A stretch of DNA of 64,000 nucleotides from Halomontanus rarus (GTDB lineage Archaea; Halobacteriota; Halobacteria; Halobacteriales; Natrialbaceae), in assembly GCF_017357405.1 (NCBI RefSeq), contig NZ_CP071597.1, forward strand, positions 930,001-994,000, in the 5' to 3' direction. Made by a program: the position numbers and the translations under genes. Every line of letters starts with the position of its first letter. Position 1 is the stretch's first letter. The notes beneath the pieces were generated by a model. It searched no databases and was not told the origin of the DNA. It saw only the letters and a program-made list of their open reading frames with translations. Positions 1-64,000 of this stretch are shown here, one piece after another.

Positions 1-152
1 AGCAGGTCCGTATCGACGCGGTCGCCCGCGGCGTCCAGACGCTGGCCGAGATAGCGACGGTGCCGTTCGTTTTCCAGGATGGCTTCCAGAACCGGCGAGC
101 CCGATGGCGGGCGGCCATCCCCGTCCAATCGGTCGTCTTGATCAGGTTCCAT
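1..152 (-). CDS. Hypothetical protein, N-terminal part only (cut by window edge)
   Basis: An open frame on the minus strand starts with ATG at 152 and runs off the window after about 50 codons. It begins MEPDQDDRLDGDGRPP and continues with a charged stretch (LEAILENERHRRYLGQRLD) that looks helical. Acidic composition and haloarchaeal codon use support a real gene. I do not recognise the family. The first IS200/IS605 element lies just upstream of its start. Confidence 0.5.
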   Translation of the reverse strand, partial: MEPDQDDRLDGDGRPPSGSPVLEAILENERHRRYLGQRLDAAGDRVDTDL

Positions 153-216
153 GTGACCCACTCGCTAGAGAGAGGCTGTCACTGGTAGTAACTCTATAGG
201 CGGTGCAGGGCGAGAA

Positions 217-237
217 CCCCGACCCTTGAGGTTGGGG
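217..237 (+). repeat. Left-end subterminal hairpin of the first IS605 element
   Basis: An eight-base stem (CCCCGACC with GGTTGGGG, one G-T pair) closes a five-base loop CTTGA. It matches the right-end hairpin at 2192-2212 in sequence and orientation. Confidence 0.75.
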
Positions 238-255
238 GTGAAGCCCGTCGAAGGA

Positions 256-654
256 CTACACATGCTCACTACGGTTGATGTACTGTTCAATCGTTTCCCG
301 ACTCACCTCTCCTGCCGTCCCCACGTAGAATGAACGCTCCCAACACCCACTGCCCCAATACAACGACCGCATCACTTCGGGATATTCTGACCACAATCTC
401 CGTGCTGTCACGCTCTTCAACCGTGATACAATCTCACTTGACGCGTGTTTCGGATGCGCTCCCAAGAACACATGAACGTGGTCAGGGGAGATATGCAACG
501 ACCGCAACTCGTAGTCGTTCCGCTCGATAATCGCATGGAACTCCGATTCCAATGTCTCTGCAACGTAGTCGAGAAACGAGTGTCGATACCGAGGGCACCA
601 CACGAAGTGGTAGTTGATATTGTACACCGTGTGGTTTGAACGAGTCGCCTCCAT
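256..654 (-). CDS. tnpA: IS200/IS605 family transposase TnpA (Y1 HUH)
   Basis: This 132-residue protein has the size of an IS200-type Y1 transposase, which cuts and rejoins single-stranded element ends. Visible are the N-terminal core YHFVWCPRYR, the metal-binding HUH motif in SPDHVHVFLG, and the C-terminal helix IEQYINRS, whose tyrosine is the likely nucleophile by family comparison. I chose ATG 654 (MEATRSNHTVYN), which fits other family members, over an in-frame start eight codons upstream. The gene is divergent from the ribbon-helix-helix/tnpB pair and shares its promoter region. Nothing suggests it is broken. Confidence 0.9.
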   Translation of the reverse strand: MEATRSNHTVYNINYHFVWCPRYRHSFLDYVAETLESEFHAIIERNDYELRSLHISPDHVHVFLGAHPKHASSEIVSRLKSVTARRLWSEYPEVMRSLYWGSGCWERSFYVGTAGEVSRETIEQYINRSEHV

Positions 655-716
655 GCACACTGCACGGCGTAACAACATTTAAGTCAATGTGTTACTAAGT
701 ATTTACTGCAAACAAG

Positions 717-857
717 ATGGCGCGACGATTCACCGTCGATTTCGAGGAGGACTTCTACAAAGACTTCTCGAAGAAATGCATCGACGAAGACCGAACGAAA
801 GCCGATGTCGTACGCGAACTCCTCCGCGAGTGGACGTACGACGAAGACACCGAGTGA
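717..857 (+). CDS. Ribbon-helix-helix small protein carried in the IS605 element
   Basis: A 46-residue protein starts at ATG 717 and stops at 855-857, nine bases before the tnpB start. Its sequence MARRFTVDFEEDFYKDF followed by KADVVRELLREW fits the beta-strand, helix, helix pattern of CopG/MetJ ribbon-helix-helix DNA-binding proteins, with the basic strand at the N-terminus. Its place between divergent tnpA and tnpB suggests it controls both genes by binding the shared promoter region. This is an inference from position; no operator is identified. It is smaller than most annotated genes and easily missed. Confidence 0.75.
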   Translation: MARRFTVDFEEDFYKDFSKKCIDEDRTKADVVRELLREWTYDEDTE

Positions 858-866
858 GTATCACGC

Positions 867-2114
867 ATGGACATCGAAGACCAAAACCTCACGAAAACCC
901 TCCCACTCCAACTCCGCTTTTACGAGGGGGGAGACGAGACAAAGGTCTTCGAATCCACACAAGAATCGCGCTCGGTATACAACGAAACCATCCGCCTCGC
1001 CAAACAGGGCGAAGACTGGAATGACATCCGTCGCCAGATGGAGCAAGACGCTAACCTCGTGAAAAACAACACACAGTTAGTCGTCAAGAAAGCCCTCGAA
1101 GCGATGGAGAACTACTACGAATACGACGACTACAACATGCCCAGTCACGCCAAAACTGGGCCATACCCCTTGCGGATGAACCACACCGAGGGATACACAC
1201 TCTCACTCACCGATGACGGTGAGGTTGCGTTTCGTATCTCTCCAAAACCGTACCATCCAGTTCGTGGCACAGTCGTTGGTGACCCGGTGCATCTCGATGT
1301 GTTGAAAACCGCGTTGTCGAGTGACGAGTGGAAGATAGGGACGGCTGAAGCCCTATTTACGGATGGCCGTGCCGAACTCCACGTCAACGTCACACACCAG
1401 ACGCAGACCGTCCGAGACAAAACCGACTCGAAGACGGTGATTGGTGTGGATGTGAACGAGGACAACATCGCGTTGGCCGCAATGGATGAAACGGGAGTTC
1501 TCGACACACTCATCATCGACTTCCCCGAAATCAAGTCTGAACGCCACCGCTATTTCACGATGAAAAAGCGGATGCAGAACGCGGAGAAGCCGTCGTACAA
1601 GAACGTCGTTCGTGACCGAGAGTATCGGTTCGTCCACGACAGGCTCCACAAATTGTCTCGGGCCGTGGTCGAGTTTGCGAAGCGGTTTCCTGACCCGTGC
1701 ATTGCTCTTGAAGACCTCAAGGATATGCGCGAGTCAATTGACTACGGCACTCGGATGAATCGTCGGCTCCACGCGATGCCGTTCCGTGCAACGCAAGTGT
1801 TCATCGCGTACAAAGCAGCGTTTGAAAGCATCCCGATTGCCTCGGTTGAAGCGGAGTACACGAGTCAGGGCTGTGCGTTGACGGCGTGTGAACACGCCGA
1901 GCGAGCGAATCGACGGCGGAAGCGGTTCAAGTGCAAGTCGTGTGGTCATCAAGACCATGCGGATAGGAATGCGTCGGTGAACGTTGCGAAGCGTGGATTG
2001 GCGAAGTGTTTGCTAGATGTGTCTGCTCTCAAGAGCCTTCCTCAAGTTCGGAAGGTGCGACGGTGGGCATCGGGGCGCGTGAACCGCCCGACCTCATCCC
2101 TCGTAACCGTTTGA
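867..2114 (+). CDS. tnpB: RNA-guided nuclease TnpB (IS605 OrfB family)
   Basis: This 415-residue TnpB is the RNA-guided nuclease of IS605 elements, ancestor of Cas12. The three RuvC acidic residues look intact: D195 in IGVDVNEDN, E282 in IALEDLKDM and D366 in HADRNASVNV. A zinc ribbon lies between the second and third, with C336, C341, C356 and C359; the first pair is spaced C-x4-C rather than the more common C-x2-C. Start ATG 867 follows the ribbon-helix-helix gene by nine bases. The guide (omega) RNA of this family normally overlaps the tnpB 3' end and right end, here about 2000-2220. The gene appears intact and may be active. Confidence 0.92.
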   Translation: MDIEDQNLTKTLPLQLRFYEGGDETKVFESTQESRSVYNETIRLAKQGEDWNDIRRQMEQDANLVKNNTQLVVKKALEAMENYYEYDDYNMPSHAKTGPYPLRMNHTEGYTLSLTDDGEVAFRISPKPYHPVRGTVVGDPVHLDVLKTALSSDEWKIGTAEALFTDGRAELHVNVTHQTQTVRDKTDSKTVIGVDVNEDNIALAAMDETGVLDTLIIDFPEIKSERHRYFTMKKRMQNAEKPSYKNVVRDREYRFVHDRLHKLSRAVVEFAKRFPDPCIALEDLKDMRESIDYGTRMNRRLHAMPFRATQVFIAYKAAFESIPIASVEAEYTSQGCALTACEHAERANRRRKRFKCKSCGHQDHADRNASVNVAKRGLAKCLLDVSALKSLPQVRKVRRWASGRVNRPTSSLVTV

Positions 2115-2191
2115 GACGGCCTTGCTCTGGAATGGGTAGGCGTCGAGGTTGCAGGGAGTGTTAGCGATAATCTGAGGGAACCACGAAGAAG

Positions 2192-2212
2192 CCCCGACCC
2201 TTGTGGTCGGGG
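2192..2212 (+). repeat. Right-end hairpin of the first IS605 element
   Basis: A perfect eight-base stem (CCCCGACC/GGTCGGGG) closes the loop CTTGT, eight bases before the proposed end GTTCAC at 2220. In TnpB systems this region also forms the end of the guide RNA scaffold. Confidence 0.75.
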
Positions 2213-2324
2213 TTGTTCACCCCGTGCATACGTCGAGATTCGTCTCACTGCCTGAAACGGAACTCTCGACGTCGAACGCTGCTCGATAGGTGAGGCCAAT
2301 GACTACCTCGTCGTCTGATTCGAT

Positions 2325-3758
2325 ATGGGACAACAGGCCATCGATGACAAACGGGTAGAACAGTTCGAGACTGCGTTCCACGGGGCCGTGATTCGGCCCG
2401 ATGATCCCGAATATGACGACGCGCGCACAGTGTGGAACGGGATGATCGACAAGCACCCGGCTCTGATCGCTCGGTGTCGTGGCGTCGGAGACGTCATCAG
2501 CGCGGTGAATTTCGCGCGCGAGAACGAACTCCTCGTGGCGGTGCGCGGCGGGGGACACAACGTCGCCGGGACTGCGGTTTGCGATGACGGACTCGTCGTC
2601 GACCTCTCGGAGATGCAGGGTGTACGGGTAGACCCCGATGCACAGAGGGCGTGGGTCCAGGCCGGTGCTACGTGGGCGGACGTGGATCACGAGACGCAGG
2701 CGTTCGGTCTCGCAACGCCGGGTGGGGCCGTTTCGGAGACCGGCGTCGCAGGTCTCACCCTCGGCGGCGGCATCGGTCACCTTCGCTGTAAGTACGGGTT
2801 GACGTGCGACAACCTCCGATCGGTCGATCTGGTCACCGCAAGCGGCGAGTTCGCGACCGCCAGCGAGGACCAGAACTCAGACCTCTTCTGGGGGATCCGT
2901 GGTGGCGGCGGGAACTTCGGGGTGGTTACCGGCTTCGAATTCGAACTCCATCCCGTCGGGCCCGAGGTGGCGACCTGCCTGGTGTTCTATTCGGGGGGTC
3001 GGATGGTCGAGTGTCTGCGAGCGTACCGCGAGTACGTCGCGTCGGCGGCCGCGGAAGTCAGCACGCTCACGCTGGCGGGCGTGATGCCCGACGAGGAACT
3101 GTTCCCAGCCGACCTAGTGGATGAAACCAAGATCGCCATCACGGGCTGTTACGCGGGATCGGTCGCGGACGGTGAGCGCGCGCTCGCACCCCTGCGAGAG
3201 ATCGCCGAACCGATCGCCGACTTCAGCGGGACGATGCCGTACACGGAATACCAGCAGCTTTTCGACGAGGACTACCCCGACGGAATGCGTTACTACTGGA
3301 AGTCGCTGTACCTCGACGGTCTATCGGAGTCCGCCATCGACCGAATCACCTATTGGACCGACATCGCACCCTCACCGCTTTCGACGGTCGACGTCTGGCA
3401 ATTAGGTGGCGCGATCGCTCGAGTCGACCCCGAGGACAGTGCGTTCGCGGGACGTCACGCTCCGTTCTTGCTGGGCGTCGAAGCGAACTGGGAACACCCG
3501 GAAGACGACGACGCGAACGTTGAGTGGGTGCGCGACTGTCTCGACGACATGCGCCAGTTCTCCGACGGATCGGTGTACCTGAACTTCCCGGGCTTCCTCG
3601 AAGAGGGCGACGACATGATGCGGACCACGTTTGGACCGACGTACGAGCGATTGGTCACGCTAAAGGACGAGTACGACCCGACGAATCTGTTCAGTCTCAA
3701 TCAGAACATCGCACCGTCCGGAAGCGCTCGAGCCGACGGTGGGACACGCCATGAGTGA
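2325..3758 (+). CDS. FAD-linked oxidase, berberine-bridge-enzyme type
   Basis: This 477-residue protein has an N-terminal FAD-binding (PCMH-type) domain, including RGGGHNVAG at about residues 74-82, GGAVSETGVAGLTLGGGIG, and the C-terminal BBE motif near DEYDPTNLFSLNQNI. His78 is the candidate for covalent FAD attachment. The cysteine that makes a second flavin bond in bicovalent members precedes the GVGG motif; here that segment reads AVSETGVAG, so single attachment is likely. Members oxidise sugars, alkaloids or other alcohols; the substrate here is unknown. It overlaps the next gene by eight bases and appears to head a three-gene operon. The IS605 right end lies about 100 bases upstream and may have altered its promoter. 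Confidence 0.85.
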   Translation: MGQQAIDDKRVEQFETAFHGAVIRPDDPEYDDARTVWNGMIDKHPALIARCRGVGDVISAVNFARENELLVAVRGGGHNVAGTAVCDDGLVVDLSEMQGVRVDPDAQRAWVQAGATWADVDHETQAFGLATPGGAVSETGVAGLTLGGGIGHLRCKYGLTCDNLRSVDLVTASGEFATASEDQNSDLFWGIRGGGGNFGVVTGFEFELHPVGPEVATCLVFYSGGRMVECLRAYREYVASAAAEVSTLTLAGVMPDEELFPADLVDETKIAITGCYAGSVADGERALAPLREIAEPIADFSGTMPYTEYQQLFDEDYPDGMRYYWKSLYLDGLSESAIDRITYWTDIAPSPLSTVDVWQLGGAIARVDPEDSAFAGRHAPFLLGVEANWEHPEDDDANVEWVRDCLDDMRQFSDGSVYLNFPGFLEEGDDMMRTTFGPTYERLVTLKDEYDPTNLFSLNQNIAPSGSARADGGTRHE

Positions 3759-3996
3759 TCGAGACGCCGAATTCGCGTCAGACGTGTGGCGGTTGTCGAC
3801 GGTCCGGGTCGCGCTACTGAGCATAGTGGTGGTTCTGCTGAGCGCCCTGCTGGTCGCGTTAGTATCCAGCGAGTCCGGACAGGCTGCTGCCACGGTTGGT
3901 TTCGTTCTGGCCGAGGCACTCGTTCTGTACGTCGGATACGGTGCGTTGATGCGGATCGCTAGCCCGTCCGCCCGCGAACTACTCGTGAGGTCCTAA
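3751..3996 (+). CDS. Small two-helix membrane protein
   Basis: An 81-residue protein starts at ATG 3751, overlapping the end of the oxidase gene by eight bases. Two hydrophobic segments are visible (VRVALLSIVVVLLSALLVALV and the region around FVLAEALVLYVGYGAL). I do not recognise a named function. The next gene starts two bases after its stop, so it is probably translated with the TauE/SafE permease and may be a partner subunit. That role is inferred only from position. Confidence 0.7.
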   Translation: MSDRDAEFASDVWRLSTVRVALLSIVVVLLSALLVALVSSESGQAAATVGFVLAEALVLYVGYGALMRIASPSARELLVRS

Positions 3997-3998
3997 CC

Positions 3999-5048
3999 GT
4001 GCAACTCCTCGGGCTCGGTATCGAGATGGCCGCTCTCTTCGTCGGATTCGGCCTGCTAGTCGGTATCCTCTTCGGATTCTTCGGGATGGGCGGGTCGTTC
4101 CTCGTGACACCGGCACTGCTGGTGGTCGGCTATCCGGCACCGGTGGCCGTCGGAAGCGGCCTCGCATTCGTCTTCGGAACCAGTGTCATCGGCGCGCTCA
4201 GACACCGCGACCACGGCCAGATCAGCTACTCACTGGCGACGGTGATGATTCTCGGAATGACGGTCGGCATCGAAGTCGGCACTCGAGTCGTGTTCCTGCT
4301 CGCGGAGGCCGGTAGCGCTGACGTCGTCATTAGCGCGGTGTACGTCGGACTTCTCGGTGCGGTCGGGCTCTTCGTCCTCCGAGATGCTCGTACCGACGGT
4401 TCCGATGTGAAAACGAGTCGGGTCACTACCACGGTTCAGACCATCAAGCTCCCACCACTGGTGTCGCTACCTGGCGGTGCGACCGTCTCGGTGTGGGTTA
4501 TCCTCGTTGTGGGGTCGGCCGTCGGCACTCTCTCTGGATGGATCGGCGTCGGCGGCGGATTCCTTCTATTACCGGTCATGATCTACGGGTTCGGCGTTCC
4601 CACTACAATCGCCGCTGGGACCAGCATCCTCCAGATTATGGTGTCGGGTGCGTTCGGGACGTTCGTCTACGCCCAATCCGGCGCCGTCGATGTCTCCGTT
4701 GTCGCCGTGTTGCTCGTCGGTAGTGCTTTGGGCGCTCGCATCGGAACAGGTTCGACGCGTCTCGTGAACGAAGCCGACATCAAGGGGTACTTCGCGGGTA
4801 TGCTACTCGCTGGGGGTATCGCCACCGCGAGTAAGCAGATAGGTACCGCGTACGGCGTCGAGACGCTTGAGACCGTGAGTGCAGTCCTCCTCTTTGGAAC
4901 CGCAGTTCTCGTCAGCGGTGCGATCGTCAATGCGTCGATCAATGCGCTCAGAGCGGAACCATCATCGGTTTCTCTGTCTCAGCCCCGTCCAGACAATGAC
5001 GATTCCCACGGACAATATTATCGTACCGATGACCGTCCACTGCACTGA
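3999..5048 (+). CDS. TauE/SafE (TSUP) family permease
   Basis: A 349-residue polytopic membrane protein with the two-fold repeated TSUP signature: GILFGFFGMGGSFLVTPALL near the N-terminus and GWIGVGGGFLLLPVMIYGFG in the second half. Families of this type export sulfite, sulfoacetate or related anions; the substrate cannot be read from sequence. The start is GTG 3999, two bases after the previous stop; ATG 4026 is an alternative. The last 29 codons (hydrophilic, after INALRAEPSSVSLSQ) overlap a convergent gene and look non-conserved, so the original stop may have been lost. Confidence 0.85.
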   Translation: MQLLGLGIEMAALFVGFGLLVGILFGFFGMGGSFLVTPALLVVGYPAPVAVGSGLAFVFGTSVIGALRHRDHGQISYSLATVMILGMTVGIEVGTRVVFLLAEAGSADVVISAVYVGLLGAVGLFVLRDARTDGSDVKTSRVTTTVQTIKLPPLVSLPGGATVSVWVILVVGSAVGTLSGWIGVGGGFLLLPVMIYGFGVPTTIAAGTSILQIMVSGAFGTFVYAQSGAVDVSVVAVLLVGSALGARIGTGSTRLVNEADIKGYFAGMLLAGGIATASKQIGTAYGVETLETVSAVLLFGTAVLVSGAIVNASINALRAEPSSVSLSQPRPDNDDSHGQYYRTDDRPLH

Positions 5049-5213
5049 TCTACCAGTGATCGGGTCGCAGTCTGCGGCGCACAATATGGGATCTATCTGG
5101 ACGATTCCGAGGCCTTGAACGGCCCATAGCATCCCGAGAAGCCCCACGATGGTACCGAGGATCGTCAATACAGCCGCTTTCGTGTTCCACGTGTGGATAT
5201 TTCGATTCTCCAT
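4962..5213 (-). CDS. Small membrane protein, convergent with the TSUP permease gene
   Basis: An 83-residue protein (start ATG 5213, MENRNIHTWNTKAAV) has two predicted membrane helices, TILGTIVGLLGMLWAVQGLG and TVIGTIILSVGIVIVW, joined by a loop with ICAADCD-like cysteines and GRSVQW. The pattern is like small two-helix haloarchaeal membrane proteins with a conserved WAVQGLG-type turn. Its 3' end overlaps the TSUP permease gene on the other strand by 87 bases. The function is unknown. Confidence 0.6.
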   Translation of the reverse strand: MENRNIHTWNTKAAVLTILGTIVGLLGMLWAVQGLGIVQIDPILCAADCDPITGRSVQWTVIGTIILSVGIVIVWTGLRQRNR

Positions 5214-5269
5214 CAGAGAGGGAGAGGGGCCGTTCATCCTCGGATTTTGCGCCGAGCATGCACGCAATC

Positions 5270-5276
5270 TTTATGG
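5270..5276 (+). promoter_or_regulatory. TATA box of the interrupted HTH-10 gene
   Basis: TTTATGG lies 28-34 bases before GTG 5304, the spacing expected for a leaderless haloarchaeal transcript. It supports that start codon over the longer upstream frame. Confidence 0.5.
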
Positions 5277-5810
5277 ACAACCGAGTACGTGAATATCGAC
5301 GGTGTGAGATACATAACCGTCGTCGTAGCCGTGGATGAATGCGTTCGATCGAAGAACGATCGACAGATACAGAGAGGCGTCGACGATCCGAGAGAGGTCC
5401 GGATCAATGGCACGCTCGTAGCGACGCAAGAAGCGATACAGTACCTCAATCTTCTTGATGATGGGACCGTCGTTGGGGTCGCCCGGTTCAGAGGCGATGC
5501 TGATCGGCTCGCGACGATAGAAGACGAGATTCCGGAGATCATATCTTGCACTGTGACTGGTGGTGAGACGTGGCTGGCGTATATTCACTACGAGCCTGAC
5601 GAGCTCGAAACGGTCCTTCTTGAACGTATCAATACCGAAGCCATCAGTATCGACTGGCCGATGAAGGAGACTGATGATGGGCTGCAAGTCACGCTCTTCG
5701 GTGAGGATGCAGCTCTCCAGCAACTGATCGCTGGCTTCTCTGACGAAGTAGACGTGACTCTCGAGCGCGCAGGAGAGTATCAACCAGACATGAGTGACCC
5801 AGCAGGGCAA

Positions 5811-7252
5811 GTGAACTACCCCCTACCTACTCACTCACGGCTTGCGCCGTTCGTTCCTTGAGGTAGGGGCTTCCTGCTTCGACGACGCGACGTGCAGACA
5901 CAGAACGAGTGTCCACGGCGGTCGCAGTCTCCACAGGCGTACCTTCGGAGTGAACCACTCCTAGTTTGTCGAGACCTCGCGATTTGACATTCAAGGCGGC
6001 GTTCCAATCCCTATCCAACTCGAATCCACACGACGGACACGAGTGTTGACGAACCCACAGCGGCTTCGCCGTCTCCACGCCACACTCAGCACACTCTTTC
6101 GTCGTCCCGCGCGGCTCAACCTCAACGACGTGACACGCGTTCTTCCGACCGTGATGTTTGAGGATGGTGATAAAATCGCGCCACCCGACTTCAGCTTTGT
6201 TCCGCGCGTTACCACCCGCTTCCAGCATCGACTTTACATCGAGATTCTCGACGAAGACGGCGTCGTACGCTGTCGTGTAGAAGTGCGCGAGTTTGTGCTT
6301 GTAATCACGCTTTTTGTGAGACATCCGAGCGTGAACCTCAGCAACGCGCTTGTATTGCTTTTCCCAGTTGTTCGACTCGTATTGCTTTCGGGAGAGCGAC
6401 CGCTGCTCTCGTTCGAGACGCTCTCGTTCATCAGACAAGTCGAGACGTTCGATGGAACACCCTTCGGAATCGTGGATGAAGTTGCAGATGCCGAGGTCAA
6501 GTCCCACGGTATCCGCTGCGTCGATGTCGTTTACATCAGGTTTCTCTGGTGTGTCGGTGCTGATGCAGACCGAGACGTACCACGCGCCCGTGGGCTCTTT
6601 TTTCACCGTGACTTCCTTGATATCGTTGTGCTCGGGCAGGTCTCGGTGGAGTCGGAGTGGGATTTCGAGGGTTTCGCCGCGGACTTTTGTGAGTCGGAGG
6701 ATCGCTCGGTTGGTTGGGCCACTCTTTTTGTCGAGTTCGAAGCCCGATTGCCGATACGTGAAACTCCGAAAGTCACGCGGTGACTTCCAGTTCAGCGACC
6801 CAACATCGTATCCGTTGGATTTGAGCTTGCCGAGGTTTTGGATGTTGGTTCGGATGCGTTCGACAGCTTTCTGCAACACGGTCGAGTAGACCTTGGTGAG
6901 GTCAGTCCACTGTTGTTTGAGTTGCGGGAGGTCGTCTCGGACTTGCCAGACTCGTTGTCGAAGCGTTCCGTCGTCTGCTGGTATCCTGTTGAATTCGTGG
7001 AGTGCGTGGTTGTAGAGTTGTCGCACGGTGTCTCTCGTCCAGTCGAGGCTCTCTCGCTGCTCGGTCGTTGGAAAGAGTCTGTATTTTGGACTGTACTCCA
7101 TGCGATTTTGTTTCAGCTAGGGTTGTGGTTAGTTAATCGTTTCGAGTAGAGTTGGTTGAGAGCCGTGCGGGTGCTGTATCCCCGCCTTACTTGCTCACTC
7201 ACATTCGCTCGTTCGCTTCTTGAGGACGGGGGCTTAGCACCCTCTCTTTCAG
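5811..7252 (-). mobile_element. IS1341-type (tnpB-only) IS200/IS605 element
   Basis: The boundaries come from rejoining the interrupted regulator reading frame: the element is 1442 bases and leaves no target duplication. Read on the minus strand it starts with CTGAAAGAGAGG after target TTAG and ends in GTTCAC. End hairpin regions at 5817-5865 and 7176-7236 are related to each other in sequence and orientation (CCCC..., CTCACTCAC, CGTTCG, CTTGAGG, GGGGCTT). It encodes TnpB only, so it would need a TnpA in trans. Confidence 0.8.
5827..7101 (-). CDS. tnpB: RNA-guided nuclease TnpB (IS1341 type)
   Basis: This 424-residue TnpB has the N-terminal helical segment YRLFPTTEQRESLDWTRD and an apparently complete RuvC site: D202 in GLDLGICNF, E285 in VFVENLDVKSM and D365 in LDRDWNAALNV. 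The zinc ribbon has C337, C340, C355 and C358. The start is ATG 7101 (MEYSPKYRLFP). No tnpA is beside it. The last 24 codons run into the right-end hairpin region, where the guide RNA of this family would be made. It is the only complete gene in an element that splits an HTH-10 regulator. Confidence 0.92.
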   Translation of the reverse strand: MEYSPKYRLFPTTEQRESLDWTRDTVRQLYNHALHEFNRIPADDGTLRQRVWQVRDDLPQLKQQWTDLTKVYSTVLQKAVERIRTNIQNLGKLKSNGYDVGSLNWKSPRDFRSFTYRQSGFELDKKSGPTNRAILRLTKVRGETLEIPLRLHRDLPEHNDIKEVTVKKEPTGAWYVSVCISTDTPEKPDVNDIDAADTVGLDLGICNFIHDSEGCSIERLDLSDERERLEREQRSLSRKQYESNNWEKQYKRVAEVHARMSHKKRDYKHKLAHFYTTAYDAVFVENLDVKSMLEAGGNARNKAEVGWRDFITILKHHGRKNACHVVEVEPRGTTKECAECGVETAKPLWVRQHSCPSCGFELDRDWNAALNVKSRGLDKLGVVHSEGTPVETATAVDTRSVSARRVVEAGSPYLKERTAQAVSE

Positions 7253-7593
7253 CTAACCGACCGGCAGAAAGAAATCCTCCGGACAGCACTCGCCGCAGGC
7301 TACTACGATATCCCGCGTCGTGCAACACAGCGCGACTTAGCCGCCGAGCTCGGACTTTCACGTGGAACGGTTGGGGATCATCTTCGACGGATAGAAGCGA
7401 AGCTCATCCGGTCGATAATTGTCTGAGGAAAACTCCATTTCAGCTGACGTATATCGGAGGAATCTACCGTAAGACACTCGACTACGCTTTGCTGTAGATC
7501 GCACATTCGTGCAAATCTCCTCGTCCGATATTGCGGTTCCCAGAAGACGACCTTCGTGTGAAACTATACCGTTCGATACGTAAATCGTCCCGT

Positions 7594-8439
7594 ATGCGTC
7601 GTCACGCTCTCCGTGCGGTAGTCGCGACCGGTAGCGGTCTCGTCCACGCTGGACTGGTCCTCGGTGTCGCACTCCGATTCGGGTACGATATCGGTCCCTC
7701 CGCGTACCCGCCTCACAGCCTTCTCTGGCAGTACGGTGGGCTCGTCGTTCTCGGCGCAGTCCCGATCTGGCTCGCACTCGAGGATCGGTTGCTCCTTCCG
7801 ATCGTCCTGATCACGGTGCTTGCCGGAGCGGCCTTCTATGCGGAGTTGACACCGCCAGGACCAACGTTTCGAGACGTCGCCGAGCTCGAGCCGGGTATCG
7901 ATGGGGCGACCGGGATCACGGTGGTCGAACACGGACTGCACCTCGTAAAGTATGCGAGTCCGTGGTACGTCTGGACGCTCGGTGCCGGCCTCCTCGGGGC
8001 AGCAGAACACACTGTGCGCGCCCGAAGTCGGTGGCTTCCTGCACCCGGACTGGACCTTCCCCGGACGGGATCCGCCGTCCGGGCGGGCCTTCTCGGGCTC
8101 GCGGTCGGCGTCGTGCACGCGGGTGCGTCAGTAGGGTACGCGTGGCGGTGGGGGATCGGTACCGACTCGCTGACGGTGGGCTGGATGCTGGTCGGTGGCG
8201 TCGTGGTTGTCGGAGTACCGGTGTACCTGCTGGTCCGCCACGGACTCGTTCTGCCGACCGCGATTGCGGCAGTCCTGTTCGTCAATAGCGTTCACTCCCA
8301 GCAGTACGCCGGCCCGGGCGATCCGCACGGACTGTACGCGGGCGCGTGGTTCGTCTTCTTGGGACTTGCATTGTTGGGTGGACTGATCGAACTCGGTGTG
8401 TACACGGTCGACGACCGAACCGGGTTCTGCTCGAGTTGA
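7594..8439 (+). CDS. Polytopic membrane protein with two homologous halves
   Basis: A 281-residue protein (start ATG 7594, MRRHALRAVVATGSG; an in-frame ATG at 7531 would add 21 polar residues) has about eight hydrophobic segments. The halves look related: LVHAGLVLGVALRFGYDIG is echoed by VVHAGASVGYAWRWGIGTD, and each is followed by a hydrophobic GGLVVLGAVPIWL/GGVVVVGVPVYLL segment and a VLPIVLI/VLPTAIA segment. It therefore seems built by duplication of a four-helix unit. I do not recognise a function. It stands alone after the HTH-10 remnant. Confidence 0.7.
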   Translation: MRRHALRAVVATGSGLVHAGLVLGVALRFGYDIGPSAYPPHSLLWQYGGLVVLGAVPIWLALEDRLLLPIVLITVLAGAAFYAELTPPGPTFRDVAELEPGIDGATGITVVEHGLHLVKYASPWYVWTLGAGLLGAAEHTVRARSRWLPAPGLDLPRTGSAVRAGLLGLAVGVVHAGASVGYAWRWGIGTDSLTVGWMLVGGVVVVGVPVYLLVRHGLVLPTAIAAVLFVNSVHSQQYAGPGDPHGLYAGAWFVFLGLALLGGLIELGVYTVDDRTGFCSS

Positions 8440-8530
8440 AGCGAGTGCCGAGGACGACCTCGTTGAAACTCGCAAAGTGGATCGTGATCGGACGTGTCCT
8501 CGAGTCAGTTGCAGTGTTCTGTGGGGAACA

Positions 8531-8570
8531 GGCGCAAAACCTCGCCCTTTAGGGCGGAGAGGATGTCAAC
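8531..8570 (+). repeat. Solo IS200/IS605 end-type hairpin
   Basis: CTCGCCC, loop TTTA, GGGCGGAG at 8541-8559, followed by AGGATGTCAAC, resembles the right-end hairpins of haloarchaeal tnpB elements, but no transposase gene is beside it. It is either a gene-less derivative or the relic of a lost element. Confidence 0.5.
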
Positions 8571-8650
8571 CGGTCAGTCAAACGTTCGTATCGCCGAATG
8601 AGCGGATACGATTTTCCCACGATGGGCTGCGATAGGACCCGTTAACCGTG

Positions 8651-8944
8651 TCATTCGTCCGCCGATACCGGTTCGCCGTCTTCCATTTGCCACTCGAGTT
8701 CGACTTCGAATTCGGCCTCGTCGTCGGTAACCTCGTACTCGACTTCCAGTTCGAAGTGCTCTGGAACCGCCACCGTGAAGCCGTTGTCTCCTTCGATGTC
8801 GATCGTCCCGTTCTCGACACCATCAGCGACTTCGCGGAGGATCCCTGCACCGTCTGCCCGACTCATCACCCGCTCACCTTCACGTTCCGTCTCGTCAGCT
8901 GCCGATTCCGCCTCGGTCTCGGATTCGTGTTCGTCGTCTGCCAT
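8651..8944 (-). CDS. Amphi-Trp domain protein
   Basis: A 97-residue, very acidic protein (start ATG 8944, MADDEHESETEAE). After an acidic N-terminal tail of about 25 residues, the rest (VMSRADGAGILREVADGV, GFTVAVPEHFELEVEYE, FEVELEWQMEDGE) matches the pattern of the amphi-Trp domain, a small fold with alternating hydrophobic strands that is common in haloarchaea. Its molecular role is unknown. The upstream in-frame extension to 9031 is rejected because it is not acidic and not family-like. Confidence 0.7.
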   Translation of the reverse strand: MADDEHESETEAESAADETEREGERVMSRADGAGILREVADGVENGTIDIEGDNGFTVAVPEHFELEVEYEVTDDEAEFEVELEWQMEDGEPVSADE

Positions 8945-9154
8945 ACCGGGCCTACAACGGCTGCTGATAAAATATCTCGTGTGACATTCGCACCTTGTAC
9001 TTACCGCGGTCACTGAAACCGATCCCTGCACGAGGGTTTCGACAGAGCCACGAGGACGTCAGTGAGGAGCTGCGCTTCCTGCGACCCGAAATGTGTTACT
9101 GACGAATAGAGTCGTCACACAAGACACTTTACGATAGACCGTGACCGACCGGTC

Positions 9155-10027
9155 GTGTCTTCGAAACACCTCCGCGTTCTCCTCGCACTCGTCCTCGTCG
9201 TCCTCTTAGCTGGGTGTTCGGCCGCCGGTTCGATAGAGATGACCGCCGTCGGCGACGACGACGATCTCGCCACGGAGGCCAGTCGACCGCTCCCCTCAGA
9301 CCCCGACGACGAAGACCGGGTACTGATTCGGAACGCCGTCGAGAACGGCTCCGCCACTACGAACGATACCCGTCCACCAGTCGATGCCGACGGCAAGCCG
9401 TTCGCCGTCGACGGCAGGTACTACGACCTCTCGGTCGCTTCCGTCGACCAGCACACCGAAGTCACCGTCAGCCTCGAGATCGATTACAATGGCACGACCG
9501 ATGGCTCGGCGGTCGCCTACGAGGATCTTTCGTCAGCGGATCGGTCTCTGGTCGACCAGCTGCTCCCGCCCGAGACCGACCATCGAAGCGACGGATACGA
9601 TATGGGTGTCACCCAGCGATACGACGACTCCGAGGTCGAGTCGTCAGTGCTGCTTTCCGGCGAGTACGAGGCGTTGGAGTACGGTGGTGAGCGGTACCCG
9701 ATCAGAGCCGAATCACGGGATGTGACGGTGACGACGTACCGATATACTGCCCAAGAGGTGGCCTCGAGCTCGGGTGAGTACGCCGACTCGATTCGGGACC
9801 GCTATCTGTTCACCCTGTCCGGCCTTTCTGATGCCGAGCGTGACGTGGTTCAGGAGGCGACCAGCGACCGGTACTACGCCGAGTCGTCGAACGACGACGC
9901 GTTCGAGTCGGTTCTGAACCGGTTCTTCGAGCACGACGCTGTGGTCCGCAACGAGTATCGGGGCGAGTGGATCGTCCGATACGAGGGAGAGATCTACTGG
10001 GCGGAACTCGACTACGAAGGCTTCTAG
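9155..10027 (+). CDS. Predicted lipoprotein of unknown function
   Basis: A 290-residue protein starts with GTG 9155. The N-terminus MSSKHLRVLLALVLVVLLAGC is a Sec-type signal with lipobox LAGC (cysteine at residue 21), so the mature protein is probably lipid-anchored outside the cell. The rest is acidic and shows no motif I can name; segments such as DGRYYDLSVASVDQHTEVTVSLEIDYNG, VLLSGEYEALEYGGERYPI and EWIVRYEGEIYWAELDYEGF suggest beta structure. A TATA-like CACTTTACG lies about 27 bases upstream. The end of an IS200/IS605 element begins two bases after its stop codon. Confidence 0.7.
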   Translation: MSSKHLRVLLALVLVVLLAGCSAAGSIEMTAVGDDDDLATEASRPLPSDPDDEDRVLIRNAVENGSATTNDTRPPVDADGKPFAVDGRYYDLSVASVDQHTEVTVSLEIDYNGTTDGSAVAYEDLSSADRSLVDQLLPPETDHRSDGYDMGVTQRYDDSEVESSVLLSGEYEALEYGGERYPIRAESRDVTVTTYRYTAQEVASSSGEYADSIRDRYLFTLSGLSDAERDVVQEATSDRYYAESSNDDAFESVLNRFFEHDAVVRNEYRGEWIVRYEGEIYWAELDYEGF

Positions 10028-10037
10028 AGTGACTTCT

Positions 10038-10057
10038 CCCACGACTAAAGTCGTGGG
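10038..10057 (-). repeat. Right-end hairpin of the tnpA-tnpB element
   Basis: A perfect nine-base stem (CCCACGACT/AGTCGTGGG) with a two-base AA loop lies nine bases inside the proposed element end. Confidence 0.75.
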
Positions 10058-11220
10058 CTTCCCTCACAGAGGGTTAGGCCCACGTCTTCCGGGGAGTTCG
10101 CAGGTTCCATCTCAGCGTTGGTTCCTTCGAGTACGACCTGCGTTTCGGGCTGAGCCACAACAGCCCCCACCGTCGATAGCGGGCTCTGAATGTCCTTACC
10201 GACGGCTCGTTTGCCGATGTTCGTCGCGCCATTCTTGTCGCCGTTATCGTCCAACCCGCAATCGTGACACTCGACTCGACCCTGCACCTCACGGCTCGTG
10301 TTCTGCGAGCCACATCGCCAGCACGTCACAGACGTGTCGTACTCTGACACTGGGATGCACTCCCGTCCGTCGAGATGAGACTTGTACGTGAGGATATTCG
10401 CCATCTTCGCGTACGGCATCTTGTGGGTCTTGTCGTTTACGTACCGTCCCTCGTTGTTGTCGAAGCGCAACCCGGTCATATCACCGAACACGATGACGGC
10501 GTTTCGCTCACGAGCGCGAGCGATGAGTTCGTTCGCTACCTGATGCAACTCGTGTTCAACCGTCCGGGATTCCTTGTCACCGAGGCGTTCGATGACCTGC
10601 GCTCCCGAGCGAACTTTTGCCTTCCCGATGGACTTGCGGAATTGCTTGTAGTGTTCACGGACACGCCGGACTTCAGCACCGTGGAACTGTGTGTCGCGGT
10701 CGGAGAGGAACGCGCTGACGGCTATCCACTTCGCACCCATATCGACGGCGAGAACATCGTCGTATTCGTCTGCGACGGCCACAGACCGCTTGCAGACGAG
10801 ATGAACGTACCACTCGCCGTCCCGATGGACGAGTTCCGAGTCACGGATGTACTCATCGGTGAGCAGGTGCGTGTCTTTCTCGGGGACGTGAACGGGCACC
10901 CAGATGCTATCTCCTCGGTCTCGCTCGGGATTGTAGATTGGGAGTTTGAACCACCACGACGAGAGGACGGTATCCTCGTCGTATTCGATACGGATCTTGT
11001 CGTTTCGGAGAACAACTGGTTGCTCGGTGTCCTCGCGCGGATTCTTGTTCGACCGGACTTTCCCCGCTTGCTGCTTGGTGGCGGAGTAGAGATTCGCGTC
11101 GTCGTCGTCACCGTGAACGGCGTCTTGGAACGCGGTGTATTCGCGTTCGATGAGTCGAGCTTTCCGCTCGGTGAGCGAGTGGAGTTTGACCCGTACCGTC
11201 GTGGTGACTTCGCGATGCAT
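10045..11220 (-). CDS. tnpB: TnpB with altered RuvC-II residue
   Basis: A 391-residue TnpB starts at ATG 11220, one base after the tnpA stop (translational coupling likely). RuvC-I aspartate D160 is present in LAVDMGAKW and the third acidic residue D328 in NGDKNGATNIG. The zinc ribbon has C300, C303, C318 and C321. The RuvC-II glutamate, expected in an I-x-x-E-D-L context, is replaced: the motif reads VIVFGDMTGL (G246, D247). Acidic residues E223 and E225 in the preceding helix could take over, as proposed for TnpBs with rearranged active sites; otherwise it may be catalytically weak or dead. The C-terminal tail overlaps the right-end region that would make the guide RNA. Confidence 0.88.
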   Translation of the reverse strand: MHREVTTTVRVKLHSLTERKARLIEREYTAFQDAVHGDDDDANLYSATKQQAGKVRSNKNPREDTEQPVVLRNDKIRIEYDEDTVLSSWWFKLPIYNPERDRGDSIWVPVHVPEKDTHLLTDEYIRDSELVHRDGEWYVHLVCKRSVAVADEYDDVLAVDMGAKWIAVSAFLSDRDTQFHGAEVRRVREHYKQFRKSIGKAKVRSGAQVIERLGDKESRTVEHELHQVANELIARARERNAVIVFGDMTGLRFDNNEGRYVNDKTHKMPYAKMANILTYKSHLDGRECIPVSEYDTSVTCWRCGSQNTSREVQGRVECHDCGLDDNGDKNGATNIGKRAVGKDIQSPLSTVGAVVAQPETQVVLEGTNAEMEPANSPEDVGLTLCEGSPRL

Positions 11221-11221
11221 C

Positions 11222-11611
11222 TTATCGGCCGGTCTGTGCTTCGATATACTCCTCGATAGTCTGACTCGAGACCTCGCCCGCTGAGGAGACGAAGTACGAT
11301 CGTGTCCACAGCGAGGGCAGGCCGAAGTCGAACTCGTCGCGAAGGTTTCGGGAGGTATAGCCTTTGACCTGCTGGATGATTTTGTTCGGAGAGAGTGTCG
11401 GGTTGCCCGTGATGAACAGGTGGACGTGGTCGGGTTGGATTGCCAGTCGGAGAATGTCGAGTTCGAGTTCGTCGGCTTTCTCCTCGATGAGTTGCTCGAG
11501 GCGGTCGACAACCTCGTCCGTCAGCACCGGCTTGCGGTACTTCGGACACCACACGAAGTGGTAGTGGAGGTTGTGAACCGACGTTCGCTCTCGACTGTAC
11601 CCCCGTGGCAT
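11222..11611 (-). CDS. tnpA: IS200/IS605 family transposase TnpA
   Basis: A 129-residue Y1 HUH transposase (MPRGYSRERTSVHNLHYHFV). The core HYHFVWCPKYR, the HUH motif in QPDHVHLFITG and the C-terminal helix IEEYIEAQ with the probable nucleophilic tyrosine are all present. It precedes tnpB by one base on the same strand, unlike the divergent arrangement in the first element. It is about the same length as the TnpA at 256-654 but clearly different in sequence, so the two elements belong to separate lineages. It could mobilise the gene-less copy at 42767. Confidence 0.92.
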   Translation of the reverse strand: MPRGYSRERTSVHNLHYHFVWCPKYRKPVLTDEVVDRLEQLIEEKADELELDILRLAIQPDHVHLFITGNPTLSPNKIIQQVKGYTSRNLRDEFDFGLPSLWTRSYFVSSAGEVSSQTIEEYIEAQTGR

Positions 11612-11708
11612 ACTGTTAGATAAACGTCAATCTATATTAGGTGTTATGCTTCTATCAACCCTCGGTCGGCTATCGAGGATGGATTGTATCGTGTTTGGTC
11701 GGATTCAT

Positions 11709-11728
11709 CCCACGACTGAAGTCGTGGG
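11709..11728 (-). repeat. Left-end hairpin of the tnpA-tnpB element
   Basis: CCCACGACT, loop GA, AGTCGTGGG, followed by CTTTCTCCT. The same string recurs in the gene-less element at 42776. Confidence 0.75.
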
Positions 11729-11840
11729 CTTTCTCCTCGAATTTCTGTAACGCAGGGTCTCGGGATCGCTTTCGACTTTTTTCGCCCCCTGAGTGGGAAT
11801 AATTTCGGAACACCATCGACGGTTAGGACACGAATGTTAA

Positions 11841-11847
11841 TATTTAT
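11841..11847 (+). promoter_or_regulatory. TATA box of the ABC importer operon
   Basis: TATTTAT, inside GTTAATATTTAT, lies 23-29 bases before ATG 11870. This spacing implies a leaderless transcript and fixes the start of the binding-protein gene. Confidence 0.6.
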
Positions 11848-11869
11848 CCATGTTGAAGATTGTATGTGT

Positions 11870-13174
11870 ATGTCTGACAAGGTGGAGTCTGGCACGATGG
11901 ACGGTGATAGGACGGTGGAGATCATCGACGAATTAGACGGTGTACTCCCTGAGGGGGTCGATCGACGGAAGTTCCTGTACGGATCGCTCGGAACGATCGG
12001 TACCGCGATGTTCGCCGGGTGTCTCGGTGGCGATGACGACGATGGTAACGGTGACGGTGACGATGACGACGACGGAAACGGTGGGAACGATAGCGACGAT
12101 GGAGACGACGGCGACGGTGGGAACGGTGGTGGAGACGACGAGGAGATTACCTTCACGACGCCGTGGAACGCGGAACCAACCCACGGAACGGCCCACATCG
12201 CCGAGCTAGAGGGATACTGGGAGGACGAAGGCGTCCCTGGCGTCGACGGAGAGGTCGGCAACGGCTCCGACACGGAGTCCCAGAACATCGGCGTCGGAAA
12301 CAAGGAGATGGGGATCGCCTCCTTCGCGACGGCGGTCTCGGTTTGGCCGGGTGACGAGGACATCGACGCGCTCGACATGAGTATCGTCGGCATGGCCAAG
12401 GCGCGGCCCCTCCTCTCACTGATCTACCGAACCGACGAGATGGAAGACGAGACGGATATCGAGGGCAAGAACATCATGCTGGCCTCCGGGTTCGCGGCGG
12501 CGACCTGGAGCATGTATCCGGAACTGATCGGCGCCGACGGAAGCGAGGTCAGCACCGAGGAAGCCGGTGAGGAGACCGGACCACCGGCGCTGGCCAACAA
12601 CCAGGTACAGGCGATCTGGGGGTCGATCGACCTGCTGCCCGCCTACGAGGAGGCGACCGACGTCGAGCTCGGCGTCGCACCGCTGACCCAGTTCGGAGCC
12701 ATACCCGGCTTCCCCATCTGGGCGAACAACGGATGGTACGAGAACAAGGAAAACAACGTCGAATTCGTCTCGAACGTTCTCACCGGTTACTACAAGGCCC
12801 TGAAGTGGGTGCTGACCAACGAAGAGGAGTACCTGTCGCTCATGCAGGACGAGGTGAACACCAACCTCCAGACGTGGACCGACGAGGAACTCAGCGGTCA
12901 GTACCAGGCGTTCTGTGCACAGGCGGTCAACCTCGACTGGGGAGAGGAGGGAATCGGCTACTTCACCGAGGAGGGCGTCCAGACTGGCCTCGACGCGGCA
13001 GGGCCGGCCCTGCTGGACGACCCGGACATCGTTCCCTCGGCGAGCGACATGGTAATCATGGAACCCTACGAGAACGCGGAAACGGTCGAGTTCAGCGACG
13101 ACGAGTGGGATCAGGTCGCCGAAACGGCCGGCCGGTACTGGGACATCTTCGAAGAGGCGGAATCGGGCAACTGA
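11870..13174 (+). CDS. ABC transporter substrate-binding protein, NitT/TauT-like, Tat lipoprotein
   Basis: A 434-residue protein (MSDKVESGTMDGDRT). The twin-arginine motif DRRKFLYGS (R32, R33) is followed by a hydrophobic segment and lipobox FAGC (C51), so it is probably Tat-exported and lipid-anchored. Residues about 54-90 are a flexible Gly/Asp linker typical of haloarchaeal lipoproteins. The rest (TPWNAEPTHGTAHIAELEGYW, NIGVGNKEMGIASFA) fits the NMT1/ThiY-SsuA binding-protein fold used for nitrate, sulfonates or pyrimidine precursors. An ATPase and two permeases follow. The substrate is undetermined; the facing amidohydrolase gene hints at a cyclic or aromatic compound, but that is inference. 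Confidence 0.85.
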   Translation: MSDKVESGTMDGDRTVEIIDELDGVLPEGVDRRKFLYGSLGTIGTAMFAGCLGGDDDDGNGDGDDDDDGNGGNDSDDGDDGDGGNGGGDDEEITFTTPWNAEPTHGTAHIAELEGYWEDEGVPGVDGEVGNGSDTESQNIGVGNKEMGIASFATAVSVWPGDEDIDALDMSIVGMAKARPLLSLIYRTDEMEDETDIEGKNIMLASGFAAATWSMYPELIGADGSEVSTEEAGEETGPPALANNQVQAIWGSIDLLPAYEEATDVELGVAPLTQFGAIPGFPIWANNGWYENKENNVEFVSNVLTGYYKALKWVLTNEEEYLSLMQDEVNTNLQTWTDEELSGQYQAFCAQAVNLDWGEEGIGYFTEEGVQTGLDAAGPALLDDPDIVPSASDMVIMEPYENAETVEFSDDEWDQVAETAGRYWDIFEEAESGN

Positions 13175-13386
13175 TCCGCCTTTCGCGCCGGTGAGTGAAT
13201 CGATCTGACGGGACGATCCGAGCCCGGTGGGCCGACCGGTTCCCTCCGGATATTGGGGCTCGACGGCGCACGTCGGAACGCGATTGCAGATCCGACGCCG
13301 GAGCCGATTCGGTATCGGCGACGACCGGACGAGACGGGGACACGCGCCACCCGTCGACCGAAAAACGACCCGAACTCACACCAACG

Positions 13387-13393
13387 TTTATGA
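13387..13393 (+). promoter_or_regulatory. TATA box before the ABC ATPase gene
   Basis: TTTATGA lies 25-31 bases before ATG 13418, after a 243-base gap. The ATPase-permease-permease set may therefore have its own leaderless transcript. Confidence 0.5.
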
Positions 13394-13417
13394 AATTGAG
13401 AGGTAATCACTATCACA

Positions 13418-14260
13418 ATGAGTAACGAAACGGCCGAGCCAACTACCACTTCGACGGATTCGGGCGAGGAGGCGATGATCTCGTTCAGTGGCGTCGACAA
13501 GATATACGGGACCGACGCCACGGAGGAGACGGTCACGGCGCTTCAGGACATCGACTTGGACGTCGACGCCGGGGAGTTCGTGTCGGTGGTCGGTCCCTCC
13601 GGTTGTGGAAAGACGACGCTTTTGCACCTCGCGGCCGGCATCCTCGAGCCGACGGACGGAACCGTCACGATCGACGGCATCGACGTGCAAGGCGCCGAGC
13701 ACGACCGGAGCGAGGTCGGGCTGGTGTTCCAGCAGCCCGTCGCGCTCGAGTGGCGCACGGTGAAGAAGAACCTGCTGTTGCCCGTCCAGATCCTCAAGCA
13801 GAACGGTGCCATCGACGAGTCGATGGACTACTACCGCGAGCGGGCCGACGAATTGCTCGAACTGGTCGGTCTGGAAGGGTTCGAGGACGCCTATCCGAAC
13901 GAGCTCTCGGGCGGGATGCAACAGCGGGTCACAATCTCGCAGGCGCTCATCTACGACCCGTCGGTGCTGTTGATGGACGAACCGTTCGGGTCGCTGGACG
14001 CGATGACGAAGGACGAACTCAACCTGGAACTGCTACGGATCTGGGACGAGACGGAAAAGACCGTCCTCTTCATCACACACGACCTGAACGAGGCCGTCTT
14101 CCTGTCCGATCGGGTGATCGTGCTCTCGCCGCGACCGGGGCGGGTCGCCGACGAGATCGAGATCGATCTCCCGCGACCCCGGACCGGCGAGACCAGGAGC
14201 AGGGACCGTTTCGTCGAACTGTCGACGGAAGTTCACCAGCACTTCAAACACCAGCGATGA
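13418..14260 (+). CDS. ABC transporter ATP-binding protein (NitT/TauT type)
   Basis: A 280-residue ATPase with Walker A GPSGCGKTT, Q-loop VFQQP, signature LSGGMQQR, Walker B VLLMDEP and the switch histidine in FITHDLNEA. The family energises uptake through two small permeases. The DNA ends ATGA, so its stop overlaps the start of the next permease gene by four bases. The N-terminal 25 residues are an acidic extension ahead of the ABC core. Confidence 0.93.
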   Translation: MSNETAEPTTTSTDSGEEAMISFSGVDKIYGTDATEETVTALQDIDLDVDAGEFVSVVGPSGCGKTTLLHLAAGILEPTDGTVTIDGIDVQGAEHDRSEVGLVFQQPVALEWRTVKKNLLLPVQILKQNGAIDESMDYYRERADELLELVGLEGFEDAYPNELSGGMQQRVTISQALIYDPSVLLMDEPFGSLDAMTKDELNLELLRIWDETEKTVLFITHDLNEAVFLSDRVIVLSPRPGRVADEIEIDLPRPRTGETRSRDRFVELSTEVHQHFKHQR

Positions 14261-15117
14261 TCGCCGATACGCTTCGGAAACTGGGCGATAGGGTCGACGG
14301 CCGAGGTGGCGTCCGCCTCGGAACCGAACGAGCGAAGCGGTGGTCGCTGTCGCTTCTCGGTCTCGTCCTGTTCCTGGGGGGCTGGGAAGCCGTCACGCGA
14401 GGGTTCGGGCTCAACCCGCAGTACTATCCGGGTCCCACGGACGTCTACCGGGAGCTTTCTCGCATCTGGGAGCCCATCCTGACCGTCCTCCCAAACACAC
14501 TGGAGGCGGCGGGCGTCGGGTTCGTCGTCGCGCTAGTCCTGTCGATCGCGGTCGCGATCCCGCTGGTCGCGAGCGATCGACTCGGGAACGCGCTCATGCC
14601 GTTCGTCATCGGCGTGAACACGGTTCCCCGAATCGCCGTGACGCCGCTGGTCATCTACTGGGTCGGCTTCGACATCGGCCCCTTCGACTCCGTCGGACTC
14701 GCGGCCGCGAACTACGTCATGGCGGTCTGGGTGGCGTTCTTCCCGATGCTGATCGCCGCCATCGACGGGTTCCGGAGCATCGACGAGACGACGGAGAACA
14801 TGCTCATCGTCTACGGAGCGCGCACCTGGCAGGAGTTCCGGTACGTCCGGCTCCAGCGCGCCCTGCCGTTCATTTTCGACGGGATGAAAACCGGGTTCAT
14901 CCTGGCGATGATCGGGACGGTCGTCGGCGAGTTCGTCAGCGGCACGCCCGGAATCGGGGCCATGGCCAGTTCCGTCATCCGACGAACCGCGGTCGGACGG
15001 GCTATCGCGATCGTCCTCGTCCTCGGGCTGATCAGTACGGCGGTCGTGTTCCTGATCTACCTCGTCGAGAGTCGGGTCGTCCACTGGCGTGAGTCGTCGA
15101 TCGTGGGGGAGGGATAA
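14257..15117 (+). CDS. ABC transporter permease 1 (NitT/TauT type)
   Basis: A 286-residue membrane protein (start ATG 14257, MIADTLRKLGDRV) with about six helices and the binding-protein-dependent transport motif with its EAA-type loop: ENMLIVYGARTWQEFRYVRLQRALPFIFDGMKTG. It overlaps the ATPase gene by four bases and is followed two bases later by a second permease gene, so the two probably form a heterodimeric channel. Confidence 0.92.
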   Translation: MIADTLRKLGDRVDGRGGVRLGTERAKRWSLSLLGLVLFLGGWEAVTRGFGLNPQYYPGPTDVYRELSRIWEPILTVLPNTLEAAGVGFVVALVLSIAVAIPLVASDRLGNALMPFVIGVNTVPRIAVTPLVIYWVGFDIGPFDSVGLAAANYVMAVWVAFFPMLIAAIDGFRSIDETTENMLIVYGARTWQEFRYVRLQRALPFIFDGMKTGFILAMIGTVVGEFVSGTPGIGAMASSVIRRTAVGRAIAIVLVLGLISTAVVFLIYLVESRVVHWRESSIVGEG

Positions 15118-15119
15118 CC

Positions 15120-16004
15120 ATGGCAACTAAATCACACGCACACCGACGGTTCGTTCGAACGCGCCACTGGGTCACGAGCCGGGTTCCCACGGTGATCGCG
15201 GGCGTCGTGTTCCTGGTGCTCTGGCAGCTAACCGCGATGGTCATCGACAACAACCGGATCTTCGCGTATCCGGAATACACGTGGCGGCAGGTGAGCGAAC
15301 GGAGCGACACCGTCTTCATCAGGATCGTCGAGACGTTCTCCTCGATCGCCGTCGCCTTCGTGCTCGCGGTCATCGTCGGCGTGCTCCTCGGCGTGGTGAT
15401 CGCCGAAGTCTACACGCTCCGACAGATGGCGATGCCGATCGTGATCTTTACCTACGCGATTCCCCACCCGATCCTGGCGCCGGTCTTCATCATCTGGTTC
15501 ATCGTCAACCCGGGCGCCGAAATCGTCCTCTTTAGCTTCACCGGTCCCTCGGCGTACCTGCTCGACTCGGTCACCGCCGCCGACGCCGCACAGTCGTTCG
15601 CCATCGACGGTGTCACGACCTTCGGCGCCTGGGTCGGCTTCTTCCCCGTCTTCCTCAGCACCATCACCGGCATGAACGCCCTCGAGGAGCGCTTCGAACA
15701 GTTGGGCACCGTTCTCGGGGCGACCCGGTGGCAGATGGTCCGGTACTTCCGGTTCTGGCGCGCGTTGCCGAACATCGCCTCGAGCATCAAAGCGACGGTC
15801 CAGCTCTCGATCATCGGCGTCATCGTCGCGGAGTTCATCGCCTCGTCCGAGGGGATCGGCTACCAGATCGTCCTCGCCTGGAAGGGTGCGGATCTGGGCT
15901 ACATGTTCGGCGTGCTCCTCATCATCATGATGGGGTCGTACCTGTTCTACCAGACCGTCGTCTGGCTACTGAAGGTCCTCACGCCGCCCGGGACGATCGA
16001 GTGA
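15120..16004 (+). CDS. ABC transporter permease 2 (NitT/TauT type)
   Basis: A 294-residue membrane protein that starts two bases after the first permease stop. The EAA-type loop is visible: FEQLGTVLGATRWQMVRYFRFWRALPNIASSIKA. It is related to permease 1 but clearly distinct, which fits a heterodimer. It ends the operon; the amidohydrolase gene converges on it with a 39-base gap. Confidence 0.92.
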   Translation: MATKSHAHRRFVRTRHWVTSRVPTVIAGVVFLVLWQLTAMVIDNNRIFAYPEYTWRQVSERSDTVFIRIVETFSSIAVAFVLAVIVGVLLGVVIAEVYTLRQMAMPIVIFTYAIPHPILAPVFIIWFIVNPGAEIVLFSFTGPSAYLLDSVTAADAAQSFAIDGVTTFGAWVGFFPVFLSTITGMNALEERFEQLGTVLGATRWQMVRYFRFWRALPNIASSIKATVQLSIIGVIVAEFIASSEGIGYQIVLAWKGADLGYMFGVLLIIMMGSYLFYQTVVWLLKVLTPPGTIE

Positions 16005-16043
16005 CGAGTAGCGAGTAGCGAGCCTCGAGGACGTTTTCGCCGA

Positions 16044-17057
16044 TCACGACAGGTCGAACAGTTCCCGCGCCGTCTCCGAAGCGACTCTCCGCCGGTCGGC
16101 CTCGTCGGTGACGACTGCCTCCAGGTCCGCAACGATGGCGTCCGTGTCCTCCTCGTCGAACGCGTAGTCGGTCCCGAAGACGAACTGGTCGACGCCGACG
16201 GTTTCGATCGCCGCGCGCAACGCGGGGCGGTGAAACGAGATGGTGTCGTAGTAGAACTCCCCGAGCGCCTCGAGGATCGGGTCGGCCGGCGGCGCGTCCG
16301 GGTCGTCGATCTCCTGGCGGCCCCGATCGATCCGTCCCGCGAGGTGGAGCAGGGTTCCGCCCATGTGCGGGAGGACGACGTCGAAGTCGTGTTCGTCGAA
16401 GAAGCCGTCGTAGAGCAGCCGCGCGATCTGGAACGTCGTCTCGGTCGGGAAGACGACCAGCGGGCTCAGGAACGATTCGTCCGATCCGAGGGCGTCGCTG
16501 AGCGCGTTGCCGTGCGGGTGAAAGAAGACGGTCAGGTCGTGGTCGTCGACGGCCTCGAACGCCGGCGTGAGGGCGTCCGCGGAGAGTTTTCCCTCCGGGA
16601 TCGACGTCGGGAGGGCGATCCCCGACAGCTCGAGGTCCTCGGCGATCCGGTCGACTTCAGCCTCGGCGGCCTCGGGTTCGCGAAGCGGGAGCATCCCCAG
16701 GCCCGCGATGGCGTTCGGATGCCGGTCTCGCGCGGTCGCGAACCCGTCGTTGATCGCGGTAACCAGCTCGGTCGACTGTTCGGGGGTGAACGCGTCGGCG
16801 AGCGGATTGGGCGTCGAGACCGAGACGAGCGTGCGATCGACGTCGTGCTCGTCCATCCACTCGATCCGCGCGTCGACGTCGGTAAAGCCCTCGTTCAGGG
16901 GAATCCTGTTGCCCGCTTTCACGCTCGCGGTACCCGAGCGCTCGTGGATCATGTACAGCTGATCGTCGGCTCGCTCGAGACCGACCGGTGTGTCCCACTC
17001 GAGAAGCAGGTCCACGTACGACTCGGGCAGGAAGTGGTTGTGAACGTCGATATACAT
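16044..17057 (-). CDS. TIM-barrel amidohydrolase (amidohydrolase-2/ACMSD-like)
   Basis: A 337-residue protein starting at ATG 17057 (MYIDVHNHFLPES). The metal-binding H-x-H is in DVHNHF, with later ligands in FFHPHGNAL and LPHMGGTL and the conserved aspartate in FGTDYAFDEED. This set fits the amidohydrolase-2 family, whose members decarboxylate or hydrolyse aromatic and heterocyclic acids. The start is fixed by the family-typical N-terminus; the longer frame to 17219 is not family-like. It converges on the ABC importer operon and could process the imported compound, though this is only contextual. Confidence 0.8.
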   Translation of the reverse strand: MYIDVHNHFLPESYVDLLLEWDTPVGLERADDQLYMIHERSGTASVKAGNRIPLNEGFTDVDARIEWMDEHDVDRTLVSVSTPNPLADAFTPEQSTELVTAINDGFATARDRHPNAIAGLGMLPLREPEAAEAEVDRIAEDLELSGIALPTSIPEGKLSADALTPAFEAVDDHDLTVFFHPHGNALSDALGSDESFLSPLVVFPTETTFQIARLLYDGFFDEHDFDVVLPHMGGTLLHLAGRIDRGRQEIDDPDAPPADPILEALGEFYYDTISFHRPALRAAIETVGVDQFVFGTDYAFDEEDTDAIVADLEAVVTDEADRRRVASETARELFDLS

Positions 17058-17649
17058 AACTCGACCGTGGATTCCGGTCGCATTAAAGCTTGGACCCGCG
17101 GATTCTCGGCGACGTACGTTGCTCCGCGTTCGACAGCAGGCTGGCGCGTTCAACGGTCGAATACGAGTTGTGGTGCGGAAACGAGCACGGAACGCGAGCA
17201 AAGACAGCAAACACGACACGCTGGACGGACGCGAGAAACGGTTCGTCCGTGACCGACTCCGCGAGGAGAGTCCTCAGGTCGTAGAGCTCAGTTAGCAACT
17301 CGAGAGGGCGTGCATCGTATATACTTCGCAGCTTATCGCCTGCGTAGGATCCTGTTCCCGTCGTTCGACTCTGCGGTCGCTCGGTCGAGCCGTAAGTGAT
17401 CAATCGTAGCTCAGTTTGGTGATTGAAGGTTTCTCAGTGAGGATTCTGCGGACGAGTTCTGCTCTGTGGTCAGTAGCTGGCCAATTCTGTCGCTTAACTG
17501 CCAGTAGACGACGTATCTCAGAGGGATACGACGATTTGCGATGACCAATAGTGAACCGCCTCGGGGTCAAGCCCCGAGGCACTCGCCTTGTTCATTTGTA
17601 GAAACGAAAGACCTTCACGGTACAAATCAAACGAATCAGGAAAGACGCA
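17058..17649. other. Gene-poor stretch with a solo IS-type hairpin
   Basis: I see no convincing gene in these 592 bases. A minus-strand frame of about 45 codons (17400 to about 17540, ending KPSITKLSYD) may be a decayed fragment but matches nothing I know. The clear structure is the hairpin at 17558-17580, listed separately. Confidence 0.5.
17551..17595 (-). repeat. Solo IS200/IS605-type end hairpin
   Basis: A perfect nine-base stem (GCCTCGGGG/CCCCGAGGC, 17558-17580) closes a TCAAG loop. On the minus strand it is followed by GGTTCAC, the same terminal string as the complete elements' right ends (GTTCAC). No transposase gene is present, so this is a gene-less derivative or an element relic. 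Confidence 0.6.
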
Positions 17650-19332
17650 ATGACGACACGATCACAACTGACGACGGTTTTCCTCGTCGGAATGCTGGCG
17701 CTCTCGATGGTCGCATTCGCCCCCGCGGCGATAGCCCACGAATCCGACGAGGCCCATACCGACGGCGTGCAGACACTCGAGAACGGCGACGCACTCTACC
17801 TCTCGTTCGGTGCCGACCTCGAGGACACGAGCCTCGAGGAGTACGTGCAAGCCCACGCGTCGGACGACCTCGAGCAGGACTCGGTCGCGGAGATTATCCA
17901 GTATCAGGACGTCGATCAGGTCAACATCAACACGCAGGAGGGCGCGACCTCCGTTTCGATCGACGGCGGCGAGGCGACCGCGATTCAGGAAGCCAACCAG
18001 TACAACGACAACGACCAGTCCGCTGAGGCGGACGCGACCAACGAAGCTCGGGAGAATCGGTTCGAGAACGTCGGCGAGGTCTACATCCTGCTGGGTGACG
18101 GTGACAGTCAGGAGTTCGACGGTTGGACCGTGATTGACGGTGACGGCGACAGTGGCGGCGTCTCTCAGGTCGCCGAAGCGACGGTCAGCCAGTCTCAGGA
18201 AGTCGACCAGCTCAACTACAACAATCAGAGTACGGCGATCGCGATCGCAGAAAACGGCAGTGAGGCGACCGCACTCCAACAGAGCGAACAACACAACGAG
18301 AACCTCCAGCAGGGTGTCGCGAACGCGACGAACGTCTACGCGGACGACACCGACGGCGACAAGAAGAAGAAGAAAGCCGACAGAAACAAGAAAGAGAAGA
18401 AGAAATTTGACGGGGATAAGAAAAAAGAGAAGAAAGTCGGCAAAGACAAGAAAAGAGGGGAGAAAGTTGACAGGGGCGAGAAAAAGGAGAAGAAGGCCGA
18501 CAAAGACAAGAAAAAGAAGGAGAAAGCCGACGGCGACAGTGGCACGCAGTACGCGGAGGCGAGCGTCGAGCAGGCGCAGAACGTCTCCCAGACGAACATC
18601 AACGAGCAGGGCGCTGCGGTGGCGATCGCCGTCGGCGAGGACAGTACCGCCACGGCGATTCAGGTCACCGACCAGACGAACCTCAACACCCAGTACGGGA
18701 GCGCCGACGCGGCGAACGTCATCGGTCAGCTGGGCGGTATGAACGCGGTCTCCGCGGTCACCGACGGTGAAAGCGACGTTCTGACGACCGACAGCGAGAC
18801 GAACTCCGACACGCACGACAGGAAAGCCAAGAAGAAAAAGGACACCGACGGCGACAGTGACGCCGACTCCCAGTACGCCGAAGTCGAAGTGACCCAGTAC
18901 CAGAGCGTCGAACAGGTCAACATCAACATGCAAAATATGGCCATCGCGATCGCGACCGACGGGAGCGAAGCGTCGGCGGTCCAGATGTCCACGCAGGAGA
19001 ACTACAACGTCCAAGTCGGCTCCGCTAACGCGACGAACGCCGAAACCGAAGGCGCAGTGTACACCGACCGAACGACACTCACGGTTGGCGGCGACGAGGT
19101 TACGGACAATCAGCGCCTCTCCTTCGATTACGACGGCAACAGCAAGCAACTGAACGATGTGGACCAGTATACCAACGCGACGGTCGAACAGGTCCAGTAC
19201 GTCCAGCAGCTCAACCTCAACGAACAGCACGCCGCGATCGCGGTCGCAGAAGACGGCGGTGAAGCCAGCTCCGTTCAGGTCTCCATGCAAACGAACGAGA
19301 ATTACCAGTTCGCGTCGGCTCTCTCCTGTTAA
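17650..19332 (+). CDS. Exported protein with five curlin-like repeats and lysine-rich inserts
   Basis: A 560-residue protein (start ATG 17650) with a Sec signal peptide ending near AIAHESDE (about residue 34). Five repeat units follow the pattern V-x-Q-x-N-x-N-x-Q: VDQVNINTQ, VDQLNYNNQ, VSQTNINEQ, VEQVNINMQ and VQQLNLNEQ. Each is followed by an A-I-A-x-x-G-x-x-A-T-A-x-Q segment and a second Q/N-rich strand. This resembles curlin repeats of amyloid fibres. Residues about 234-297 are an almost pure Lys/Glu/Asp stretch rich in K runs, and a smaller K-rich patch lies near 390-405, odd for a haloarchaeal surface protein. I infer an extracellular fibre or adhesin. The final repeat is cut short (FASALSC), so the end may be damaged. 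Confidence 0.75.
   Translation: MTTRSQLTTVFLVGMLALSMVAFAPAAIAHESDEAHTDGVQTLENGDALYLSFGADLEDTSLEEYVQAHASDDLEQDSVAEIIQYQDVDQVNINTQEGATSVSIDGGEATAIQEANQYNDNDQSAEADATNEARENRFENVGEVYILLGDGDSQEFDGWTVIDGDGDSGGVSQVAEATVSQSQEVDQLNYNNQSTAIAIAENGSEATALQQSEQHNENLQQGVANATNVYADDTDGDKKKKKADRNKKEKKKFDGDKKKEKKVGKDKKRGEKVDRGEKKEKKADKDKKKKEKADGDSGTQYAEASVEQAQNVSQTNINEQGAAVAIAVGEDSTATAIQVTDQTNLNTQYGSADAANVIGQLGGMNAVSAVTDGESDVLTTDSETNSDTHDRKAKKKKDTDGDSDADSQYAEVEVTQYQSVEQVNINMQNMAIAIATDGSEASAVQMSTQENYNVQVGSANATNAETEGAVYTDRTTLTVGGDEVTDNQRLSFDYDGNSKQLNDVDQYTNATVEQVQYVQQLNLNEQHAAIAVAEDGGEASSVQVSMQTNENYQFASALSC
18349..18540 (+). repeat. Low-complexity lysine-codon (AAG/AAA) tract inside the curlin-like gene
   Basis: About 190 bases of purine-rich repeats such as GACAAGAAAAAGAAGGAG encode the lysine-rich insert. 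The sequence is prone to slippage and differs in base composition from the surrounding gene. Confidence 0.8.
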
Positions 19333-19345
19333 CGACCTTCGATCG

Positions 19346-19642
19346 CAGACCGTACCATTCGAAAAACGGTCCGAGCTCCACATCGAACGTGCCGTCGAAC
19401 AGTACAAGACTGATTCGGTCAGTCTCAACCGTGCTGCAGGGATCGCAGGACACAGTCCGGAGGAATTCGAAAGGGTACTCGTAGATCGCAATATCAGTCG
19501 GAAGATCGGTTTTCTCGAGGACGAGAAACGAGACGAGTACCCGACTAAAACGGACGATCGCGCCGTCTATCGTTCGAACGTCGTGACCGTCGCCCTGTTC
19601 TCGGTCCCCATGGCGATCGTCCACCGACGGAAATACCGGTGA
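19346..19642 (+). pseudogene. UPF0175-like fragment lacking a start
   Basis: The frame reads RSELHIERAVEQYKTDSVSL, NRAAGIAGHSPEEFERVLVD and RNISRKIGFLEDE, the pattern of UPF0175 proteins (often antitoxins paired with PIN-domain toxins). No ATG, GTG or TTG start exists between the previous gene's stop and this region in frame, and no PIN gene is beside it. I read it as a 5'-truncated remnant; it overlaps nothing else. Confidence 0.5.
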
Positions 19643-19968
19643 AAATCGGACCAGATCGTACAGTTCGATCTTCTCGTGTCGATTTCGTTCATCGAGACCT
19701 CCTCCTAAACACTCTCGAGCGCGTCGTTAATGACGGGGCGGGTGAAACGAAATCGTAGCGTGACTAGAACGCCAATCTCGAGGGTTCGTGTTACCAGGGT
19801 GATGGGTGATACTGCCGCTCGCCGACCGATGAGAGTACTGTGCGTGCTGTCGAATCGAGTTATACCGCCGGCCGAACTGTTGGCACCCGGACGTCCGATG
19901 TCTCACATCCGTCCTCGCTCGGGACCGATGCGGGACCAGCACCCCCGCAGCCACCGAGGTGAGCAGCG
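19643..19968. other. Intergenic region, no gene recognised
   Basis: I see no conserved coding pattern, IS end or clear promoter in these 326 bases. Confidence 0.5.
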
Positions 19969-20988
19969 ATGAGCGACCTGACGAAGCCGATCCGCTGGGG
20001 CGTGATCGGCTGTGGCGACGTCGTCGCACGCAAGAGCGGGCCCGCCATCCATCACGCTGCACGAAGCCGCATGCAGGCTGTCGTCTCGAGCGACGGGACG
20101 TCGGCCGAGGCGTACGCCGCGGCGAATGCGGTGCCGATCGCCACCGACGACGCCGAACAGGTCCTCACGGACTCGGAAATCGACGCTGTGTACGTCGCCA
20201 CGCCCCCGAACACGCACAGGGAGTACACGGTCGCCGCCGCCGAGGCGGGCAAACCAGTCCTCGTCGAGAAACCGATGGGGCGCAGCGTCACCGAGGCACA
20301 GGCGATGATCGACGCCTGCGACCGAAACGACGTCGAACTGTTCGTCGCGTACTACCGGCGGTTCCATCCCCACGTGCTGAAGATGCGAGAGCTGCTGAAT
20401 GCGGACGTGATCGGTGATCCGCTGCGAGCGTTCGTCGACCATGGGTCCTCACCATCGGCGGACAGCGGGTGGCGGGAAACCCCCGCTATCAGCGGGGGCG
20501 GCCGGTTCGTGGATGCGACCTCCCATCGTGTCGATCTGCTGTGTTACCTCCTGGGAGCGCCGACAGATGCGGTCGGGGCGGTTAGGAGCGATGGCGAGGA
20601 ACCACCGGTCGAAGACATCGTCTCGATGACGATTTCGATCGACGACGTTCTGTGTACGGTGGTAAGCGACTTCGCCTCCGAGGAGGTGTCCGACACCTTC
20701 CACGTCTTCGGCACGGAAGGGCACATCAAAGCCACAGTGCTAGACGACGGGACGTTCGTGTACGAAACCGAGGGAGAGTCCGGACGCCTCGACTTCGACG
20801 TCCCTGCGGCTCCGCACGGCGGACTGATCGGCCACGTGGAGGCCGTCCTCCTCGACGGAGCGACGAATCGCTCCACTGGACGCGACGGCCTGCAAACCGA
20901 GGCCGTGCTCGATACGTGCGTTCGGCGGACGTACGCGGACGCGATTCCGGTGGATGTGTGGGACGGGTCCCTAGCCGACCTCGAGTGA
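19969..20988 (+). CDS. Gfo/Idh/MocA family oxidoreductase
   Basis: A 339-residue NAD(P)-dependent oxidoreductase. The dinucleotide-binding motif is IRWGVIGCGDVVARK near the N-terminus, and the conserved E-K-P is in VLVEKPMGRSVTEAQ. The second half has SGGGRFVDATSHRVDLL, which carries the conserved D-x2-x-H active-site pattern. Members act on sugars, inositols and their derivatives; the substrate here is unknown. It stands alone with about 340 bases on each side. The DNA at 20480-20500 can form a strong hairpin, but that appears to be a by-product of glycine and proline codons. Confidence 0.88.
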   Translation: MSDLTKPIRWGVIGCGDVVARKSGPAIHHAARSRMQAVVSSDGTSAEAYAAANAVPIATDDAEQVLTDSEIDAVYVATPPNTHREYTVAAAEAGKPVLVEKPMGRSVTEAQAMIDACDRNDVELFVAYYRRFHPHVLKMRELLNADVIGDPLRAFVDHGSSPSADSGWRETPAISGGGRFVDATSHRVDLLCYLLGAPTDAVGAVRSDGEEPPVEDIVSMTISIDDVLCTVVSDFASEEVSDTFHVFGTEGHIKATVLDDGTFVYETEGESGRLDFDVPAAPHGGLIGHVEAVLLDGATNRSTGRDGLQTEAVLDTCVRRTYADAIPVDVWDGSLADLE

Positions 20989-21330
20989 CAGTGTCCGGCC
21001 TCTGACGCCCGTCCGAGTTCATCGCAGCGCCCCATCGGTGGCTCGTCTCGTCCCGACGACTAATCGAGGCGGTCGAGTTCCTCCGACCGGTTCACGAAAT
21101 CCACCGTAGAAGTCGTACGCTGTTCCGTAGAACGATACCTCCCGTAATCGCACTCTAAAGAACCATACTTCGAAGTATCATCTTCGTCTCGACTCCGAGG
21201 GTTCGTAGAACGGATCCAACGTGACGTTCGCCCACAGCCATTTCTTTCCGTCAAGCGACTGCCTAGGTATATTCAGATATCCAACCAGAAATCGACAGTA
21301 TAATATGTTACAGACAGAAATCATTTTAAT
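20989..21330. other. Intergenic region before the MacB-type ABC genes
   Basis: No convincing gene is visible. A 64-codon minus-strand frame (21060-21254) shows no family resemblance. The TATA box of the next operon lies at 21299-21305. Confidence 0.5.
21299..21305 (+). promoter_or_regulatory. TATA box of the MacB-type operon
   Basis: TATAATA lies 26-32 bases before ATG 21331, the leaderless spacing. Confidence 0.55.
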
Positions 21331-22059
21331 ATGTCAATAGCGCGCTCGAGCGACGAGACCGGCGCGTCTCCGGTCGTCTCGGCTACCGACGTTCGTCGGA
21401 CCTATCACTTGGGGGAACCGGTGCACGCACTCGATGGCGTGTCGCTGTCCCTTCCCAGAGGGTCGTTCACCGCGGTCATGGGTCCGAGTGGGTCGGGAAA
21501 GAGTACGCTGATGAACCTGCTCGGTGCGCTCGACACCCCGGACGGGGGAGCCGTCGAAATCGACGGCCAGTCTCTCACGGATCTCTCCGAGAGCGAGCAG
21601 GCGCGCCTCCGCGGCACGAAGATCGGGTTCGTCTTTCAGACGTTCAACCTGATGCCGCGGCTGACCGCCGCCGAGAACGTGACGCTCCCGATGGTGTTTC
21701 ACGACACCGTCGACGAGGGTCGGCGCGAACGCGCTCGGACGCTCCTCGAGCGCGTCGGGCTCGGTGACCGACTCGATCACGACCCGAGCGAGCTCTCCGG
21801 CGGGCAGCGCCAGCGGGTCGCGATCGCGCGTGCGCTGGCGAACGAACCGGCGTTACTGCTGGCCGACGAACCGACCGGGAACCTCGATACAGAGACGGGT
21901 GACGAGATCATGGACCTGTTCCACGAACTCAACGATGCCGGCCGAACGATCCTGATGGTTACGCACGAGCGCCAGATAGCCGAACACGCCGATCGGATCG
22001 TCCACCTCGTCGACGGGAAGATCGACGAGATCGAATCGGTAGACGGTGATGGAAGATGA
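21331..22059 (+). CDS. MacB/LolD-type ABC transporter ATP-binding protein
   Basis: A 242-residue ATPase with Walker [10 protein letters not shown], signature LSGGQRQR, Walker [14 protein letters not shown] and H-loop [14 protein letters not shown]. The ADEPTGNLD form is typical of the MacB/LolD subgroup, which drives extrusion of lipoproteins, antibiotics or other envelope substrates. It overlaps the permease gene by four bases (ATGA), so the two are one operon. Confidence 0.92.
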
Positions 22060-23291
22060 ATCTACGCGAGAGCCTCCGCATCAGCTGGCGGTCGATCAGG
22101 GGCCACAAGCTCCGGTCGACGCTGACGACGCTGGGCGTGATCATCGGCGTCGCCTCCGTCATCACGTTCATGATCCTCGGCGGCGCGTTCACCGAGGACA
22201 TCCTCGGCGACGTCGAGAGTGAAAACGCGCCGGTGATGCAGGTTCAGACGCAGACGTCACCGGAAGCGGGGACCGGGATCATGATCGTCGATTCGCCGAT
22301 CTATACCGAATCAGACGTCGCCGCGATCGAAGGGATGGACGACGTCGAGTACGTCGCACCGATCGGTGAGTTGCCTGCAGTGCAGCTCTCGAACGGGACG
22401 GAGAGCGTAACGGGCGGGTTCACCACCGTTGCGACGAACGGCGTCCGGTTCGCGGACAGCGATCTCTACGACCTTCAGGCGGGAGAGACGTTCTCGGCGG
22501 CGGACGAGGCCGTCGTGAACAACCAGACCACGCAGCTGTTCGACGCGAACCTGTCCGTCGGCGACGAGATTTCGCTGTCGTTCGAGGACGGATCGACGAA
22601 GACGTTCACCGTGTCCGGGATCGTCGACGAAGATATCACCGGCCAACCGGTCCAGCCCGCCGTGTACACCCCGCTCGAGCCACACTACAACACCACGATC
22701 GAAACGCCGGACGGTGAGCAGGAACGCGCCTATCCGTCTCTCGAGGTGGGCGCGACAAGCCTCGACACCGTCGACGGCGTTCAGGAGAACGTACTCGCGT
22801 ACTTCGAGAACGACGCCGATGCCCGGCAACTCAAAACCGACGGAGACACCATCCAGGTGCAAACGCTCGACGACGTCGTCGATCAGGTCTCCGGCATCAT
22901 CGACCAACTGACGGTGTTCATCGGCGGCATCGCGGCGATCTCGCTGGTCGTCGGATCGATCGGGATCGCCAACATCATGATCGTGAGCGTGACCGAACGC
23001 ACCCGTGAGATCGGGATCATGAAGGCGGTCGGCGCGCGCAAACGCGACATCGTGCAGTTGTTCCTCGTCGAGTCGGTGATCCTCGGGGCGATCGGCGCGG
23101 TCTTCGGTGTGCTGCTCGGAATCGGCATCGGGTACCTGGCCGTCTCGATGCTCGACTGGCCGATGATCTATCCGCTCGACTGGATCGCCATCGCCGTCGC
23201 CGTCGGTGTCGGTGTCGGCGTCGTCTCCGGATTCTACCCGGCCTGGCGAGCCGCGAAGATCGATCCGATCGAAGCACTACGACGGGAGTGA
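22056..23291 (+). CDS. MacB/FtsX-type ABC transporter permease
   Basis: A 411-residue protein with the family architecture: an N-terminal membrane helix ([21 protein letters not shown]), a large extracytoplasmic MacB periplasmic-core-like domain (about residues 50-270), and three C-terminal helices of the FtsX domain containing [20 protein letters not shown] and [14 protein letters not shown]. It forms the channel for the preceding ATPase. No dedicated partner lipoprotein gene lies next to it. Confidence 0.9.
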
Positions 23292-23443
23292 GGAGGAACG
23301 CCGGGGCATCTGCCTCGACCGTCTGTAAACGAGACGATGGAAGGGTGAGGAACTGACCGAGAACGGTACCGGCAGTCGCTCGAGGTCGATCTCCCGTCTG
23401 AACTCGGCTAGTTGTTCCTCGACACGTCGAGTGAACCAGCCGT

Positions 23444-23920
23444 TCACGGCGGATCGACGAGCCCGTTCGTTCCGCTCAGCGTCCCGCGATCGTATGCGTG
23501 TCGCCACAGCGTGACCGTTGCTCGAGCGACGAGTTCGATTGTCGTGACCGTAATGCACGAGTCCTCGACGTCGTCGGGATCGGACGTGGCGTCCGGCGGA
23601 GGGTGATGATGACCGTCTCCAGTGGGAGCCGGGAAATCGTGGGGGTGGACGTCCCAGCGAAGATCACGATCGAGGTCGTCAGTATAGTGGATATTGTAGT
23701 CGTCCGCCGTCGACCATCTCACGTCGAATCGACCGCTACTCGCACGTCCAATTCCATCGTCGAGCGCGATCCGGAGTCCGGTTGTTCTGATCTCGCCCTC
23801 GAGAGATCCAGTAGCCAACGGCTCCACATCTTCGAACACGGTGCAAAATTCCCGCAGCGCAGTCCGGTCGAGTGGGCCGCGAAGAGCGTGCGACTCCTCA
23901 GTGGAATCGTGGTCTCCCAT
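23444..23920 (-). CDS. Possible toxin of a haloarchaeal toxin-antitoxin-like pair (DUF6516-like)
   Basis: A 158-residue protein. The centre has YNIHYTDDLDRDLRWDVHPH followed by GDGHHHPPPDATSD, a His/Asp-rich pattern like that of DUF6516, a proposed toxin family. The gene lies five bases after a winged-helix gene on the same strand, the usual order for an antitoxin-toxin pair. The family assignment is from memory of the motif and not certain; the activity is unknown. Confidence 0.6.
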   Translation of the reverse strand: MGDHDSTEESHALRGPLDRTALREFCTVFEDVEPLATGSLEGEIRTTGLRIALDDGIGRASSGRFDVRWSTADDYNIHYTDDLDRDLRWDVHPHDFPAPTGDGHHHPPPDATSDPDDVEDSCITVTTIELVARATVTLWRHAYDRGTLSGTNGLVDPP

Positions 23921-23925
23921 TCACT

Positions 23926-24435
23926 TCACACCGCGTTCGTCGCCTGGACTGTCTCCTTCGACCCGGACAGGGCCAGCGCCGTCCGTGCGAAACTAAGGTT
24001 TCGGCGGGTCGTCTGCCACGCCGTGAGCGTCTGCTGATCGATGATCGTCCCCTCAAGTGCCGCTTGCTCCGGGGTCTCCACATCGAATTCGTCACGGTAC
24101 GATTCGAGTTCGGTTTCCATCTCGTTGATCTCCTGGACGAGCTTGCCAGTCTCCACGCGCTCGAGGATATCGGATGCCTCCTCGAGGATGAGTGATTCCG
24201 TCGATCGCGTGTACAGCGTTGGACCCTCCGTATTCGAGGCCGATTCGACGTAACCACTCTCCGTGAGATCTTCGAGATGTTTGCGTGCGGTCGTCTCCGA
24301 GACCCGCGCACGATCTGCGATATCGCTCGCAGTCTGCCCGTCGTACGTCGTTCGCATCACCGATCGGACACGCTGAAACGTCGTGGTCTCGTCGACCCAC
24401 TCGTCTGTCACAGTCTCATTGACGTCCTTGGTCAT
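23926..24435 (-). CDS. Winged-helix DNA-binding protein, possible antitoxin
   Basis: A 169-residue protein (MTKDVNETVTDEWVDETTTF). The helix-turn-helix is in DGQTASDIADRARVSETTARKHLEDLTESGYVE, and the C-terminal half is a helical dimerisation-like region (LVQEINEMETELESYRDEFD). Similar haloarchaeal proteins are usually encoded directly before the His/Asp-rich protein seen here at 23444-23920. It probably represses its own operon and may neutralise its partner; both points are inference. Confidence 0.7.
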   Translation of the reverse strand: MTKDVNETVTDEWVDETTTFQRVRSVMRTTYDGQTASDIADRARVSETTARKHLEDLTESGYVESASNTEGPTLYTRSTESLILEEASDILERVETGKLVQEINEMETELESYRDEFDVETPEQAALEGTIIDQQTLTAWQTTRRNLSFARTALALSGSKETVQATNAV

Positions 24436-24775
24436 TGTACCGAACCACGCCGTCCAAGATAATTAATCCTTGGAACAGTATATTGATCTGGTCTGCGAGA
24501 GACTGTTCTTTCGGATCGAAGTCGATCACGTGTTTTTCTTCCCGATCCCGCACCCTGAACGAAGCGCATTTGCGCCGAATTCAGACCACACTCATCGGCC
24601 CACCGGGGTCCATTCCGCCGAGCCGATGGAACTGCTCGATCGCACACTGATCGAGGATCGCTTCGGCTTCGGCGTGCTGGAAGAACTCGTCGACGGTCCG
24701 GTCGACCGCCTGTACACCAACCGATCCCCTCGAGTAGACACGCTGAAGTATCGCGAAATCCATAGCCGAGAGGTC
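24436..24775. other. Intergenic region with an open extension of the next gene
   Basis: The frame of the next gene stays open upstream to 24470, but the encoded 102 residues are not like Gfo/Idh/MocA N-termini, so I treat the stretch as non-coding. Nothing else is recognised. Confidence 0.45.
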
Positions 24776-25771
24776 ATGGGGACTACGAGATACGGGATCG
24801 TTGGGGCGACCGGCTTCGGCACGAACCACGCTGACTGCGTAGCGGCGATCGACGGTGTCGAACTCGTCGCAGGCACGGCGAACCACGAGTCGTCGCTCCC
24901 GCCGTTCGAAGACGCGTACGGCGCGACGGGCTACACGAGTCACGAGGAGATGTTCGAGGCGGCGGACCTCGACGCGGTGAGCATCTGCACCCCGTCGGGC
25001 ACGCACGCCGAGTTCGCGATCGACGCGGCGCGGGCGGGTATCGACGTCCTCTGCGAGAAACCGCTCGACGTCACCATCGATCGGGTCGATCGAATGATCG
25101 AGGTCGCCGAGGACCACGACGTCACGCTCGCCGGCATCTTCCAGCGTCGGTTCACGCCCGAGCGGTGGACCGCCCGGGAGTGGGTCGAGGACGGTCGGTT
25201 CGGCGACCTCGTCCTCGCGGACACGGCGGTCAAGTACCATCGTTCGCAGGAGTACTACGCCGGTTGGCACGGCGACCGTGACATAGACGGCGGTGCCTTG
25301 ATCCAGCAGGCGATCCACTTCGTCGACCTCCTGCAGTGGCTCACGGGTGATATCGAGAGCGTCTTCGCGCGCACCGACACGGTCGCCCACGAGATGGAGT
25401 GCGAGGATGTCGCGGTCGTCACCGTCCAGTTCGAAAACGGCGCGTACGGGACGATCGAGGCGACGACCGGCGTCCAGGGAAGCGTTCGGGAACGCGTCGA
25501 ACTGAACGGCACCGAGGGCTCGTACAACTCCGGGACGTTCGTCCTCGGCGACGAGACGATCGAACCGGATCTGGTCGAACCGCCCTGCGGGACGGGACTC
25601 GAGGGGCAGATCCGAGATTTCGTCGAGGCGATTCGCGAGGATCGCCCACCGATCGTCGACGGCCGCGACGCGCGTGCGGCGGTCAAGGTCGTCCTCGCAG
25701 CGTACGCGTCTGCGTCGCTCGACCGCGAGGTCCGCGTCGACGAAGTTCGCGAACTCGCGGCGCACACGTGA
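24776..25771 (+). CDS. Gfo/Idh/MocA family oxidoreductase
   Basis: A 331-residue protein from ATG 24776 (MGTTRYGIVGATGFGTNHAD). It shows the Rossmann motif GIVGATGFG, the CTPSGTHAEFAIDAARAG segment, the E-K-P motif in VLCEKPLDVTID and the second-domain motif DIDGGALIQQAIHFVDLLQW with the D-x3-H pair. The substrate is probably a sugar or polyol but unknown. This start was chosen because the family begins just before the Rossmann fold; a longer frame exists upstream. The neighbouring toxin-antitoxin-like genes are divergent from it. Confidence 0.88.
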   Translation: MGTTRYGIVGATGFGTNHADCVAAIDGVELVAGTANHESSLPPFEDAYGATGYTSHEEMFEAADLDAVSICTPSGTHAEFAIDAARAGIDVLCEKPLDVTIDRVDRMIEVAEDHDVTLAGIFQRRFTPERWTAREWVEDGRFGDLVLADTAVKYHRSQEYYAGWHGDRDIDGGALIQQAIHFVDLLQWLTGDIESVFARTDTVAHEMECEDVAVVTVQFENGAYGTIEATTGVQGSVRERVELNGTEGSYNSGTFVLGDETIEPDLVEPPCGTGLEGQIRDFVEAIREDRPPIVDGRDARAAVKVVLAAYASASLDREVRVDEVRELAAHT

Positions 25772-25869
25772 GTCGTCGATCCTCGTCGGGCAATCGATAA
25801 CGCGACTGTCCCTCCGAGGGTTGGTTTTCAGGCGTCCCCGAATCGTCTTGCATACCCGCTTCGAACCCG

Positions 25870-25980
25870 ATGGTCGAACTCCTTGGGATTTGGTTTGTAT
25901 TTGTCATCTTCGTTGCCTTTGCTGCTATCGTTGAATATGGCACACGAAGTGAGTTATCTATCCATATCCAGAGAAAGTAA
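25870..25980 (+). CDS. Possible 36-residue single-helix membrane peptide
   Basis: ATG 25870 opens a short frame with one hydrophobic helix (LLGIWFVFVIFVAFAAIVEY) and a polar tail ending SIHIQRK. Codon use is AT-richer than in its neighbours. It may be a real micro-protein or a remnant of a larger gene. Confidence 0.25.
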   Translation: MVELLGIWFVFVIFVAFAAIVEYGTRSELSIHIQRK

Positions 25981-26008
25981 TATAAAAAAGTCGCATCGCC
26001 AACAACTG

Positions 26009-26803
26009 CTATTCAAACATGTTCGACTCGAGTTTCGTCGAATCGTCCCTGAGCCGATCGTACTGATCTCTCGCCCAGTCGATCGCCGGTTCGGAGTCGG
26101 TCACGAGCGATCCCTTTATGCCGCCCTCTTCGTAGATCGTGATTCCGACGTGGTCGGTCGGTTCTCGATCGATCAGCCAGAGCGCGTACGGAATCTGGCC
26201 ATCGTAAATATAGAACTCGACAGAATCGAATCCCGCTAGCACGTCGAACTCGGACTCGTAGTTCGTGACGATCGATTCGAGCAAATCCTGTTCCAGTATT
26301 AACTCCAGTTCGGACTCGCCTTCCCGCATCCAATCGTTGAGAATATCGAAGTAGTCACCGAACACGACCGGCGCTGTCCCAATCAGCTTCGTTGCTCCCG
26401 AGAGGAGTTCGATCGTCGGTTGGACCGCAATATCCGGCGTTTTGTCCGATGCATGGAGCTCTGCCGTGGTAACGAACGTCTTGCTGAGTTTGGTATTCGG
26501 TGGCAGCGCATTTAAAACGGGAGCACATCTCTGTACGAATTCCAGGTCGGTGCAGTACTCTCGGTACGTCTGTAACGATACCTCCCCGGACGGGGTACAT
26601 CGATACGTGCTCCGATCCCTTTCGTTCGGCTCGATACAGTCGATCATGAGCAACTCGGTGATGGATCGATCGATCGTCGATCTCGACTGGCCGAGCTCCG
26701 TTACCAGTTCGGATTTCGATTTTGGTTCCTCGAGTATCGACTCGAGGACACCGTGACGTTTCGAGAGAGTATCACGAACTCGAGAAGTCTCACCCGTATC
26801 CAT
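26009..26803 (-). CDS. Winged-helix regulator with FilR1-like (DUF1724) domain
   Basis: A 264-residue protein. The N-terminal winged helix is in KSKSELVTELGQSRSTIDRSITELLMIDCIE, and the C-terminal part (about residues 110-250; VVFGDYFDILNDWMREG, VEFYIYDGQIPYALWLIDRE, GGIKGSLVTDSEPAIDWARDQ) fits the methanogenesis regulatory protein FilR1-type middle domain, common in haloarchaeal regulators. The ligand and target are unknown. It is transcribed away from the nirK side. Confidence 0.75.
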   Translation of the reverse strand: MDTGETSRVRDTLSKRHGVLESILEEPKSKSELVTELGQSRSTIDRSITELLMIDCIEPNERDRSTYRCTPSGEVSLQTYREYCTDLEFVQRCAPVLNALPPNTKLSKTFVTTAELHASDKTPDIAVQPTIELLSGATKLIGTAPVVFGDYFDILNDWMREGESELELILEQDLLESIVTNYESEFDVLAGFDSVEFYIYDGQIPYALWLIDREPTDHVGITIYEEGGIKGSLVTDSEPAIDWARDQYDRLRDDSTKLESNMFE

Positions 26804-26929
26804 GCCTCGTTCATTCGAGGATCACATCATAATCCTGTCTCATTTCGCCCATCCCGGACGAACGCTTCATCTTCTGGTCGTCGTCTGTCGACCGGGCGAC
26901 TCGAACTGTACGTTTCGAAAGGGCGACAC

Positions 26930-27109
26930 TCAGTATTGTTCCACGCGCACGAGTTCGAAGCGCGGATCGCGACGGGCTGCACGTTCGGCGACCGCAGCGT
27001 GGCGACGACAGTAGTATTCGTAGGTCTCGACGGACCCGCCTCTCAATTTCACGACGACCCTATGGGTCGCCTCGGTGCGACATCCTGCCGGGAACTCACA
27101 GCGACCCAC
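26930..27109 (-). CDS. Small Cys/His protein, probable zinc-binding
   Basis: A 59-residue protein with a GTG start at 27109 (VGRCEFPAGCRTEATHRVVV). Two cysteines (C-x5-C) near the N-terminus and YYCRRH in the middle give a likely four-ligand zinc site (C-x5-C, C-x2-H). The protein-like composition and clean stop support a real gene. It lies between the FilR1-type regulator and nirK, all on the same strand. The function is unknown. Confidence 0.55.
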   Translation of the reverse strand: MGRCEFPAGCRTEATHRVVVKLRGGSVETYEYYCRRHAAVAERAARRDPRFELVRVEQY

Positions 27110-27220
27110 ACTCTCGTATTGGTGTTGACGAAGTAAGAAGTACTGGCAAAGCCGTCCAAGGTTCGGGCGGATTTCCGCTATCCATTTTCATGAGAGCCTC
27201 GAGAGACCGCGGTGGGCGGC

Positions 27221-28306
27221 TCACGCGGCCGCGTTGAAGATGGCGGGGTCTTCGTCACCTTGCACGTCGATGGCCGCGAGGCAACCTTTGCGGACGACGC
27301 GTGAGAGCGCGTGGTCGACCAGTTTGATTGGGCCGGGGACCGGTGCGCTGATGGTCGCGATCGTCGCGCTGCCCGGTAGCACGGGCGTGGTCTGGATGTA
27401 CTGTTGTGGGGGCGCACCGATGCCACCCTGCGGCCAGACCTCGTCGAAGACCGAACCGATGGGGTGGAGCGCACTGGATTGGTTCGGGCCGCCGACGGCG
27501 AAGTAGATGCGGGCGGTCTCGCCCGTCTCCATTCGCATCTCGTCGTAGCCGTCCGGTCCGATGGCGTACTTTTCGCCGTTTATCAGCACGTAGGTCGGGT
27601 CTTCAGCGGTCATCCGCTCGAAGTCGAAGTCGTGGTGGCCTTCGTCGCCCGCATTACCTTTCGTGTAGAGTTCCATCTGGCCGAGGTAGAACTCGTGGTC
27701 CACCGCGGGGAGGCCCTCTTCGGGCTCGACGAGGATGGCTCCGAACATCCCCGACGAGATGTGGTAATCCATGTTCGGCACCGCACAGTGGTAGGTGAAC
27801 AATCCGGGGTAGGTCACCTGGAAGCTGATCGTCGCCGTCTCGCCGGGCATCACCATCGTCGCTTCCGCGCCGCCGCCGGGGCCGCGCACGGCGTGCAGGT
27901 CGATGTTGTGGGGCATCGAGTTCGATTCGTCGTTGGTGATGGTGAGTTCCACCGTGTCGCCGACGCGGGCGCGGATGAGCGGACCGGGGATTTGCTCGTC
28001 GAACGCCATGTACGTGTACGTGACGCCGGGTTCGACTTCGGCGACCAGTTCGTTGGTGGTCATCTCTACCGCGACGGTCTCCGCGTTGTCGCGCGAGATG
28101 GGTCCGGGGATGGCGGTCGGGTCGGCGGCGATACGGTCAACATCGACGGGTTTTGCGGGATTCATATCTGGGGTGGTCGGAGTCGTGGGGTTCGTGACGT
28201 CCTCGGGAGTCTGTGTGAGCGGTGCCTGACAACCAGCGAGGGCGGCGAAACCGCCCACGCCGAGGGCCTGCAATACGCGCCGCCGTGTCGTGGTTGGGAT
28301 GGTCAT
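27221..28306 (-). CDS. nirK: Copper-containing nitrite reductase
   Basis: This 361-residue enzyme reduces nitrite to nitric oxide outside the membrane. Its N-terminus has the Tat motif TTRRRVLQALG and lipobox LAGC (C26), so it is probably a lipoprotein. Two cupredoxin domains follow. By motif, type 1 copper ligands are H133 (MPHNID), C174 and H182 (YHCAV, DYHISSGM) and M187; type 2 ligands are H138, H173 and H281 (LHPIGSVFD). A ribosome-binding sequence GGAGGA lies five bases before ATG 28306. No nitrate reductase, electron-donor cupredoxin or regulator gene typical of denitrification is adjacent, so the gene looks isolated here. Confidence 0.92.
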   Translation of the reverse strand: MTIPTTTRRRVLQALGVGGFAALAGCQAPLTQTPEDVTNPTTPTTPDMNPAKPVDVDRIAADPTAIPGPISRDNAETVAVEMTTNELVAEVEPGVTYTYMAFDEQIPGPLIRARVGDTVELTITNDESNSMPHNIDLHAVRGPGGGAEATMVMPGETATISFQVTYPGLFTYHCAVPNMDYHISSGMFGAILVEPEEGLPAVDHEFYLGQMELYTKGNAGDEGHHDFDFERMTAEDPTYVLINGEKYAIGPDGYDEMRMETGETARIYFAVGGPNQSSALHPIGSVFDEVWPQGGIGAPPQQYIQTTPVLPGSATIATISAPVPGPIKLVDHALSRVVRKGCLAAIDVQGDEDPAIFNAAA

Positions 28307-28361
28307 GTGGTCCTCCTACATCTCTACATTGTCCTCCGTACAGTATATCCAGTAGACGTAG

Positions 28362-28378
28362 TTCCCGATTGTCGGGAA
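28362..28378. promoter_or_regulatory. Perfect inverted repeat upstream of nirK, possible operator
   Basis: TTCCCGA, spacer TTG, TCGGGAA lies just upstream of the TATA-like element of nirK. This is where a haloarchaeal activator would bind. Confidence 0.5.
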
Positions 28379-28396
28379 TTGGGCTCTGATCAGTTA

Positions 28397-28419
28397 CCGA
28401 CGACTGAAGCCGTGGGCTT
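28397..28419 (+). repeat. Decayed IS200/IS605 end hairpin
   Basis: CCGACGACT-GA-AGCCGTGGGCTT differs by two bases from the end hairpin of the element at 10029-11750. It is a solo relic. Confidence 0.45.
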
Positions 28420-28636
28420 ATCAGTGGACACTCGTTCAAACCGAAACGGCAACCGGCGCGTATCGACACCGATCTGGGTGCCACAGGCGCGACACGCGGT
28501 CTCTACCGGAATCGCACTCGAGAGCAACGACGACACCGATTTGCCGATCCCTCCCCGTCGTGGTCGCCGCCGCCGCGTTCGCCGAATCACTCGATGTCGA
28601 CGCTGACGAGTACTTCCCTGACTGAGCAACCGTTCA

Positions 28637-29371
28637 CTAGTCGTCCACCCTCGGACTCCGCGGGAGGTGAGCCAACGCGAGGAAGAACGCGATCGTCGCG
28701 ACCAGAAGCAGTGCCAGTGCGGCCGGCGACGAGGGCGAGTTCCCCGTCGGAAGACGGGAGACGGCGACCGTGAGTCCGATCGCCGCGAGGGCCACGATCG
28801 TACTCGTCGCGGTGCCGGTCAGTTCGACGGACGCAGTCTCGGCCCCGTCGCCGATCCGCTCGCCGAGTGCGATCGCCCGTTCGGCTCCGTCCCACGCGAG
28901 AAACACCATCGTCACCGCGGTGGCCGACCGCCAGACCGGCAGATCACCGACGACGGCGTTGGCCGTCACACCGACGAACACCAACGTGACGCCGGTGAGC
29001 GCGAGCGTTCGCTCCCACTTCGGGATCACGGGAAACACGGCGAGCGTGAGCGATGCGACGCCGATTCCACACGACAGGACCGCGAGCGCGACCGGCAGCG
29101 AGAGCGACAGCGCGACGGCCCCGACGAGGGCCGAGCCGGCGACGACGCCCCCGACGAGGGTGAGCGTTCGCCCCGCGATCCGACGCCCGCGTCGACGGAG
29201 CACGACGCCGCCGACGAAGACGACGATCCCCGCCGCCTCGAGGAGGAGCGGCGCGCTCTGTAGCGGCCCTCTCGAACCGGCGACACACGCCCCGATCGCT
29301 GCGACGAGTGCGACGCCGGCGCTGCGGGTCGTCGGAAACGACTCCGTCGGAGTCGCCGGAAGGCCGCTCAT
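28637..29371 (-). CDS. Membrane protein in the DUF58/DUF4129 cluster
   Basis: A 244-residue protein with about eight hydrophobic segments (for example SAGVALVAAIGACVAG, ALLLVATIAFFLALAHL). Its start overlaps the stop of the DUF58 gene by four bases (ATGA), so it is the last gene of a four-gene operon. Equivalent membrane proteins are usual in haloarchaeal DUF58 clusters. No enzymatic motif is visible; it probably serves as a membrane part of the same complex. Confidence 0.7.
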   Translation of the reverse strand: MSGLPATPTESFPTTRSAGVALVAAIGACVAGSRGPLQSAPLLLEAAGIVVFVGGVVLRRRGRRIAGRTLTLVGGVVAGSALVGAVALSLSLPVALAVLSCGIGVASLTLAVFPVIPKWERTLALTGVTLVFVGVTANAVVGDLPVWRSATAVTMVFLAWDGAERAIALGERIGDGAETASVELTGTATSTIVALAAIGLTVAVSRLPTGNSPSSPAALALLLVATIAFFLALAHLPRSPRVDD

Positions 29372-30618
29372 CGTCTCTCACCGCGGCGAATCGCCGTCTC
29401 GAGCGGCGTTTCGGGCTCCCAGTCGACGACCGGAACGCCCGCTCGACGAAGCGCGTCGATTCGGTTCTCGCGTCGGAGACGTGCGACCCCCCGCCCGAGC
29501 GAGCCCGCTGTCGTCACGTCCGGTGAGAGAACCGTCACCGAATGCCCCTCCGCCCGGAGCGTTCGCGCCGTCTCGAGGGGGAACTCGTCGAGCAGCGGCG
29601 ACAGCAGGAGGACCGTCGTGGGAGGTCCGATCCTCGTTCGGAGCTCGCGAGCCTGCGCGTCGTCGGGCGTCCCGTCCCACTCCGTCGGCGGCACGATCGG
29701 CAGCGTCTCGGGATCCTCGAGGGTTCGGTGTGCCGTCGCGACGTGGTGTGACCCAGTTGCCGGTGCGAGCCAGGTAAAGTCGACCCCGAAGATCGCGACC
29801 CCGACCGGCTCACCCGCGTCGCTCGCCGCGTCGAGCAGTTCGCGCGCCGCGGCGCGCTCGTAGGAGACGGCGTGAACGGAGTCATCCCCCGAGGAGCGAT
29901 AACAGATCTCTCGAGCATCGAGACAGCAGACGGTCGTCCGAGATCGCTCCTCGCGAAAGCTGACGGTCGTCAGCTCGCCCGATCGAGCGTATCGGTTCCA
30001 GTCGATTCGTCCCGGCGGGTCGCCGGGTCGGTAGGATCGGATCCGGGAGAACTCGATGCCGCTCCCGCTATCGGTCGTCGCGGTCGATCCGGCGTACCGC
30101 GCCGTGTGACCGAGGGGGAGCGTCCGGATCGGGGATCGGCACGCGAGTTCGGTGTCCGCCGCGAGCGTCGTCTCGAGCGTTACGCCGCCGCTCGCGTCTC
30201 GGAGGACGGCGGTCGCCGGTTCGAACCGGTGGACGCCGCGTTTCGCGATGACCGTGTAGGAGAACGTCGTCTCGGTGCCTGGACCGAGTACCGCCGCGTG
30301 CCTGGCCGATCCCGATCGAACCGAGAGCATCGGTGCGACGCCGTCGACGACCCTGACGTCCGAAAGTGTCCGGTCGCCCGCGTTCCGGAGCGTTACGGTG
30401 ACCTCGACTTCCTGACCGTGTGCCGGGTCCTGCTCGGCGATCGAGCGTTCGATCTCGAGCGTCGCGGCGGGAGGGCGAGTCAAGTGCGGGTAGACGGCGA
30501 AAACGACGGCGGGGATCGACAGGAGTACCAGGTGCGGGTCCGCCAGCAGGACGCCGACGCCGCTCGTGAGTACCGCGGCGACGAACGCGACGCTCCACCG
30601 CGACGTTCGCCGGCTCAC
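29368..30618 (-). CDS. DUF58 domain protein
   Basis: A 416-residue protein starting with GTG 30618 (VSRRTSRWSVAFVAAV), overlapping the previous gene by four bases. Two N-terminal membrane helices are followed by an immunoglobulin-like region (VEVTVTLRNAGDRTLSDVRVVDG) and the DUF58 core SGIEFSRIRSYRPGDPPGRIDWNRYARSGEL, then a von Willebrand A-like fold. DUF58 proteins work with MoxR AAA+ ATPases, probably as chaperones for envelope complexes. No moxR gene follows in this window, which is unusual. Confidence 0.85.
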   Translation of the reverse strand: MSRRTSRWSVAFVAAVLTSGVGVLLADPHLVLLSIPAVVFAVYPHLTRPPAATLEIERSIAEQDPAHGQEVEVTVTLRNAGDRTLSDVRVVDGVAPMLSVRSGSARHAAVLGPGTETTFSYTVIAKRGVHRFEPATAVLRDASGGVTLETTLAADTELACRSPIRTLPLGHTARYAGSTATTDSGSGIEFSRIRSYRPGDPPGRIDWNRYARSGELTTVSFREERSRTTVCCLDAREICYRSSGDDSVHAVSYERAAARELLDAASDAGEPVGVAIFGVDFTWLAPATGSHHVATAHRTLEDPETLPIVPPTEWDGTPDDAQARELRTRIGPPTTVLLLSPLLDEFPLETARTLRAEGHSVTVLSPDVTTAGSLGRGVARLRRENRIDALRRAGVPVVDWEPETPLETAIRRGERR

Positions 30619-31250
30619 CGGTGCTCGCCCTCCTCGGTGCGAGACAGCACCGCCCGCGCGGTTCGTCGCGCCCGTCGCGGGAAGCGTATCCGCTCGACGA
30701 GCGACCGGAGCCGAGACGAATCCGAGTCCGGCCCTCCGCCGGCGCGGACGAACGCTGCGGCGACCGGATCGTCCGTCCAGACGCCCCGCTCGAGTCGCTC
30801 GCGAGCGGTTTCCTTCGAACAATTCGACGTCCGGACGATCGACCGGATCGCCGCGCGCCGGAGTCGCCTCCGGATGCGCCGACGTCGAACCGGCGGGAGC
30901 GACGCCGGCCAGCGACTGTCCAGCACCCGTTCGAGTTCTCGTCCCGGGGTCGGCGTCGACGGCACGCGTTCGGGTGCTCCGGGCGAGGCGTTCCCGCGGT
31001 TCTGATTCCGATTCCGATTCTGATTCTGATTCTGATTCTGACTCCCGTCGTCGATCAACACGAAGGGTCCGATCACGGACGCGAGCAGCAACGCCGCCGT
31101 GAAGAACGCGACCAGCAGCAGTTCGTCGTCCCAGGGCCACCGGATCGCGCTCTCGACCGGCGGCCCGAACAGCACGAGGAGTCCGAGACAGAGCGCGACA
31201 GCTCCCACGCCGACCAGCAGCCGACGGGCGATCGCGATCGGTCCCGTCAC
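30615..31250 (-). CDS. Two-helix membrane protein of the DUF58 cluster
   Basis: A 211-residue protein with two N-terminal membrane helices (LLVGVGAVALCLGLLVLFG and LLLVAFFTAALLLASVIGPFV), then a QNQNQN/RNRNQN tract and a basic C-terminal domain (RELERVLDSRWPASLPPVRR). It overlaps both neighbours by four bases, giving tight translational coupling. Similar proteins accompany DUF58 and DUF4129 genes in haloarchaea. The Gln/Asn tract comes from a hexanucleotide repeat at about 31000-31042 and may vary in length. Confidence 0.7.
   Translation of the reverse strand: MTGPIAIARRLLVGVGAVALCLGLLVLFGPPVESAIRWPWDDELLLVAFFTAALLLASVIGPFVLIDDGSQNQNQNQNRNRNQNRGNASPGAPERVPSTPTPGRELERVLDSRWPASLPPVRRRRIRRRLRRAAIRSIVRTSNCSKETARERLERGVWTDDPVAAAFVRAGGGPDSDSSRLRSLVERIRFPRRARRTARAVLSRTEEGEHR
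31000..31042. repeat. Hexanucleotide microsatellite (ATTCTG/ATTCCG units)
   Basis: About seven tandem six-base units encode alternating Gln/Arg and Asn in the cluster's second gene. The length is likely to vary by slippage without changing frame. Confidence 0.7.
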
Positions 31251-31930
31251 TCGTGATCAGCCTCGATCCGTTCGAGTTCGCGCTTCGCCCGTCGTCGACG
31301 GTCGGGGGTTTCGCTCGCCGCGCCGTACCTGACCGCTCTGAACGTTCGCGTCAATTCGGCCACCGCGTCGTCGTCGAATCCGGCTTCGAAAGCGGCATCG
31401 GCCCACTCGGCCGGCGTTCGAGCGCGCGGGCAGTCGAGCTCGAGTTTCGCGGTCATGGCGACCCAGGCTTCGGACACGTCGGCGTCCGGATCGGCGGGCG
31501 GCCACTCCGTCGGCGAGACGGTCGGCTCTGGTGAGGAGTCGGGACGTCTTCCCGGGAGCCGGGTGACGAGCGTACCCGTATTCGCGTCGGGAAGCCGACG
31601 AGCGACGAGCACGACGCCGGCGGCGACAGCCGCGACCGCCAATAGCGCCACCGCGACCGAACGCAGCGCGAGGAGGAGCGAAACGAGCGCGCTGGCGGCC
31701 GAAGGCGGGGCGGCGGCCGCGGGCGATCCGAGTTCGATACCGACGAACTCGAGGAGCGCGACGAGGAGCAACTGGAAGGCCGCCAAGAGGGACAGATTAG
31801 CTCCACCGGAGTTCCCTGCTGGCGGGTCGTAGGGAGTCGCTATCACCGCCGACTCGAGGGCGGCCGCCGCGACGCCGAGCGTCAGAATCGAGAGGAAGGC
31901 GGCGGCGATTGGAAGCCGTTCTCGGCGCAT
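31247..31930 (-). CDS. DUF4129 domain membrane protein
   Basis: A 227-residue protein: an N-terminal signal/membrane helix, a second membrane helix (SVAVALLAVAAVAAGVVLVA), and the C-terminal DUF4129 domain (SEAWVAMTAKLELDCPRARTPAEWADAAFEAGFD, ELTRTFRAVRYGAAS). It is the first gene of the four-gene cluster and overlaps the next by four bases. DUF4129 proteins commonly occur with DUF58, MoxR and transglutaminase proteins; their biochemical role is not known. Confidence 0.8.
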   Translation of the reverse strand: MRRERLPIAAAFLSILTLGVAAAALESAVIATPYDPPAGNSGGANLSLLAAFQLLLVALLEFVGIELGSPAAAAPPSAASALVSLLLALRSVAVALLAVAAVAAGVVLVARRLPDANTGTLVTRLPGRRPDSSPEPTVSPTEWPPADPDADVSEAWVAMTAKLELDCPRARTPAEWADAAFEAGFDDDAVAELTRTFRAVRYGAASETPDRRRRAKRELERIEADHE

Positions 31931-32224
31931 CTCTGTACGAAAGCGTGTCTACTGGATAGTATAAAACCGTTGTCTAGTGTGCGGTCCGTGACGGGTCTCC
32001 CGGAGTGGCTGCTCGAGGCCCGAGGGTCGAGGGTCGATCCCGACCGGTCCGACCGCTCGGAAAGCGGATCCGCCGATCCCGACCACGTGTGAGACGACGG
32101 TGCCGAGGTCGGCGTCCGCTGGAAGAACGAGCGTTCGGTCGTGGTCGATGTGATCCGGGAGAGGTCGTGACATCGCGTTCGCCCGGCGTATGTTATTTAA
32201 CACCCGATCCCGTTTAGCGCTCAT
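31931..32224. other. Divergent intergenic region before the CHAT-like operon
   Basis: It holds the TATA box TTATTTAA (32193-32200). A minus-strand frame from ATG 32224 (MSAKRDRVLNNIRRANAMSR) of about 91 codons overlaps the promoter and is doubtful. Confidence 0.4.
32193..32200 (+). promoter_or_regulatory. TATA box of the CHAT-like operon
   Basis: TTATTTAA lies 25-32 bases before ATG 32225. This supports the 92-codon gene as the first gene of the transcript. Confidence 0.5.
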
Positions 32225-32503
32225 ATGACGCACGGACAGTCGACGTCTCGAGAGCCAGATTCGGCGGCAAGATGGTCTCGAAGGGAACGGCTGTCCGACC
32301 CGATCCCCGTCCGTCCAGCCTCCCCGTTCGAGGACCGATTCTCGACTATTCGCGTGCAGTGGAGAACCGCACACGTTCCGACAGCTATCGACGCGGTCGA
32401 GACGCTCGAACCACTGTCCAACGCAGTCGTCGAACGACAGGGAGACGATCGCGATACGGGCCGACAGCGGCGACAGATCGCCGTCGGACACGAACGGTCG
32501 TAA
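32225..32503 (+). CDS. 92-residue protein preceding the CHAT-like protease gene
   Basis: It starts at ATG 32225 at leaderless distance from a TATA box and ends nine bases before the CHAT-like gene. The sequence is basic to neutral (DRFSTIRVQWRTAHVPTAID, AVETLEPLSNAVVERQGDD) with no membrane helix or known motif. Its position suggests a co-transcribed partner or regulator. I do not recognise the family, and coding status is likely but not certain. Confidence 0.5.
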   Translation: MTHGQSTSREPDSAARWSRRERLSDPIPVRPASPFEDRFSTIRVQWRTAHVPTAIDAVETLEPLSNAVVERQGDDRDTGRQRRQIAVGHERS

Positions 32504-32511
32504 TTCCTCTC

Positions 32512-34656
32512 ATGACGATCGAGTTTCAATCGACCGACTCGACGCCCGGGATCGTCGTCGTCGACCACATCGAGGGTCGGCGCTTCCCCCTCACGACCCG
32601 ACAGCCGGTTGTGTTGCAGGCGGCCTCCGAACGACTCCGAGAACCCGTCGACGGAGCCGTCTCGTGTCGGGTCGAGGAACTCACGTTACCGTACGTTGTT
32701 CCGATCTTCGTCCGCGACGCGAGCGGGACACCGATCGTCGAGTGCCACGACTTCGACGAGCAAGAACTCCCGGACGGCGAGTACGAACTCGAGATCACGG
32801 CACCGATCAAGCTCTTCTGTCGGGTTTCGGGACCGGTTACGATCTCCTCGACGAGCACCGAGATGCGAATCACGTTCGAGGCGACCACATCGATCACCCT
32901 CGCAGCCCGTTCCTATCACGAACGACCGGCGGCGACCGTGACGACGACGGGTGCGGTCGAAGATCTGATGACGGCCGTTTCGACGTTCGGATCGGCGCTC
33001 AAGACGACCAGTCCGGAGCGGTCGTTCCCGTCCCTGCGAGGACATCCACCCGCGATCGAGATCGGTGATACCCTGTCCGTTCCCGATGCGGTCTCGCCGC
33101 CCGAGACCGGACTGCAGATTCAGGTTCCTCGCGACCGAACGGCAGTGTACGCCGTCGCGACGCTCGCACACTATCTCGGCGCTCGCGTCGTTCCCGGTGA
33201 GGAGGCTCGGCTAATCGCCGACGACGAGGTCGTCCGGTCTCTCGATGGACCAAACGGGCTTCAGGGGGCCGTAACCGAGATCCTCCAGCACGTGTTCCTG
33301 CTCGATTGTATCGTTCGAACCGAGGGGCGGTACCAACTGAACCTCCACCAGCGACACCAACTCGCCGAGCACGTGGACCTTCCGCTTCGAGAGTTGTACG
33401 ACCTGCCGATCGCTGAACGCATCACGAGGTATCTCGACGTGCCCGTCGATATCGTCTCGGACCTGGTTCCGACGTGGTACCTGTCGACCCACCTGTCTCC
33501 GAAACTGACGTCGGTAGAATCACTCCCGTACGCGGCGAACGCGCTGTCGATCATCTGCGTCGAGCAACGGACCGCTATCGACTCGCAACCGGAGTTAGAA
33601 TCCGAATCCGAATCCGAACCCGAACCCGAACCCGAACTGGAACCGGAATCGGAACCAGAGCGGGAACCGGAACGGGAATCCGAACCGGAGGCGTTCACCA
33701 GAGCCACGAGATCTCCGTCGAACGGATCCGATACGTCGTCCGAGTCGACGTACGTTCGCGTTTCGGACACCGATACCCTCGAACGCGCCTGGGTCGGCGA
33801 CGGACGAGCGATCAACGCGAACGACCTGTACCTGACCGGCGTACAGAACCGATTCGCGTCCGAATCGACCGGCGATCCCATCACGATCGGCGTCGTTTGT
33901 AACGACGAGCGAATGGTCGCCGAGGTGGACAGCAACCTGTACGGTGATCGGGAAGAACTTCCGTTCGACGTGGCTATTCACGCGAATCTCACACGCGAGG
34001 AATTACGGGAGCTGCTGGAATCGGATCTGGACTTCCTCCACTACATCGGGCACGTCGAACGAGAGGGCTTCGTGTGTCGGGATGGAACGCTCGACGCGAG
34101 CGACGTCGATACCGTCGGCGTCGACACGTTTCTCTTGAACGGCTGCCAATCCTACGATCAGGGCCGAGCGGTGATCGACGCAGGAGGCGTCGGCGGCATC
34201 GTGACCCACGGCGACGTAGACAACACGAGCGCAACCGCAGTCGGCCGCCTCGTCGCCGGCCTTCTCAACGCGGGCTACTCCCTTCGGTCGGCCCTCAGCG
34301 TCGCCGGACGTCGCCATCTCGTCACCGGACAGTACTCCGTCATCGGCGACGGCGGCGTTCAGGTCGCCCAATCGGAGTCCGGTACACCGAACTTACTCGA
34401 GATCAGTCGGGCACCCGAGAACGACGGATACGAGGTTCTGATCACGACGTATCCGACGCTCGGAACGGCGATGGGGTCCTGTTACACGCCCTACGCCTCG
34501 AGCGTCGACCGCTATTTCCTCGCGGGCGGCGAACTACCACTGCTCGTCCTCTCACTCCCGGAGGTAGTCGACCTGCTCGCTCTCGAACGAGTTCCGACGA
34601 TAATAGACGGTGAATTTTGGTGGTCGACTGACGTTTCGCTGGGTGACCTTCCTTAA
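32512..34656 (+). CDS. CHAT (caspase-like) protease domain protein
   Basis: A 714-residue protein from ATG 32512 (MTIEFQSTDSTPGIVVV). The N-terminal 350 residues are an uncharacterised domain; then comes a Glu-rich linker of repeated S-E and P-E pairs (about residues 362-400). The C-terminal part resembles CHAT proteases, relatives of separase and caspases: the His motif FLHYIGHVEREGF (H514), the Cys motif FLLNGCQSYDQGR (C545), then GGVGGIVTHGDVDNTSA and VAGLLNAGYSLRSALSVAG. The His-Cys dyad is therefore present. CHAT proteins often act in prokaryotic immunity or programmed death. The next gene, a 43-residue hydrophobic peptide, converges on it with overlapping stop codons. Confidence 0.7.
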   Translation: MTIEFQSTDSTPGIVVVDHIEGRRFPLTTRQPVVLQAASERLREPVDGAVSCRVEELTLPYVVPIFVRDASGTPIVECHDFDEQELPDGEYELEITAPIKLFCRVSGPVTISSTSTEMRITFEATTSITLAARSYHERPAATVTTTGAVEDLMTAVSTFGSALKTTSPERSFPSLRGHPPAIEIGDTLSVPDAVSPPETGLQIQVPRDRTAVYAVATLAHYLGARVVPGEEARLIADDEVVRSLDGPNGLQGAVTEILQHVFLLDCIVRTEGRYQLNLHQRHQLAEHVDLPLRELYDLPIAERITRYLDVPVDIVSDLVPTWYLSTHLSPKLTSVESLPYAANALSIICVEQRTAIDSQPELESESESEPEPEPELEPESEPEREPERESEPEAFTRATRSPSNGSDTSSESTYVRVSDTDTLERAWVGDGRAINANDLYLTGVQNRFASESTGDPITIGVVCNDERMVAEVDSNLYGDREELPFDVAIHANLTREELRELLESDLDFLHYIGHVEREGFVCRDGTLDASDVDTVGVDTFLLNGCQSYDQGRAVIDAGGVGGIVTHGDVDNTSATAVGRLVAGLLNAGYSLRSALSVAGRRHLVTGQYSVIGDGGVQVAQSESGTPNLLEISRAPENDGYEVLITTYPTLGTAMGSCYTPYASSVDRYFLAGGELPLLVLSLPEVVDLLALERVPTIIDGEFWWSTDVSLGDLP
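33594..33690 (+). repeat. Glu-codon hexamer repeat in the CHAT-like gene
   Basis: Repeats of GAATCC/GAACCC-type units encode the Glu-Ser/Glu-Pro linker between the N-terminal and CHAT-like domains. Confidence 0.7.
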
Positions 34657-34784
34657 GCGACCGTGCCACCGTTGGCGGCCGCTGCGCTGCCGGCCTGGGA
34701 CAGGAGGAGACAGATCGTGAACAGCACGCCCATCAGTCGCGGATTCTCGGTCAGGAAGTCGGTGAGTTTGTTGGTTTCGGACAT
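34653..34784 (-). CDS. 43-residue hydrophobic peptide (DUF7503-like)
   Basis: The peptide (MSETNKLTDFLTENPRLMGV, then LFTICLLLSQAGSAAAANGG) has a polar head, one hydrophobic helix and a small-residue tail ending TVA. Many haloarchaea encode very similar short proteins with the E-N-P-x-L/M-M-G core. Its stop codon overlaps that of the CHAT-like protease gene on the opposite strand by two bases (34654-34655). It may be a secreted or membrane peptide; a link to the protease is inferred from position. The family name is given from memory. Confidence 0.6.
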   Translation of the reverse strand: MSETNKLTDFLTENPRLMGVLFTICLLLSQAGSAAAANGGTVA

Positions 34785-35084
34785 TGCGTTTTACCATTGA
34801 GACTACTCCGCTATGGGCTTTCTGGTATATACGAATAATATGGAATAAAGTATTAGCTAGGTACTTTCACTAGATAAGTGTAATACAATATGGATTAAGT
34901 GGGAAATATCGAGCGTACAGCGCACTCAGCAGTCTCGACACACAAGTATTCGACAATCGATGTGTTCGTCTTCTACGTGACGACCGAGCTGGGGGCCGAA
35001 CGGAATACTGTGAAGGGGGACTCGATTCCGTGTACTCGAGGCCGTTGACTCATCGAGGACGGGGGCTTAGTGCCCTCATTTCAG
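34785..35084. other. AT-rich intergenic region with a solo IS left end
   Basis: 34800-34930 is unusually AT-rich and contains TATA-like GTATATAC (about 34830) for the 43-residue peptide gene. 35050-35084 is an IS left end, listed separately. No gene is seen. Confidence 0.5.
35050..35084 (-). repeat. Solo left end of a tnpB-type element next to a stop codon
   Basis: GAGGACGGGGGCTTAG, CCCTC and TTTCAG closely match the left end of the element at 5811-7252 (7221-7252). As there, the end abuts CTAA on the plus strand (target TTAG on the minus strand). The tnpB part is missing. Confidence 0.6.
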
Positions 35085-35516
35085 CTAATCGAACCGGGTC
35101 CGGAGGATCGGCACGAGTCCGCCGACGATCGCCCCGTAGACGAGGAGGCCAACGAGGCTCGGCCAGTGGACCGGCACGATCGGCGGTGTGAACCCGAGAA
35201 GGAGGACCCATCGGGGGACCACGACGATCGCCAGCAGCCAGCCGAGGATCCCGAACGCGAGCCCCAGCGCGGCCCCCGTCCGCGGGTCGCTCGCAAAAAA
35301 GCCGAGCGGCGCGACCTGCCTCACTCCTCGTGAGTACCCTACTGCCCCGAGGACGCCACCGACCAGCAAAAAGAGCCAGGCCCCGAGCGTCCCTCGGCTG
35401 CCGACGAGCTGACCGAGGACGACGAGTTCGCCGAGTGCGTGGAGGATACTTCCGCAGACGAGGCTCCCGAGAAGACCCGCGATCACCGCAGTCAGGAGGT
35501 CATCGTAGCCCGTCAC
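35085..35516 (-). CDS. Four-helix membrane protein
   Basis: A 143-residue protein (MTGYDDLLTAVIAGLLGSLV) with about four membrane helices and the segment GSILHALGELVVLGQLVGS. That segment resembles GGILHATGQLESVAAVYRL in the protein at 56235-56726, so the two are likely paralogues. The function is unknown. Its TAG stop codon forms the insertion target of a solo IS left end. Confidence 0.65.
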   Translation of the reverse strand: MTGYDDLLTAVIAGLLGSLVCGSILHALGELVVLGQLVGSRGTLGAWLFLLVGGVLGAVGYSRGVRQVAPLGFFASDPRTGAALGLAFGILGWLLAIVVVPRWVLLLGFTPPIVPVHWPSLVGLLVYGAIVGGLVPILRTRFD

Positions 35517-35779
35517 GGTAGCTCGATCGCTCTTCCTGTCTATCCATCGCTCTCACGTGAAAGAGGCTTTCGGGCCTCGTATCGGATCGATCGCCGGATT
35601 CTGTATCAAGCACGCCGTCGGAACGACCGAATCTCGTTCCTGTGTGGCGATACTCCGGCCGGCGAGAACTGGTCTGGTATTCACTCCTCCAAGACGCCGA
35701 ATCTCGGCTCGGTGGCGAGAATCACCCGCTCGAGCACGTTCCCGTCCCCGTCTTGGACGCCTGTCAGAGAACTCGTCCG

Positions 35780-35959
35780 TCAATACGGCGGCTCCCAGTC
35801 GTAGACAGGGGCGGCGTTGGTGGACGTGAGGGTGCCGCCACACTCCGGGCAGTAGTCCTCGTCACCGCGCGCTGGCTGTCCGCACTCAGCACAGCAATTC
35901 TCTGGCACGCCAAACGTTTGGCGTTCTCCCCACCGCTGGAGTGTGTCAATAAATCCCAT
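35780..35959 (-). CDS. Small zinc-ribbon protein
   Basis: A 59-residue protein (MGFIDTLQRWGERQTFGVPE) with a clear zinc ribbon, NCCAECGQPARGDEDYCPEC (C-x2-C ... C-x2-C). The start ATG 35959 follows a TATA-like ATATATAA (about 35990-35997, minus strand). Such proteins are common in haloarchaea; partners are unknown. Confidence 0.65.
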   Translation of the reverse strand: MGFIDTLQRWGERQTFGVPENCCAECGQPARGDEDYCPECGGTLTSTNAAPVYDWEPPY

Positions 35960-36050
35960 GGACAACGTCCTAACCTACATTGTTGATGGTTATATATTTT
36001 CGGTGCGCCGTCGCTCGGACAGTCGCCGTCGACAGCCACGACACACTACA

Positions 36051-36126
36051 GTAACAACTGAAACGGTTTACACACCGATCGTACAGGTATCGTGCGATCG
36101 GGTGTGCACTGACTTTCAGTGGCTAC
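36051..36126. repeat. 76-base structured repeat, copy 1
   Basis: It aligns without gaps to 37201-37276 (55 of 76 bases identical by eye). It contains nested inverted repeats: ACTGAAA ... TTTCAGT outside, CACACCGATCG ... CGATCGGGTGTG inside. It lies just before the truncated PGF-CTERM gene. Confidence 0.65.
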
Positions 36127-36132
36127 GATAGA

Positions 36133-37095
36133 TTGCTCGACGAGAGCGGTTCGGCACTGACGGTGAGCGAACCCCGCGGACTGTGCGAGAGGTGTACATA
36201 CAGTTTCTGTGACGTCGAGACGGTCGAACTCGGTGTCAGCGCGAACTTCACGTCGTTTACCGCGACCGAGGTCGTCGAGGTCAACGCATCGTCCAAAACG
36301 GTCGAAGCGACGATCGACGCCGAGGCTGTCGTCGGCGACGGCGAGTACGCGGCGCTCGAAACCGCGTTCGACGAGGAGACGAACGAACTCGTCGCGACCA
36401 CCGACCGCTTCAGCCAGTTCACCGTCGTCGGCACCGACGATCGGGCACCGGTGATCGACGACGTGACCGTCGATCCCGCTTCCGACCTCGCTCCGGCGGA
36501 CGGGCCGGCCGTCCTCGAGTTCGAGTACTCCCCCGAGGTTTCGGCGATCGACGTCTCCGAGACGACCGTCGACGTCCCGGAAGACCGAGTCGAGACGCAG
36601 ATCACGGACGAGCGGTCCGTGGTTCGAATATCGGCTCTCGAGGGAGGCGAGTCGATCACGGCCGAACTGACCGTCGTTGACGAAGCGGGCAACGATAGAA
36701 CGGTGGTGGAGCAACTCGCCGTGACCGACGAGTCCGATGATAGCGGCGACGGCGGGGGAATCGCGTTGCCTGAGCCCGGGGAAGACGACGGTGCGGGCGA
36801 GGAAGAGACCGAAACCGATCCAACTAACGAAACCGGTGGCGAAGACGGGTCGACCGACGGTGGCGACGCCGACGAAACCGGTGGCGAGGACGAGTCGACC
36901 GACGGTGGCGGCAGTGACGCCAGGGACGACGACAACGGCGACGGCGACGACGATGATGGCAACGACAGCGACGACGAGCGGACAGACGACGACGAAGACG
37001 AAGACGGAGACGGGACGCCCGGATTCGGCACGCTCGTCGCGCTCGCCGCACTGCTCACGGCGACGGTGATGCGACTCCGTAAGAGAGACTGCTAG
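36133..37095 (+). pseudogene. 5'-truncated PGF-CTERM surface protein gene
   Basis: The frame (about 320 codons, TTG as first possible start) lacks a signal peptide and opens immediately after structured repeat copy 1. It encodes beta-rich segments (FTATEVVEVNASSKTVEATI, ELVATTDRFSQFTVVG), a long Asp/Glu/Gly/Thr linker and the C-terminal anchor GTPGFGTLVALAALLTATVM followed by RLRKRDC, a PGF-CTERM signal processed by archaeosortase A. Without its own signal it cannot reach the surface, so I call it a remnant of a larger exported protein; expression by fusion is possible but unlikely. Confidence 0.6.
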
Positions 37096-37675
37096 CACAT
37101 TTCCGCGTTTTCAGGCGCGGGCAAACGGGAGGAACCGTGGGAGACCCACCGTCGACGGTGTCGATTCGTCGGCCACCTTCGAGTCTGCGTCCGAACGATC
37201 GTACCAATTGAAACGATTCACACGCCAATCACGTAGCCGTCGTGCGAGTGGGTGTGCGTTGACTCTCGACGGCTACTCGAGACCGAATACGGCGGGCGGC
37301 GACACTCAAAAACCGTCTTTGAGGAGCTTACAGCGGCATTCTGGGTGGACCGGCTCGCCACAGTATCGAGACGTACGGTCGCTGATCGGTCGTTGGCACA
37401 GGTTGCAGATCGTGGACCGGTGGGACTGGACACTCATTTCACTGGAAGAGAGTTCACAACACACCATAATAAAATACTATTTTAAATATATTAAAGAAAA
37501 CAACATACGTATCGTGGTCAGGTATTAAACACATGGTCCGCTCGAAGGGAGCGTCCTCACCACGCGAACGGCGAAAGCGCACCGCTCGCCAGAATCGAGG
37601 CAATCGTCCGGATAAGACCATCTGACTCGTCGAAGACTGTATCGTTGAAGAGGTCCGGCGGTGTCTATCACTCGT
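37096..37675. other. Gene-poor stretch with structured repeat copy 2
   Basis: It contains repeat copy 2 (37201-37276) and a frame of about 60 codons after it (SKTVFEELTAAFWVDRLATV) that I cannot assign. 37450-37530 is AT-rich. No intact gene is recognised. Confidence 0.5.
37201..37276. repeat. 76-base structured repeat, copy 2
   Basis: It aligns without gaps to copy 1, exactly 1150 bases downstream. Several differences lie in paired positions of the inner stem (CACACGCCAATCACG ... CGTGCGAGTGGGTGTG), so the ability to pair is partly kept. Confidence 0.65.
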
Positions 37676-38602
37676 ATGACCGATGTCGCAGTCGTCGGGA
37701 TCGGAAACTGGGGACAGAATCTCGTTCGAACGTTCGACGCGGTCGTGTCGGTTCCGATCTGCTGTCACACCGGCCGGGCGGAACACGCCACGTGGCTCGC
37801 CAACGCGTATCCGGCCGTCGAGGTGACCACCGACTACGAGGCCGTCCTCGCCGACGATCGGGTCGACGCCGTCGCGATCGCGACACCCATCCCGACGCTG
37901 GCCGAACTCGTCGAACGGGCGCTCGAGGCCGACAAACACGTCTACGTCGAGAAGCCGATGGCCCAGACGCGGGCGGCGGCCGACCGGCTCGTCGAGCGTG
38001 CCGAGACACGCGACCGCGTGCTCTTCGTCGGCTACATCTTCGTCCACCATCCCGTCTTCGCCCGTCTTCGGGAGCTGGTCGCTTCGGACGGGCTCCGCCG
38101 GCTGCGACTGGACTGGCAGACGGAGGGATCGTTCGAGGCCGACATCGTGACCGACCTGGTCTGTCACCCCGTCTCGATCGCCGTCGCGCTAGCCGGTGTT
38201 CCGTCTCGCGTCGACGTGATCAGTACGCTGGCGGCGACGGGCGGAGTGGACGTCCTCGAGTGTCGCCTCGGCTACGAGGCCGTCGACTGCGAGGTGACGG
38301 TGACCGTGAACCGCCTCTCGCCGCAGTCACGGTACGCGCTGACCGTCGTCACCGACGCCGGCGAAACGTACGTCGCCACCGACGATGCCGTGTACGCGTA
38401 CGACGCCGAGCGCGGCGACCTCGAGACGATCTTCGAACCGGACGTCGAACCGCTGGCGCTCGAGTGTCGGGCCTTCCGAGATGCGGTCGACGGCGAGCGA
38501 GCGGTCGCCACCGACGGCGCGTTCGGCGTCGACGTCCTCGAGGTCCTCGAACGGATCGAAGCCGACGTATCGGCTGGGCCCGGCGCTCGAAAGGTGGAGT
38601 GA
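37676..38602 (+). CDS. Gfo/Idh/MocA family oxidoreductase
   Basis: A 308-residue protein from ATG 37676 (MTDVAVVGIGNWGQNLVRTF). Rossmann motif VVGIGNWG, IATPIPTLAELVERALEADK and E-K-P in VYVEKPMAQTRAAAD are present; the later motif DLVCHPVSIAVAL carries the conserved histidine. It resembles sugar-nucleotide 3-dehydrogenase-type members (WbpB-like) in length and in the short C-terminal domain, but the substrate is unknown. It follows a repeat-rich region and precedes a divergent helix-turn-helix gene. Confidence 0.85.
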   Translation: MTDVAVVGIGNWGQNLVRTFDAVVSVPICCHTGRAEHATWLANAYPAVEVTTDYEAVLADDRVDAVAIATPIPTLAELVERALEADKHVYVEKPMAQTRAAADRLVERAETRDRVLFVGYIFVHHPVFARLRELVASDGLRRLRLDWQTEGSFEADIVTDLVCHPVSIAVALAGVPSRVDVISTLAATGGVDVLECRLGYEAVDCEVTVTVNRLSPQSRYALTVVTDAGETYVATDDAVYAYDAERGDLETIFEPDVEPLALECRAFRDAVDGERAVATDGAFGVDVLEVLERIEADVSAGPGARKVE

Positions 38603-38704
38603 AACGACGGTGGGAGACGGACGCGTCTCTCGTCGGAGCGGTGTCCGGTCTGTGCACTCGGACGAGAGCGAGGGCGAGACTGAAGACTGAAAGTGAAAGC
38701 GACG

Positions 38705-38965
38705 TCACCCGTCCGTCTCGAGGACGTACAGTCGCTGGCGAGCGTCGTGCACGTAGAACCGCTCGCGTACGAGCCCGTCCCGCTCGAGTTCCGAGAGGGC
38801 GTTACTGACGGTCGGGCGCGCGAGGTCCGTCTGCTCGACGAGCTGTTTCTGCGTGAGCGGCCCTTCGTACTCGAGCGTTTTGTACACCAGTTTCACGCTG
38901 GGTGGCGATCCCTCGATCGACGGCGGCCGGTCGGCGGTCGGCGAACGATGTGCTCCGGTACACAC
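38705..38965 (-). CDS. MarR-like winged-helix regulator
   Basis: An 86-residue protein whose main body is a winged helix: KLVYKTLEYEGPLTQKQLVE, QTDLARPTVSNALSELERDG and LVRERFYVHDARQRLYVLE. It is close in layout to small haloarchaeal MarR/TrmB-like regulators. It converges on the oxidoreductase gene and is divergent from the ABC exporter gene at 39316. The target is unknown. Confidence 0.75.
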   Translation of the reverse strand: MCTGAHRSPTADRPPSIEGSPPSVKLVYKTLEYEGPLTQKQLVEQTDLARPTVSNALSELERDGLVRERFYVHDARQRLYVLETDG

Positions 38966-39315
38966 GATTTGTGGTCCCTCGAACTGCTCGTTTGACGGTC
39001 GGGTAGTTAATCATTGTCCACGCATCCCGACAGATCGGGGTGGTGCTCGGTAATACGGGTCTGGAGAGAAATACGGTCGCGACCGCAGTGATCGACGAAC
39101 GACACCAAGAGATCCCGATCCGTTTTTGTTCGCCCTTCCGGACTCGACTCTCGTTCGCTCTCCTGAATCTTCGACTCGAGAATCGACTCGCGTTTTTGGG
39201 CGGTGATTTACCTCTGGTAAATGACTTAAGTAGCCCTTTCAGTGTTCCCCTCCGTAAGGGGGTTGCCCCTTCTCGACGTGTTATAAACGAGCGGGCCGGA
39301 CGGGCGAGAGACACG
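38966..39315. other. Intergenic region before the ABC exporter
   Basis: It contains T-rich runs (CGTTTTTGG at about 39190), a small hairpin CCCCTCCGTAAGGGG (39246-39260) and the TATA box TTATAAAC (about 39281-39288) 28-35 bases before ATG 39316. No gene is seen. Confidence 0.5.
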
Positions 39316-41232
<1,917 letters not shown>

Positions 41233-41478
41233 CGAGGCCGTCCCAGCCGAAATCGCGGCGTCCTCTCGCGACCGAGTTGGGGGAGAGGGGGCGTTCGATC
41301 TCGCCGTGTTCCGGTCTTGGGAGTCGTCTCGAGCGGTCGGCGACGGTTCCGTTTTCGGTATCGTTTCTGTTTCCGTTTCCGCTTTCGTTTTTGTTCCTGT
41401 AGAACGGCCCGCGAGACGGAACAGACCGGCGAAAACACAACGCATTTCTCCCAGCTACCTGACCATCCGAGAAGGTGA
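41233..41478. other. Intergenic region with pyrimidine-rich repeats
   Basis: 41347-41400 is made of imperfect six-base units of the GTTTCC/CTTTCG type. This may end transcription of the ABC exporter; no gene is seen. Confidence 0.4.
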
Positions 41479-42078
41479 ATGCAGGAACTCCCATTCGGAC
41501 AGTACGGTCGGCTGTTTGCCGGTGTCCTCCTCCTCGGGCTCTTGGGTGGCTGTCTGCTCTGGGCAGGGACGACACCCGACGATCCCCTCTCGAGTACGTA
41601 CCCGGACGAGATCGAGGTGACGCCGTCGCCCGAATCGTACGTCGGTGAGCAGGTCCGCCTCGGCGGCATCGTCGTCGAGACGGATCCGGTCGTGATCGCG
41701 ACGCGCCGCGGCGGATACGGACGATTCACGGCCGTCGGTGCGAACGACCACCTCCTGAACGCCGACGGTCCGCTCGAGCGAGGCGATCGGGTGACCGTCG
41801 TCGGACCTCTCGACGACGAATCGACCCTCGTCGCCGAGCGCGTGATAACTGGTGAGTCCTCCGAAACGCGCTCCATGATCGTCATCTCGTTCGTGGGCGG
41901 GCTCTGGGTCGCCGGGCGGTTCGTCCGCGACTGGCGGTTCGACCGGTCGACGCTCGCGTTCGTGCCGCGTCCGAAGCGCGAGCCCCGGTCCGATCGGAGT
42001 CACGGGGCGGTGACCGACTCGAAGCGCGGCACCCGGAGCGGAGAGACCGTCTCGGACGAAGGTGGCCACCGTGACTGA
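41479..42078 (+). CDS. Membrane protein with OB-fold-like extracytoplasmic domain
   Basis: A 199-residue protein: an N-terminal membrane helix (LFAGVLLLGLLGGCLLWAG), a beta-rich domain of about 90 residues resembling an OB fold (ESYVGEQVRLGGIVVETDPV, DRVTVVGPLDDESTLVAERV), a second helix (MIVISFVGGLWVAGRFV) and a basic C-terminal tail. The function is unknown. It overlaps the next gene, so the two are co-translated. Confidence 0.7.
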   Translation: MQELPFGQYGRLFAGVLLLGLLGGCLLWAGTTPDDPLSSTYPDEIEVTPSPESYVGEQVRLGGIVVETDPVVIATRRGGYGRFTAVGANDHLLNADGPLERGDRVTVVGPLDDESTLVAERVITGESSETRSMIVISFVGGLWVAGRFVRDWRFDRSTLAFVPRPKREPRSDRSHGAVTDSKRGTRSGETVSDEGGHRD

Positions 42079-42577
42079 CGTACTCACACACGTCATCGCC
42101 GGCTACATCGTGGGGACGCTCCTCGCGATGAGATACGAGTGGATGAAGCCGGCACACGTCACGCTGGTCATGATCGGTGCGCTGTCGCCGGACTTCGTGA
42201 AGATCCAGCTTCTCGTCCCGGACGGGTTCGTCGCATCGGTGCTTGGCGTTCCGTTTTCCTGGAGCGCTCTCCACACGGCCGGCGGGGCCGTGCTCGTACT
42301 CTGTCTCGGCACACTCGCGCTGGCCCCGGACGAGCGAAAACGAGCACTGGTCCTATTCGCGATCGGTGCAAGCTCACACCACGTCCTCGACGTGCTCTTG
42401 TTGACACCGACGGGGTACTCCTACGCCGTCTTCTGGCCGCTCACCGAGTACCGTTTGCCGTCGGGCGGACTCTATCTGAGCACCGACCGCTGGCCGGCGG
42501 TGGTCGCCGGTCTGTCTGCCGCGCTCGTGTGGGCGATCGCCCGCCGTTACGACGACGAGACGCCGGTATCCGACTGA
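42062..42577 (+). CDS. YdjM-like (DUF457) membrane protein
   Basis: A 171-residue polytopic protein with the histidine and aspartate pattern of the YdjM/metal-dependent membrane hydrolase group: LTHVIAGYIVG, GALSPDFVKI, SALHTAGGAV and ASSHHVLDVLL. It starts with GTG 42062, 17 bases before the previous gene's stop; GTG 42071 is equally possible. The family is often linked to the SOS response or phospholipid changes in bacteria; in archaea its role is unknown. Confidence 0.75.
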   Translation: MATVTDVLTHVIAGYIVGTLLAMRYEWMKPAHVTLVMIGALSPDFVKIQLLVPDGFVASVLGVPFSWSALHTAGGAVLVLCLGTLALAPDERKRALVLFAIGASSHHVLDVLLLTPTGYSYAVFWPLTEYRLPSGGLYLSTDRWPAVVAGLSAALVWAIARRYDDETPVSD

Positions 42578-42766
42578 GACTTCGACTGTCTCGAGAAACC
42601 CGTTCGGCGTGCGATCCATCGAAGCACGATCTCCTACAGGTCCGATCCTCGAGCGGTCGGCGGCCGAATCGACGGTCGACTTCGAGAGCCTGCTTCTGGG
42701 ACACAACCGGTCTTCGGTCACGTGCGCGCTACTCGATCATTCGAAAACTCGAACTGACGATAGAAC

Positions 42767-42816
42767 GTGACTATTCCCACGACTGAAGTCGTGGGCTTTC
42801 TCCTTGACTTCGTGTG
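42767..42816 (-). mobile_element. Gene-less IS200/IS605 derivative (PATE-like)
   Basis: A single hairpin CCCACGACT-GA-AGTCGTGGG (42776-42795) is bounded on one side by GTGAC, like the right end of the element at 10029, and on the other by GCTTTCTCCT, like its left end (11727-11737). The two ends are thus fused into about 50 bases, as in the palindrome-associated transposable elements described in haloarchaea. It could be moved by the TnpA at 11222-11611. Confidence 0.65.
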
Positions 42817-42842
42817 ACGAAAACGGAGCGTAGCCTCTCTAT

Positions 42843-42965
42843 TCAGTCCTGAATCTCTTCTCCACAGTGACTACAGACGTTCGTTTGCCACGGGACAGTC
42901 ACTCGAACCGATCGTTCTTCGTCGCACTGTGGACAATGTTCCGTCTTGCCGGTTTGCTTTGACAT
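42843..42965 (-). CDS. 40-residue zinc-ribbon protein, copy 1
   Basis: It reads MSKQTGKTEHCPQCDEERSV then RVTVPWQTNVCSHCGEEIQD, with two C-x2-C knuckles. A near twin lies 230 bases upstream on the same strand (43195-43317). The promoter has CTTAAGTACG about 45 bases before the start, as in the twin. The function is unknown; such ribbons often bind nucleic acid or a protein partner. Confidence 0.7.
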   Translation of the reverse strand: MSKQTGKTEHCPQCDEERSVRVTVPWQTNVCSHCGEEIQD

Positions 42966-43194
42966 TTTTCTTCCCCTTCTCGGTGAATGTCCCACCCTCT
43001 CGTACTTAAGATTAGTCACTAAAGTATTTATGATTCTTCTGAAGGAGAGTATCTCAGAGGAGAGCAGCGATATAACAGACGGGAGAGCCACTCGATTCAG
43101 CGGTGCGTACGGTTCGATAATTGGTCGTTTCGAAACCACCGGGGACACGTCACACCGTTCCCCGTCAACCGAACGCGAAAAACGGAGACGGCAG

Positions 43195-43317
43195 TCAATT
43201 CTGGATCGTTTCGCCACAGTGACGACAGACGTCCGATTGCCACGGCACCGTTCTCTGGACCTCCTGTTCTTCGTCGCACTGCGGACAATATTCGACTTTT
43301 CCCATTTCACTTGACAT
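43195..43317 (-). CDS. 40-residue zinc-ribbon protein, copy 2
   Basis: It reads MSSEMGKVEYCPQCDEEQEV then QRTVPWQSDVCRHCGETIQN. It matches copy 1 in length, cysteine spacing and the T-V-P-W-Q core, so the pair arose by tandem duplication. The sequence TTAAGTACG sits at the same distance (about 45 bases) upstream as in copy 1. Confidence 0.7.
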   Translation of the reverse strand: MSSEMGKVEYCPQCDEEQEVQRTVPWQSDVCRHCGETIQN

Positions 43318-43528
43318 GGCTGGGGACCTCGCTCACGACGTACGTCCACTCGTCCGTACTTAATTATGGACGGAATAATTGCTGAAATTCACTGCCGGCG
43401 GAGAGATGTCTCAGGATACATACCACATTGGTCGGTGGAACTCGAGGAAGCCACGGTCGAGATGGACGGCGAACGGATCCCACGACGCGAACGGACTTCC
43501 TCGTGTGCGTCGATGACCGCTCGAGCGG

Positions 43529-44356
43529 TCACGTTGGAAGTTCGCTCTCAGTTCCGGTTCCGGTTTCGCTCTCACTCTCCGTCTCGACCTCGCTCTCACC
43601 CGCGGTCCGCTCGTCGGCATCGTCGTCCCCGCCCTCGACCGCTTGGTCCCCTCGCAACCGCCGTTCGGCTTCGTCCCGGTCTTCGGGGTAGCCGACGTCG
43701 ACCCGCCAGCCCTCGAGTCGGATCGCGTCGATCGTCCGCCCGCTCTGGATCAACAGGTCGATCGCCTCGCTGATCTCGTACTCGCCGCGATTGGACGGCT
43801 GGACGAGGTGGCAGGCGTGGAAGATCGCCGGGGTGAAGGTGTAGAAGCCGGTCATCACGAGGTTCGACGGCGGATCGTCGGGTTTCTCGACGACGTCGGT
43901 GATCTCGCCGTACTTGTTGGTGTCACAGACGCCGTATCGGTCCGCTTCCTCCCACGGCACTTCTTCGACCAGAAACGCCGCGTCCGCTCGGTCTTCCTGC
44001 TGGCGACGGACGACGTCCTCGAGGTTGGCCTCGAAGACGTTGTCGCCGAGGATGAGCATGAAGTCGTCGTCGATGTGTTCTTCGACAGTCAACAGTGCGT
44101 GTGCGAGTCCGTTCTGCTCGCGCTGGTGGCAGTAGGTTATCGGCACGCCCTCGTAGTCGTCGCCGTAGTGGTCGATAATCTTCTCTTTGAGGTAGCCGAC
44201 GACGACGATGAGTTCGTCGGTTCCGAGCTCGACGAGACGATCGAAACAGTGTGTGATCAGCGGCTTTCCATCTACTTCGACCATCCCTTTTGGTTTGTCG
44301 TCGGTGAGCGGTCGAAGTCTGGTCCCCTTTCCGGCGGCGAGAACGACTGATTTCAC
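43529..44356 (-). CDS. Sugar-phosphate nucleotidyltransferase, paralogue 1
   Basis: A 275-residue enzyme of the RmlA/GlmU-N type, starting with GTG 44356 (VKSVVLAAGKGTRLRPLTDD). The nucleotide-binding motif AAGKGTRLRPLTDDKPKGM and product-site motifs ILGDNVFE and VVEKPDDPPSNLVMTGFY are present. Such enzymes make NDP-sugars from sugar-1-phosphate. The C-terminus has a 40-residue Glu/Ser-rich acidic tail absent from its paralogue at 57853. It lies 66 bases after the epimerase gene and is probably in its operon. The exact sugar is not readable (thymidylyl- or uridylyltransferase). Confidence 0.9.
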   Translation of the reverse strand: MKSVVLAAGKGTRLRPLTDDKPKGMVEVDGKPLITHCFDRLVELGTDELIVVVGYLKEKIIDHYGDDYEGVPITYCHQREQNGLAHALLTVEEHIDDDFMLILGDNVFEANLEDVVRRQQEDRADAAFLVEEVPWEEADRYGVCDTNKYGEITDVVEKPDDPPSNLVMTGFYTFTPAIFHACHLVQPSNRGEYEISEAIDLLIQSGRTIDAIRLEGWRVDVGYPEDRDEAERRLRGDQAVEGGDDDADERTAGESEVETESESETGTGTESELPT

Positions 44357-44421
44357 GGTTGTAAATCGCACAGTGTCGGCCCTCTTAGTACTTTTTTCAC
44401 CGGAAGCGACGGGTCGCGATC

Positions 44422-45411
44422 TCAGGAGTTGAGAACGAGCGGTTCGTACCACTCGCGGTTGGTTTCGTACCAGTCGATAAACTGGGAGACGCCCTCGCGG
44501 ATCGTCGTCGACGGCTCGTATCCCAGCAGTTCGTTGGCCTTCGAGACGTCCGCGTGAGTGTGCTGGGCGTCGCCGGTCGGTTGCTCGGCGAACTCGAGGC
44601 CGAGCGAGGGGTCGATCTCGTCTCGAACGACTTCCGCGAGCGTTCGGATGTCGATGTTGTCCGTGCTGCCGACGTTCAGAATCTCGCCGTCGGCGGCGTC
44701 CTCGTCCAGGAGCGTTCGGTTCACGTCCACGATGTCGTCAGTGTACGTGAAATCGCGCGTCTGCGTCCCGTCACCGTAGACCACCGGCGGTTCGCCGTTC
44801 AGACACCGTGAGACGAAGTTACTAAAGGCCATGTTCGGCCGCATGCGCGGACCGTAGACGGTGAAATACCGCAGCGAGACCGTCGGCAGCCCGTAGATTT
44901 CGTGGTAGACGCGAGTGTACTGCTCGGCTGCGAGTTTCGAGACGCCGTAGGGGCTCACCGGCGTCTTCGGGTGCTCCTCTTCGTAGGGCAGGTACTCGGG
45001 TTTGCCGTACACCGAGGAGGAACTGGCGAGGACGACGCGTCTGATCCCGTCGTGATCGCGTGCCGCGTCGAGGACGTTCAGCGTCCCGCCGACGTTGATG
45101 TCGTTGGGCTTGCGCGGATTGTCGACGCTCGTCCGCACCCCCGCCTGTGCGGCCTGGTGGTAGACGATATCGACCTGCGAGACCAACTCGGTGACGAGTT
45201 CCTGATCGCGAACGTCGCCCTCGACGAACTCGTAGGAGCCGTCGCTCTCGTCGGCCGTCTCCCGAGCAATCTCGATCGAGTGCTCTTTGATGCCGACGTC
45301 GTAGTAGGGGTCGAGGTTGTCGAGGACGACCACGTCGTGGCCGTCGGCGACGAACGCTTCCGCGAGGTTTCCACCGATGAATCCGGCACCGCCCGTGACG
45401 AGAATTCTCAT
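44422..45411 (-). CDS. NAD-dependent sugar-nucleotide epimerase (UDP-glucose 4-epimerase-like)
   Basis: A 329-residue short-chain dehydrogenase-type enzyme: Rossmann motif VTGGAGFIGGNLAE, substrate-side SSSSVYG and the catalytic Y-x3-K in SPYGVSKLAAEQ. Followed by LRYFTVYGPRMRPNMAFSNF, it fits the GalE/WbpP-like epimerase group that interconverts UDP-sugars. It precedes a nucleotidyltransferase gene in the same direction. It may supply UDP-galactose/glucose conversion for the galT-galK genes at 58.7-61.2 kb, or serve surface glycan synthesis. Confidence 0.88.
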   Translation of the reverse strand: MRILVTGGAGFIGGNLAEAFVADGHDVVVLDNLDPYYDVGIKEHSIEIARETADESDGSYEFVEGDVRDQELVTELVSQVDIVYHQAAQAGVRTSVDNPRKPNDINVGGTLNVLDAARDHDGIRRVVLASSSSVYGKPEYLPYEEEHPKTPVSPYGVSKLAAEQYTRVYHEIYGLPTVSLRYFTVYGPRMRPNMAFSNFVSRCLNGEPPVVYGDGTQTRDFTYTDDIVDVNRTLLDEDAADGEILNVGSTDNIDIRTLAEVVRDEIDPSLGLEFAEQPTGDAQHTHADVSKANELLGYEPSTTIREGVSQFIDWYETNREWYEPLVLNS

Positions 45412-45705
45412 CGCGTCCGTCTACGGGCCGTAATCTGATAAATGGCGCAGACTGATCGCTCCGGATGGCACACGGTCGCGGAACTGAAACGGACCACGCG
45501 TCGTCTCGATCGCGGTCGGAAGCAACCGGCTCGAGATGGATGAGCGGATTTCGACTGGGGTCGACGGTGTGAGTCCGCGGTTGAGTCGGATCTATGAGCC
45601 CGAACGTGGAGCACCGATCGGCCGATCGACGAGCAGTCCGATCGTCTAACGAGACTGTCCGTTCGGGGAGAATGTTTATACCTGCCCGATGGCCACGTCT
45701 GGTCA
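45412..45705. other. Divergent promoter region of epimerase and subtilase genes
   Basis: It holds TTTATA at 45675-45680 for the subtilase gene. I see no gene in these 294 bases. Confidence 0.5.
45675..45680 (+). promoter_or_regulatory. TATA box of the subtilase-cohesin operon
   Basis: TTTATA lies 26-31 bases before ATG 45706, the leaderless arrangement. Confidence 0.6.
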
Positions 45706-48700
45706 ATGCGAACGATGCCGGGCGACGGTCGGTCGAGAACCGCCGTAGTGCTGACCGCAGTAGTGATGCTCTCTCTGTCTCTCTCCCTGCCGCTTTTCGC
45801 GCCGATCGGAACTGGTGGTGCGACCAGTGGAAACACGGCGATGAACGATTCACTGGTCCCGGCTTCCGGTGGCGACCCGGCACCGCTGGACGCGGAACTC
45901 GAGACCGACGACGGAACGGTCGAGGTGCTCGTCCGACTCGAGGAAGTCGACCAGACGGTCCTCGCACGGAATCACGACGGCGTCGACGCGTTGCAATCAC
46001 ACGCGAACGCCACGCAGGAACCGTTCGAACGATACGTCGAGGCGACCGACGGAATCGAACTCGAGAACCGCTTTTGGCTCTCGAACGCCCTTCTGGTGAA
46101 CGTCGATACCGACACGCACGGCCTTGAGCGACTCGCCCGACTCGAGGGTGTTACGGGCGTGCACGCGAATCACGAGGTTCACCTTCCGGAGCCAGAACTG
46201 GCTCCCTCTACTGGGACGGCCGACTCGAGCGTCCAGGCGACCGCGTATCAGACGACGTACGGACTCGAACAGATCAACGCACCGGACGTCTGGGCCGACT
46301 ACGGGACGAAAGGCGAGGGCGTCTCAGTGGCGGTTCTCGACACCGGCGTCGACCCCGACCACCCGGATATCGAAATCGCCTCCGAGAACTGGGCGGAGTT
46401 TGAGCGTGACGGGAGTGAAGATACGGAGAGTACACCCTACGACACTCTGGGGCACGGAACGCACGTCTCCGGGACGGTGACCGGCGGCGACAGCTCGGGC
46501 GCGTATATCGGCGTCGCTCCCGGGGCGACGCTGATGCACGGCAAAGTACTCGGTGAGGATGGCGGCAACACTGCGCAGGTGATTGCCGGCATGGAGTGGG
46601 CCGTGCAAGCGGATGCCGACGTCATTAGTCTGAGTCTCGGCGCCGATGGATACGACGACACGCTCCTCGAGGCCGTTCAGAACGCCCACGCGGCGGACGT
46701 ACTCGTCGTCGCCGCCGCGGGGAACGCCGGTGAAGGGACGACGGGGTCACCGGCGAATTTGTACGACTCCTTCGCGATCGGTGCGTCCGACTCGGACGGG
46801 AATATCGCGGACTTCTCGGGCGGCGAAGAGATCGTCACGGACGACGTGTGGGATAGCCCGCCCGAACACTGGCCCGAGACGTACGTCGTTCCGGACGTCG
46901 CGGCGCCCGGAGTACGAATCGTCAGTTCGATCCCCGGTGGCGGCTACGAACGGCAGTCCGGGACGTCGATGGCAACACCGCACGTCTCCGGAACGGCCGC
47001 ACTGATGCTCGGCGCGTCGAACGGCGAACTCGAACTCGACGAGATCACGGCTAGCCTCGAGGAAACCGCCCGGAAACCCGACGGAGAACCCGAAGCGCAA
47101 GATGTTCGATACGGTCACGGAATCGTCGATGCGTTCGCGGCCACCGAACGCGCAGTCGCCGACAGTACCATCGCCGGGACGGTCACCGACGCCGACGGTA
47201 CCCCTCTCGAGAACGTGCGCGTCACACTCGAGACGGGACTGGGGACGACCACCGACGAGAACGGCGCGTACGAACTCTCTGCCCGGTCGGGTGAACGGAC
47301 CGTGACTGCCGAAAAATCCGGCTACAAAACCTCAGAGAGACGGATCACGGTCGAGGAGGGGGCGCGGACGACGCACGATATCTCGCTCGACGAGTTCCAC
47401 GACGTGGCATCGTTCTCCGGGACCGTCGACCTCGCCGGCGAACCGGCACCTGAAGGTACGACCGTGATCGCACACGTCGACGGCGAATCGCGAGGGACGA
47501 CGTCCGTCGCGACGGACGGCCGGTACGCCACCTCGTCTGATCCGCTGCTCGTCGACGGAGTGGCCGGCGACGACGAGGGACGGACGATCACCTTCACCGT
47601 CGACGGAATGCCCGTCGAAGAAACGGCGACGTGGGCGAACGGAACGACCGAGGACCTCGATCTCACCGTCGCCACGGGTGATCTCGAGGGAACGGTCACG
47701 GCCATATCCTATACCGAGCCGATCGCGGACGCGACGGTCGTCCTTCGAGATAGTCGCAGCACAGATGTCGACCGAGCGACGACGACCAAAACGGGCGCGT
47801 ACGAGTTCACGAACCTGGTCCCCGGCGAATACGCGATCGACGTCAGGGCACCCGGATTCGAGAGCGTGAACCGAGACGCACTCGAAGTGGACGGTGGCGT
47901 CGACGAGCCGCCGACGCGGGCGAACGTCTCGCTGTCGGGTGCCGCTTCGATCGTCGGAACCGTCGACGACGCGCTGAACGACCCGGTTGCGAACGCGACG
48001 GTCACGGCAACCGGCGAGTACGGCGCGTCCGAAACGACGACCGACGACGATGGAACGTACGGCTTCGACGACCTTCCGGGAACCGGCGGGTACACCGTGG
48101 AGGCGACAGCCGACGGTTACGTCGCCGCCAACGCGTCGACGCCGCTCGAGTCGAACGAGACGAAAACGGTCGATCTCACGCTCGACTACGAGGATGCGTT
48201 CTTCCATCTCACCGACCTCGAGGTGCCGGAGAGCGTCGACCAGGGTGAATCGGTCGTCGTGAACGCGACGATCGAGAACGTCGGCACGGCGAACGGGACG
48301 CGGACGGTGACGCTCGAAATCGTCGGCGAGAACGACACCGACGAGACCGTTCTCGAACTGGGCCCGGGAGAGGCCGAGACGGTGGGCCTCGAGTGGGCGA
48401 CCGGTGACGGCGATCTCGATTCCTACGACGTCACCGTCCGAACGGACGACGACGAGCGGTCGGCTTCCGTCGTCGTCAGAGCTCCCGACGGACCGCCGCC
48501 GATCGTCGGCGACGCACCACCGCAGGACACGACCGGTGACGGTCTGTACGACGATCTCAACGGGGACGGGGAGCTGACGGTGAGCGACGTGCAGGTACTC
48601 TACGACCGTTGCGATTCCGACGAAGTGCGAGCCCACGCGTACGCGTTCGACTTCAGCGGAAACGGTACCGTTAGCGTTCAGGATGTACAAGCGCTCTACA

Positions 48701-48720
48701 CACAACTGACGGAGGCCTGA
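45706..48720 (+). CDS. Secreted subtilisin-like protease with C-terminal dockerin
   Basis: A 1004-residue exported S8 protease. After a signal peptide (TAVVLTAVVMLSLSLSLPLF) come an I9-type propeptide, then the catalytic domain with D212 (AVLDTGVDPDHPD), H250 (GHGTHVSGT) and S421 (SGTSMATPHVSG). Next are about four carboxypeptidase-regulatory-like beta domains (TVTDADGTPLENVRV and similar), a CARDB-like domain (TIENVGTANGTRTVTL) and a C-terminal type I dockerin with two calcium-binding repeats: DLNGDGELTVSDVQVLYD and DFSGNGTVSVQDVQALYT. The next gene, overlapping by one base, encodes cohesin-like domains with a surface anchor. This suggests the protease is held on the cell surface through the dockerin. 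Confidence 0.9.
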   Translation: MRTMPGDGRSRTAVVLTAVVMLSLSLSLPLFAPIGTGGATSGNTAMNDSLVPASGGDPAPLDAELETDDGTVEVLVRLEEVDQTVLARNHDGVDALQSHANATQEPFERYVEATDGIELENRFWLSNALLVNVDTDTHGLERLARLEGVTGVHANHEVHLPEPELAPSTGTADSSVQATAYQTTYGLEQINAPDVWADYGTKGEGVSVAVLDTGVDPDHPDIEIASENWAEFERDGSEDTESTPYDTLGHGTHVSGTVTGGDSSGAYIGVAPGATLMHGKVLGEDGGNTAQVIAGMEWAVQADADVISLSLGADGYDDTLLEAVQNAHAADVLVVAAAGNAGEGTTGSPANLYDSFAIGASDSDGNIADFSGGEEIVTDDVWDSPPEHWPETYVVPDVAAPGVRIVSSIPGGGYERQSGTSMATPHVSGTAALMLGASNGELELDEITASLEETARKPDGEPEAQDVRYGHGIVDAFAATERAVADSTIAGTVTDADGTPLENVRVTLETGLGTTTDENGAYELSARSGERTVTAEKSGYKTSERRITVEEGARTTHDISLDEFHDVASFSGTVDLAGEPAPEGTTVIAHVDGESRGTTSVATDGRYATSSDPLLVDGVAGDDEGRTITFTVDGMPVEETATWANGTTEDLDLTVATGDLEGTVTAISYTEPIADATVVLRDSRSTDVDRATTTKTGAYEFTNLVPGEYAIDVRAPGFESVNRDALEVDGGVDEPPTRANVSLSGAASIVGTVDDALNDPVANATVTATGEYGASETTTDDDGTYGFDDLPGTGGYTVEATADGYVAANASTPLESNETKTVDLTLDYEDAFFHLTDLEVPESVDQGESVVVNATIENVGTANGTRTVTLEIVGENDTDETVLELGPGEAETVGLEWATGDGDLDSYDVTVRTDDDERSASVVVRAPDGPPPIVGDAPPQDTTGDGLYDDLNGDGELTVSDVQVLYDRCDSDEVRAHAYAFDFSGNGTVSVQDVQALYTQLTEA

Positions 48721-50246
48721 TGATGGGAGACACAGTCGAACGCTCGAACGGACGGACGGGACGTCGGCGACGATACCGCCTCGTCTTCGTCGTGATCGGA
48801 ATCTTCGTGTTCGCGGGGGGAGCAGTCGTTCCGGTCGGCGGCGCGCACGCGGCGAATACGGCAGTCGACGCGACGGACACGGCGAACACCACGGTCGACG
48901 TCGATATATCCACACCGGGATCGATCGAAGCCGGTACGACAGCGAACGCGACAGTGGTTGCCAGCGGTGCCGAGAACGGGATCAGTACGTACGAAGTCAC
49001 GGTGGCCGTCACCGACGCGAGCGTCGCCACGCTCGACGATGCCGAGGTTCACTCCCCAAGCGATGGCGACGGTCCGATCGCGGATATCGAGCCGGCAGCC
49101 GACGGCTCGGCACTCACGGTCACGGTCGCACTGCTGGATTCGACCCACGATCCGGCCGACGAGATCGAACTCTTCGACGTCGCGGTGACCGGGCAGGCTG
49201 GCGGTGAGACCGCTCTCGAGGTCACGGAGGTGCGGGACCTGTCGGATCTCGACGTCGACGAGTACGAGCTCGGTCAGCGCGGCGAGACGGCCGTAACGGT
49301 GGTCGATCCGGAGCAGACACTCGCGGTGTCCGGACCGGCGCAACTGGACGAGGGCGACAGCGCGAACGCGACGGTTTCGATAACGGGTGCCGACGACGGA
49401 ATCAGCGCGTACGAACTGACGCTCGCGGTCAACGACAGTGACCGTGCAACGCTAGGCAACGTCTCCGTCCACGCCGAGGGTGAGGACGGACCGATGGTCA
49501 CCACCGATCGTTCCGCGGACGGATCGAGCGTCACGGTCACCGCGGCGTTACTCGACGCCGTCCACGAACCGTCGGCGGAAACCGACCTGATCGACGTCAC
49601 GATCACCGGACGGGAAGCGGGGGCCGTCGAACTCGCGGTCACCGACGTCAGTGACGTGACGTCCCTCGACCACCGGCAGTACGACGTCAGTACGCGCACG
49701 CTGGTCGTCGACGTCACCGGTCGATCTGGCGGCGGCGGCTTCCAGCTTCCGGAACCGGCCGACACGTCGGACTCGAGCGACGACGAGCCGGCCGCCTTCG
49801 AACTCGGCCCCGTCGACAGTCCCGACGAGAGTACCGTCGGTGAGAACGTCTCGGTCGCCGTTCCGATCGAGAACGTCGGCGGGGAGGACGGAACTGTAAA
49901 CGTCTCCGTCTCCCTCGACGGGACCGTCTACGACGTCACGGGCGTTGCGGTCGCCAGCGGGACGACGGAGACTACCGTCGTCGACGTGACGATTCCCGAC
50001 CTTCCGGGCGAGTACCAACTCGTCGTTCGGGCGGCCGCCGACGAGTCCACGACCGTGCTGACGGCCGTCGACGACCGGACTGACCGAACGGATGCGAAAT
50101 CGACACCCGAAACCGAACCGACGGATTCGACCACCGACGAGGACGAATCGACGCCCGCCGGTGACAGCCTGCCCGGCTTCGGTGCGATCGCAGCGCTGGG
50201 GGCAGTTCTTGCGACGGTGGTCCTCCACCGACGGCGCGAAACGTAG
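48720..50246 (+). CDS. PGF-CTERM-anchored protein with two cohesin-like domains
   Basis: A 508-residue exported protein (ATG 48720 or 48723). After a signal helix (LVFVVIGIFVFAGGAVVPV) it has two homologous domains of about 130 residues: the first near ENGISTYEVTVAVTDASVAT, the second near DDGISAYELTLAVNDSDRAT. They resemble cohesins in their G-I-S-x-Y-E core and LFDVAVTGQAGG-type strand. A CARDB-like domain (ENVGGEDGTVNVSVSL), a Thr/Asp-rich linker and a PGF-CTERM signal (LPGFGAIAALGAVLATVVLH) follow. Encoded directly after a dockerin protease, it probably serves as its surface receptor. Confidence 0.75.
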   Translation: MMGDTVERSNGRTGRRRRYRLVFVVIGIFVFAGGAVVPVGGAHAANTAVDATDTANTTVDVDISTPGSIEAGTTANATVVASGAENGISTYEVTVAVTDASVATLDDAEVHSPSDGDGPIADIEPAADGSALTVTVALLDSTHDPADEIELFDVAVTGQAGGETALEVTEVRDLSDLDVDEYELGQRGETAVTVVDPEQTLAVSGPAQLDEGDSANATVSITGADDGISAYELTLAVNDSDRATLGNVSVHAEGEDGPMVTTDRSADGSSVTVTAALLDAVHEPSAETDLIDVTITGREAGAVELAVTDVSDVTSLDHRQYDVSTRTLVVDVTGRSGGGGFQLPEPADTSDSSDDEPAAFELGPVDSPDESTVGENVSVAVPIENVGGEDGTVNVSVSLDGTVYDVTGVAVASGTTETTVVDVTIPDLPGEYQLVVRAAADESTTVLTAVDDRTDRTDAKSTPETEPTDSTTDEDESTPAGDSLPGFGAIAALGAVLATVVLHRRRET

Positions 50247-50743
50247 TCGTCGGGTCACACCTCTCGTGGATTCGCTTCTCACGTTCGACGAGTTCCCCGA
50301 ACAATATCACTCGACCCGCTCGCAGTCGCCCTCGAGGGTCGTGACCCGATTCGTTCGATCCACCACAAAGACGCGGATACAGGCTGGATCCGCCATCGAG
50401 TACGCGGAGCGGTTTCAGGACCCTCCCCACTGGCCGCTCACCGCCCGACTCGAGATGCTGACCTCGAACGCTTCCGGAGGCGACCGGAGTGCGCTCTCGG
50501 CAGTTCTAAAGTATCCGATTAGTGTCGGAAATCCCCATCCGAATTTTCACGCCACCTTCGAGAGAAACAGACCGTGTACCGTTCAGAATCGACTAACTGA
50601 CTCTGGACGGTTCGAACGTATATTTTACATCTAAATGGTTCCGGATTGATAGACTCCACGACGACCGTTCACCCGTCGTGAATTATCTGACAATGAGGAG
50701 AGAGGATGTGGTTTTATGCGAGCGTTTGACATAGGGGAGAGAG
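50247..50743. other. Intergenic region
   Basis: No gene is recognised in these 497 bases. There is a seven-base inverted repeat CACGACG ... CGTCGTG at 50657-50680 and a TATA-like TTTTATG at 50711-50717 ahead of the gene at 50744. Confidence 0.5.
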
Positions 50744-51154
50744 ATGGCCTACCAGGGGATGATCCGACGCACGATTTCGAGACGCGGCCAGCTGTCGGTT
50801 CCCGAGGCGCTCGAGTCGGCGGGCGTCGTTTCCGTCGACGAACCGGCCGTGTGGGGAACCCTCGACGACGGCGTGCTGGCGATCCTCAGTCGCACTCGAG
50901 ACGTGATCGATACGCATCCCAATCTGTCGGTCGCCGGGACGTCGGTACCGGACCCGGCGAGGGTTCTCGCGGTTCCGGTTCCGATTTTCGAGGCGGTCGA
51001 CGGGATCGACCCCGGCGAGCCGATCGTATTCGTTTCGACACAGCCCTTATCTACGAGGGGAGCGGTCGCCATCGTCCCCGAACGGGAGTTCTCGGCCCAC
51101 GAGTCGAGACCGATGACGTCGTTAGCGCGACTAGAGCGGGAAGACGGGTCGTGA
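50744..51154 (+). CDS. Hypothetical protein
   Basis: A 136-residue protein (MAYQGMIRRTISRRGQLSVP). Its N-terminal segment, with RGQLSVPEALESAGVVSVDE, loosely recalls the loop of small swapped-hairpin regulators, but I cannot assign it. The later part (PDPARVLAVPVPIFEAVDGI, GEPIVFVSTQPLSTRGA) is regular and haloarchaeal in composition. A TATA-like TTTTATG lies 27-33 bases upstream of ATG 50744. It is single, without operon partners. Confidence 0.55.
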   Translation: MAYQGMIRRTISRRGQLSVPEALESAGVVSVDEPAVWGTLDDGVLAILSRTRDVIDTHPNLSVAGTSVPDPARVLAVPVPIFEAVDGIDPGEPIVFVSTQPLSTRGAVAIVPEREFSAHESRPMTSLARLEREDGS

Positions 51155-51359
51155 GCGACGTCCGGACGTCGTCGAACTGGCCGAACAAGCGGGACAGAAA
51201 GATGTGTGCGTTCTCCAATTGGAGTCGACGCAGCGACCCGTGCGAGTGAACCCATCGATTGGTTCGCAGGAGGTGCGTGCTCTGGACCGTTCGGCCCGAT
51301 TAGTTATTTCACCGGCCTGGTTTGTGTCGGCCTCGGCTTCGCCCTCGACCGGGGTTGTT

Positions 51360-53138
51360 TTACCCCCACCCGGATTTGTCGGAATGCTCTCGATCGGGGT
51401 CGTCGGAGCAGCTTCGCCACGGGTTGTCGGTTTCGTCTTCGGCGACGACCTCGAAGGGACGCATCATGTCGTGTTCCTCGTGCTCGAGGACGTGGCAGTG
51501 GAACGGGTACGTTCCGGGGAAGTCCCCGAACTGTACCGCGATTCGGACGGTCTCGCCCGGGTTGACCCGAACGACGTCCTTGCCGCCTCGCTCGTTCGGA
51601 AGGGGACCCGTCGAGTGGTCCGTGTCGTGCCCGTCCTCACCTTCCGTATCACCGTGGTCGCCGTGGCGTTCGCGATCGATGACCTCGAACTCGACGAGGT
51701 GGAGGTGGATCGGGTGGGTGTGATGATCGTCGTTTACGAGTTCCCAGATTTCGGTCGATCCGAGCTCCGGTTGGAAGTCTACGGGGTCACCCCAGCGCTT
51801 GCCGTTCAGCGTGTGGATCATGAGACCATTGTCCATGTCCATGTCCATCTCCATGGTAACCTCCCGCGTCACCTCCGCGTCGTCCGGATCCGGACCGTTG
51901 CGCTCCGGAAGCGTCAGGTTGGTGGGGTCGACACTAGTATCCGGTCGCTCGAGTTCGTCGGCCACCTGAATCTGCATGATTTCGGGAAGCTGAGGATGGC
52001 TCTCAGTATTGTCACCGTGGTCCATGCCACCCGCGTACGGGAACTCGGCGTCGTTGGTGACGGTGAGCGTCTCCCCGGCGTACTCGGAGAAGTCGACGAT
52101 GACGTCCGCTCGCTCGAACGGAGCTAGCACGAGCGAGTGGAGGTCCCCGTGGTGGTCGATGGAAACGACCTCCTCCAGGAACCCGTGACCTGGCGAAATC
52201 TGATGGATGGTTGGGACGCTACCGTGCGCGACACTGTCGTCGTTGTCCAGGCCAAGGTCGTACGTCCGGGCGTTGGACGCGTTGATGATCCGGAACCGGT
52301 ACCGTCTGGGCTCGACCTCGAGCGAGGGCCACGCGGCCCCGTTGACGGTTGCGGTGTCTCCGCTGACGTTTGCCATGAACATCTTCGGGTACTGGAGCGA
52401 GCCGTCCTCGTCGAACGACCGATCAGCCAGCACGAGCGGAATGTCGTACTCGCCGTCCGGCAGGTTGAGTCGCTTTTCCTCGCGGCTTCGGATGTAGTAG
52501 GGACCCACCAGCCCGGCGTAGTTGTTGAGTCGGGTCAGTCCTCGAGTGTGATCGTGGTACGTCGACGTCAGTCGGGACTGTCGGTTCGGGAGCACCTGGA
52601 CGTCCCTGGCACGTCGGGGACCCTCGACCCCGTCGGGGGAGATCCACATGTCGGCCTGACCGTCGCTCTCGGGCGGGACGTTGAGTCCGTGAAAGTGAGT
52701 GGAGTTGCGCACCTCCGGGACCTCACCGTCGTAGCCGACGTAGTTCTCCGTGGTTGTCCCGTCGATTCGCTCGTCCACCTCGAACAGGTGCTCGTCCGGA
52801 AGTTGGCTGTTGTCGACTTCGACCGCCAGCGGCCGTCCGCGACGACCCGCGATGATCGGGCCGGGGAACTGGCCGTCGAATCCCCAGATTACGGTGTCCG
52901 GGAGGTCGGGATGGAAACTGTGCGTTGTTTCCTGTATCTCGACCTCGTGATGCTCGACGCCCCATCGTCTACTGTCGGGTTCCCGTTCCTCTGGAATCGG
53001 CAAGGACTGGACGTACTTCTCGAGATCGGGCGACGATTCCTCCCCCATGGCCACCGCACCTGAAACTCCCGTAACTCCGAGAAGACCAGCCACCCCCCCT
53101 GCAGCGAGCAACTTTCTTCTGGATATCTGGTCAGTCAT
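51360..53138 (-). CDS. Multicopper oxidase, laccase/CotA-like, Tat-exported
   Basis: A 592-residue protein starting at ATG 53138 (MTDQISRRKLLAAGG), with the Tat motif SRRKLL. Three cupredoxin-like domains and the four copper motifs are visible: STHFHGLNVP, TYHDHTRGL, HPIHLHLVEFEV and PFHCHVLEHEEHDMM. It probably oxidises phenols, metal ions or, like bilirubin oxidase/CotA, other donors while reducing oxygen to water. The loop VTMEMDMDMDNGLM is Met/Asp-rich and another loop is His/Asp-rich (RERHGDHGDTEGEDGHDTDH), both possible extra metal sites. A chemotaxis transducer gene is divergent from it. Confidence 0.9.
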   Translation of the reverse strand: MTDQISRRKLLAAGGVAGLLGVTGVSGAVAMGEESSPDLEKYVQSLPIPEEREPDSRRWGVEHHEVEIQETTHSFHPDLPDTVIWGFDGQFPGPIIAGRRGRPLAVEVDNSQLPDEHLFEVDERIDGTTTENYVGYDGEVPEVRNSTHFHGLNVPPESDGQADMWISPDGVEGPRRARDVQVLPNRQSRLTSTYHDHTRGLTRLNNYAGLVGPYYIRSREEKRLNLPDGEYDIPLVLADRSFDEDGSLQYPKMFMANVSGDTATVNGAAWPSLEVEPRRYRFRIINASNARTYDLGLDNDDSVAHGSVPTIHQISPGHGFLEEVVSIDHHGDLHSLVLAPFERADVIVDFSEYAGETLTVTNDAEFPYAGGMDHGDNTESHPQLPEIMQIQVADELERPDTSVDPTNLTLPERNGPDPDDAEVTREVTMEMDMDMDNGLMIHTLNGKRWGDPVDFQPELGSTEIWELVNDDHHTHPIHLHLVEFEVIDRERHGDHGDTEGEDGHDTDHSTGPLPNERGGKDVVRVNPGETVRIAVQFGDFPGTYPFHCHVLEHEEHDMMRPFEVVAEDETDNPWRSCSDDPDREHSDKSGWG

Positions 53139-53586
53139 TTCAATCGATAATTGTAGCCCCATGTAATATAGTTTGCCAGTGAATATCTTCTAATTGGTTG
53201 GCTATTTGCTAGAAGTATTTATTATTTAGCCAAACATTAGAACTCGGATCGCGGGAAAATACTGGCGTAGATACGAAGTGGATATCCGTATAGTGAACGG
53301 TCCTCTTCGATTGTCATCTACATCTCTCCTCTCGGAAAAGATACATACCGACTCAGCCCCGCAAAGTCAAGGGCTGGATGGTGACATATGGAATTATAGG
53401 TGTGTCCAGTGGCGAATTTGTCGAACATTCGAGACGAACGATACGAGTATAAAACCGCGGTTTGGTATCCAGACCGGAATTCGACGGTTCTGCCTATTCA
53501 GCCACTGAGAGACGTGTCATATCCCGAATCATATCGTTCGCTGACGAGAAATTATTTAATCCATTACTGTATTGGTGCCAGTAAAC
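53139..53586. other. Divergent intergenic region between the multicopper oxidase and transducer genes
   Basis: It contains TATA elements for both sides: CTATATTA (minus strand, 53164-53171) 26-33 bases before the oxidase start, and TTATTTAAT (53552-53560) before the transducer start. The middle part is AT-rich without recognisable genes. Confidence 0.6.
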
Positions 53587-56070
53587 ATGAGCGATGGTTT
53601 TTCGGCGTCACCGATAACGGCGCTTCGGGGGAGTTTTTCGAGGAAACTGGGTGTCTTGTTCTTGTGTGTCCTACTGCTCATCGCAGCAGTCGGGGGGATC
53701 ATCTACGTTCAGACCGGAACGGCACTCGAGCAGAGCACCAAAGACGAGATGACGCAGTCGACGACGCTCCAGGCGAATACCGTCGGAGAGTGGGTCGACC
53801 GGACGCGAGACAATACGCGACACATGGCGGCCTCGAGCCCCGTCGCCAGCGGGGACCTCCCGACGGTCGAGTCGTACCTCCGGTCCGAACATCAGGATGC
53901 CGCCGCCTCCGTCGCGGGTATTCACTACTACGATACGAGCGAACAAACGGTCCTCGCGAGCACGGATGGAGGCGCGGCCGACACCAACTACCGAGACGCC
54001 GGCGTCGAGTGGGCGACCGAGGACCTCTCCGTCGAGAGCGCGGAGCAAACTCGAGTGACCCACCCGTACCTAGATCCGACGACGGAGACGAAATCCGTCG
54101 CGTTCGTCAGTCAGGTGCCGGACGAACCCGACCGTGCGATCGTTCTGGTCGTCGATCTCGAGGCGCAGGTCGACGGACTCGAACGGCCCTCCTCGACGAA
54201 CGAGTCGTTCACGCACATTGTCGACGACCGGGGTACGGTCGTGATGAGCCACCACCTCGACGATATTAACACCCAGAACGTGGGGTCCGCGGACGAATAC
54301 GGAGTCGATTCGATGGCTGTCGAAATGGGACTCATGGGTGAGACAGGCTACATGGAAATGGAGATGGGCCACGGACACCAGGGGACGATGGCCATGGGGT
54401 ACGCGCCGGTGCCTGGAACTGATTGGGTCATAATGACCCACGTTCCCGCGGACGCCGCCTACGCGCTCCAGGACGACATCACCCGCTCGGTCTCCGCGCT
54501 GGTACTCCTCTCGATGCTCGGACTCGGCATCGTCGGCGCGGTGATCGTGCGCAACACGACTCGGCCGATCACGCAACTGGCCGAGCGCGCGTCCGAACTC
54601 GAGTCCGGAAACCTCGACACGGAACTGGAGACGAACCGGACCGACGAGATCGGTCAACTGTACGGGGCGTTCGACAACATGCGCGTCTCGCTTCGCGAAC
54701 AGATCGAGGAGGTAGAGCAAGCGCGGAACCGAACTGAGCGCATCAACGACCACCTCGAGGAAAAAGCAGCGGCGTACTCCGAGGTGATGCAAGCGTGCGG
54801 TGAGGGGGATCTCACCCGGCGGATGGATTCGGACAGTGAGAGCGAGGCGATGTCCGATATCGCCGTCGAGTTCAATCGGATGATCGCCGAGATCGAAGAG
54901 ACCGTCGATCACCTCTCCCGGTTCGCCGGCGAGGTCGCGGCCTCGAGCGAACAGGTCACCGCGAGCACGGAGGAGGTCCACACGGCGAGCGTGCAGATGA
55001 CCCAATCGATCGAAGAGATTTCCGCCGGTGCCGAGCAACAAAACGAGAGCCTACAGGAGGTCAACAGGGAGATGAACAACCTCTCGACGACGACCGAACA
55101 GATCGCCGCCTCCTCGAACAGCGTCGCCGATCTCGCCGAACGGACCGCAGAAACCGGGCGAGCGGGTCGGGAAGTCGCGACCGAGGCGATCGACGGCATG
55201 AACGAAGTCGAAGCCGAGTCCGAACGGGCCGTCGAGGCAATCGAATCGCTCGAGTCCGAGATCGCCCAGATCGACGAACTGGTCGAATTCATCAGCGAGG
55301 TGGCCAACCAGACGAACATGCTGGCGTTGAACGCCAACATCGAGGCCACTCGATCCGACGAGTCCGGTCAGGGCTTCTCCGTCGTCGCGTCCGAGGTCAA
55401 AGACCTCGCCGAGGAGACTAAAAACGCCGCGGAAGACATCGAGGAACGAATCGAGGTCATCAAGGAGGAGACCGACCGAACGACCGACGAGGTCAGACTC
55501 ACCAGCGAACGGATCTCCCGGTACCGAGACGCGGTCGAAAACACCGCCCAAGCACTCGAGGAGATTTCGGAGTACGCGACCGAAACGAGCGACGGCGTTC
55601 AGGAGATTTCCGCGGCGACCGAACAGCAATCGGCCTCGACGCAGGAGGTCGTCTCGATGGTCGATCAGGCGACGACGATCTCCGAGGAAACCACCGCAGA
55701 GGCCGAAACCGTCGTCGCCGCCGGCGAAGAACAGACCACCGCGCTCACGGAAGTCTCCCAGTCGATCAGCAACCTCTCGGAGCAGGCATCGACGCTCTCC
55801 TCGAGGCTCGACGAGTTCGAAACCGACGTCGACGACGATTCGAATCGGACGTCGGCAGTCAGTGCCGAGGATCCGGACTCGGAGTCGACCGACCGATCGG
55901 AACAGTCCCACGAGGATAGGGATGGAGCATCGTCCTCGCGTGACGCTGCCGAGGTGTTCTCGACCATCGACCGGGACCAAGACCGAGACCGAGACCGAGA
56001 CCGGGACGAGTCGCCATCCGAAACCGGCGACCAGAACGCGGAGCCACGGGACCGTTCGGCCGAGCAGTAG
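53587..56070 (+). CDS. Halobacterial transducer (methyl-accepting chemotaxis protein)
   Basis: An 827-residue membrane receptor starting at ATG 53587 ([20 protein letters not shown]). Two membrane helices ([20 protein letters not shown] and [20 protein letters not shown]) flank a Cache-type extracellular sensor of about 260 residues. A HAMP domain follows, then a signalling domain whose hairpin tip, [20 protein letters not shown], is clear. The C-terminus is an acidic Asp-Arg repeat tail. The sensor has an unusual Met/His-rich segment near residues 240-270 ([20 protein letters not shown], then [10 protein letters not shown]). Its divergent neighbour is a multicopper oxidase, which hints at metal sensing. 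Confidence 0.9.
55977..56012 (+). repeat. Hexamer repeat encoding a Asp-Arg tail
   Basis: About five GACCGA units encode the alternating Asp-Arg stretch at the transducer C-terminus. It is low complexity and possibly length-variable. Confidence 0.6.
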
Positions 56071-56234
56071 TCCGCGTCGAGCGTCGATCGTCGGTTCCGA
56101 TGCGTGCTGCGGGTAAACCGTTTTGACCGGAATCTCGAATCACGAGTAGAAGAGTGCCGTTCGTTCGAACGACGGACCCGCAATAGAACGGATATGCAGC
56201 GCCAGCGACGTACTCGGTGCCCGCTCGAGATCAC

Positions 56235-56726
56235 TCACGCACCGAACGTGTCGCGAAGGAGCGGATACCACGCGCCGAGAACGGCCCCGAAACAGAGAAA
56301 CGCCGGAAAGCTCTCGAGGTGGCGATACGGGAGCGAAAGTTCGAGGTCGGTGACGAACCCCAACCAGAGCGGAACCCCGTAGGCGACGATTCCGAGCCAG
56401 AGTACGATGCCGTAAGCGGTTCCGGTGCAGGCGCCGAGAAAGACGTTTCGGGGAACCTCTGCGAGTGGCATTGGGGTGTACCGTCCGCGAGAGAGACGCG
56501 CGCTCGTCGCGATGAACACGACGGTCGCGACGAGACTGTGCACGAAGACGAGCGCCCAGTCGTTTACGAGTCCGTCCAGTCGATACACCGCGGCCACCGA
56601 CTCGAGTTGTCCGGTCGCGTGCAGAATACCGCCGAACGAAGCCCCTGCGATCAGCGCCACCCCCATCACGGTGAAAACCGTCGCTAGAGACGGAAAGTTA
56701 ATAGTCCACGACTGTCTGTGCGACAT
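56235..56726 (-). CDS. Four-helix membrane protein, paralogue of the one at 35085
   Basis: A protein of about 163 residues (MSHRQSWTINFPSLATVFTV) with four hydrophobic helices. Three in-frame ATGs exist (56747, 56735, 56726); the TATA-like ATAAATATATA (minus strand, about 56750-56760) is leaderless-spaced to 56726, so I use that one. GGILHATGQLESVAAVYRLD resembles GSILHALGELVVLGQLVGS in the protein at 35085-35516. The function is unknown. Confidence 0.6.
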   Translation of the reverse strand: MSHRQSWTINFPSLATVFTVMGVALIAGASFGGILHATGQLESVAAVYRLDGLVNDWALVFVHSLVATVVFIATSARLSRGRYTPMPLAEVPRNVFLGACTGTAYGIVLWLGIVAYGVPLWLGFVTDLELSLPYRHLESFPAFLCFGAVLGAWYPLLRDTFGA

Positions 56727-56929
56727 GAACGACATATTCGAATGCATTTGTATATATTTATCTTATTTTCGTACATATGTCTAGAATTTTGACAGGCGTG
56801 GTGAATTATATCGGAAATCTCGCTCGTTGACGTGCCGTTCGTCGGACGATACGGTCTCCACTCCCCAACCGCGTTGGTTGGCGTCTCCCGAACCGGTCGG
56901 CCACACTGTCGATCCGAACGCGGTACCGC

Positions 56930-57253
56930 TCAGTTCGTTCCGTCGTTTTCGTCGTCCTCGCAGCGGGCGAAGCCCACGTTCGGGTCGCGAATCAACGACT
57001 CGAAATCGTCGACTTCCTCGTACCGATCCCGGTGGACGAGTGCCGCCTTTCCGAGCGACGTGATTTCGTACAGGCCCGATCGGTCCGCCGGCCCGATCTT
57101 TCTGACCAGACCGTAATCCTCGAGGACTGGTAGTCGAGTATTAATGTTTTTCCGACTCTTTTCGGTGTGCGATGCCAGATTCGACGCGACGTTGCGGCCG
57201 TGTTCCTCGAGCGCCTCGAGAATACGGAAATCCGTCGGCTGTCTCAATCTCAC
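56930..57253 (-). CDS. Winged-helix regulator, PhiH1-repressor-like
   Basis: A 107-residue DNA-binding protein (MRLRQPTDFRILEALEEHGR). The helix-turn-helix is VASNLASHTEKSRKNINTRL, the wing is near LVRKIGPADRSGLYEITSLG. Such proteins occur as haloarchaeal phage repressor-like or stress regulators. It stands alone, with AT-rich DNA upstream (57310-57340). The target is unknown. Confidence 0.75.
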   Translation of the reverse strand: MRLRQPTDFRILEALEEHGRNVASNLASHTEKSRKNINTRLPVLEDYGLVRKIGPADRSGLYEITSLGKAALVHRDRYEEVDDFESLIRDPNVGFARCEDDENDGTN

Positions 57254-57379
57254 TGTCTCTCTCCCTGCGAGATATCTCGCTCCCCGTAACTATCACTTGT
57301 GGCTAGTATCCAATGATGATAATTATATTTAAATAGAACGATACGATTCTAATCGAACGGTTCGCGACTGCCAGAGCGG

Positions 57380-57706
57380 CTACGACTCCGTGTCGACCAG
57401 CTCGGCCTCCCCATGGGTCTCGTCGACGGCGGTGACGCGAACTGTCGCCTCGATCGTCGCAATCTCCGCCTCGAGAAACAGGACGAACCCGCCGTCGGTC
57501 TTGCAGACGAGGGTGCCGTCGTGTTTCTCGTCGACGATGTCGACGACGAGTTCGTCGCCCGGTTCGGGTTTGCCGCCGAGGGATTCGCCGCAGCGCCAAC
57601 AGTCGGCATCGTACTGCGCCGACCCTTCGGGGGCGTTGCTCGCCCCGCACCTCGGCGTGTCACACTTGATGAACGAGTCGTGTTGGCCCGGTTGATATCG
57701 TCCCAC
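57380..57706 (-). CDS. TRAM-like domain protein with zinc ribbon
   Basis: A 108-residue protein from GTG 57706 (VGRYQPGQHDSFIKCDTPRC). A zinc ribbon (KCDTPRCGASNAPE ... DADCWRCGESL) precedes a TRAM-like beta domain: PGDELVVDIVDEKHDGTLVC, then KTDGGFVLFLEAEIATIEAT and VRVTAVDETHGEAELV. TRAM domains bind RNA, so a role in RNA or translation is plausible. The start is uncertain because the frame is open upstream to 57826. Confidence 0.65.
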   Translation of the reverse strand: MGRYQPGQHDSFIKCDTPRCGASNAPEGSAQYDADCWRCGESLGGKPEPGDELVVDIVDEKHDGTLVCKTDGGFVLFLEAEIATIEATVRVTAVDETHGEAELVDTES

Positions 57707-57852
57707 ACCGTCACGTCTGTACTGCCGTGTAAAAGTATGCCGCTCCGGACGAGAAACTCGAGCCTCTTGCCGGCGGACGGCTCGGGCGACGAACCGACCT
57801 GTCGAGGAGTGGTCGAACGAGCGCAACCGGGCGAGAGGGGTCGAAATCGCCC

Positions 57853-58578
57853 CTAGTCGGCGACGACCGACTCCTGCAATCGCTGCTCGGCCTCGTCGCG
57901 GTCCTCCGGATAGCCGATGTCCATGCGCCAGCCCTCGAGTGCGATCGCGTCGATCGTCCGCCCGCTCTGGATCAATAGGTCGATCGCCTCGCTGATCTCG
58001 TACTCGCCGCGATTGGACGGCTGGACGAGTTCACACGCTGGGAAGATCGCCGGCGAGAACGTGTAGAAGCCGGTCATCACGAGGTTCGACGGCGGATCGT
58101 CGGGTTTCTCGACGACGTCGGTGATCTCGCCGTACTTGTTGGTGTCACAGACGCCGTACCGGCTCGCTTCCTCCCACGGCACTTCTTCGACGAGGAAGGC
58201 CGCATCCGCGCGGTCTTCTTGCTGGCGACGGACGACGTCCTCGAGGTTGGCCTCGAAGACGTTGTCGCCGAGAATGAGCATGAAGTCGTCGTCGATGTGT
58301 TCCTCGACGGTTAACAGCGCGTGCGCGAGTCCGTTCTGCTCGCGCTGGTGGCAGTACGTGATACCGACGTCGCGGTACTCGTCGCCGTAGTGTTCGATAA
58401 TCTTCTCCTTGAGATAGCCGACGACGACGACGAACTCGGTCGCACCGAGGTCGACGAGCCGGTCGAGACAGTGCGTTAGAATCGGTTTTCCGTCGACTTC
58501 GACCATTCCTTTCGGTTTGTCTTCCGTCAGCGGCCGAAGTCGCGTTCCTTCGCCAGCAGCGAGGACGACTGCTTTCAT
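57853..58578 (-). CDS. Sugar-phosphate nucleotidyltransferase, paralogue 2
   Basis: A 241-residue enzyme (start ATG 58578, MKAVVLAAGEGTRLRPLTED). It is nearly identical in its middle to the paralogue at 43529-44356, including DNA runs of more than 75 identical bases, but diverges at both ends and lacks the acidic tail. It lies next to galT and galK and probably supplies UDP-glucose or another NDP-sugar for galactose metabolism. The nucleotide used is not certain. The middle segment was probably homogenised by gene conversion or the duplication is recent. Confidence 0.9.
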   Translation of the reverse strand: MKAVVLAAGEGTRLRPLTEDKPKGMVEVDGKPILTHCLDRLVDLGATEFVVVVGYLKEKIIEHYGDEYRDVGITYCHQREQNGLAHALLTVEEHIDDDFMLILGDNVFEANLEDVVRRQQEDRADAAFLVEEVPWEEASRYGVCDTNKYGEITDVVEKPDDPPSNLVMTGFYTFSPAIFPACELVQPSNRGEYEISEAIDLLIQSGRTIDAIALEGWRMDIGYPEDRDEAEQRLQESVVAD

Positions 58579-58741
58579 GTACGTACGATACACTGTCCGC
58601 CGGTATTTGTCTATTCTGGTTACATTGAGCCACCAAGTGAACGTCGTCCGTGATAGCGTACCCGTCCGGTGATCCGATGAGCCACACCGCGACCTCGAGT
58701 GGGCGATCAGATACCCTGCTTGCGGTTCGCCGGTGACTGCC

Positions 58742-59752
58742 TTACCACTTGAGATCGTCCGACTCGGGCGCGACCTCCCGGAGCGCCGCCGCCGACTCCT
58801 CGGGGAGCGTGTTGTTGATGTAGGTTCCCGCGCCGCGCTCGCTTCCGGCGAGGTACTTCAGCTTCTCCGCGGTTCGGTAGGGCGGGTAGAACTCGAGGTG
58901 GAAGTGCGCGGACTCCTCGTGGGAACCATCGGTCGGCTGCTGGTGGGTGGCCATCACATAGGGGAACTCGTCGAACTCGGCGTCGAACAGCGAGTCGTAG
59001 GCCACGAGCAGGCGCTTCAGGATCGCGGCCAGATCGCGCCGCTCGCCCGCGTCGAGGTCGTCGATCGAGGGCCGGTGCTCGTTGGCGTACACGTGGACCT
59101 CGTAGGCGTAGCGGGCGAAGAAAGGGACGACGGCGGTGAACGAGTCGTTTTGAACGACGACACGCTCGCCCTCCCGTTCCTCGCGGTCGCGGACCGTACA
59201 GAACAGACAGTCGCCGGTCTCGGCGACGTGTTCGGCGCTGGACTCGAGTTCCCGTTCGATCACCGGCGGGACGAAGGGGTAGGCGTAGATCTGGCCGTGA
59301 GGGTGCTGGAGGGTGACGCCCATCTCCTCACCTTTGTTCTCGAAGACGAACACGTACTCGACGTCGTCCTCGCTGCCGAGCTCACGGTAACGGTCCTGCC
59401 AGACCTGTACGAGTTTATGAAACTGCGACACTGGCTTTTCCGAGAGCACCCCGTCGTGATCGGACGTGAAGAGGACGACTTCACAGACCCCCGACGCGGG
59501 GCCGACCGAGAAGAGGTCGTCTTCGTCACCGCCATCGATCGCGGGCGCCGGCGGCTCGCGCTGGAGGGAGGGAAACCCGTTCTCGACGACCGCGATGTCG
59601 TAATCGTCCTCGGTGATCGCCGTCGGGTGTCCCGATTCGTGGGACGGACAGAACGGACAGTAGTCCGCGGGGGGTTTGAACGTCCGTGCCTGGCGGTGTG
59701 TCGCCGTGACGACCCACTCCTGCAGGACGGGGTTCCATCGTCGTTCAGACAT
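58742..59752 (-). CDS. galT: Galactose-1-phosphate uridylyltransferase
   Basis: A 336-residue HIT-superfamily enzyme of the Leloir pathway, starting at ATG 59752 (MSERRWNPVLQEWVVTATHR). It exchanges UMP between UDP-glucose and galactose-1-phosphate. The active-site H-P-H is in VTLQHPHGQIYAYPFVPP, and a zinc-binding CPFCPSHESG precedes it. The later HFHLEFYPPYRTAEKLKYLA is a further family motif. It lies between galK and a nucleotidyltransferase, all on the minus strand, and is preceded by a 34-codon peptide gene one base away. Confidence 0.92.
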   Translation of the reverse strand: MSERRWNPVLQEWVVTATHRQARTFKPPADYCPFCPSHESGHPTAITEDDYDIAVVENGFPSLQREPPAPAIDGGDEDDLFSVGPASGVCEVVLFTSDHDGVLSEKPVSQFHKLVQVWQDRYRELGSEDDVEYVFVFENKGEEMGVTLQHPHGQIYAYPFVPPVIERELESSAEHVAETGDCLFCTVRDREEREGERVVVQNDSFTAVVPFFARYAYEVHVYANEHRPSIDDLDAGERRDLAAILKRLLVAYDSLFDAEFDEFPYVMATHQQPTDGSHEESAHFHLEFYPPYRTAEKLKYLAGSERGAGTYINNTLPEESAAALREVAPESDDLKW

Positions 59753-59753
59753 G

Positions 59754-59858
59754 TTAGATCTCCGTCTTGTCTGCGTCGACGTCGTCGCGCTCGTCGTCGT
59801 CGAACTCATAATAAATGAGACGGTTCCCGTTCTCGTTTTCGACTTCTCGTTTCTCCAT
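59754..59858 (-). CDS. 34-residue peptide gene before galT
   Basis: ATG 59858 opens MEKREVENENGNRLIYYEFD then DDERDDVDADKTEI, a highly acidic peptide ending one base before the galT start. The acidic composition and the tight spacing suggest it is translated and coupled to galT. The function is unknown. Confidence 0.5.
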   Translation of the reverse strand: MEKREVENENGNRLIYYEFDDDERDDVDADKTEI

Positions 59859-59992
59859 GCGGCGTCACTTTCCGGGCAACGAGTAATAGTTCACGATTGT
59901 CCGCCAATCGAAAGCGGGTCGAGCCGGTTTGGTGGGGGCTCGGACGAACCGACTCTCCGAGCGCGTCTCAGCCAGTGTCCTGACAGACTCGC

Positions 59993-61237
59993 TCACTCCG
60001 AGCGCGTCTCAGCCTCGAGCGTGACCGCGTCGTCTCCTCGCCCCTGTCCTCCTCCCTCCTCTACCTTGAGCTCGACACCCGCGCCGGCCGCGGGTTCGCA
60101 CACGTAACTCTCGGGGTCGATCCCGGTCTCCGCTCGATAGCCGGTGCGGATCGTCTCCCGTACGTCGGCGACGGCGTCGCGTTCGACGAGACAGACGACG
60201 CTACCACCGAAGCCGGAGCCGGTCATTCGAGCGCCGAGAACGCCGTCGTGCTCGCCGGCGAGTTCGGCGACGAGGTCGAGTTCCGCACAGCTCGTCTCGT
60301 AGTCCTCGCGCAGACTCTCGTGTGACTCGGCCATCAACGCACCGACCGTCTCGAGGTCGCCGTTCTCGAGGGCCTCGGCGGCTTCTCTCACGCGTTCGTT
60401 CTCCGCGAGGACGTGTCGACAGCGCTTTCGGATGGTCTCGGGGAGTTCGGCCGCGTGTTCTTCGAACAGTTCGGGAGAGACGTCCCGCAAGGACGACACC
60501 GACTCGTCTGCGAGGCGATCGAACGCGTCGACGGCCTCCTGACACTGGCGGACCCGCTCGTTGTGTGCGTCCTCGACGAGGTCGTGTTGGACCCCCGTAT
60601 CCACGACGAGGATCTTGATCCGCTCGGCGTCGATGGGGACGAGTTCGAACGTCTCCGTCCGACAGTCCAGAAAGAGCGCGCTGTCGGCCTCGCTGAACGT
60701 GGCGGCGAACTGATCCATGATGCCACAGCCGACGCCGACGAACTCCGTCTCCGCCTCCCAGGCGGTCTTCGCGATCTCGTCCTCCGAGAGCCCGAGATCC
60801 GCGATCGAGTCGATCGCGGTCGCAGCTGCGACCTCGAGCGCCGCCGAGGAACTGACGCCCGCGCCGATGGGCACGTCGCCCGCGACCGCGAGATCCATTC
60901 CACCCGGTTCGTAGCCGCGCTCGAGGAGCCGATCGAACACGCCGATAACGTAATCGGACCAGTTCGTCTCGCCGTCGCGGTCGCGGTCCGCGAGCGAGAT
61001 CGATCTGCGTTCGTCCAGCGACAGCGAGTAGAGGTTCACCACGTCGTCAGTTCGCGCGCGCCCCGCGATCACCGTTCGTCGATCGATCGCCGCCGGAAGG
61101 ACGACCCCCTCGTTGTAGTCGGTGTGGCCGCCGATTAGGTTGACTCGTCCCGGTGCGGATGCGATCGTGATCTCCCGGTCGCTGTCGCCGAACTGCTCGA
61201 GTAACGCCTGCTCGCCGCGGCGGATATGCTCGCTCAT
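59993..61237 (-). CDS. galK: Galactokinase
   Basis: A 414-residue GHMP-type kinase phosphorylating galactose. The galactose-binding signature SAPGRVNLIGGHTDYNEG is near the N-terminus, the ATP-binding PIGAGVSSSAALEVAAA in the middle and the third GHMP motif GARMTGSGFGGSVVCLV near the end. Together with galT, and with an epimerase at 44.4 kb, it would complete a Leloir route from galactose to glucose-1-phosphate. The C-terminal 25 residues are an acidic or Gly-rich extension. It is transcribed toward galT with a gap of about 130 bases. Confidence 0.93.
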   Translation of the reverse strand: MSEHIRRGEQALLEQFGDSDREITIASAPGRVNLIGGHTDYNEGVVLPAAIDRRTVIAGRARTDDVVNLYSLSLDERRSISLADRDRDGETNWSDYVIGVFDRLLERGYEPGGMDLAVAGDVPIGAGVSSSAALEVAAATAIDSIADLGLSEDEIAKTAWEAETEFVGVGCGIMDQFAATFSEADSALFLDCRTETFELVPIDAERIKILVVDTGVQHDLVEDAHNERVRQCQEAVDAFDRLADESVSSLRDVSPELFEEHAAELPETIRKRCRHVLAENERVREAAEALENGDLETVGALMAESHESLREDYETSCAELDLVAELAGEHDGVLGARMTGSGFGGSVVCLVERDAVADVRETIRTGYRAETGIDPESYVCEPAAGAGVELKVEEGGGQGRGDDAVTLEAETRSE

Positions 61238-61515
61238 TTAGCTACCCACAACTCCCACGGTGAGGCATATATTCGTATCGTATGTGTTCGAGATTCGATA
61301 GAAAATTCCCTCGGAAGTGAGTCAATTGTCGGTGGACCAATTCGGAAACGTGCTCTCGGGAACCGATCGCCTTCAGTCGTCGACGTGGAGGCGAGAACGG
61401 TGTCCGATCCCCTCGGCCGACTGCAACTCGAGCGGACGACGCCTCGTGATCTCGGCTGTTCGAGAACGACCCATCGGCGATTCGTCAGCCAGTGACGATT
61501 CGACGGGTGGTCGAA
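61238..61515. other. Intergenic region upstream of galK
   Basis: 278 bases with no recognisable gene. It probably contains the galK promoter. Confidence 0.4.
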
Positions 61516-62604
61516 CTATTCGGACGAGGACTCGGGCTCGGGTTCGGGCACCAACGCACCGGACTCGACCATCGCGTGAAGCGGGTTGTCGTCGATCTCG
61601 AGCGGACAGTCGACGCGACCGCGCCGACGAGCGGACTCCCAGATTCCGAAGATGATCTCCGTAGTGTTCAGCGCCTTTCGGGCGCTCAGTTCCGGTTCCG
61701 CGCCGGTCTCGAGGCAGTCGACGACGTGTTCGATCGCGTCGCCGATCGGTTCGGTCCACTCGCCCTCCTCGATCGCGCGGTACTCCCAGTCCTCTCCGTA
61801 CTGGCGCCAGCGGATCGTCTCGCTCTCGCCGTCGGGATCGACGTCCAGGGTGCCCTCTGTCCCGACGAACCGGAAAAGAGCGGGGACGAACGATCCGCCC
61901 ACACCCGTCGAAATCACCGCCTGAACGCCGTCGTCGTACTCCCAGAGGCCGAACGCCTGGTTCTCGTTGTGCGCGCCGAACCACTGTTGTTCCTCGCGGT
62001 AATCGATCTGGCCGATGACCCACTCGGCAGGGCGGTCGCCGGTAACGAATCCCACGAAGTCGATCGCGTGGGTCCCCCAGTCGTAGATGTTCGGCGGTGC
62101 CAGTTCGACGCGTTCGACGTCACCGATCTTCCCCGAGTCGACGAGGTCGCGGGCCTCTGCCCACGACGGCTTGAATCGTCGCTGGTGGTTGAACGTCAGC
62201 TGGACGTCGCGGCGCCAGCAGATCTGTGCCATCCGCTGGGCGCCACCCCACGTGAGATCCATCGGCTTCTCGCAGTGGATCGCGTCGACACTGCCGGCCC
62301 GTGCGCAGTCGACGACGATGTCCGCGTGGATCGCCGGCGGCACGCAGATGGAGACCACGTCCGGTTCGGCCTCGGTGAGCAACCGCTGGTAATCCTCGTA
62401 CGTGTGCCCCTCGTCGATGTCGAACGTCTCCGCGAACGCGGCCGCGTTCTCGGGCACGATATCGGCGCAGGCGACCAGTTCACAGTTTTCGAGTCGCTGG
62501 TAGACCTCGGCGTGGTGGTAGGCCATCGCGAACCCGGAGAAGTCAGGATCGTCGGGGTCGCTGCCCGTTCCGATGAGTGCAACGTCGTGTGCGTGTGAAT
62601 CCAT
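61516..62604 (-). CDS. Gfo/Idh/MocA family oxidoreductase
   Basis: A 362-residue protein (MDSHAHDVALIGTGSDPDDP). The Rossmann segment has ALIGTGSDP, and E-K-P is in IHCEKPMDLTWGGA. The second-domain motif IYDWGTHAIDFVGFVTGD carries a histidine in the expected position, and the C-terminus has a Glu-rich tail. It is encoded upstream of galK on the same strand. It might oxidise galactose or another sugar, but family membership alone does not show the substrate. It is the fourth member of the family in this window. Confidence 0.87.
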   Translation of the reverse strand: MDSHAHDVALIGTGSDPDDPDFSGFAMAYHHAEVYQRLENCELVACADIVPENAAAFAETFDIDEGHTYEDYQRLLTEAEPDVVSICVPPAIHADIVVDCARAGSVDAIHCEKPMDLTWGGAQRMAQICWRRDVQLTFNHQRRFKPSWAEARDLVDSGKIGDVERVELAPPNIYDWGTHAIDFVGFVTGDRPAEWVIGQIDYREEQQWFGAHNENQAFGLWEYDDGVQAVISTGVGGSFVPALFRFVGTEGTLDVDPDGESETIRWRQYGEDWEYRAIEEGEWTEPIGDAIEHVVDCLETGAEPELSARKALNTTEIIFGIWESARRRGRVDCPLEIDDNPLHAMVESGALVPEPEPESSSE

Positions 62605-62822
62605 ACCACCGGATGCGAGATTCGGCGGTAAAAGGATTTGTTCCTCCCCCGATCACTGCCGCGACGTTCCAGTCGGTCTCCGCGTGTCCTCCGATGACTC
62701 GAGCGAACGAACCGTCCGCGCCGTCGACGGTGGCCGAGGTCGTTCGTATTCGTCGTGCGAAGTGATCGAACCCCGACGGTCGACAGTGACGATGACGAGA
62801 ACGAGACAGCGAGAGTCGTCTC

Positions 62823-63908
62823 TCAGGACGATCGGCGAGACCTGATCCTGAGACCGAGCGAGACCAGAAGGCCCACCAGTGCGAGGATCGGGACCGCCAT
62901 CACCGGCAGTGAATCGTCGGCTTTGGTGTTCTCGTCTGTACCGTTCGTCTCCGTGTCAGTCGTTTCGTTCGGCATCACCACGGACTGTTCGGTCTCGGTT
63001 TCAGTCTCGGTCTCGGTCGACTCCGGTGTTTCCTCGGTTTCCGTCCCATCGTCGGTCGGCGTCGTATCCGTTTCCGTCGTGTTCTCGGTTTCCGTCGCGT
63101 TCTCGGTTTCCGTCGGTTCATCCGTTGGCGTCTCGGTCACGTCGTTCTCGCCATCATCTCCGTTCGCCGGTGGTTCGGGCGTACTGGCCGACTCGGTCAC
63201 TTCGAGCGAGCCACCATCACCCACACCGAGGACTTCCGGTTCGCCACGGTACTCTTCGTCACCTTGTGCGACTGCATAGACGTTATGCGATCCCTCATCG
63301 AGTCCAGAGACCGACGCCTGGTACGTTCCGTCGTCGGTCTGCTGTGCGGGAACACGCTCCGTCGTGTCCTCGTTCCAGACGGCGACTTCAACACCCTCCG
63401 GCGAACCGCTGGCGGCCATCTCTGAGACGTCCACGGTCACCTCGAGCTCGTCGTCCGGATGAACTTCGGAGGCGTACTCGACCGAGAGATCGTAGCCGTT
63501 GATAACGACCGGAAAGACGTCGACGTAATCGCCGTCGACTTGGAGAGCGAGCATGTAGCTGCCGGGCTCGAGCGACGACGTGTCGAACTCGACTTCCGTG
63601 CCGCGCTCGGTCGTTTCGATCTGTTCGTCGCTGGTGTAGAGATGAACGGCGACGCTCGAGTCGTCGGGGGCGTTCACGGAGGCGGAAAGGGACTGGCCGG
63701 GATCGCGGTCGGCGAGACCGTCAATAGTGAACTCGCCGCCCTCCAACGAGACGGTCTCCGAGGGCGTCTCGGTCGTGTCCGAGACCGTCAATTCGTAGTC
63801 GGACGCGACGACGGGACCGGCAGATAGAGTCACGAGTGCGAGGACGACTACAACGATCAGTCCGGTGGCAGCGATTCTCGAGTCGTGGTAGATTGAATTG
63901 CGGATCAT
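62823..63908 (-). CDS. Exported, membrane-anchored surface protein
   Basis: A 361-residue protein from ATG 63908 (MIRNSIYHDSRIAATGLIVV). A signal helix is followed by two or three beta-rich domains (YELTVSDTTETPSETVSLEG, LSVEYASEVHPDDELEVTVD). Then comes a long Thr/Glu linker, likely glycosylated, and a C-terminal membrane helix with basic end (LPVMAVPILALVGLLVSLGL, RIRSRRSS). The layout is like archaeosortase-processed proteins but without a clear PGF motif. The function is unknown. Confidence 0.7.
   Translation of the reverse strand: MIRNSIYHDSRIAATGLIVVVVLALVTLSAGPVVASDYELTVSDTTETPSETVSLEGGEFTIDGLADRDPGQSLSASVNAPDDSSVAVHLYTSDEQIETTERGTEVEFDTSSLEPGSYMLALQVDGDYVDVFPVVINGYDLSVEYASEVHPDDELEVTVDVSEMAASGSPEGVEVAVWNEDTTERVPAQQTDDGTYQASVSGLDEGSHNVYAVAQGDEEYRGEPEVLGVGDGGSLEVTESASTPEPPANGDDGENDVTETPTDEPTETENATETENTTETDTTPTDDGTETEETPESTETETETETEQSVVMPNETTDTETNGTDENTKADDSLPVMAVPILALVGLLVSLGLRIRSRRSS
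63000..63130. repeat. Degenerate repeat encoding the Thr-Glu linker
   Basis: Imperfect six- and twelve-base units (GTTTCC/GTCTCG types) encode Thr-Glu pairs in the exported protein. They resemble the linkers of other surface genes in the window. Confidence 0.55.
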
Positions 63909-64000
63909 TGGAGGGGTAAGTGGCGGATACAAACGATACCAGTATGCCTGTCTCTCATAACCTATTTTGGGGAATAAATTAACCGTTTCGATACGATAGA

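What the first reader, a model, noticed from the sequence alone, without database searches (positions are those of the whole stretch)
45706..50246. Dockerin-bearing subtilase encoded with a cohesin-like surface anchor protein
The protease ends in two clear dockerin calcium repeats, and the next gene, overlapping by one base, encodes two cohesin-like domains plus a PGF-CTERM anchor. This would be an archaeal, non-cellulosomal docking system that holds a protease on the surface. Two cohesins suggest two docking places.
Basis: partly seen in the sequence, partly recalled or inferred. Interest (0 to 1): 0.8.

Follow-up and report, generated by a model that had tools for sequence, protein, structure and literature searches.

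The report
Archaeal surface dock for a protease
A salt-loving archaeon makes a secreted protein-cutting enzyme with a plug-like end and, from the next gene, a surface protein with two socket-like domains; the same genome carries a larger, cellulosome-like set of such plugs and sockets on plant-fibre enzymes.

Summary

The genome (same genus as Natronoglomus mannanivorans) has 31 dockerin places; 13 lie in a 39-kb glycosidase cluster with a GH5 protein carrying ten domains of the same divergent kind. Other anchors sit beside a PhoX phosphatase and an MG2/PKD protein. In another genus, homologous dockerin subtilases (eight and five among the proteins scanned) sit with 14- and 8-cohesin scaffoldins.

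Best reading: the subtilase docks on its neighbour, a surface anchor, probably by its own class of cohesin and dockerin. Binding was not tested. In the passages I saw, haloarchaeal papers call such dockerins substrate-binding or do not mention them.

The parts
45675..45680 (+). TTTATA, TATA-like box 25 bases before the first gene's ATG (leaderless-type promoter, inferred)
   Evidence: sequence; role is inference
45706..48720 (+). Secreted S8 subtilase with C-terminal dockerin, 1004 aa
   Evidence: ORF; Pfam; N-terminal hydrophobic signal stretch read from the sequence
46312..47121 (+). Peptidase_S8 catalytic domain (residues 203-472), triad motifs present
   Evidence: PF00082 180.3 bits; motifs
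47167..47388 (+). Best of three CarboxypepD_reg beta-sandwich stretches (residues 488-561)
   Evidence: PF13620
48214..48453 (+). CARDB domain just before the dockerin (residues 837-916)
   Evidence: PF07705
48499..48708 (+). Dockerin; two Ca-type loops at 48553-48588 (DLNGDGELTVSD) and 48649-48684 (DFSGNGTVSVQD)
   Evidence: own-genome dockerin profile 96 bits; loops; Pfam below cut-off
48711..48715 (+). GGAGG, Shine-Dalgarno-like, just before the overlapping stop/start (translational coupling, inferred)
   Evidence: sequence
48720..50246 (+). Anchor protein with two cohesin-like domains, 508 aa
   Evidence: ORF; Pfam
48882..49307 (+). Cohesin-like domain D1
   Evidence: profile 175 bits; AlphaFold pLDDT 80.5, pTM 0.78; cohesin fold matches
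49308..49721 (+). Cohesin-like domain D2
   Evidence: profile 171 bits; 60 of 135 aligned residues identical to D1; its own structure was not predicted
49818..50057 (+). CARDB domain (residues 367-446)
   Evidence: PF07705 23.6 bits, cut-off 22.7
50172..50243 (+). PGF-CTERM-like anchor: PGF, hydrophobic stretch, Arg-rich end
   Evidence: TIGR04126 21.3 bits vs cut-off 24.5; position; ArtA encoded elsewhere in the genome

Best explanation
The two genes make a docked surface protease. Gene 1 exports an active subtilase whose C-terminal calcium-loop dockerin is held by either of the two cohesin-like domains of the protein made from gene 2, which is exported by its own signal stretch and fixed to the envelope by a PGF-CTERM-like tail processed by archaeosortase ArtA. 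The overlap and the shared promoter keep the two proteins in step. The pair probably uses its own recognition class of dockerin and cohesin, shared with one more pair in the genome and distinct from the class of the GH5 scaffoldin with its glycosidases and from that of the PhoX phosphatase pair. Shown: genes, domains, predicted cohesin fold of D1, conservation, grouping of dockerins and anchors in trees, presence of ArtA. Inferred: secretion, surface location, binding, calcium dependence, class specificity.
Against: No binding evidence. D1/D2 do not hit PF00963, and the A1 profile finds no cohesin among PDB sequences. The narrower nine-sequence profile A2 matches A4 with only 51%. Only two of the five AlphaFold models were confident (80.5, 80.3; then 64.3, 56.6, 55.8). 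The dockerin is below the Pfam cut-off; a dockerin profile hits EF-hand proteins (E 7e-9) better than dockerins (E 1e-3) in the PDB, and its own AlphaFold model is too weak to use (pLDDT 52). The orthologous anchor reads AGF, not PGF. Class matching is not perfect: the glycosidase dockerins of this genus do not form one clade, the subtilase clade lies nearer to glycosidase dockerins of other genera in the dockerin tree but its anchors nearer to the own-genus scaffoldin in the cohesin tree, deep supports are 80-92, and the window-group dockerins are not uniform at the loop positions thought to set specificity. The distance correlation is confounded by shared descent and falls to r 0.71 over the 10 pairs without PhoX (1 of 5000). 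Of the six anchor proteins in the window's clade, two (L103, L106) show no dockerin gene in the fetched 19 kb.
Confidence: 0.74

Rival explanations
1. The dockerin works as a calcium-dependent stability or substrate-binding module and does not dock; gene 2 is an independent surface protein with beta-sandwich domains. This is close to the published reading of dockerins in N. mannanivorans.
For: Haloarchaeal papers describe the dockerin as taking part in substrate binding (PMC10963439, passages; PMC13260240, passages). A dockerin profile hits EF-hand proteins first in the PDB.
Against: Cohesin-fold partners lie next door again and again: 28 of 29 loci from other genomes; multi-cohesin proteins lie inside dockerin clusters. 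A substrate-binding domain needs no such partner.
Confidence: 0.1
2. Docking is real but the pairing is different: the subtilase dockerin is loaded onto the GH5 scaffoldin or another anchor, or the cohesins of the cell are promiscuous, so the window anchor is a shared socket for many enzymes.
For: The cohesin-like domains are one homologous family. Within the genome dockerins of four loci are 36-50% identical. The tree match is imperfect, and at loop positions 10 and 11 (recalled as specificity positions) the window group varies: VS/VQ in the subtilase, IV in P0006, AA in L102 (read).
Against: Dockerins and anchors of the window group each form a clade (98 and 100). Many glycosidase dockerins of the cluster read TT/VT and the PhoX ones YD/YD at these positions (read), unlike the window group.
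Confidence: 0.13
3. Gene 2 is a chaperone, inhibitor or activator of the protease whose cohesin-fold domains contact the catalytic part, with the dockerin incidental.
For: Overlapping genes often encode partners in regulation (general knowledge); the overlap is one base.
Against: The same anchor type is encoded with unrelated partners (PhoX, an MG2/PKD protein, glycosidases), and what these share is the dockerin.
Confidence: 0.03

Closest known systems
Archaeoglobus fulgidus non-cellulosomal cohesin and dockerin (PDB 2xdh; further literature recalled)
   Different: Here the partner is a subtilase, there are two tandem cohesin-like domains with a PGF-CTERM-like tail, and the genome also has a GH5 protein with ten of them.
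Clostridial cellulosome (type I cohesin-dockerin)
   Same: Cohesin fold, F-hand dockerin, scaffoldin-like protein beside dockerin enzymes. In four other haloarchaeal genomes, proteins with two or three divergent cohesins joined to fn3 and PKD, and to a CBM5/12 match that stays below the cut-off (19.8-24.0 vs 26.2 bits).
   Different: The window pair has no glycosidase or CBM; its cohesins escape PF00963; anchoring is PGF-CTERM-like, not SLH or sortase; the ten-repeat protein of this genome has no dockerin by my profile.
ANME archaeal dockerin/cohesin proteins (PMC9012536, one section read)
   Same: Many dockerin and cohesin proteins in archaea, scaffoldin-like proteins with up to five cohesins.
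   Different: There, common dockerin bearers are substrate-binding parts of ABC transporters; here proteases, phosphatases and glycosidases, and 8 to 14 cohesins in one protein.
Halolysins (haloarchaeal secreted subtilases)
   Same: S8 catalytic domain with a C-terminal extension (general knowledge; abstracts).
   Different: Here the extension ends in a dockerin; the word 'dockerin' occurs 0 times in the two halolysin papers that head the listing (counts in the listing; papers not opened).

Membership tests
Peptidase S8 (PF00082) | Profile above cut-off | tested here: met
   180.3 bits vs 21.8, residues 203-472
Peptidase S8 (PF00082) | Asp-His-Ser motifs | tested here: met
   VLDTG 210, GHGTH 249, SGTSMA 418
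Dockerin type I (PF00404) | Profile above cut-off | tested here: not met
   14.7 bits as protein, 21.0 as DNA; cut-off 22.9. 13 of the 31 hits of this genome pass, two of them only with neighbours in the frame
Dockerin type I (PF00404) | Two DxNxDGxxxxxD-type calcium loops about 30 residues apart | tested here: met
   950-961 and 982-993
Dockerin type I (PF00404) | Dockerin fold | tested here: inconclusive
   AlphaFold with 3 sequences, pLDDT 52.3
Cohesin (PF00963) | Profile above cut-off | tested here: not met
   No hit at E 10; so called cohesin-like, not filed under PF00963
Cohesin (PF00963) | Cohesin beta-sandwich fold | tested here: met
Cohesin (PF00963) | Profile-profile relation to accepted cohesins | tested here: met
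   A1 vs A4 81%, E 1.2e-5; the narrower A2 only 51%, E 1.5e-4, 41 columns
Cohesin (PF00963) | Binds a dockerin | not testable with these tools
   No complex prediction or assay available
PGF-CTERM / ArtA anchoring | TIGR04126 or PF18204 above cut-off | tested here: not met
   21.3 vs 24.5 and 15.7 vs 18.8 bits
PGF-CTERM / ArtA anchoring | Archaeosortase ArtA in the genome | tested here: met
   TIGR04125 319 bits at C1:1152239-1153078
Cellulosome | Scaffoldin with several cohesins | tested here: met
   For the genome, not the window pair, and with cohesin-like domains: ten repeats in the 2096-aa GH5 protein; the window protein has two
Cellulosome | Dockerin-bearing plant-polymer enzymes | tested here: met
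   For the genome: GH5, GH10, GH81, GH26, RGL11 with dockerins; the window enzyme is a protease
Cellulosome | Isolated multi-enzyme complex | not testable with these tools
   Needs biochemistry

The most novel reading that the evidence does not exclude
Haloarchaea build true cellulosome-type machines, including protease-only ones: a divergent, Pfam-invisible cohesin family and a Pfam-visible one each gave scaffoldins (ten domains here, 14 and 8 elsewhere), the latter surrounded by eight or more dockerin subtilases, and single cells run three or more separate cohesin-dockerin codes for protease, phosphatase and glycosidases. The window pair is the two-socket, cell-bound member of that system.
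Probability: 0.5. Interest if true: 0.9.

Novelty: new variant of a known kind. Interest (0 to 1): 0.77.

Why it matters
A 2022 comparative-genomics paper (PMC9012536, one section read), citing earlier work, states that archaea with these domains lacked large multi-cohesin scaffoldins, and reports ANME proteins with up to five cohesins. The paper on the sister species describes the dockerin of its GH26 enzymes as taking part in substrate binding and does not contain the word cohesin (PMC10963439, passages); a study of cellulose-using haloarchaea reports GH5 proteins up to 2,101 aa with 'yet undetectable domains' (PMC10267330, passages). The divergent cohesin-like repeats described here could explain both. 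If docking is confirmed, cellulosome-type assembly exists in extremely halophilic archaea, also for proteases, giving salt-proof binding pairs for engineering and a simple test of how calcium-dependent docking survives in concentrated salt.

Tried and rejected
Direct PDB sequence search with the whole gene-2 protein and with profile A1 found no cohesin; structure was needed. The first genome-contig scan with the full protein found nothing, and A2 had no searchable stretch; a closer alignment, A3, found three loci of N. mannanivorans. A cohesin profile was contaminated because genome-search loci are not turned to the match strand and I translated some on the wrong strand; one search repeats it correctly and only one search is used. 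The dockerin AlphaFold model was too poor to search with. I considered that the repeats might be only CARDB or integrin-type sandwiches: integrin chains appear from Foldseek rank 42 and a CARDB domain at rank 46, and YcnI chains from rank 32, all weaker than 31 cohesin chains. I considered a chance neighbourhood and rejected it. Not every subtilase locus agrees: of nine sampled loci outside scaffoldin clusters (L146-L152, L164, L165), three (L146, L148, L165) have a separate downstream cohesin gene; L147, L149, L152 and L164 have a cohesin inside the subtilase only, and L150 and L151 none by my profiles.
Full report
WHAT IS IN THE WINDOW. The subtilase has the S8 domain at 180.3 bits, three CarboxypepD_reg stretches, CARDB and a C-terminal dockerin; the three catalytic motifs and both calcium loops are complete. 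The stop of gene 1 and the ATG of gene 2 share one base, with GGAGG at 48711-48715 just before, and a TTTATA box ends 25 bases before gene 1; from these I infer one coupled transcription unit. Gene 2 has a basic and then hydrophobic N-terminus, two repeats of about 140 residues, CARDB and a PGF-CTERM-like tail. The archaeosortase ArtA is encoded in the genome.

THE GENOME. PF00404 finds 31 places at E 10 or better, 13 of them over the cut-off (11 alone, two with neighbours). I read all 31 C-termini, 30 and one, and see two loops in each; in P0006 the second loop is irregular. Thirteen lie between C1:1620881 and C1:1659797. Of these 13, ten have a glycosidase domain over its Pfam cut-off (GH5, GH10, GH81, GH2), one only a glycosidase match below its cut-off, and two none. 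In the same cluster are P0001, 2096 aa, with a GH5 domain and ten repeats hit by window D1, and P0002, one such domain with a PGF-like tail. A whole-genome scan with A1 gives 18 matches at E 10 or better: two in the window, ten in P0001, one each in P0002, P0003 and a PhoX-linked anchor, and three weaker ones inside dockerin proteins. One PF00963 protein, P0004, stands apart.

PARALLEL PAIRS. Beside the window pair there are: P0006 (MG2, PKD, dockerin), overlapping by four bases P0003 (a cohesin-like domain, five CARDB stretches, a PGF-CTERM match below its cut-off); PhoX with dockerin, followed by a one-cohesin anchor; and the glycosidase cluster with P0001 and P0002. Profile A1 matches 148 of 391 genomes of the class at E 1e-5. 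Of the 30 loci that call returned, one is the window; 28 of the other 29 have a dockerin within 1.5 kb of the anchor cohesin, and G096 is the exception. I of them PhoX-type from dockerin and cohesin kinship; Pfam was run on only one PhoX protein, that of this genome.

MATCHING CLASSES. Dockerin tree: 105 rows; four fragments under 58 residues, the duplicate loci L166-L168 and the PF00963-type loci were left out. The window subtilase, its orthologue, P0006 and the L102 partner form one clade (SH-aLRT 98, with two long branches); PhoX and PhoD dockerins form another (99). The glycosidase dockerins of this genus do not form one clade (five changes for the cluster, eight for those elsewhere in the genome). 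Cohesin tree: 105 rows; domains under 90 residues and L166-L168 left out. The anchors of the first group, with two unpaired anchors, form one clade (100), D1 pairing with the sister species' D1 (97) and D2 with its D2 (99); the scaffoldin repeats with P0002 form another (88). The two trees are not the same in their deep forks, and both rest on few columns. Dockerin and cohesin distances correlate over seven pairs of this genus, r 0.93, 4 of 5000 permutations as high; over 40 pairs, r 0.95, 0 of 5000; over 14 with PhoX thinned, r 0.78, 0 of 5000; over 10 without PhoX, r 0.71, 1 of 5000. Shared descent, and my choice of partner in the glycosidase clusters, inflate this.

RELATED LOCI. In the family search of 125 genomes, 55 have a Dockerin_1 match at E 1e-3 and 111 a Cohesin match; the second is a lower bound, since one search lists none for the own genome although one search found one at E 2.9e-7. 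The window subtilase's first 480 residues hit 25 ORFs in the fetched loci, 73.6% identical in the sister species and 37-52% elsewhere, one of them in two pieces. Of ten proteins that I chose from the G031 cluster, eight are S8 plus dockerin, one has two cohesins and a dockerin and one has 14 Pfam cohesins; of nine from G029, five are S8 plus dockerin, one has eight cohesins, two more have one cohesin (one of these with a dockerin), and one has no Pfam match at 0.001. Four other genomes have dockerin clusters with proteins of two or three divergent cohesins joined to fn3 and PKD and to a CBM5/12 match below its cut-off. Outside such clusters, three of nine subtilase loci have a separate downstream cohesin gene.

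LITERATURE. N. mannanivorans paper: passages seen; 'dockerin' four times, 'cohesin' and 'cellulosom' none; the dockerin of its GH26 enzymes is described as taking part in substrate binding (PMC10963439). A 2026 paper repeats this (PMC13260240, passages). The study of cellulose-using haloarchaea has no dockerin or cohesin, names the cellulosome only as a bacterial mechanism, and mentions GH5 proteins up to 2,101 aa with undetectable domains (PMC10267330, passages). In PMC12343721 and PMC9726719 none of the words dockerin, cohesin, cellulosom or scaffold occurs. In PMC11700989 the dockerin passage concerns bacteria; a 2025 cellulosome review has no word beginning with 'archaea' and mentions A. 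fulgidus only as a source of pairs (PMC12484212, passages). PMC9012536 (one section read) says archaea lacked large scaffoldins and reports ANME proteins with up to five cohesins. Searches (25 of 469 listed; 3 of 3; 25 of 174; 12 of 144; 12 of 41) listed no title on a haloarchaeal scaffoldin or a dockerin halolysin; the library holds only open-licence papers, and Peer et al. 2009 was not held. I recall that archaeal non-cellulosomal cohesins were surveyed there.

HOW IT MOST LIKELY WORKS. Both proteins are exported; the anchor's tail is cut and lipid-linked by ArtA (recalled mechanism); the dockerin binds D1 or D2, placing one or two proteases per anchor at the surface, so that peptides are released next to the cell. 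D1 and D2 group with their own counterparts in the sister species, so they have separate histories and may differ in affinity or partner, for instance P0006 as a second guest. Steps shown: genes, domains, predicted fold of D1, conservation, clades. Steps inferred: export, anchoring, binding, stoichiometry, benefit.

Noticed in passing
L053:7180-13467 (+), genome C1:1623179-1629466: 2096-aa GH5 protein with ten cohesin-like repeats, amid 13 dockerin genes: a likely haloarchaeal scaffoldin in which Pfam sees no cohesin.
   Followed up: yes
L156, L157 (G031) and L154, L155 (G029): Clusters of dockerin subtilases around Pfam-grade scaffoldins of 14 and 8 cohesins: a protease-built analogue of a cellulosome.
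   Followed up: partly
L059:8955-9797 and its kin: A one-cohesin PF00963 protein next to a DUF7350 protein; PF00963 matches occur in at least 111 of 125 family genomes while Dockerin_1 matches occur in 55, so many of these cohesins have no obvious partner.
   Followed up: no
L057:5567-6387 (-) and L169-L195: PhoX phosphatase with an internal cohesin-like domain plus dockerin, followed by a one-cohesin anchor gene; the layout recurs in 27 loci. A cohesin and a dockerin in one chain could self-assemble.
   Followed up: partly
L102:8782-9000: In N. mannanivorans the second anchor's signal-peptide frame and cohesin frame differ, an apparent frameshift or assembly error.
   Followed up: no
L053:4427-4582 (+): A decayed dockerin-like fragment just before the first gene of the glycosidase cluster.
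   Followed up: no
window 43529-45411 and 51360-53162: Neighbours are a nucleotidyl transferase, a GDP-mannose dehydratase/epimerase-type enzyme and a multicopper oxidase; the sister species has a TAT-type protein with the same ending type after the pair in the same order.
   Followed up: partly
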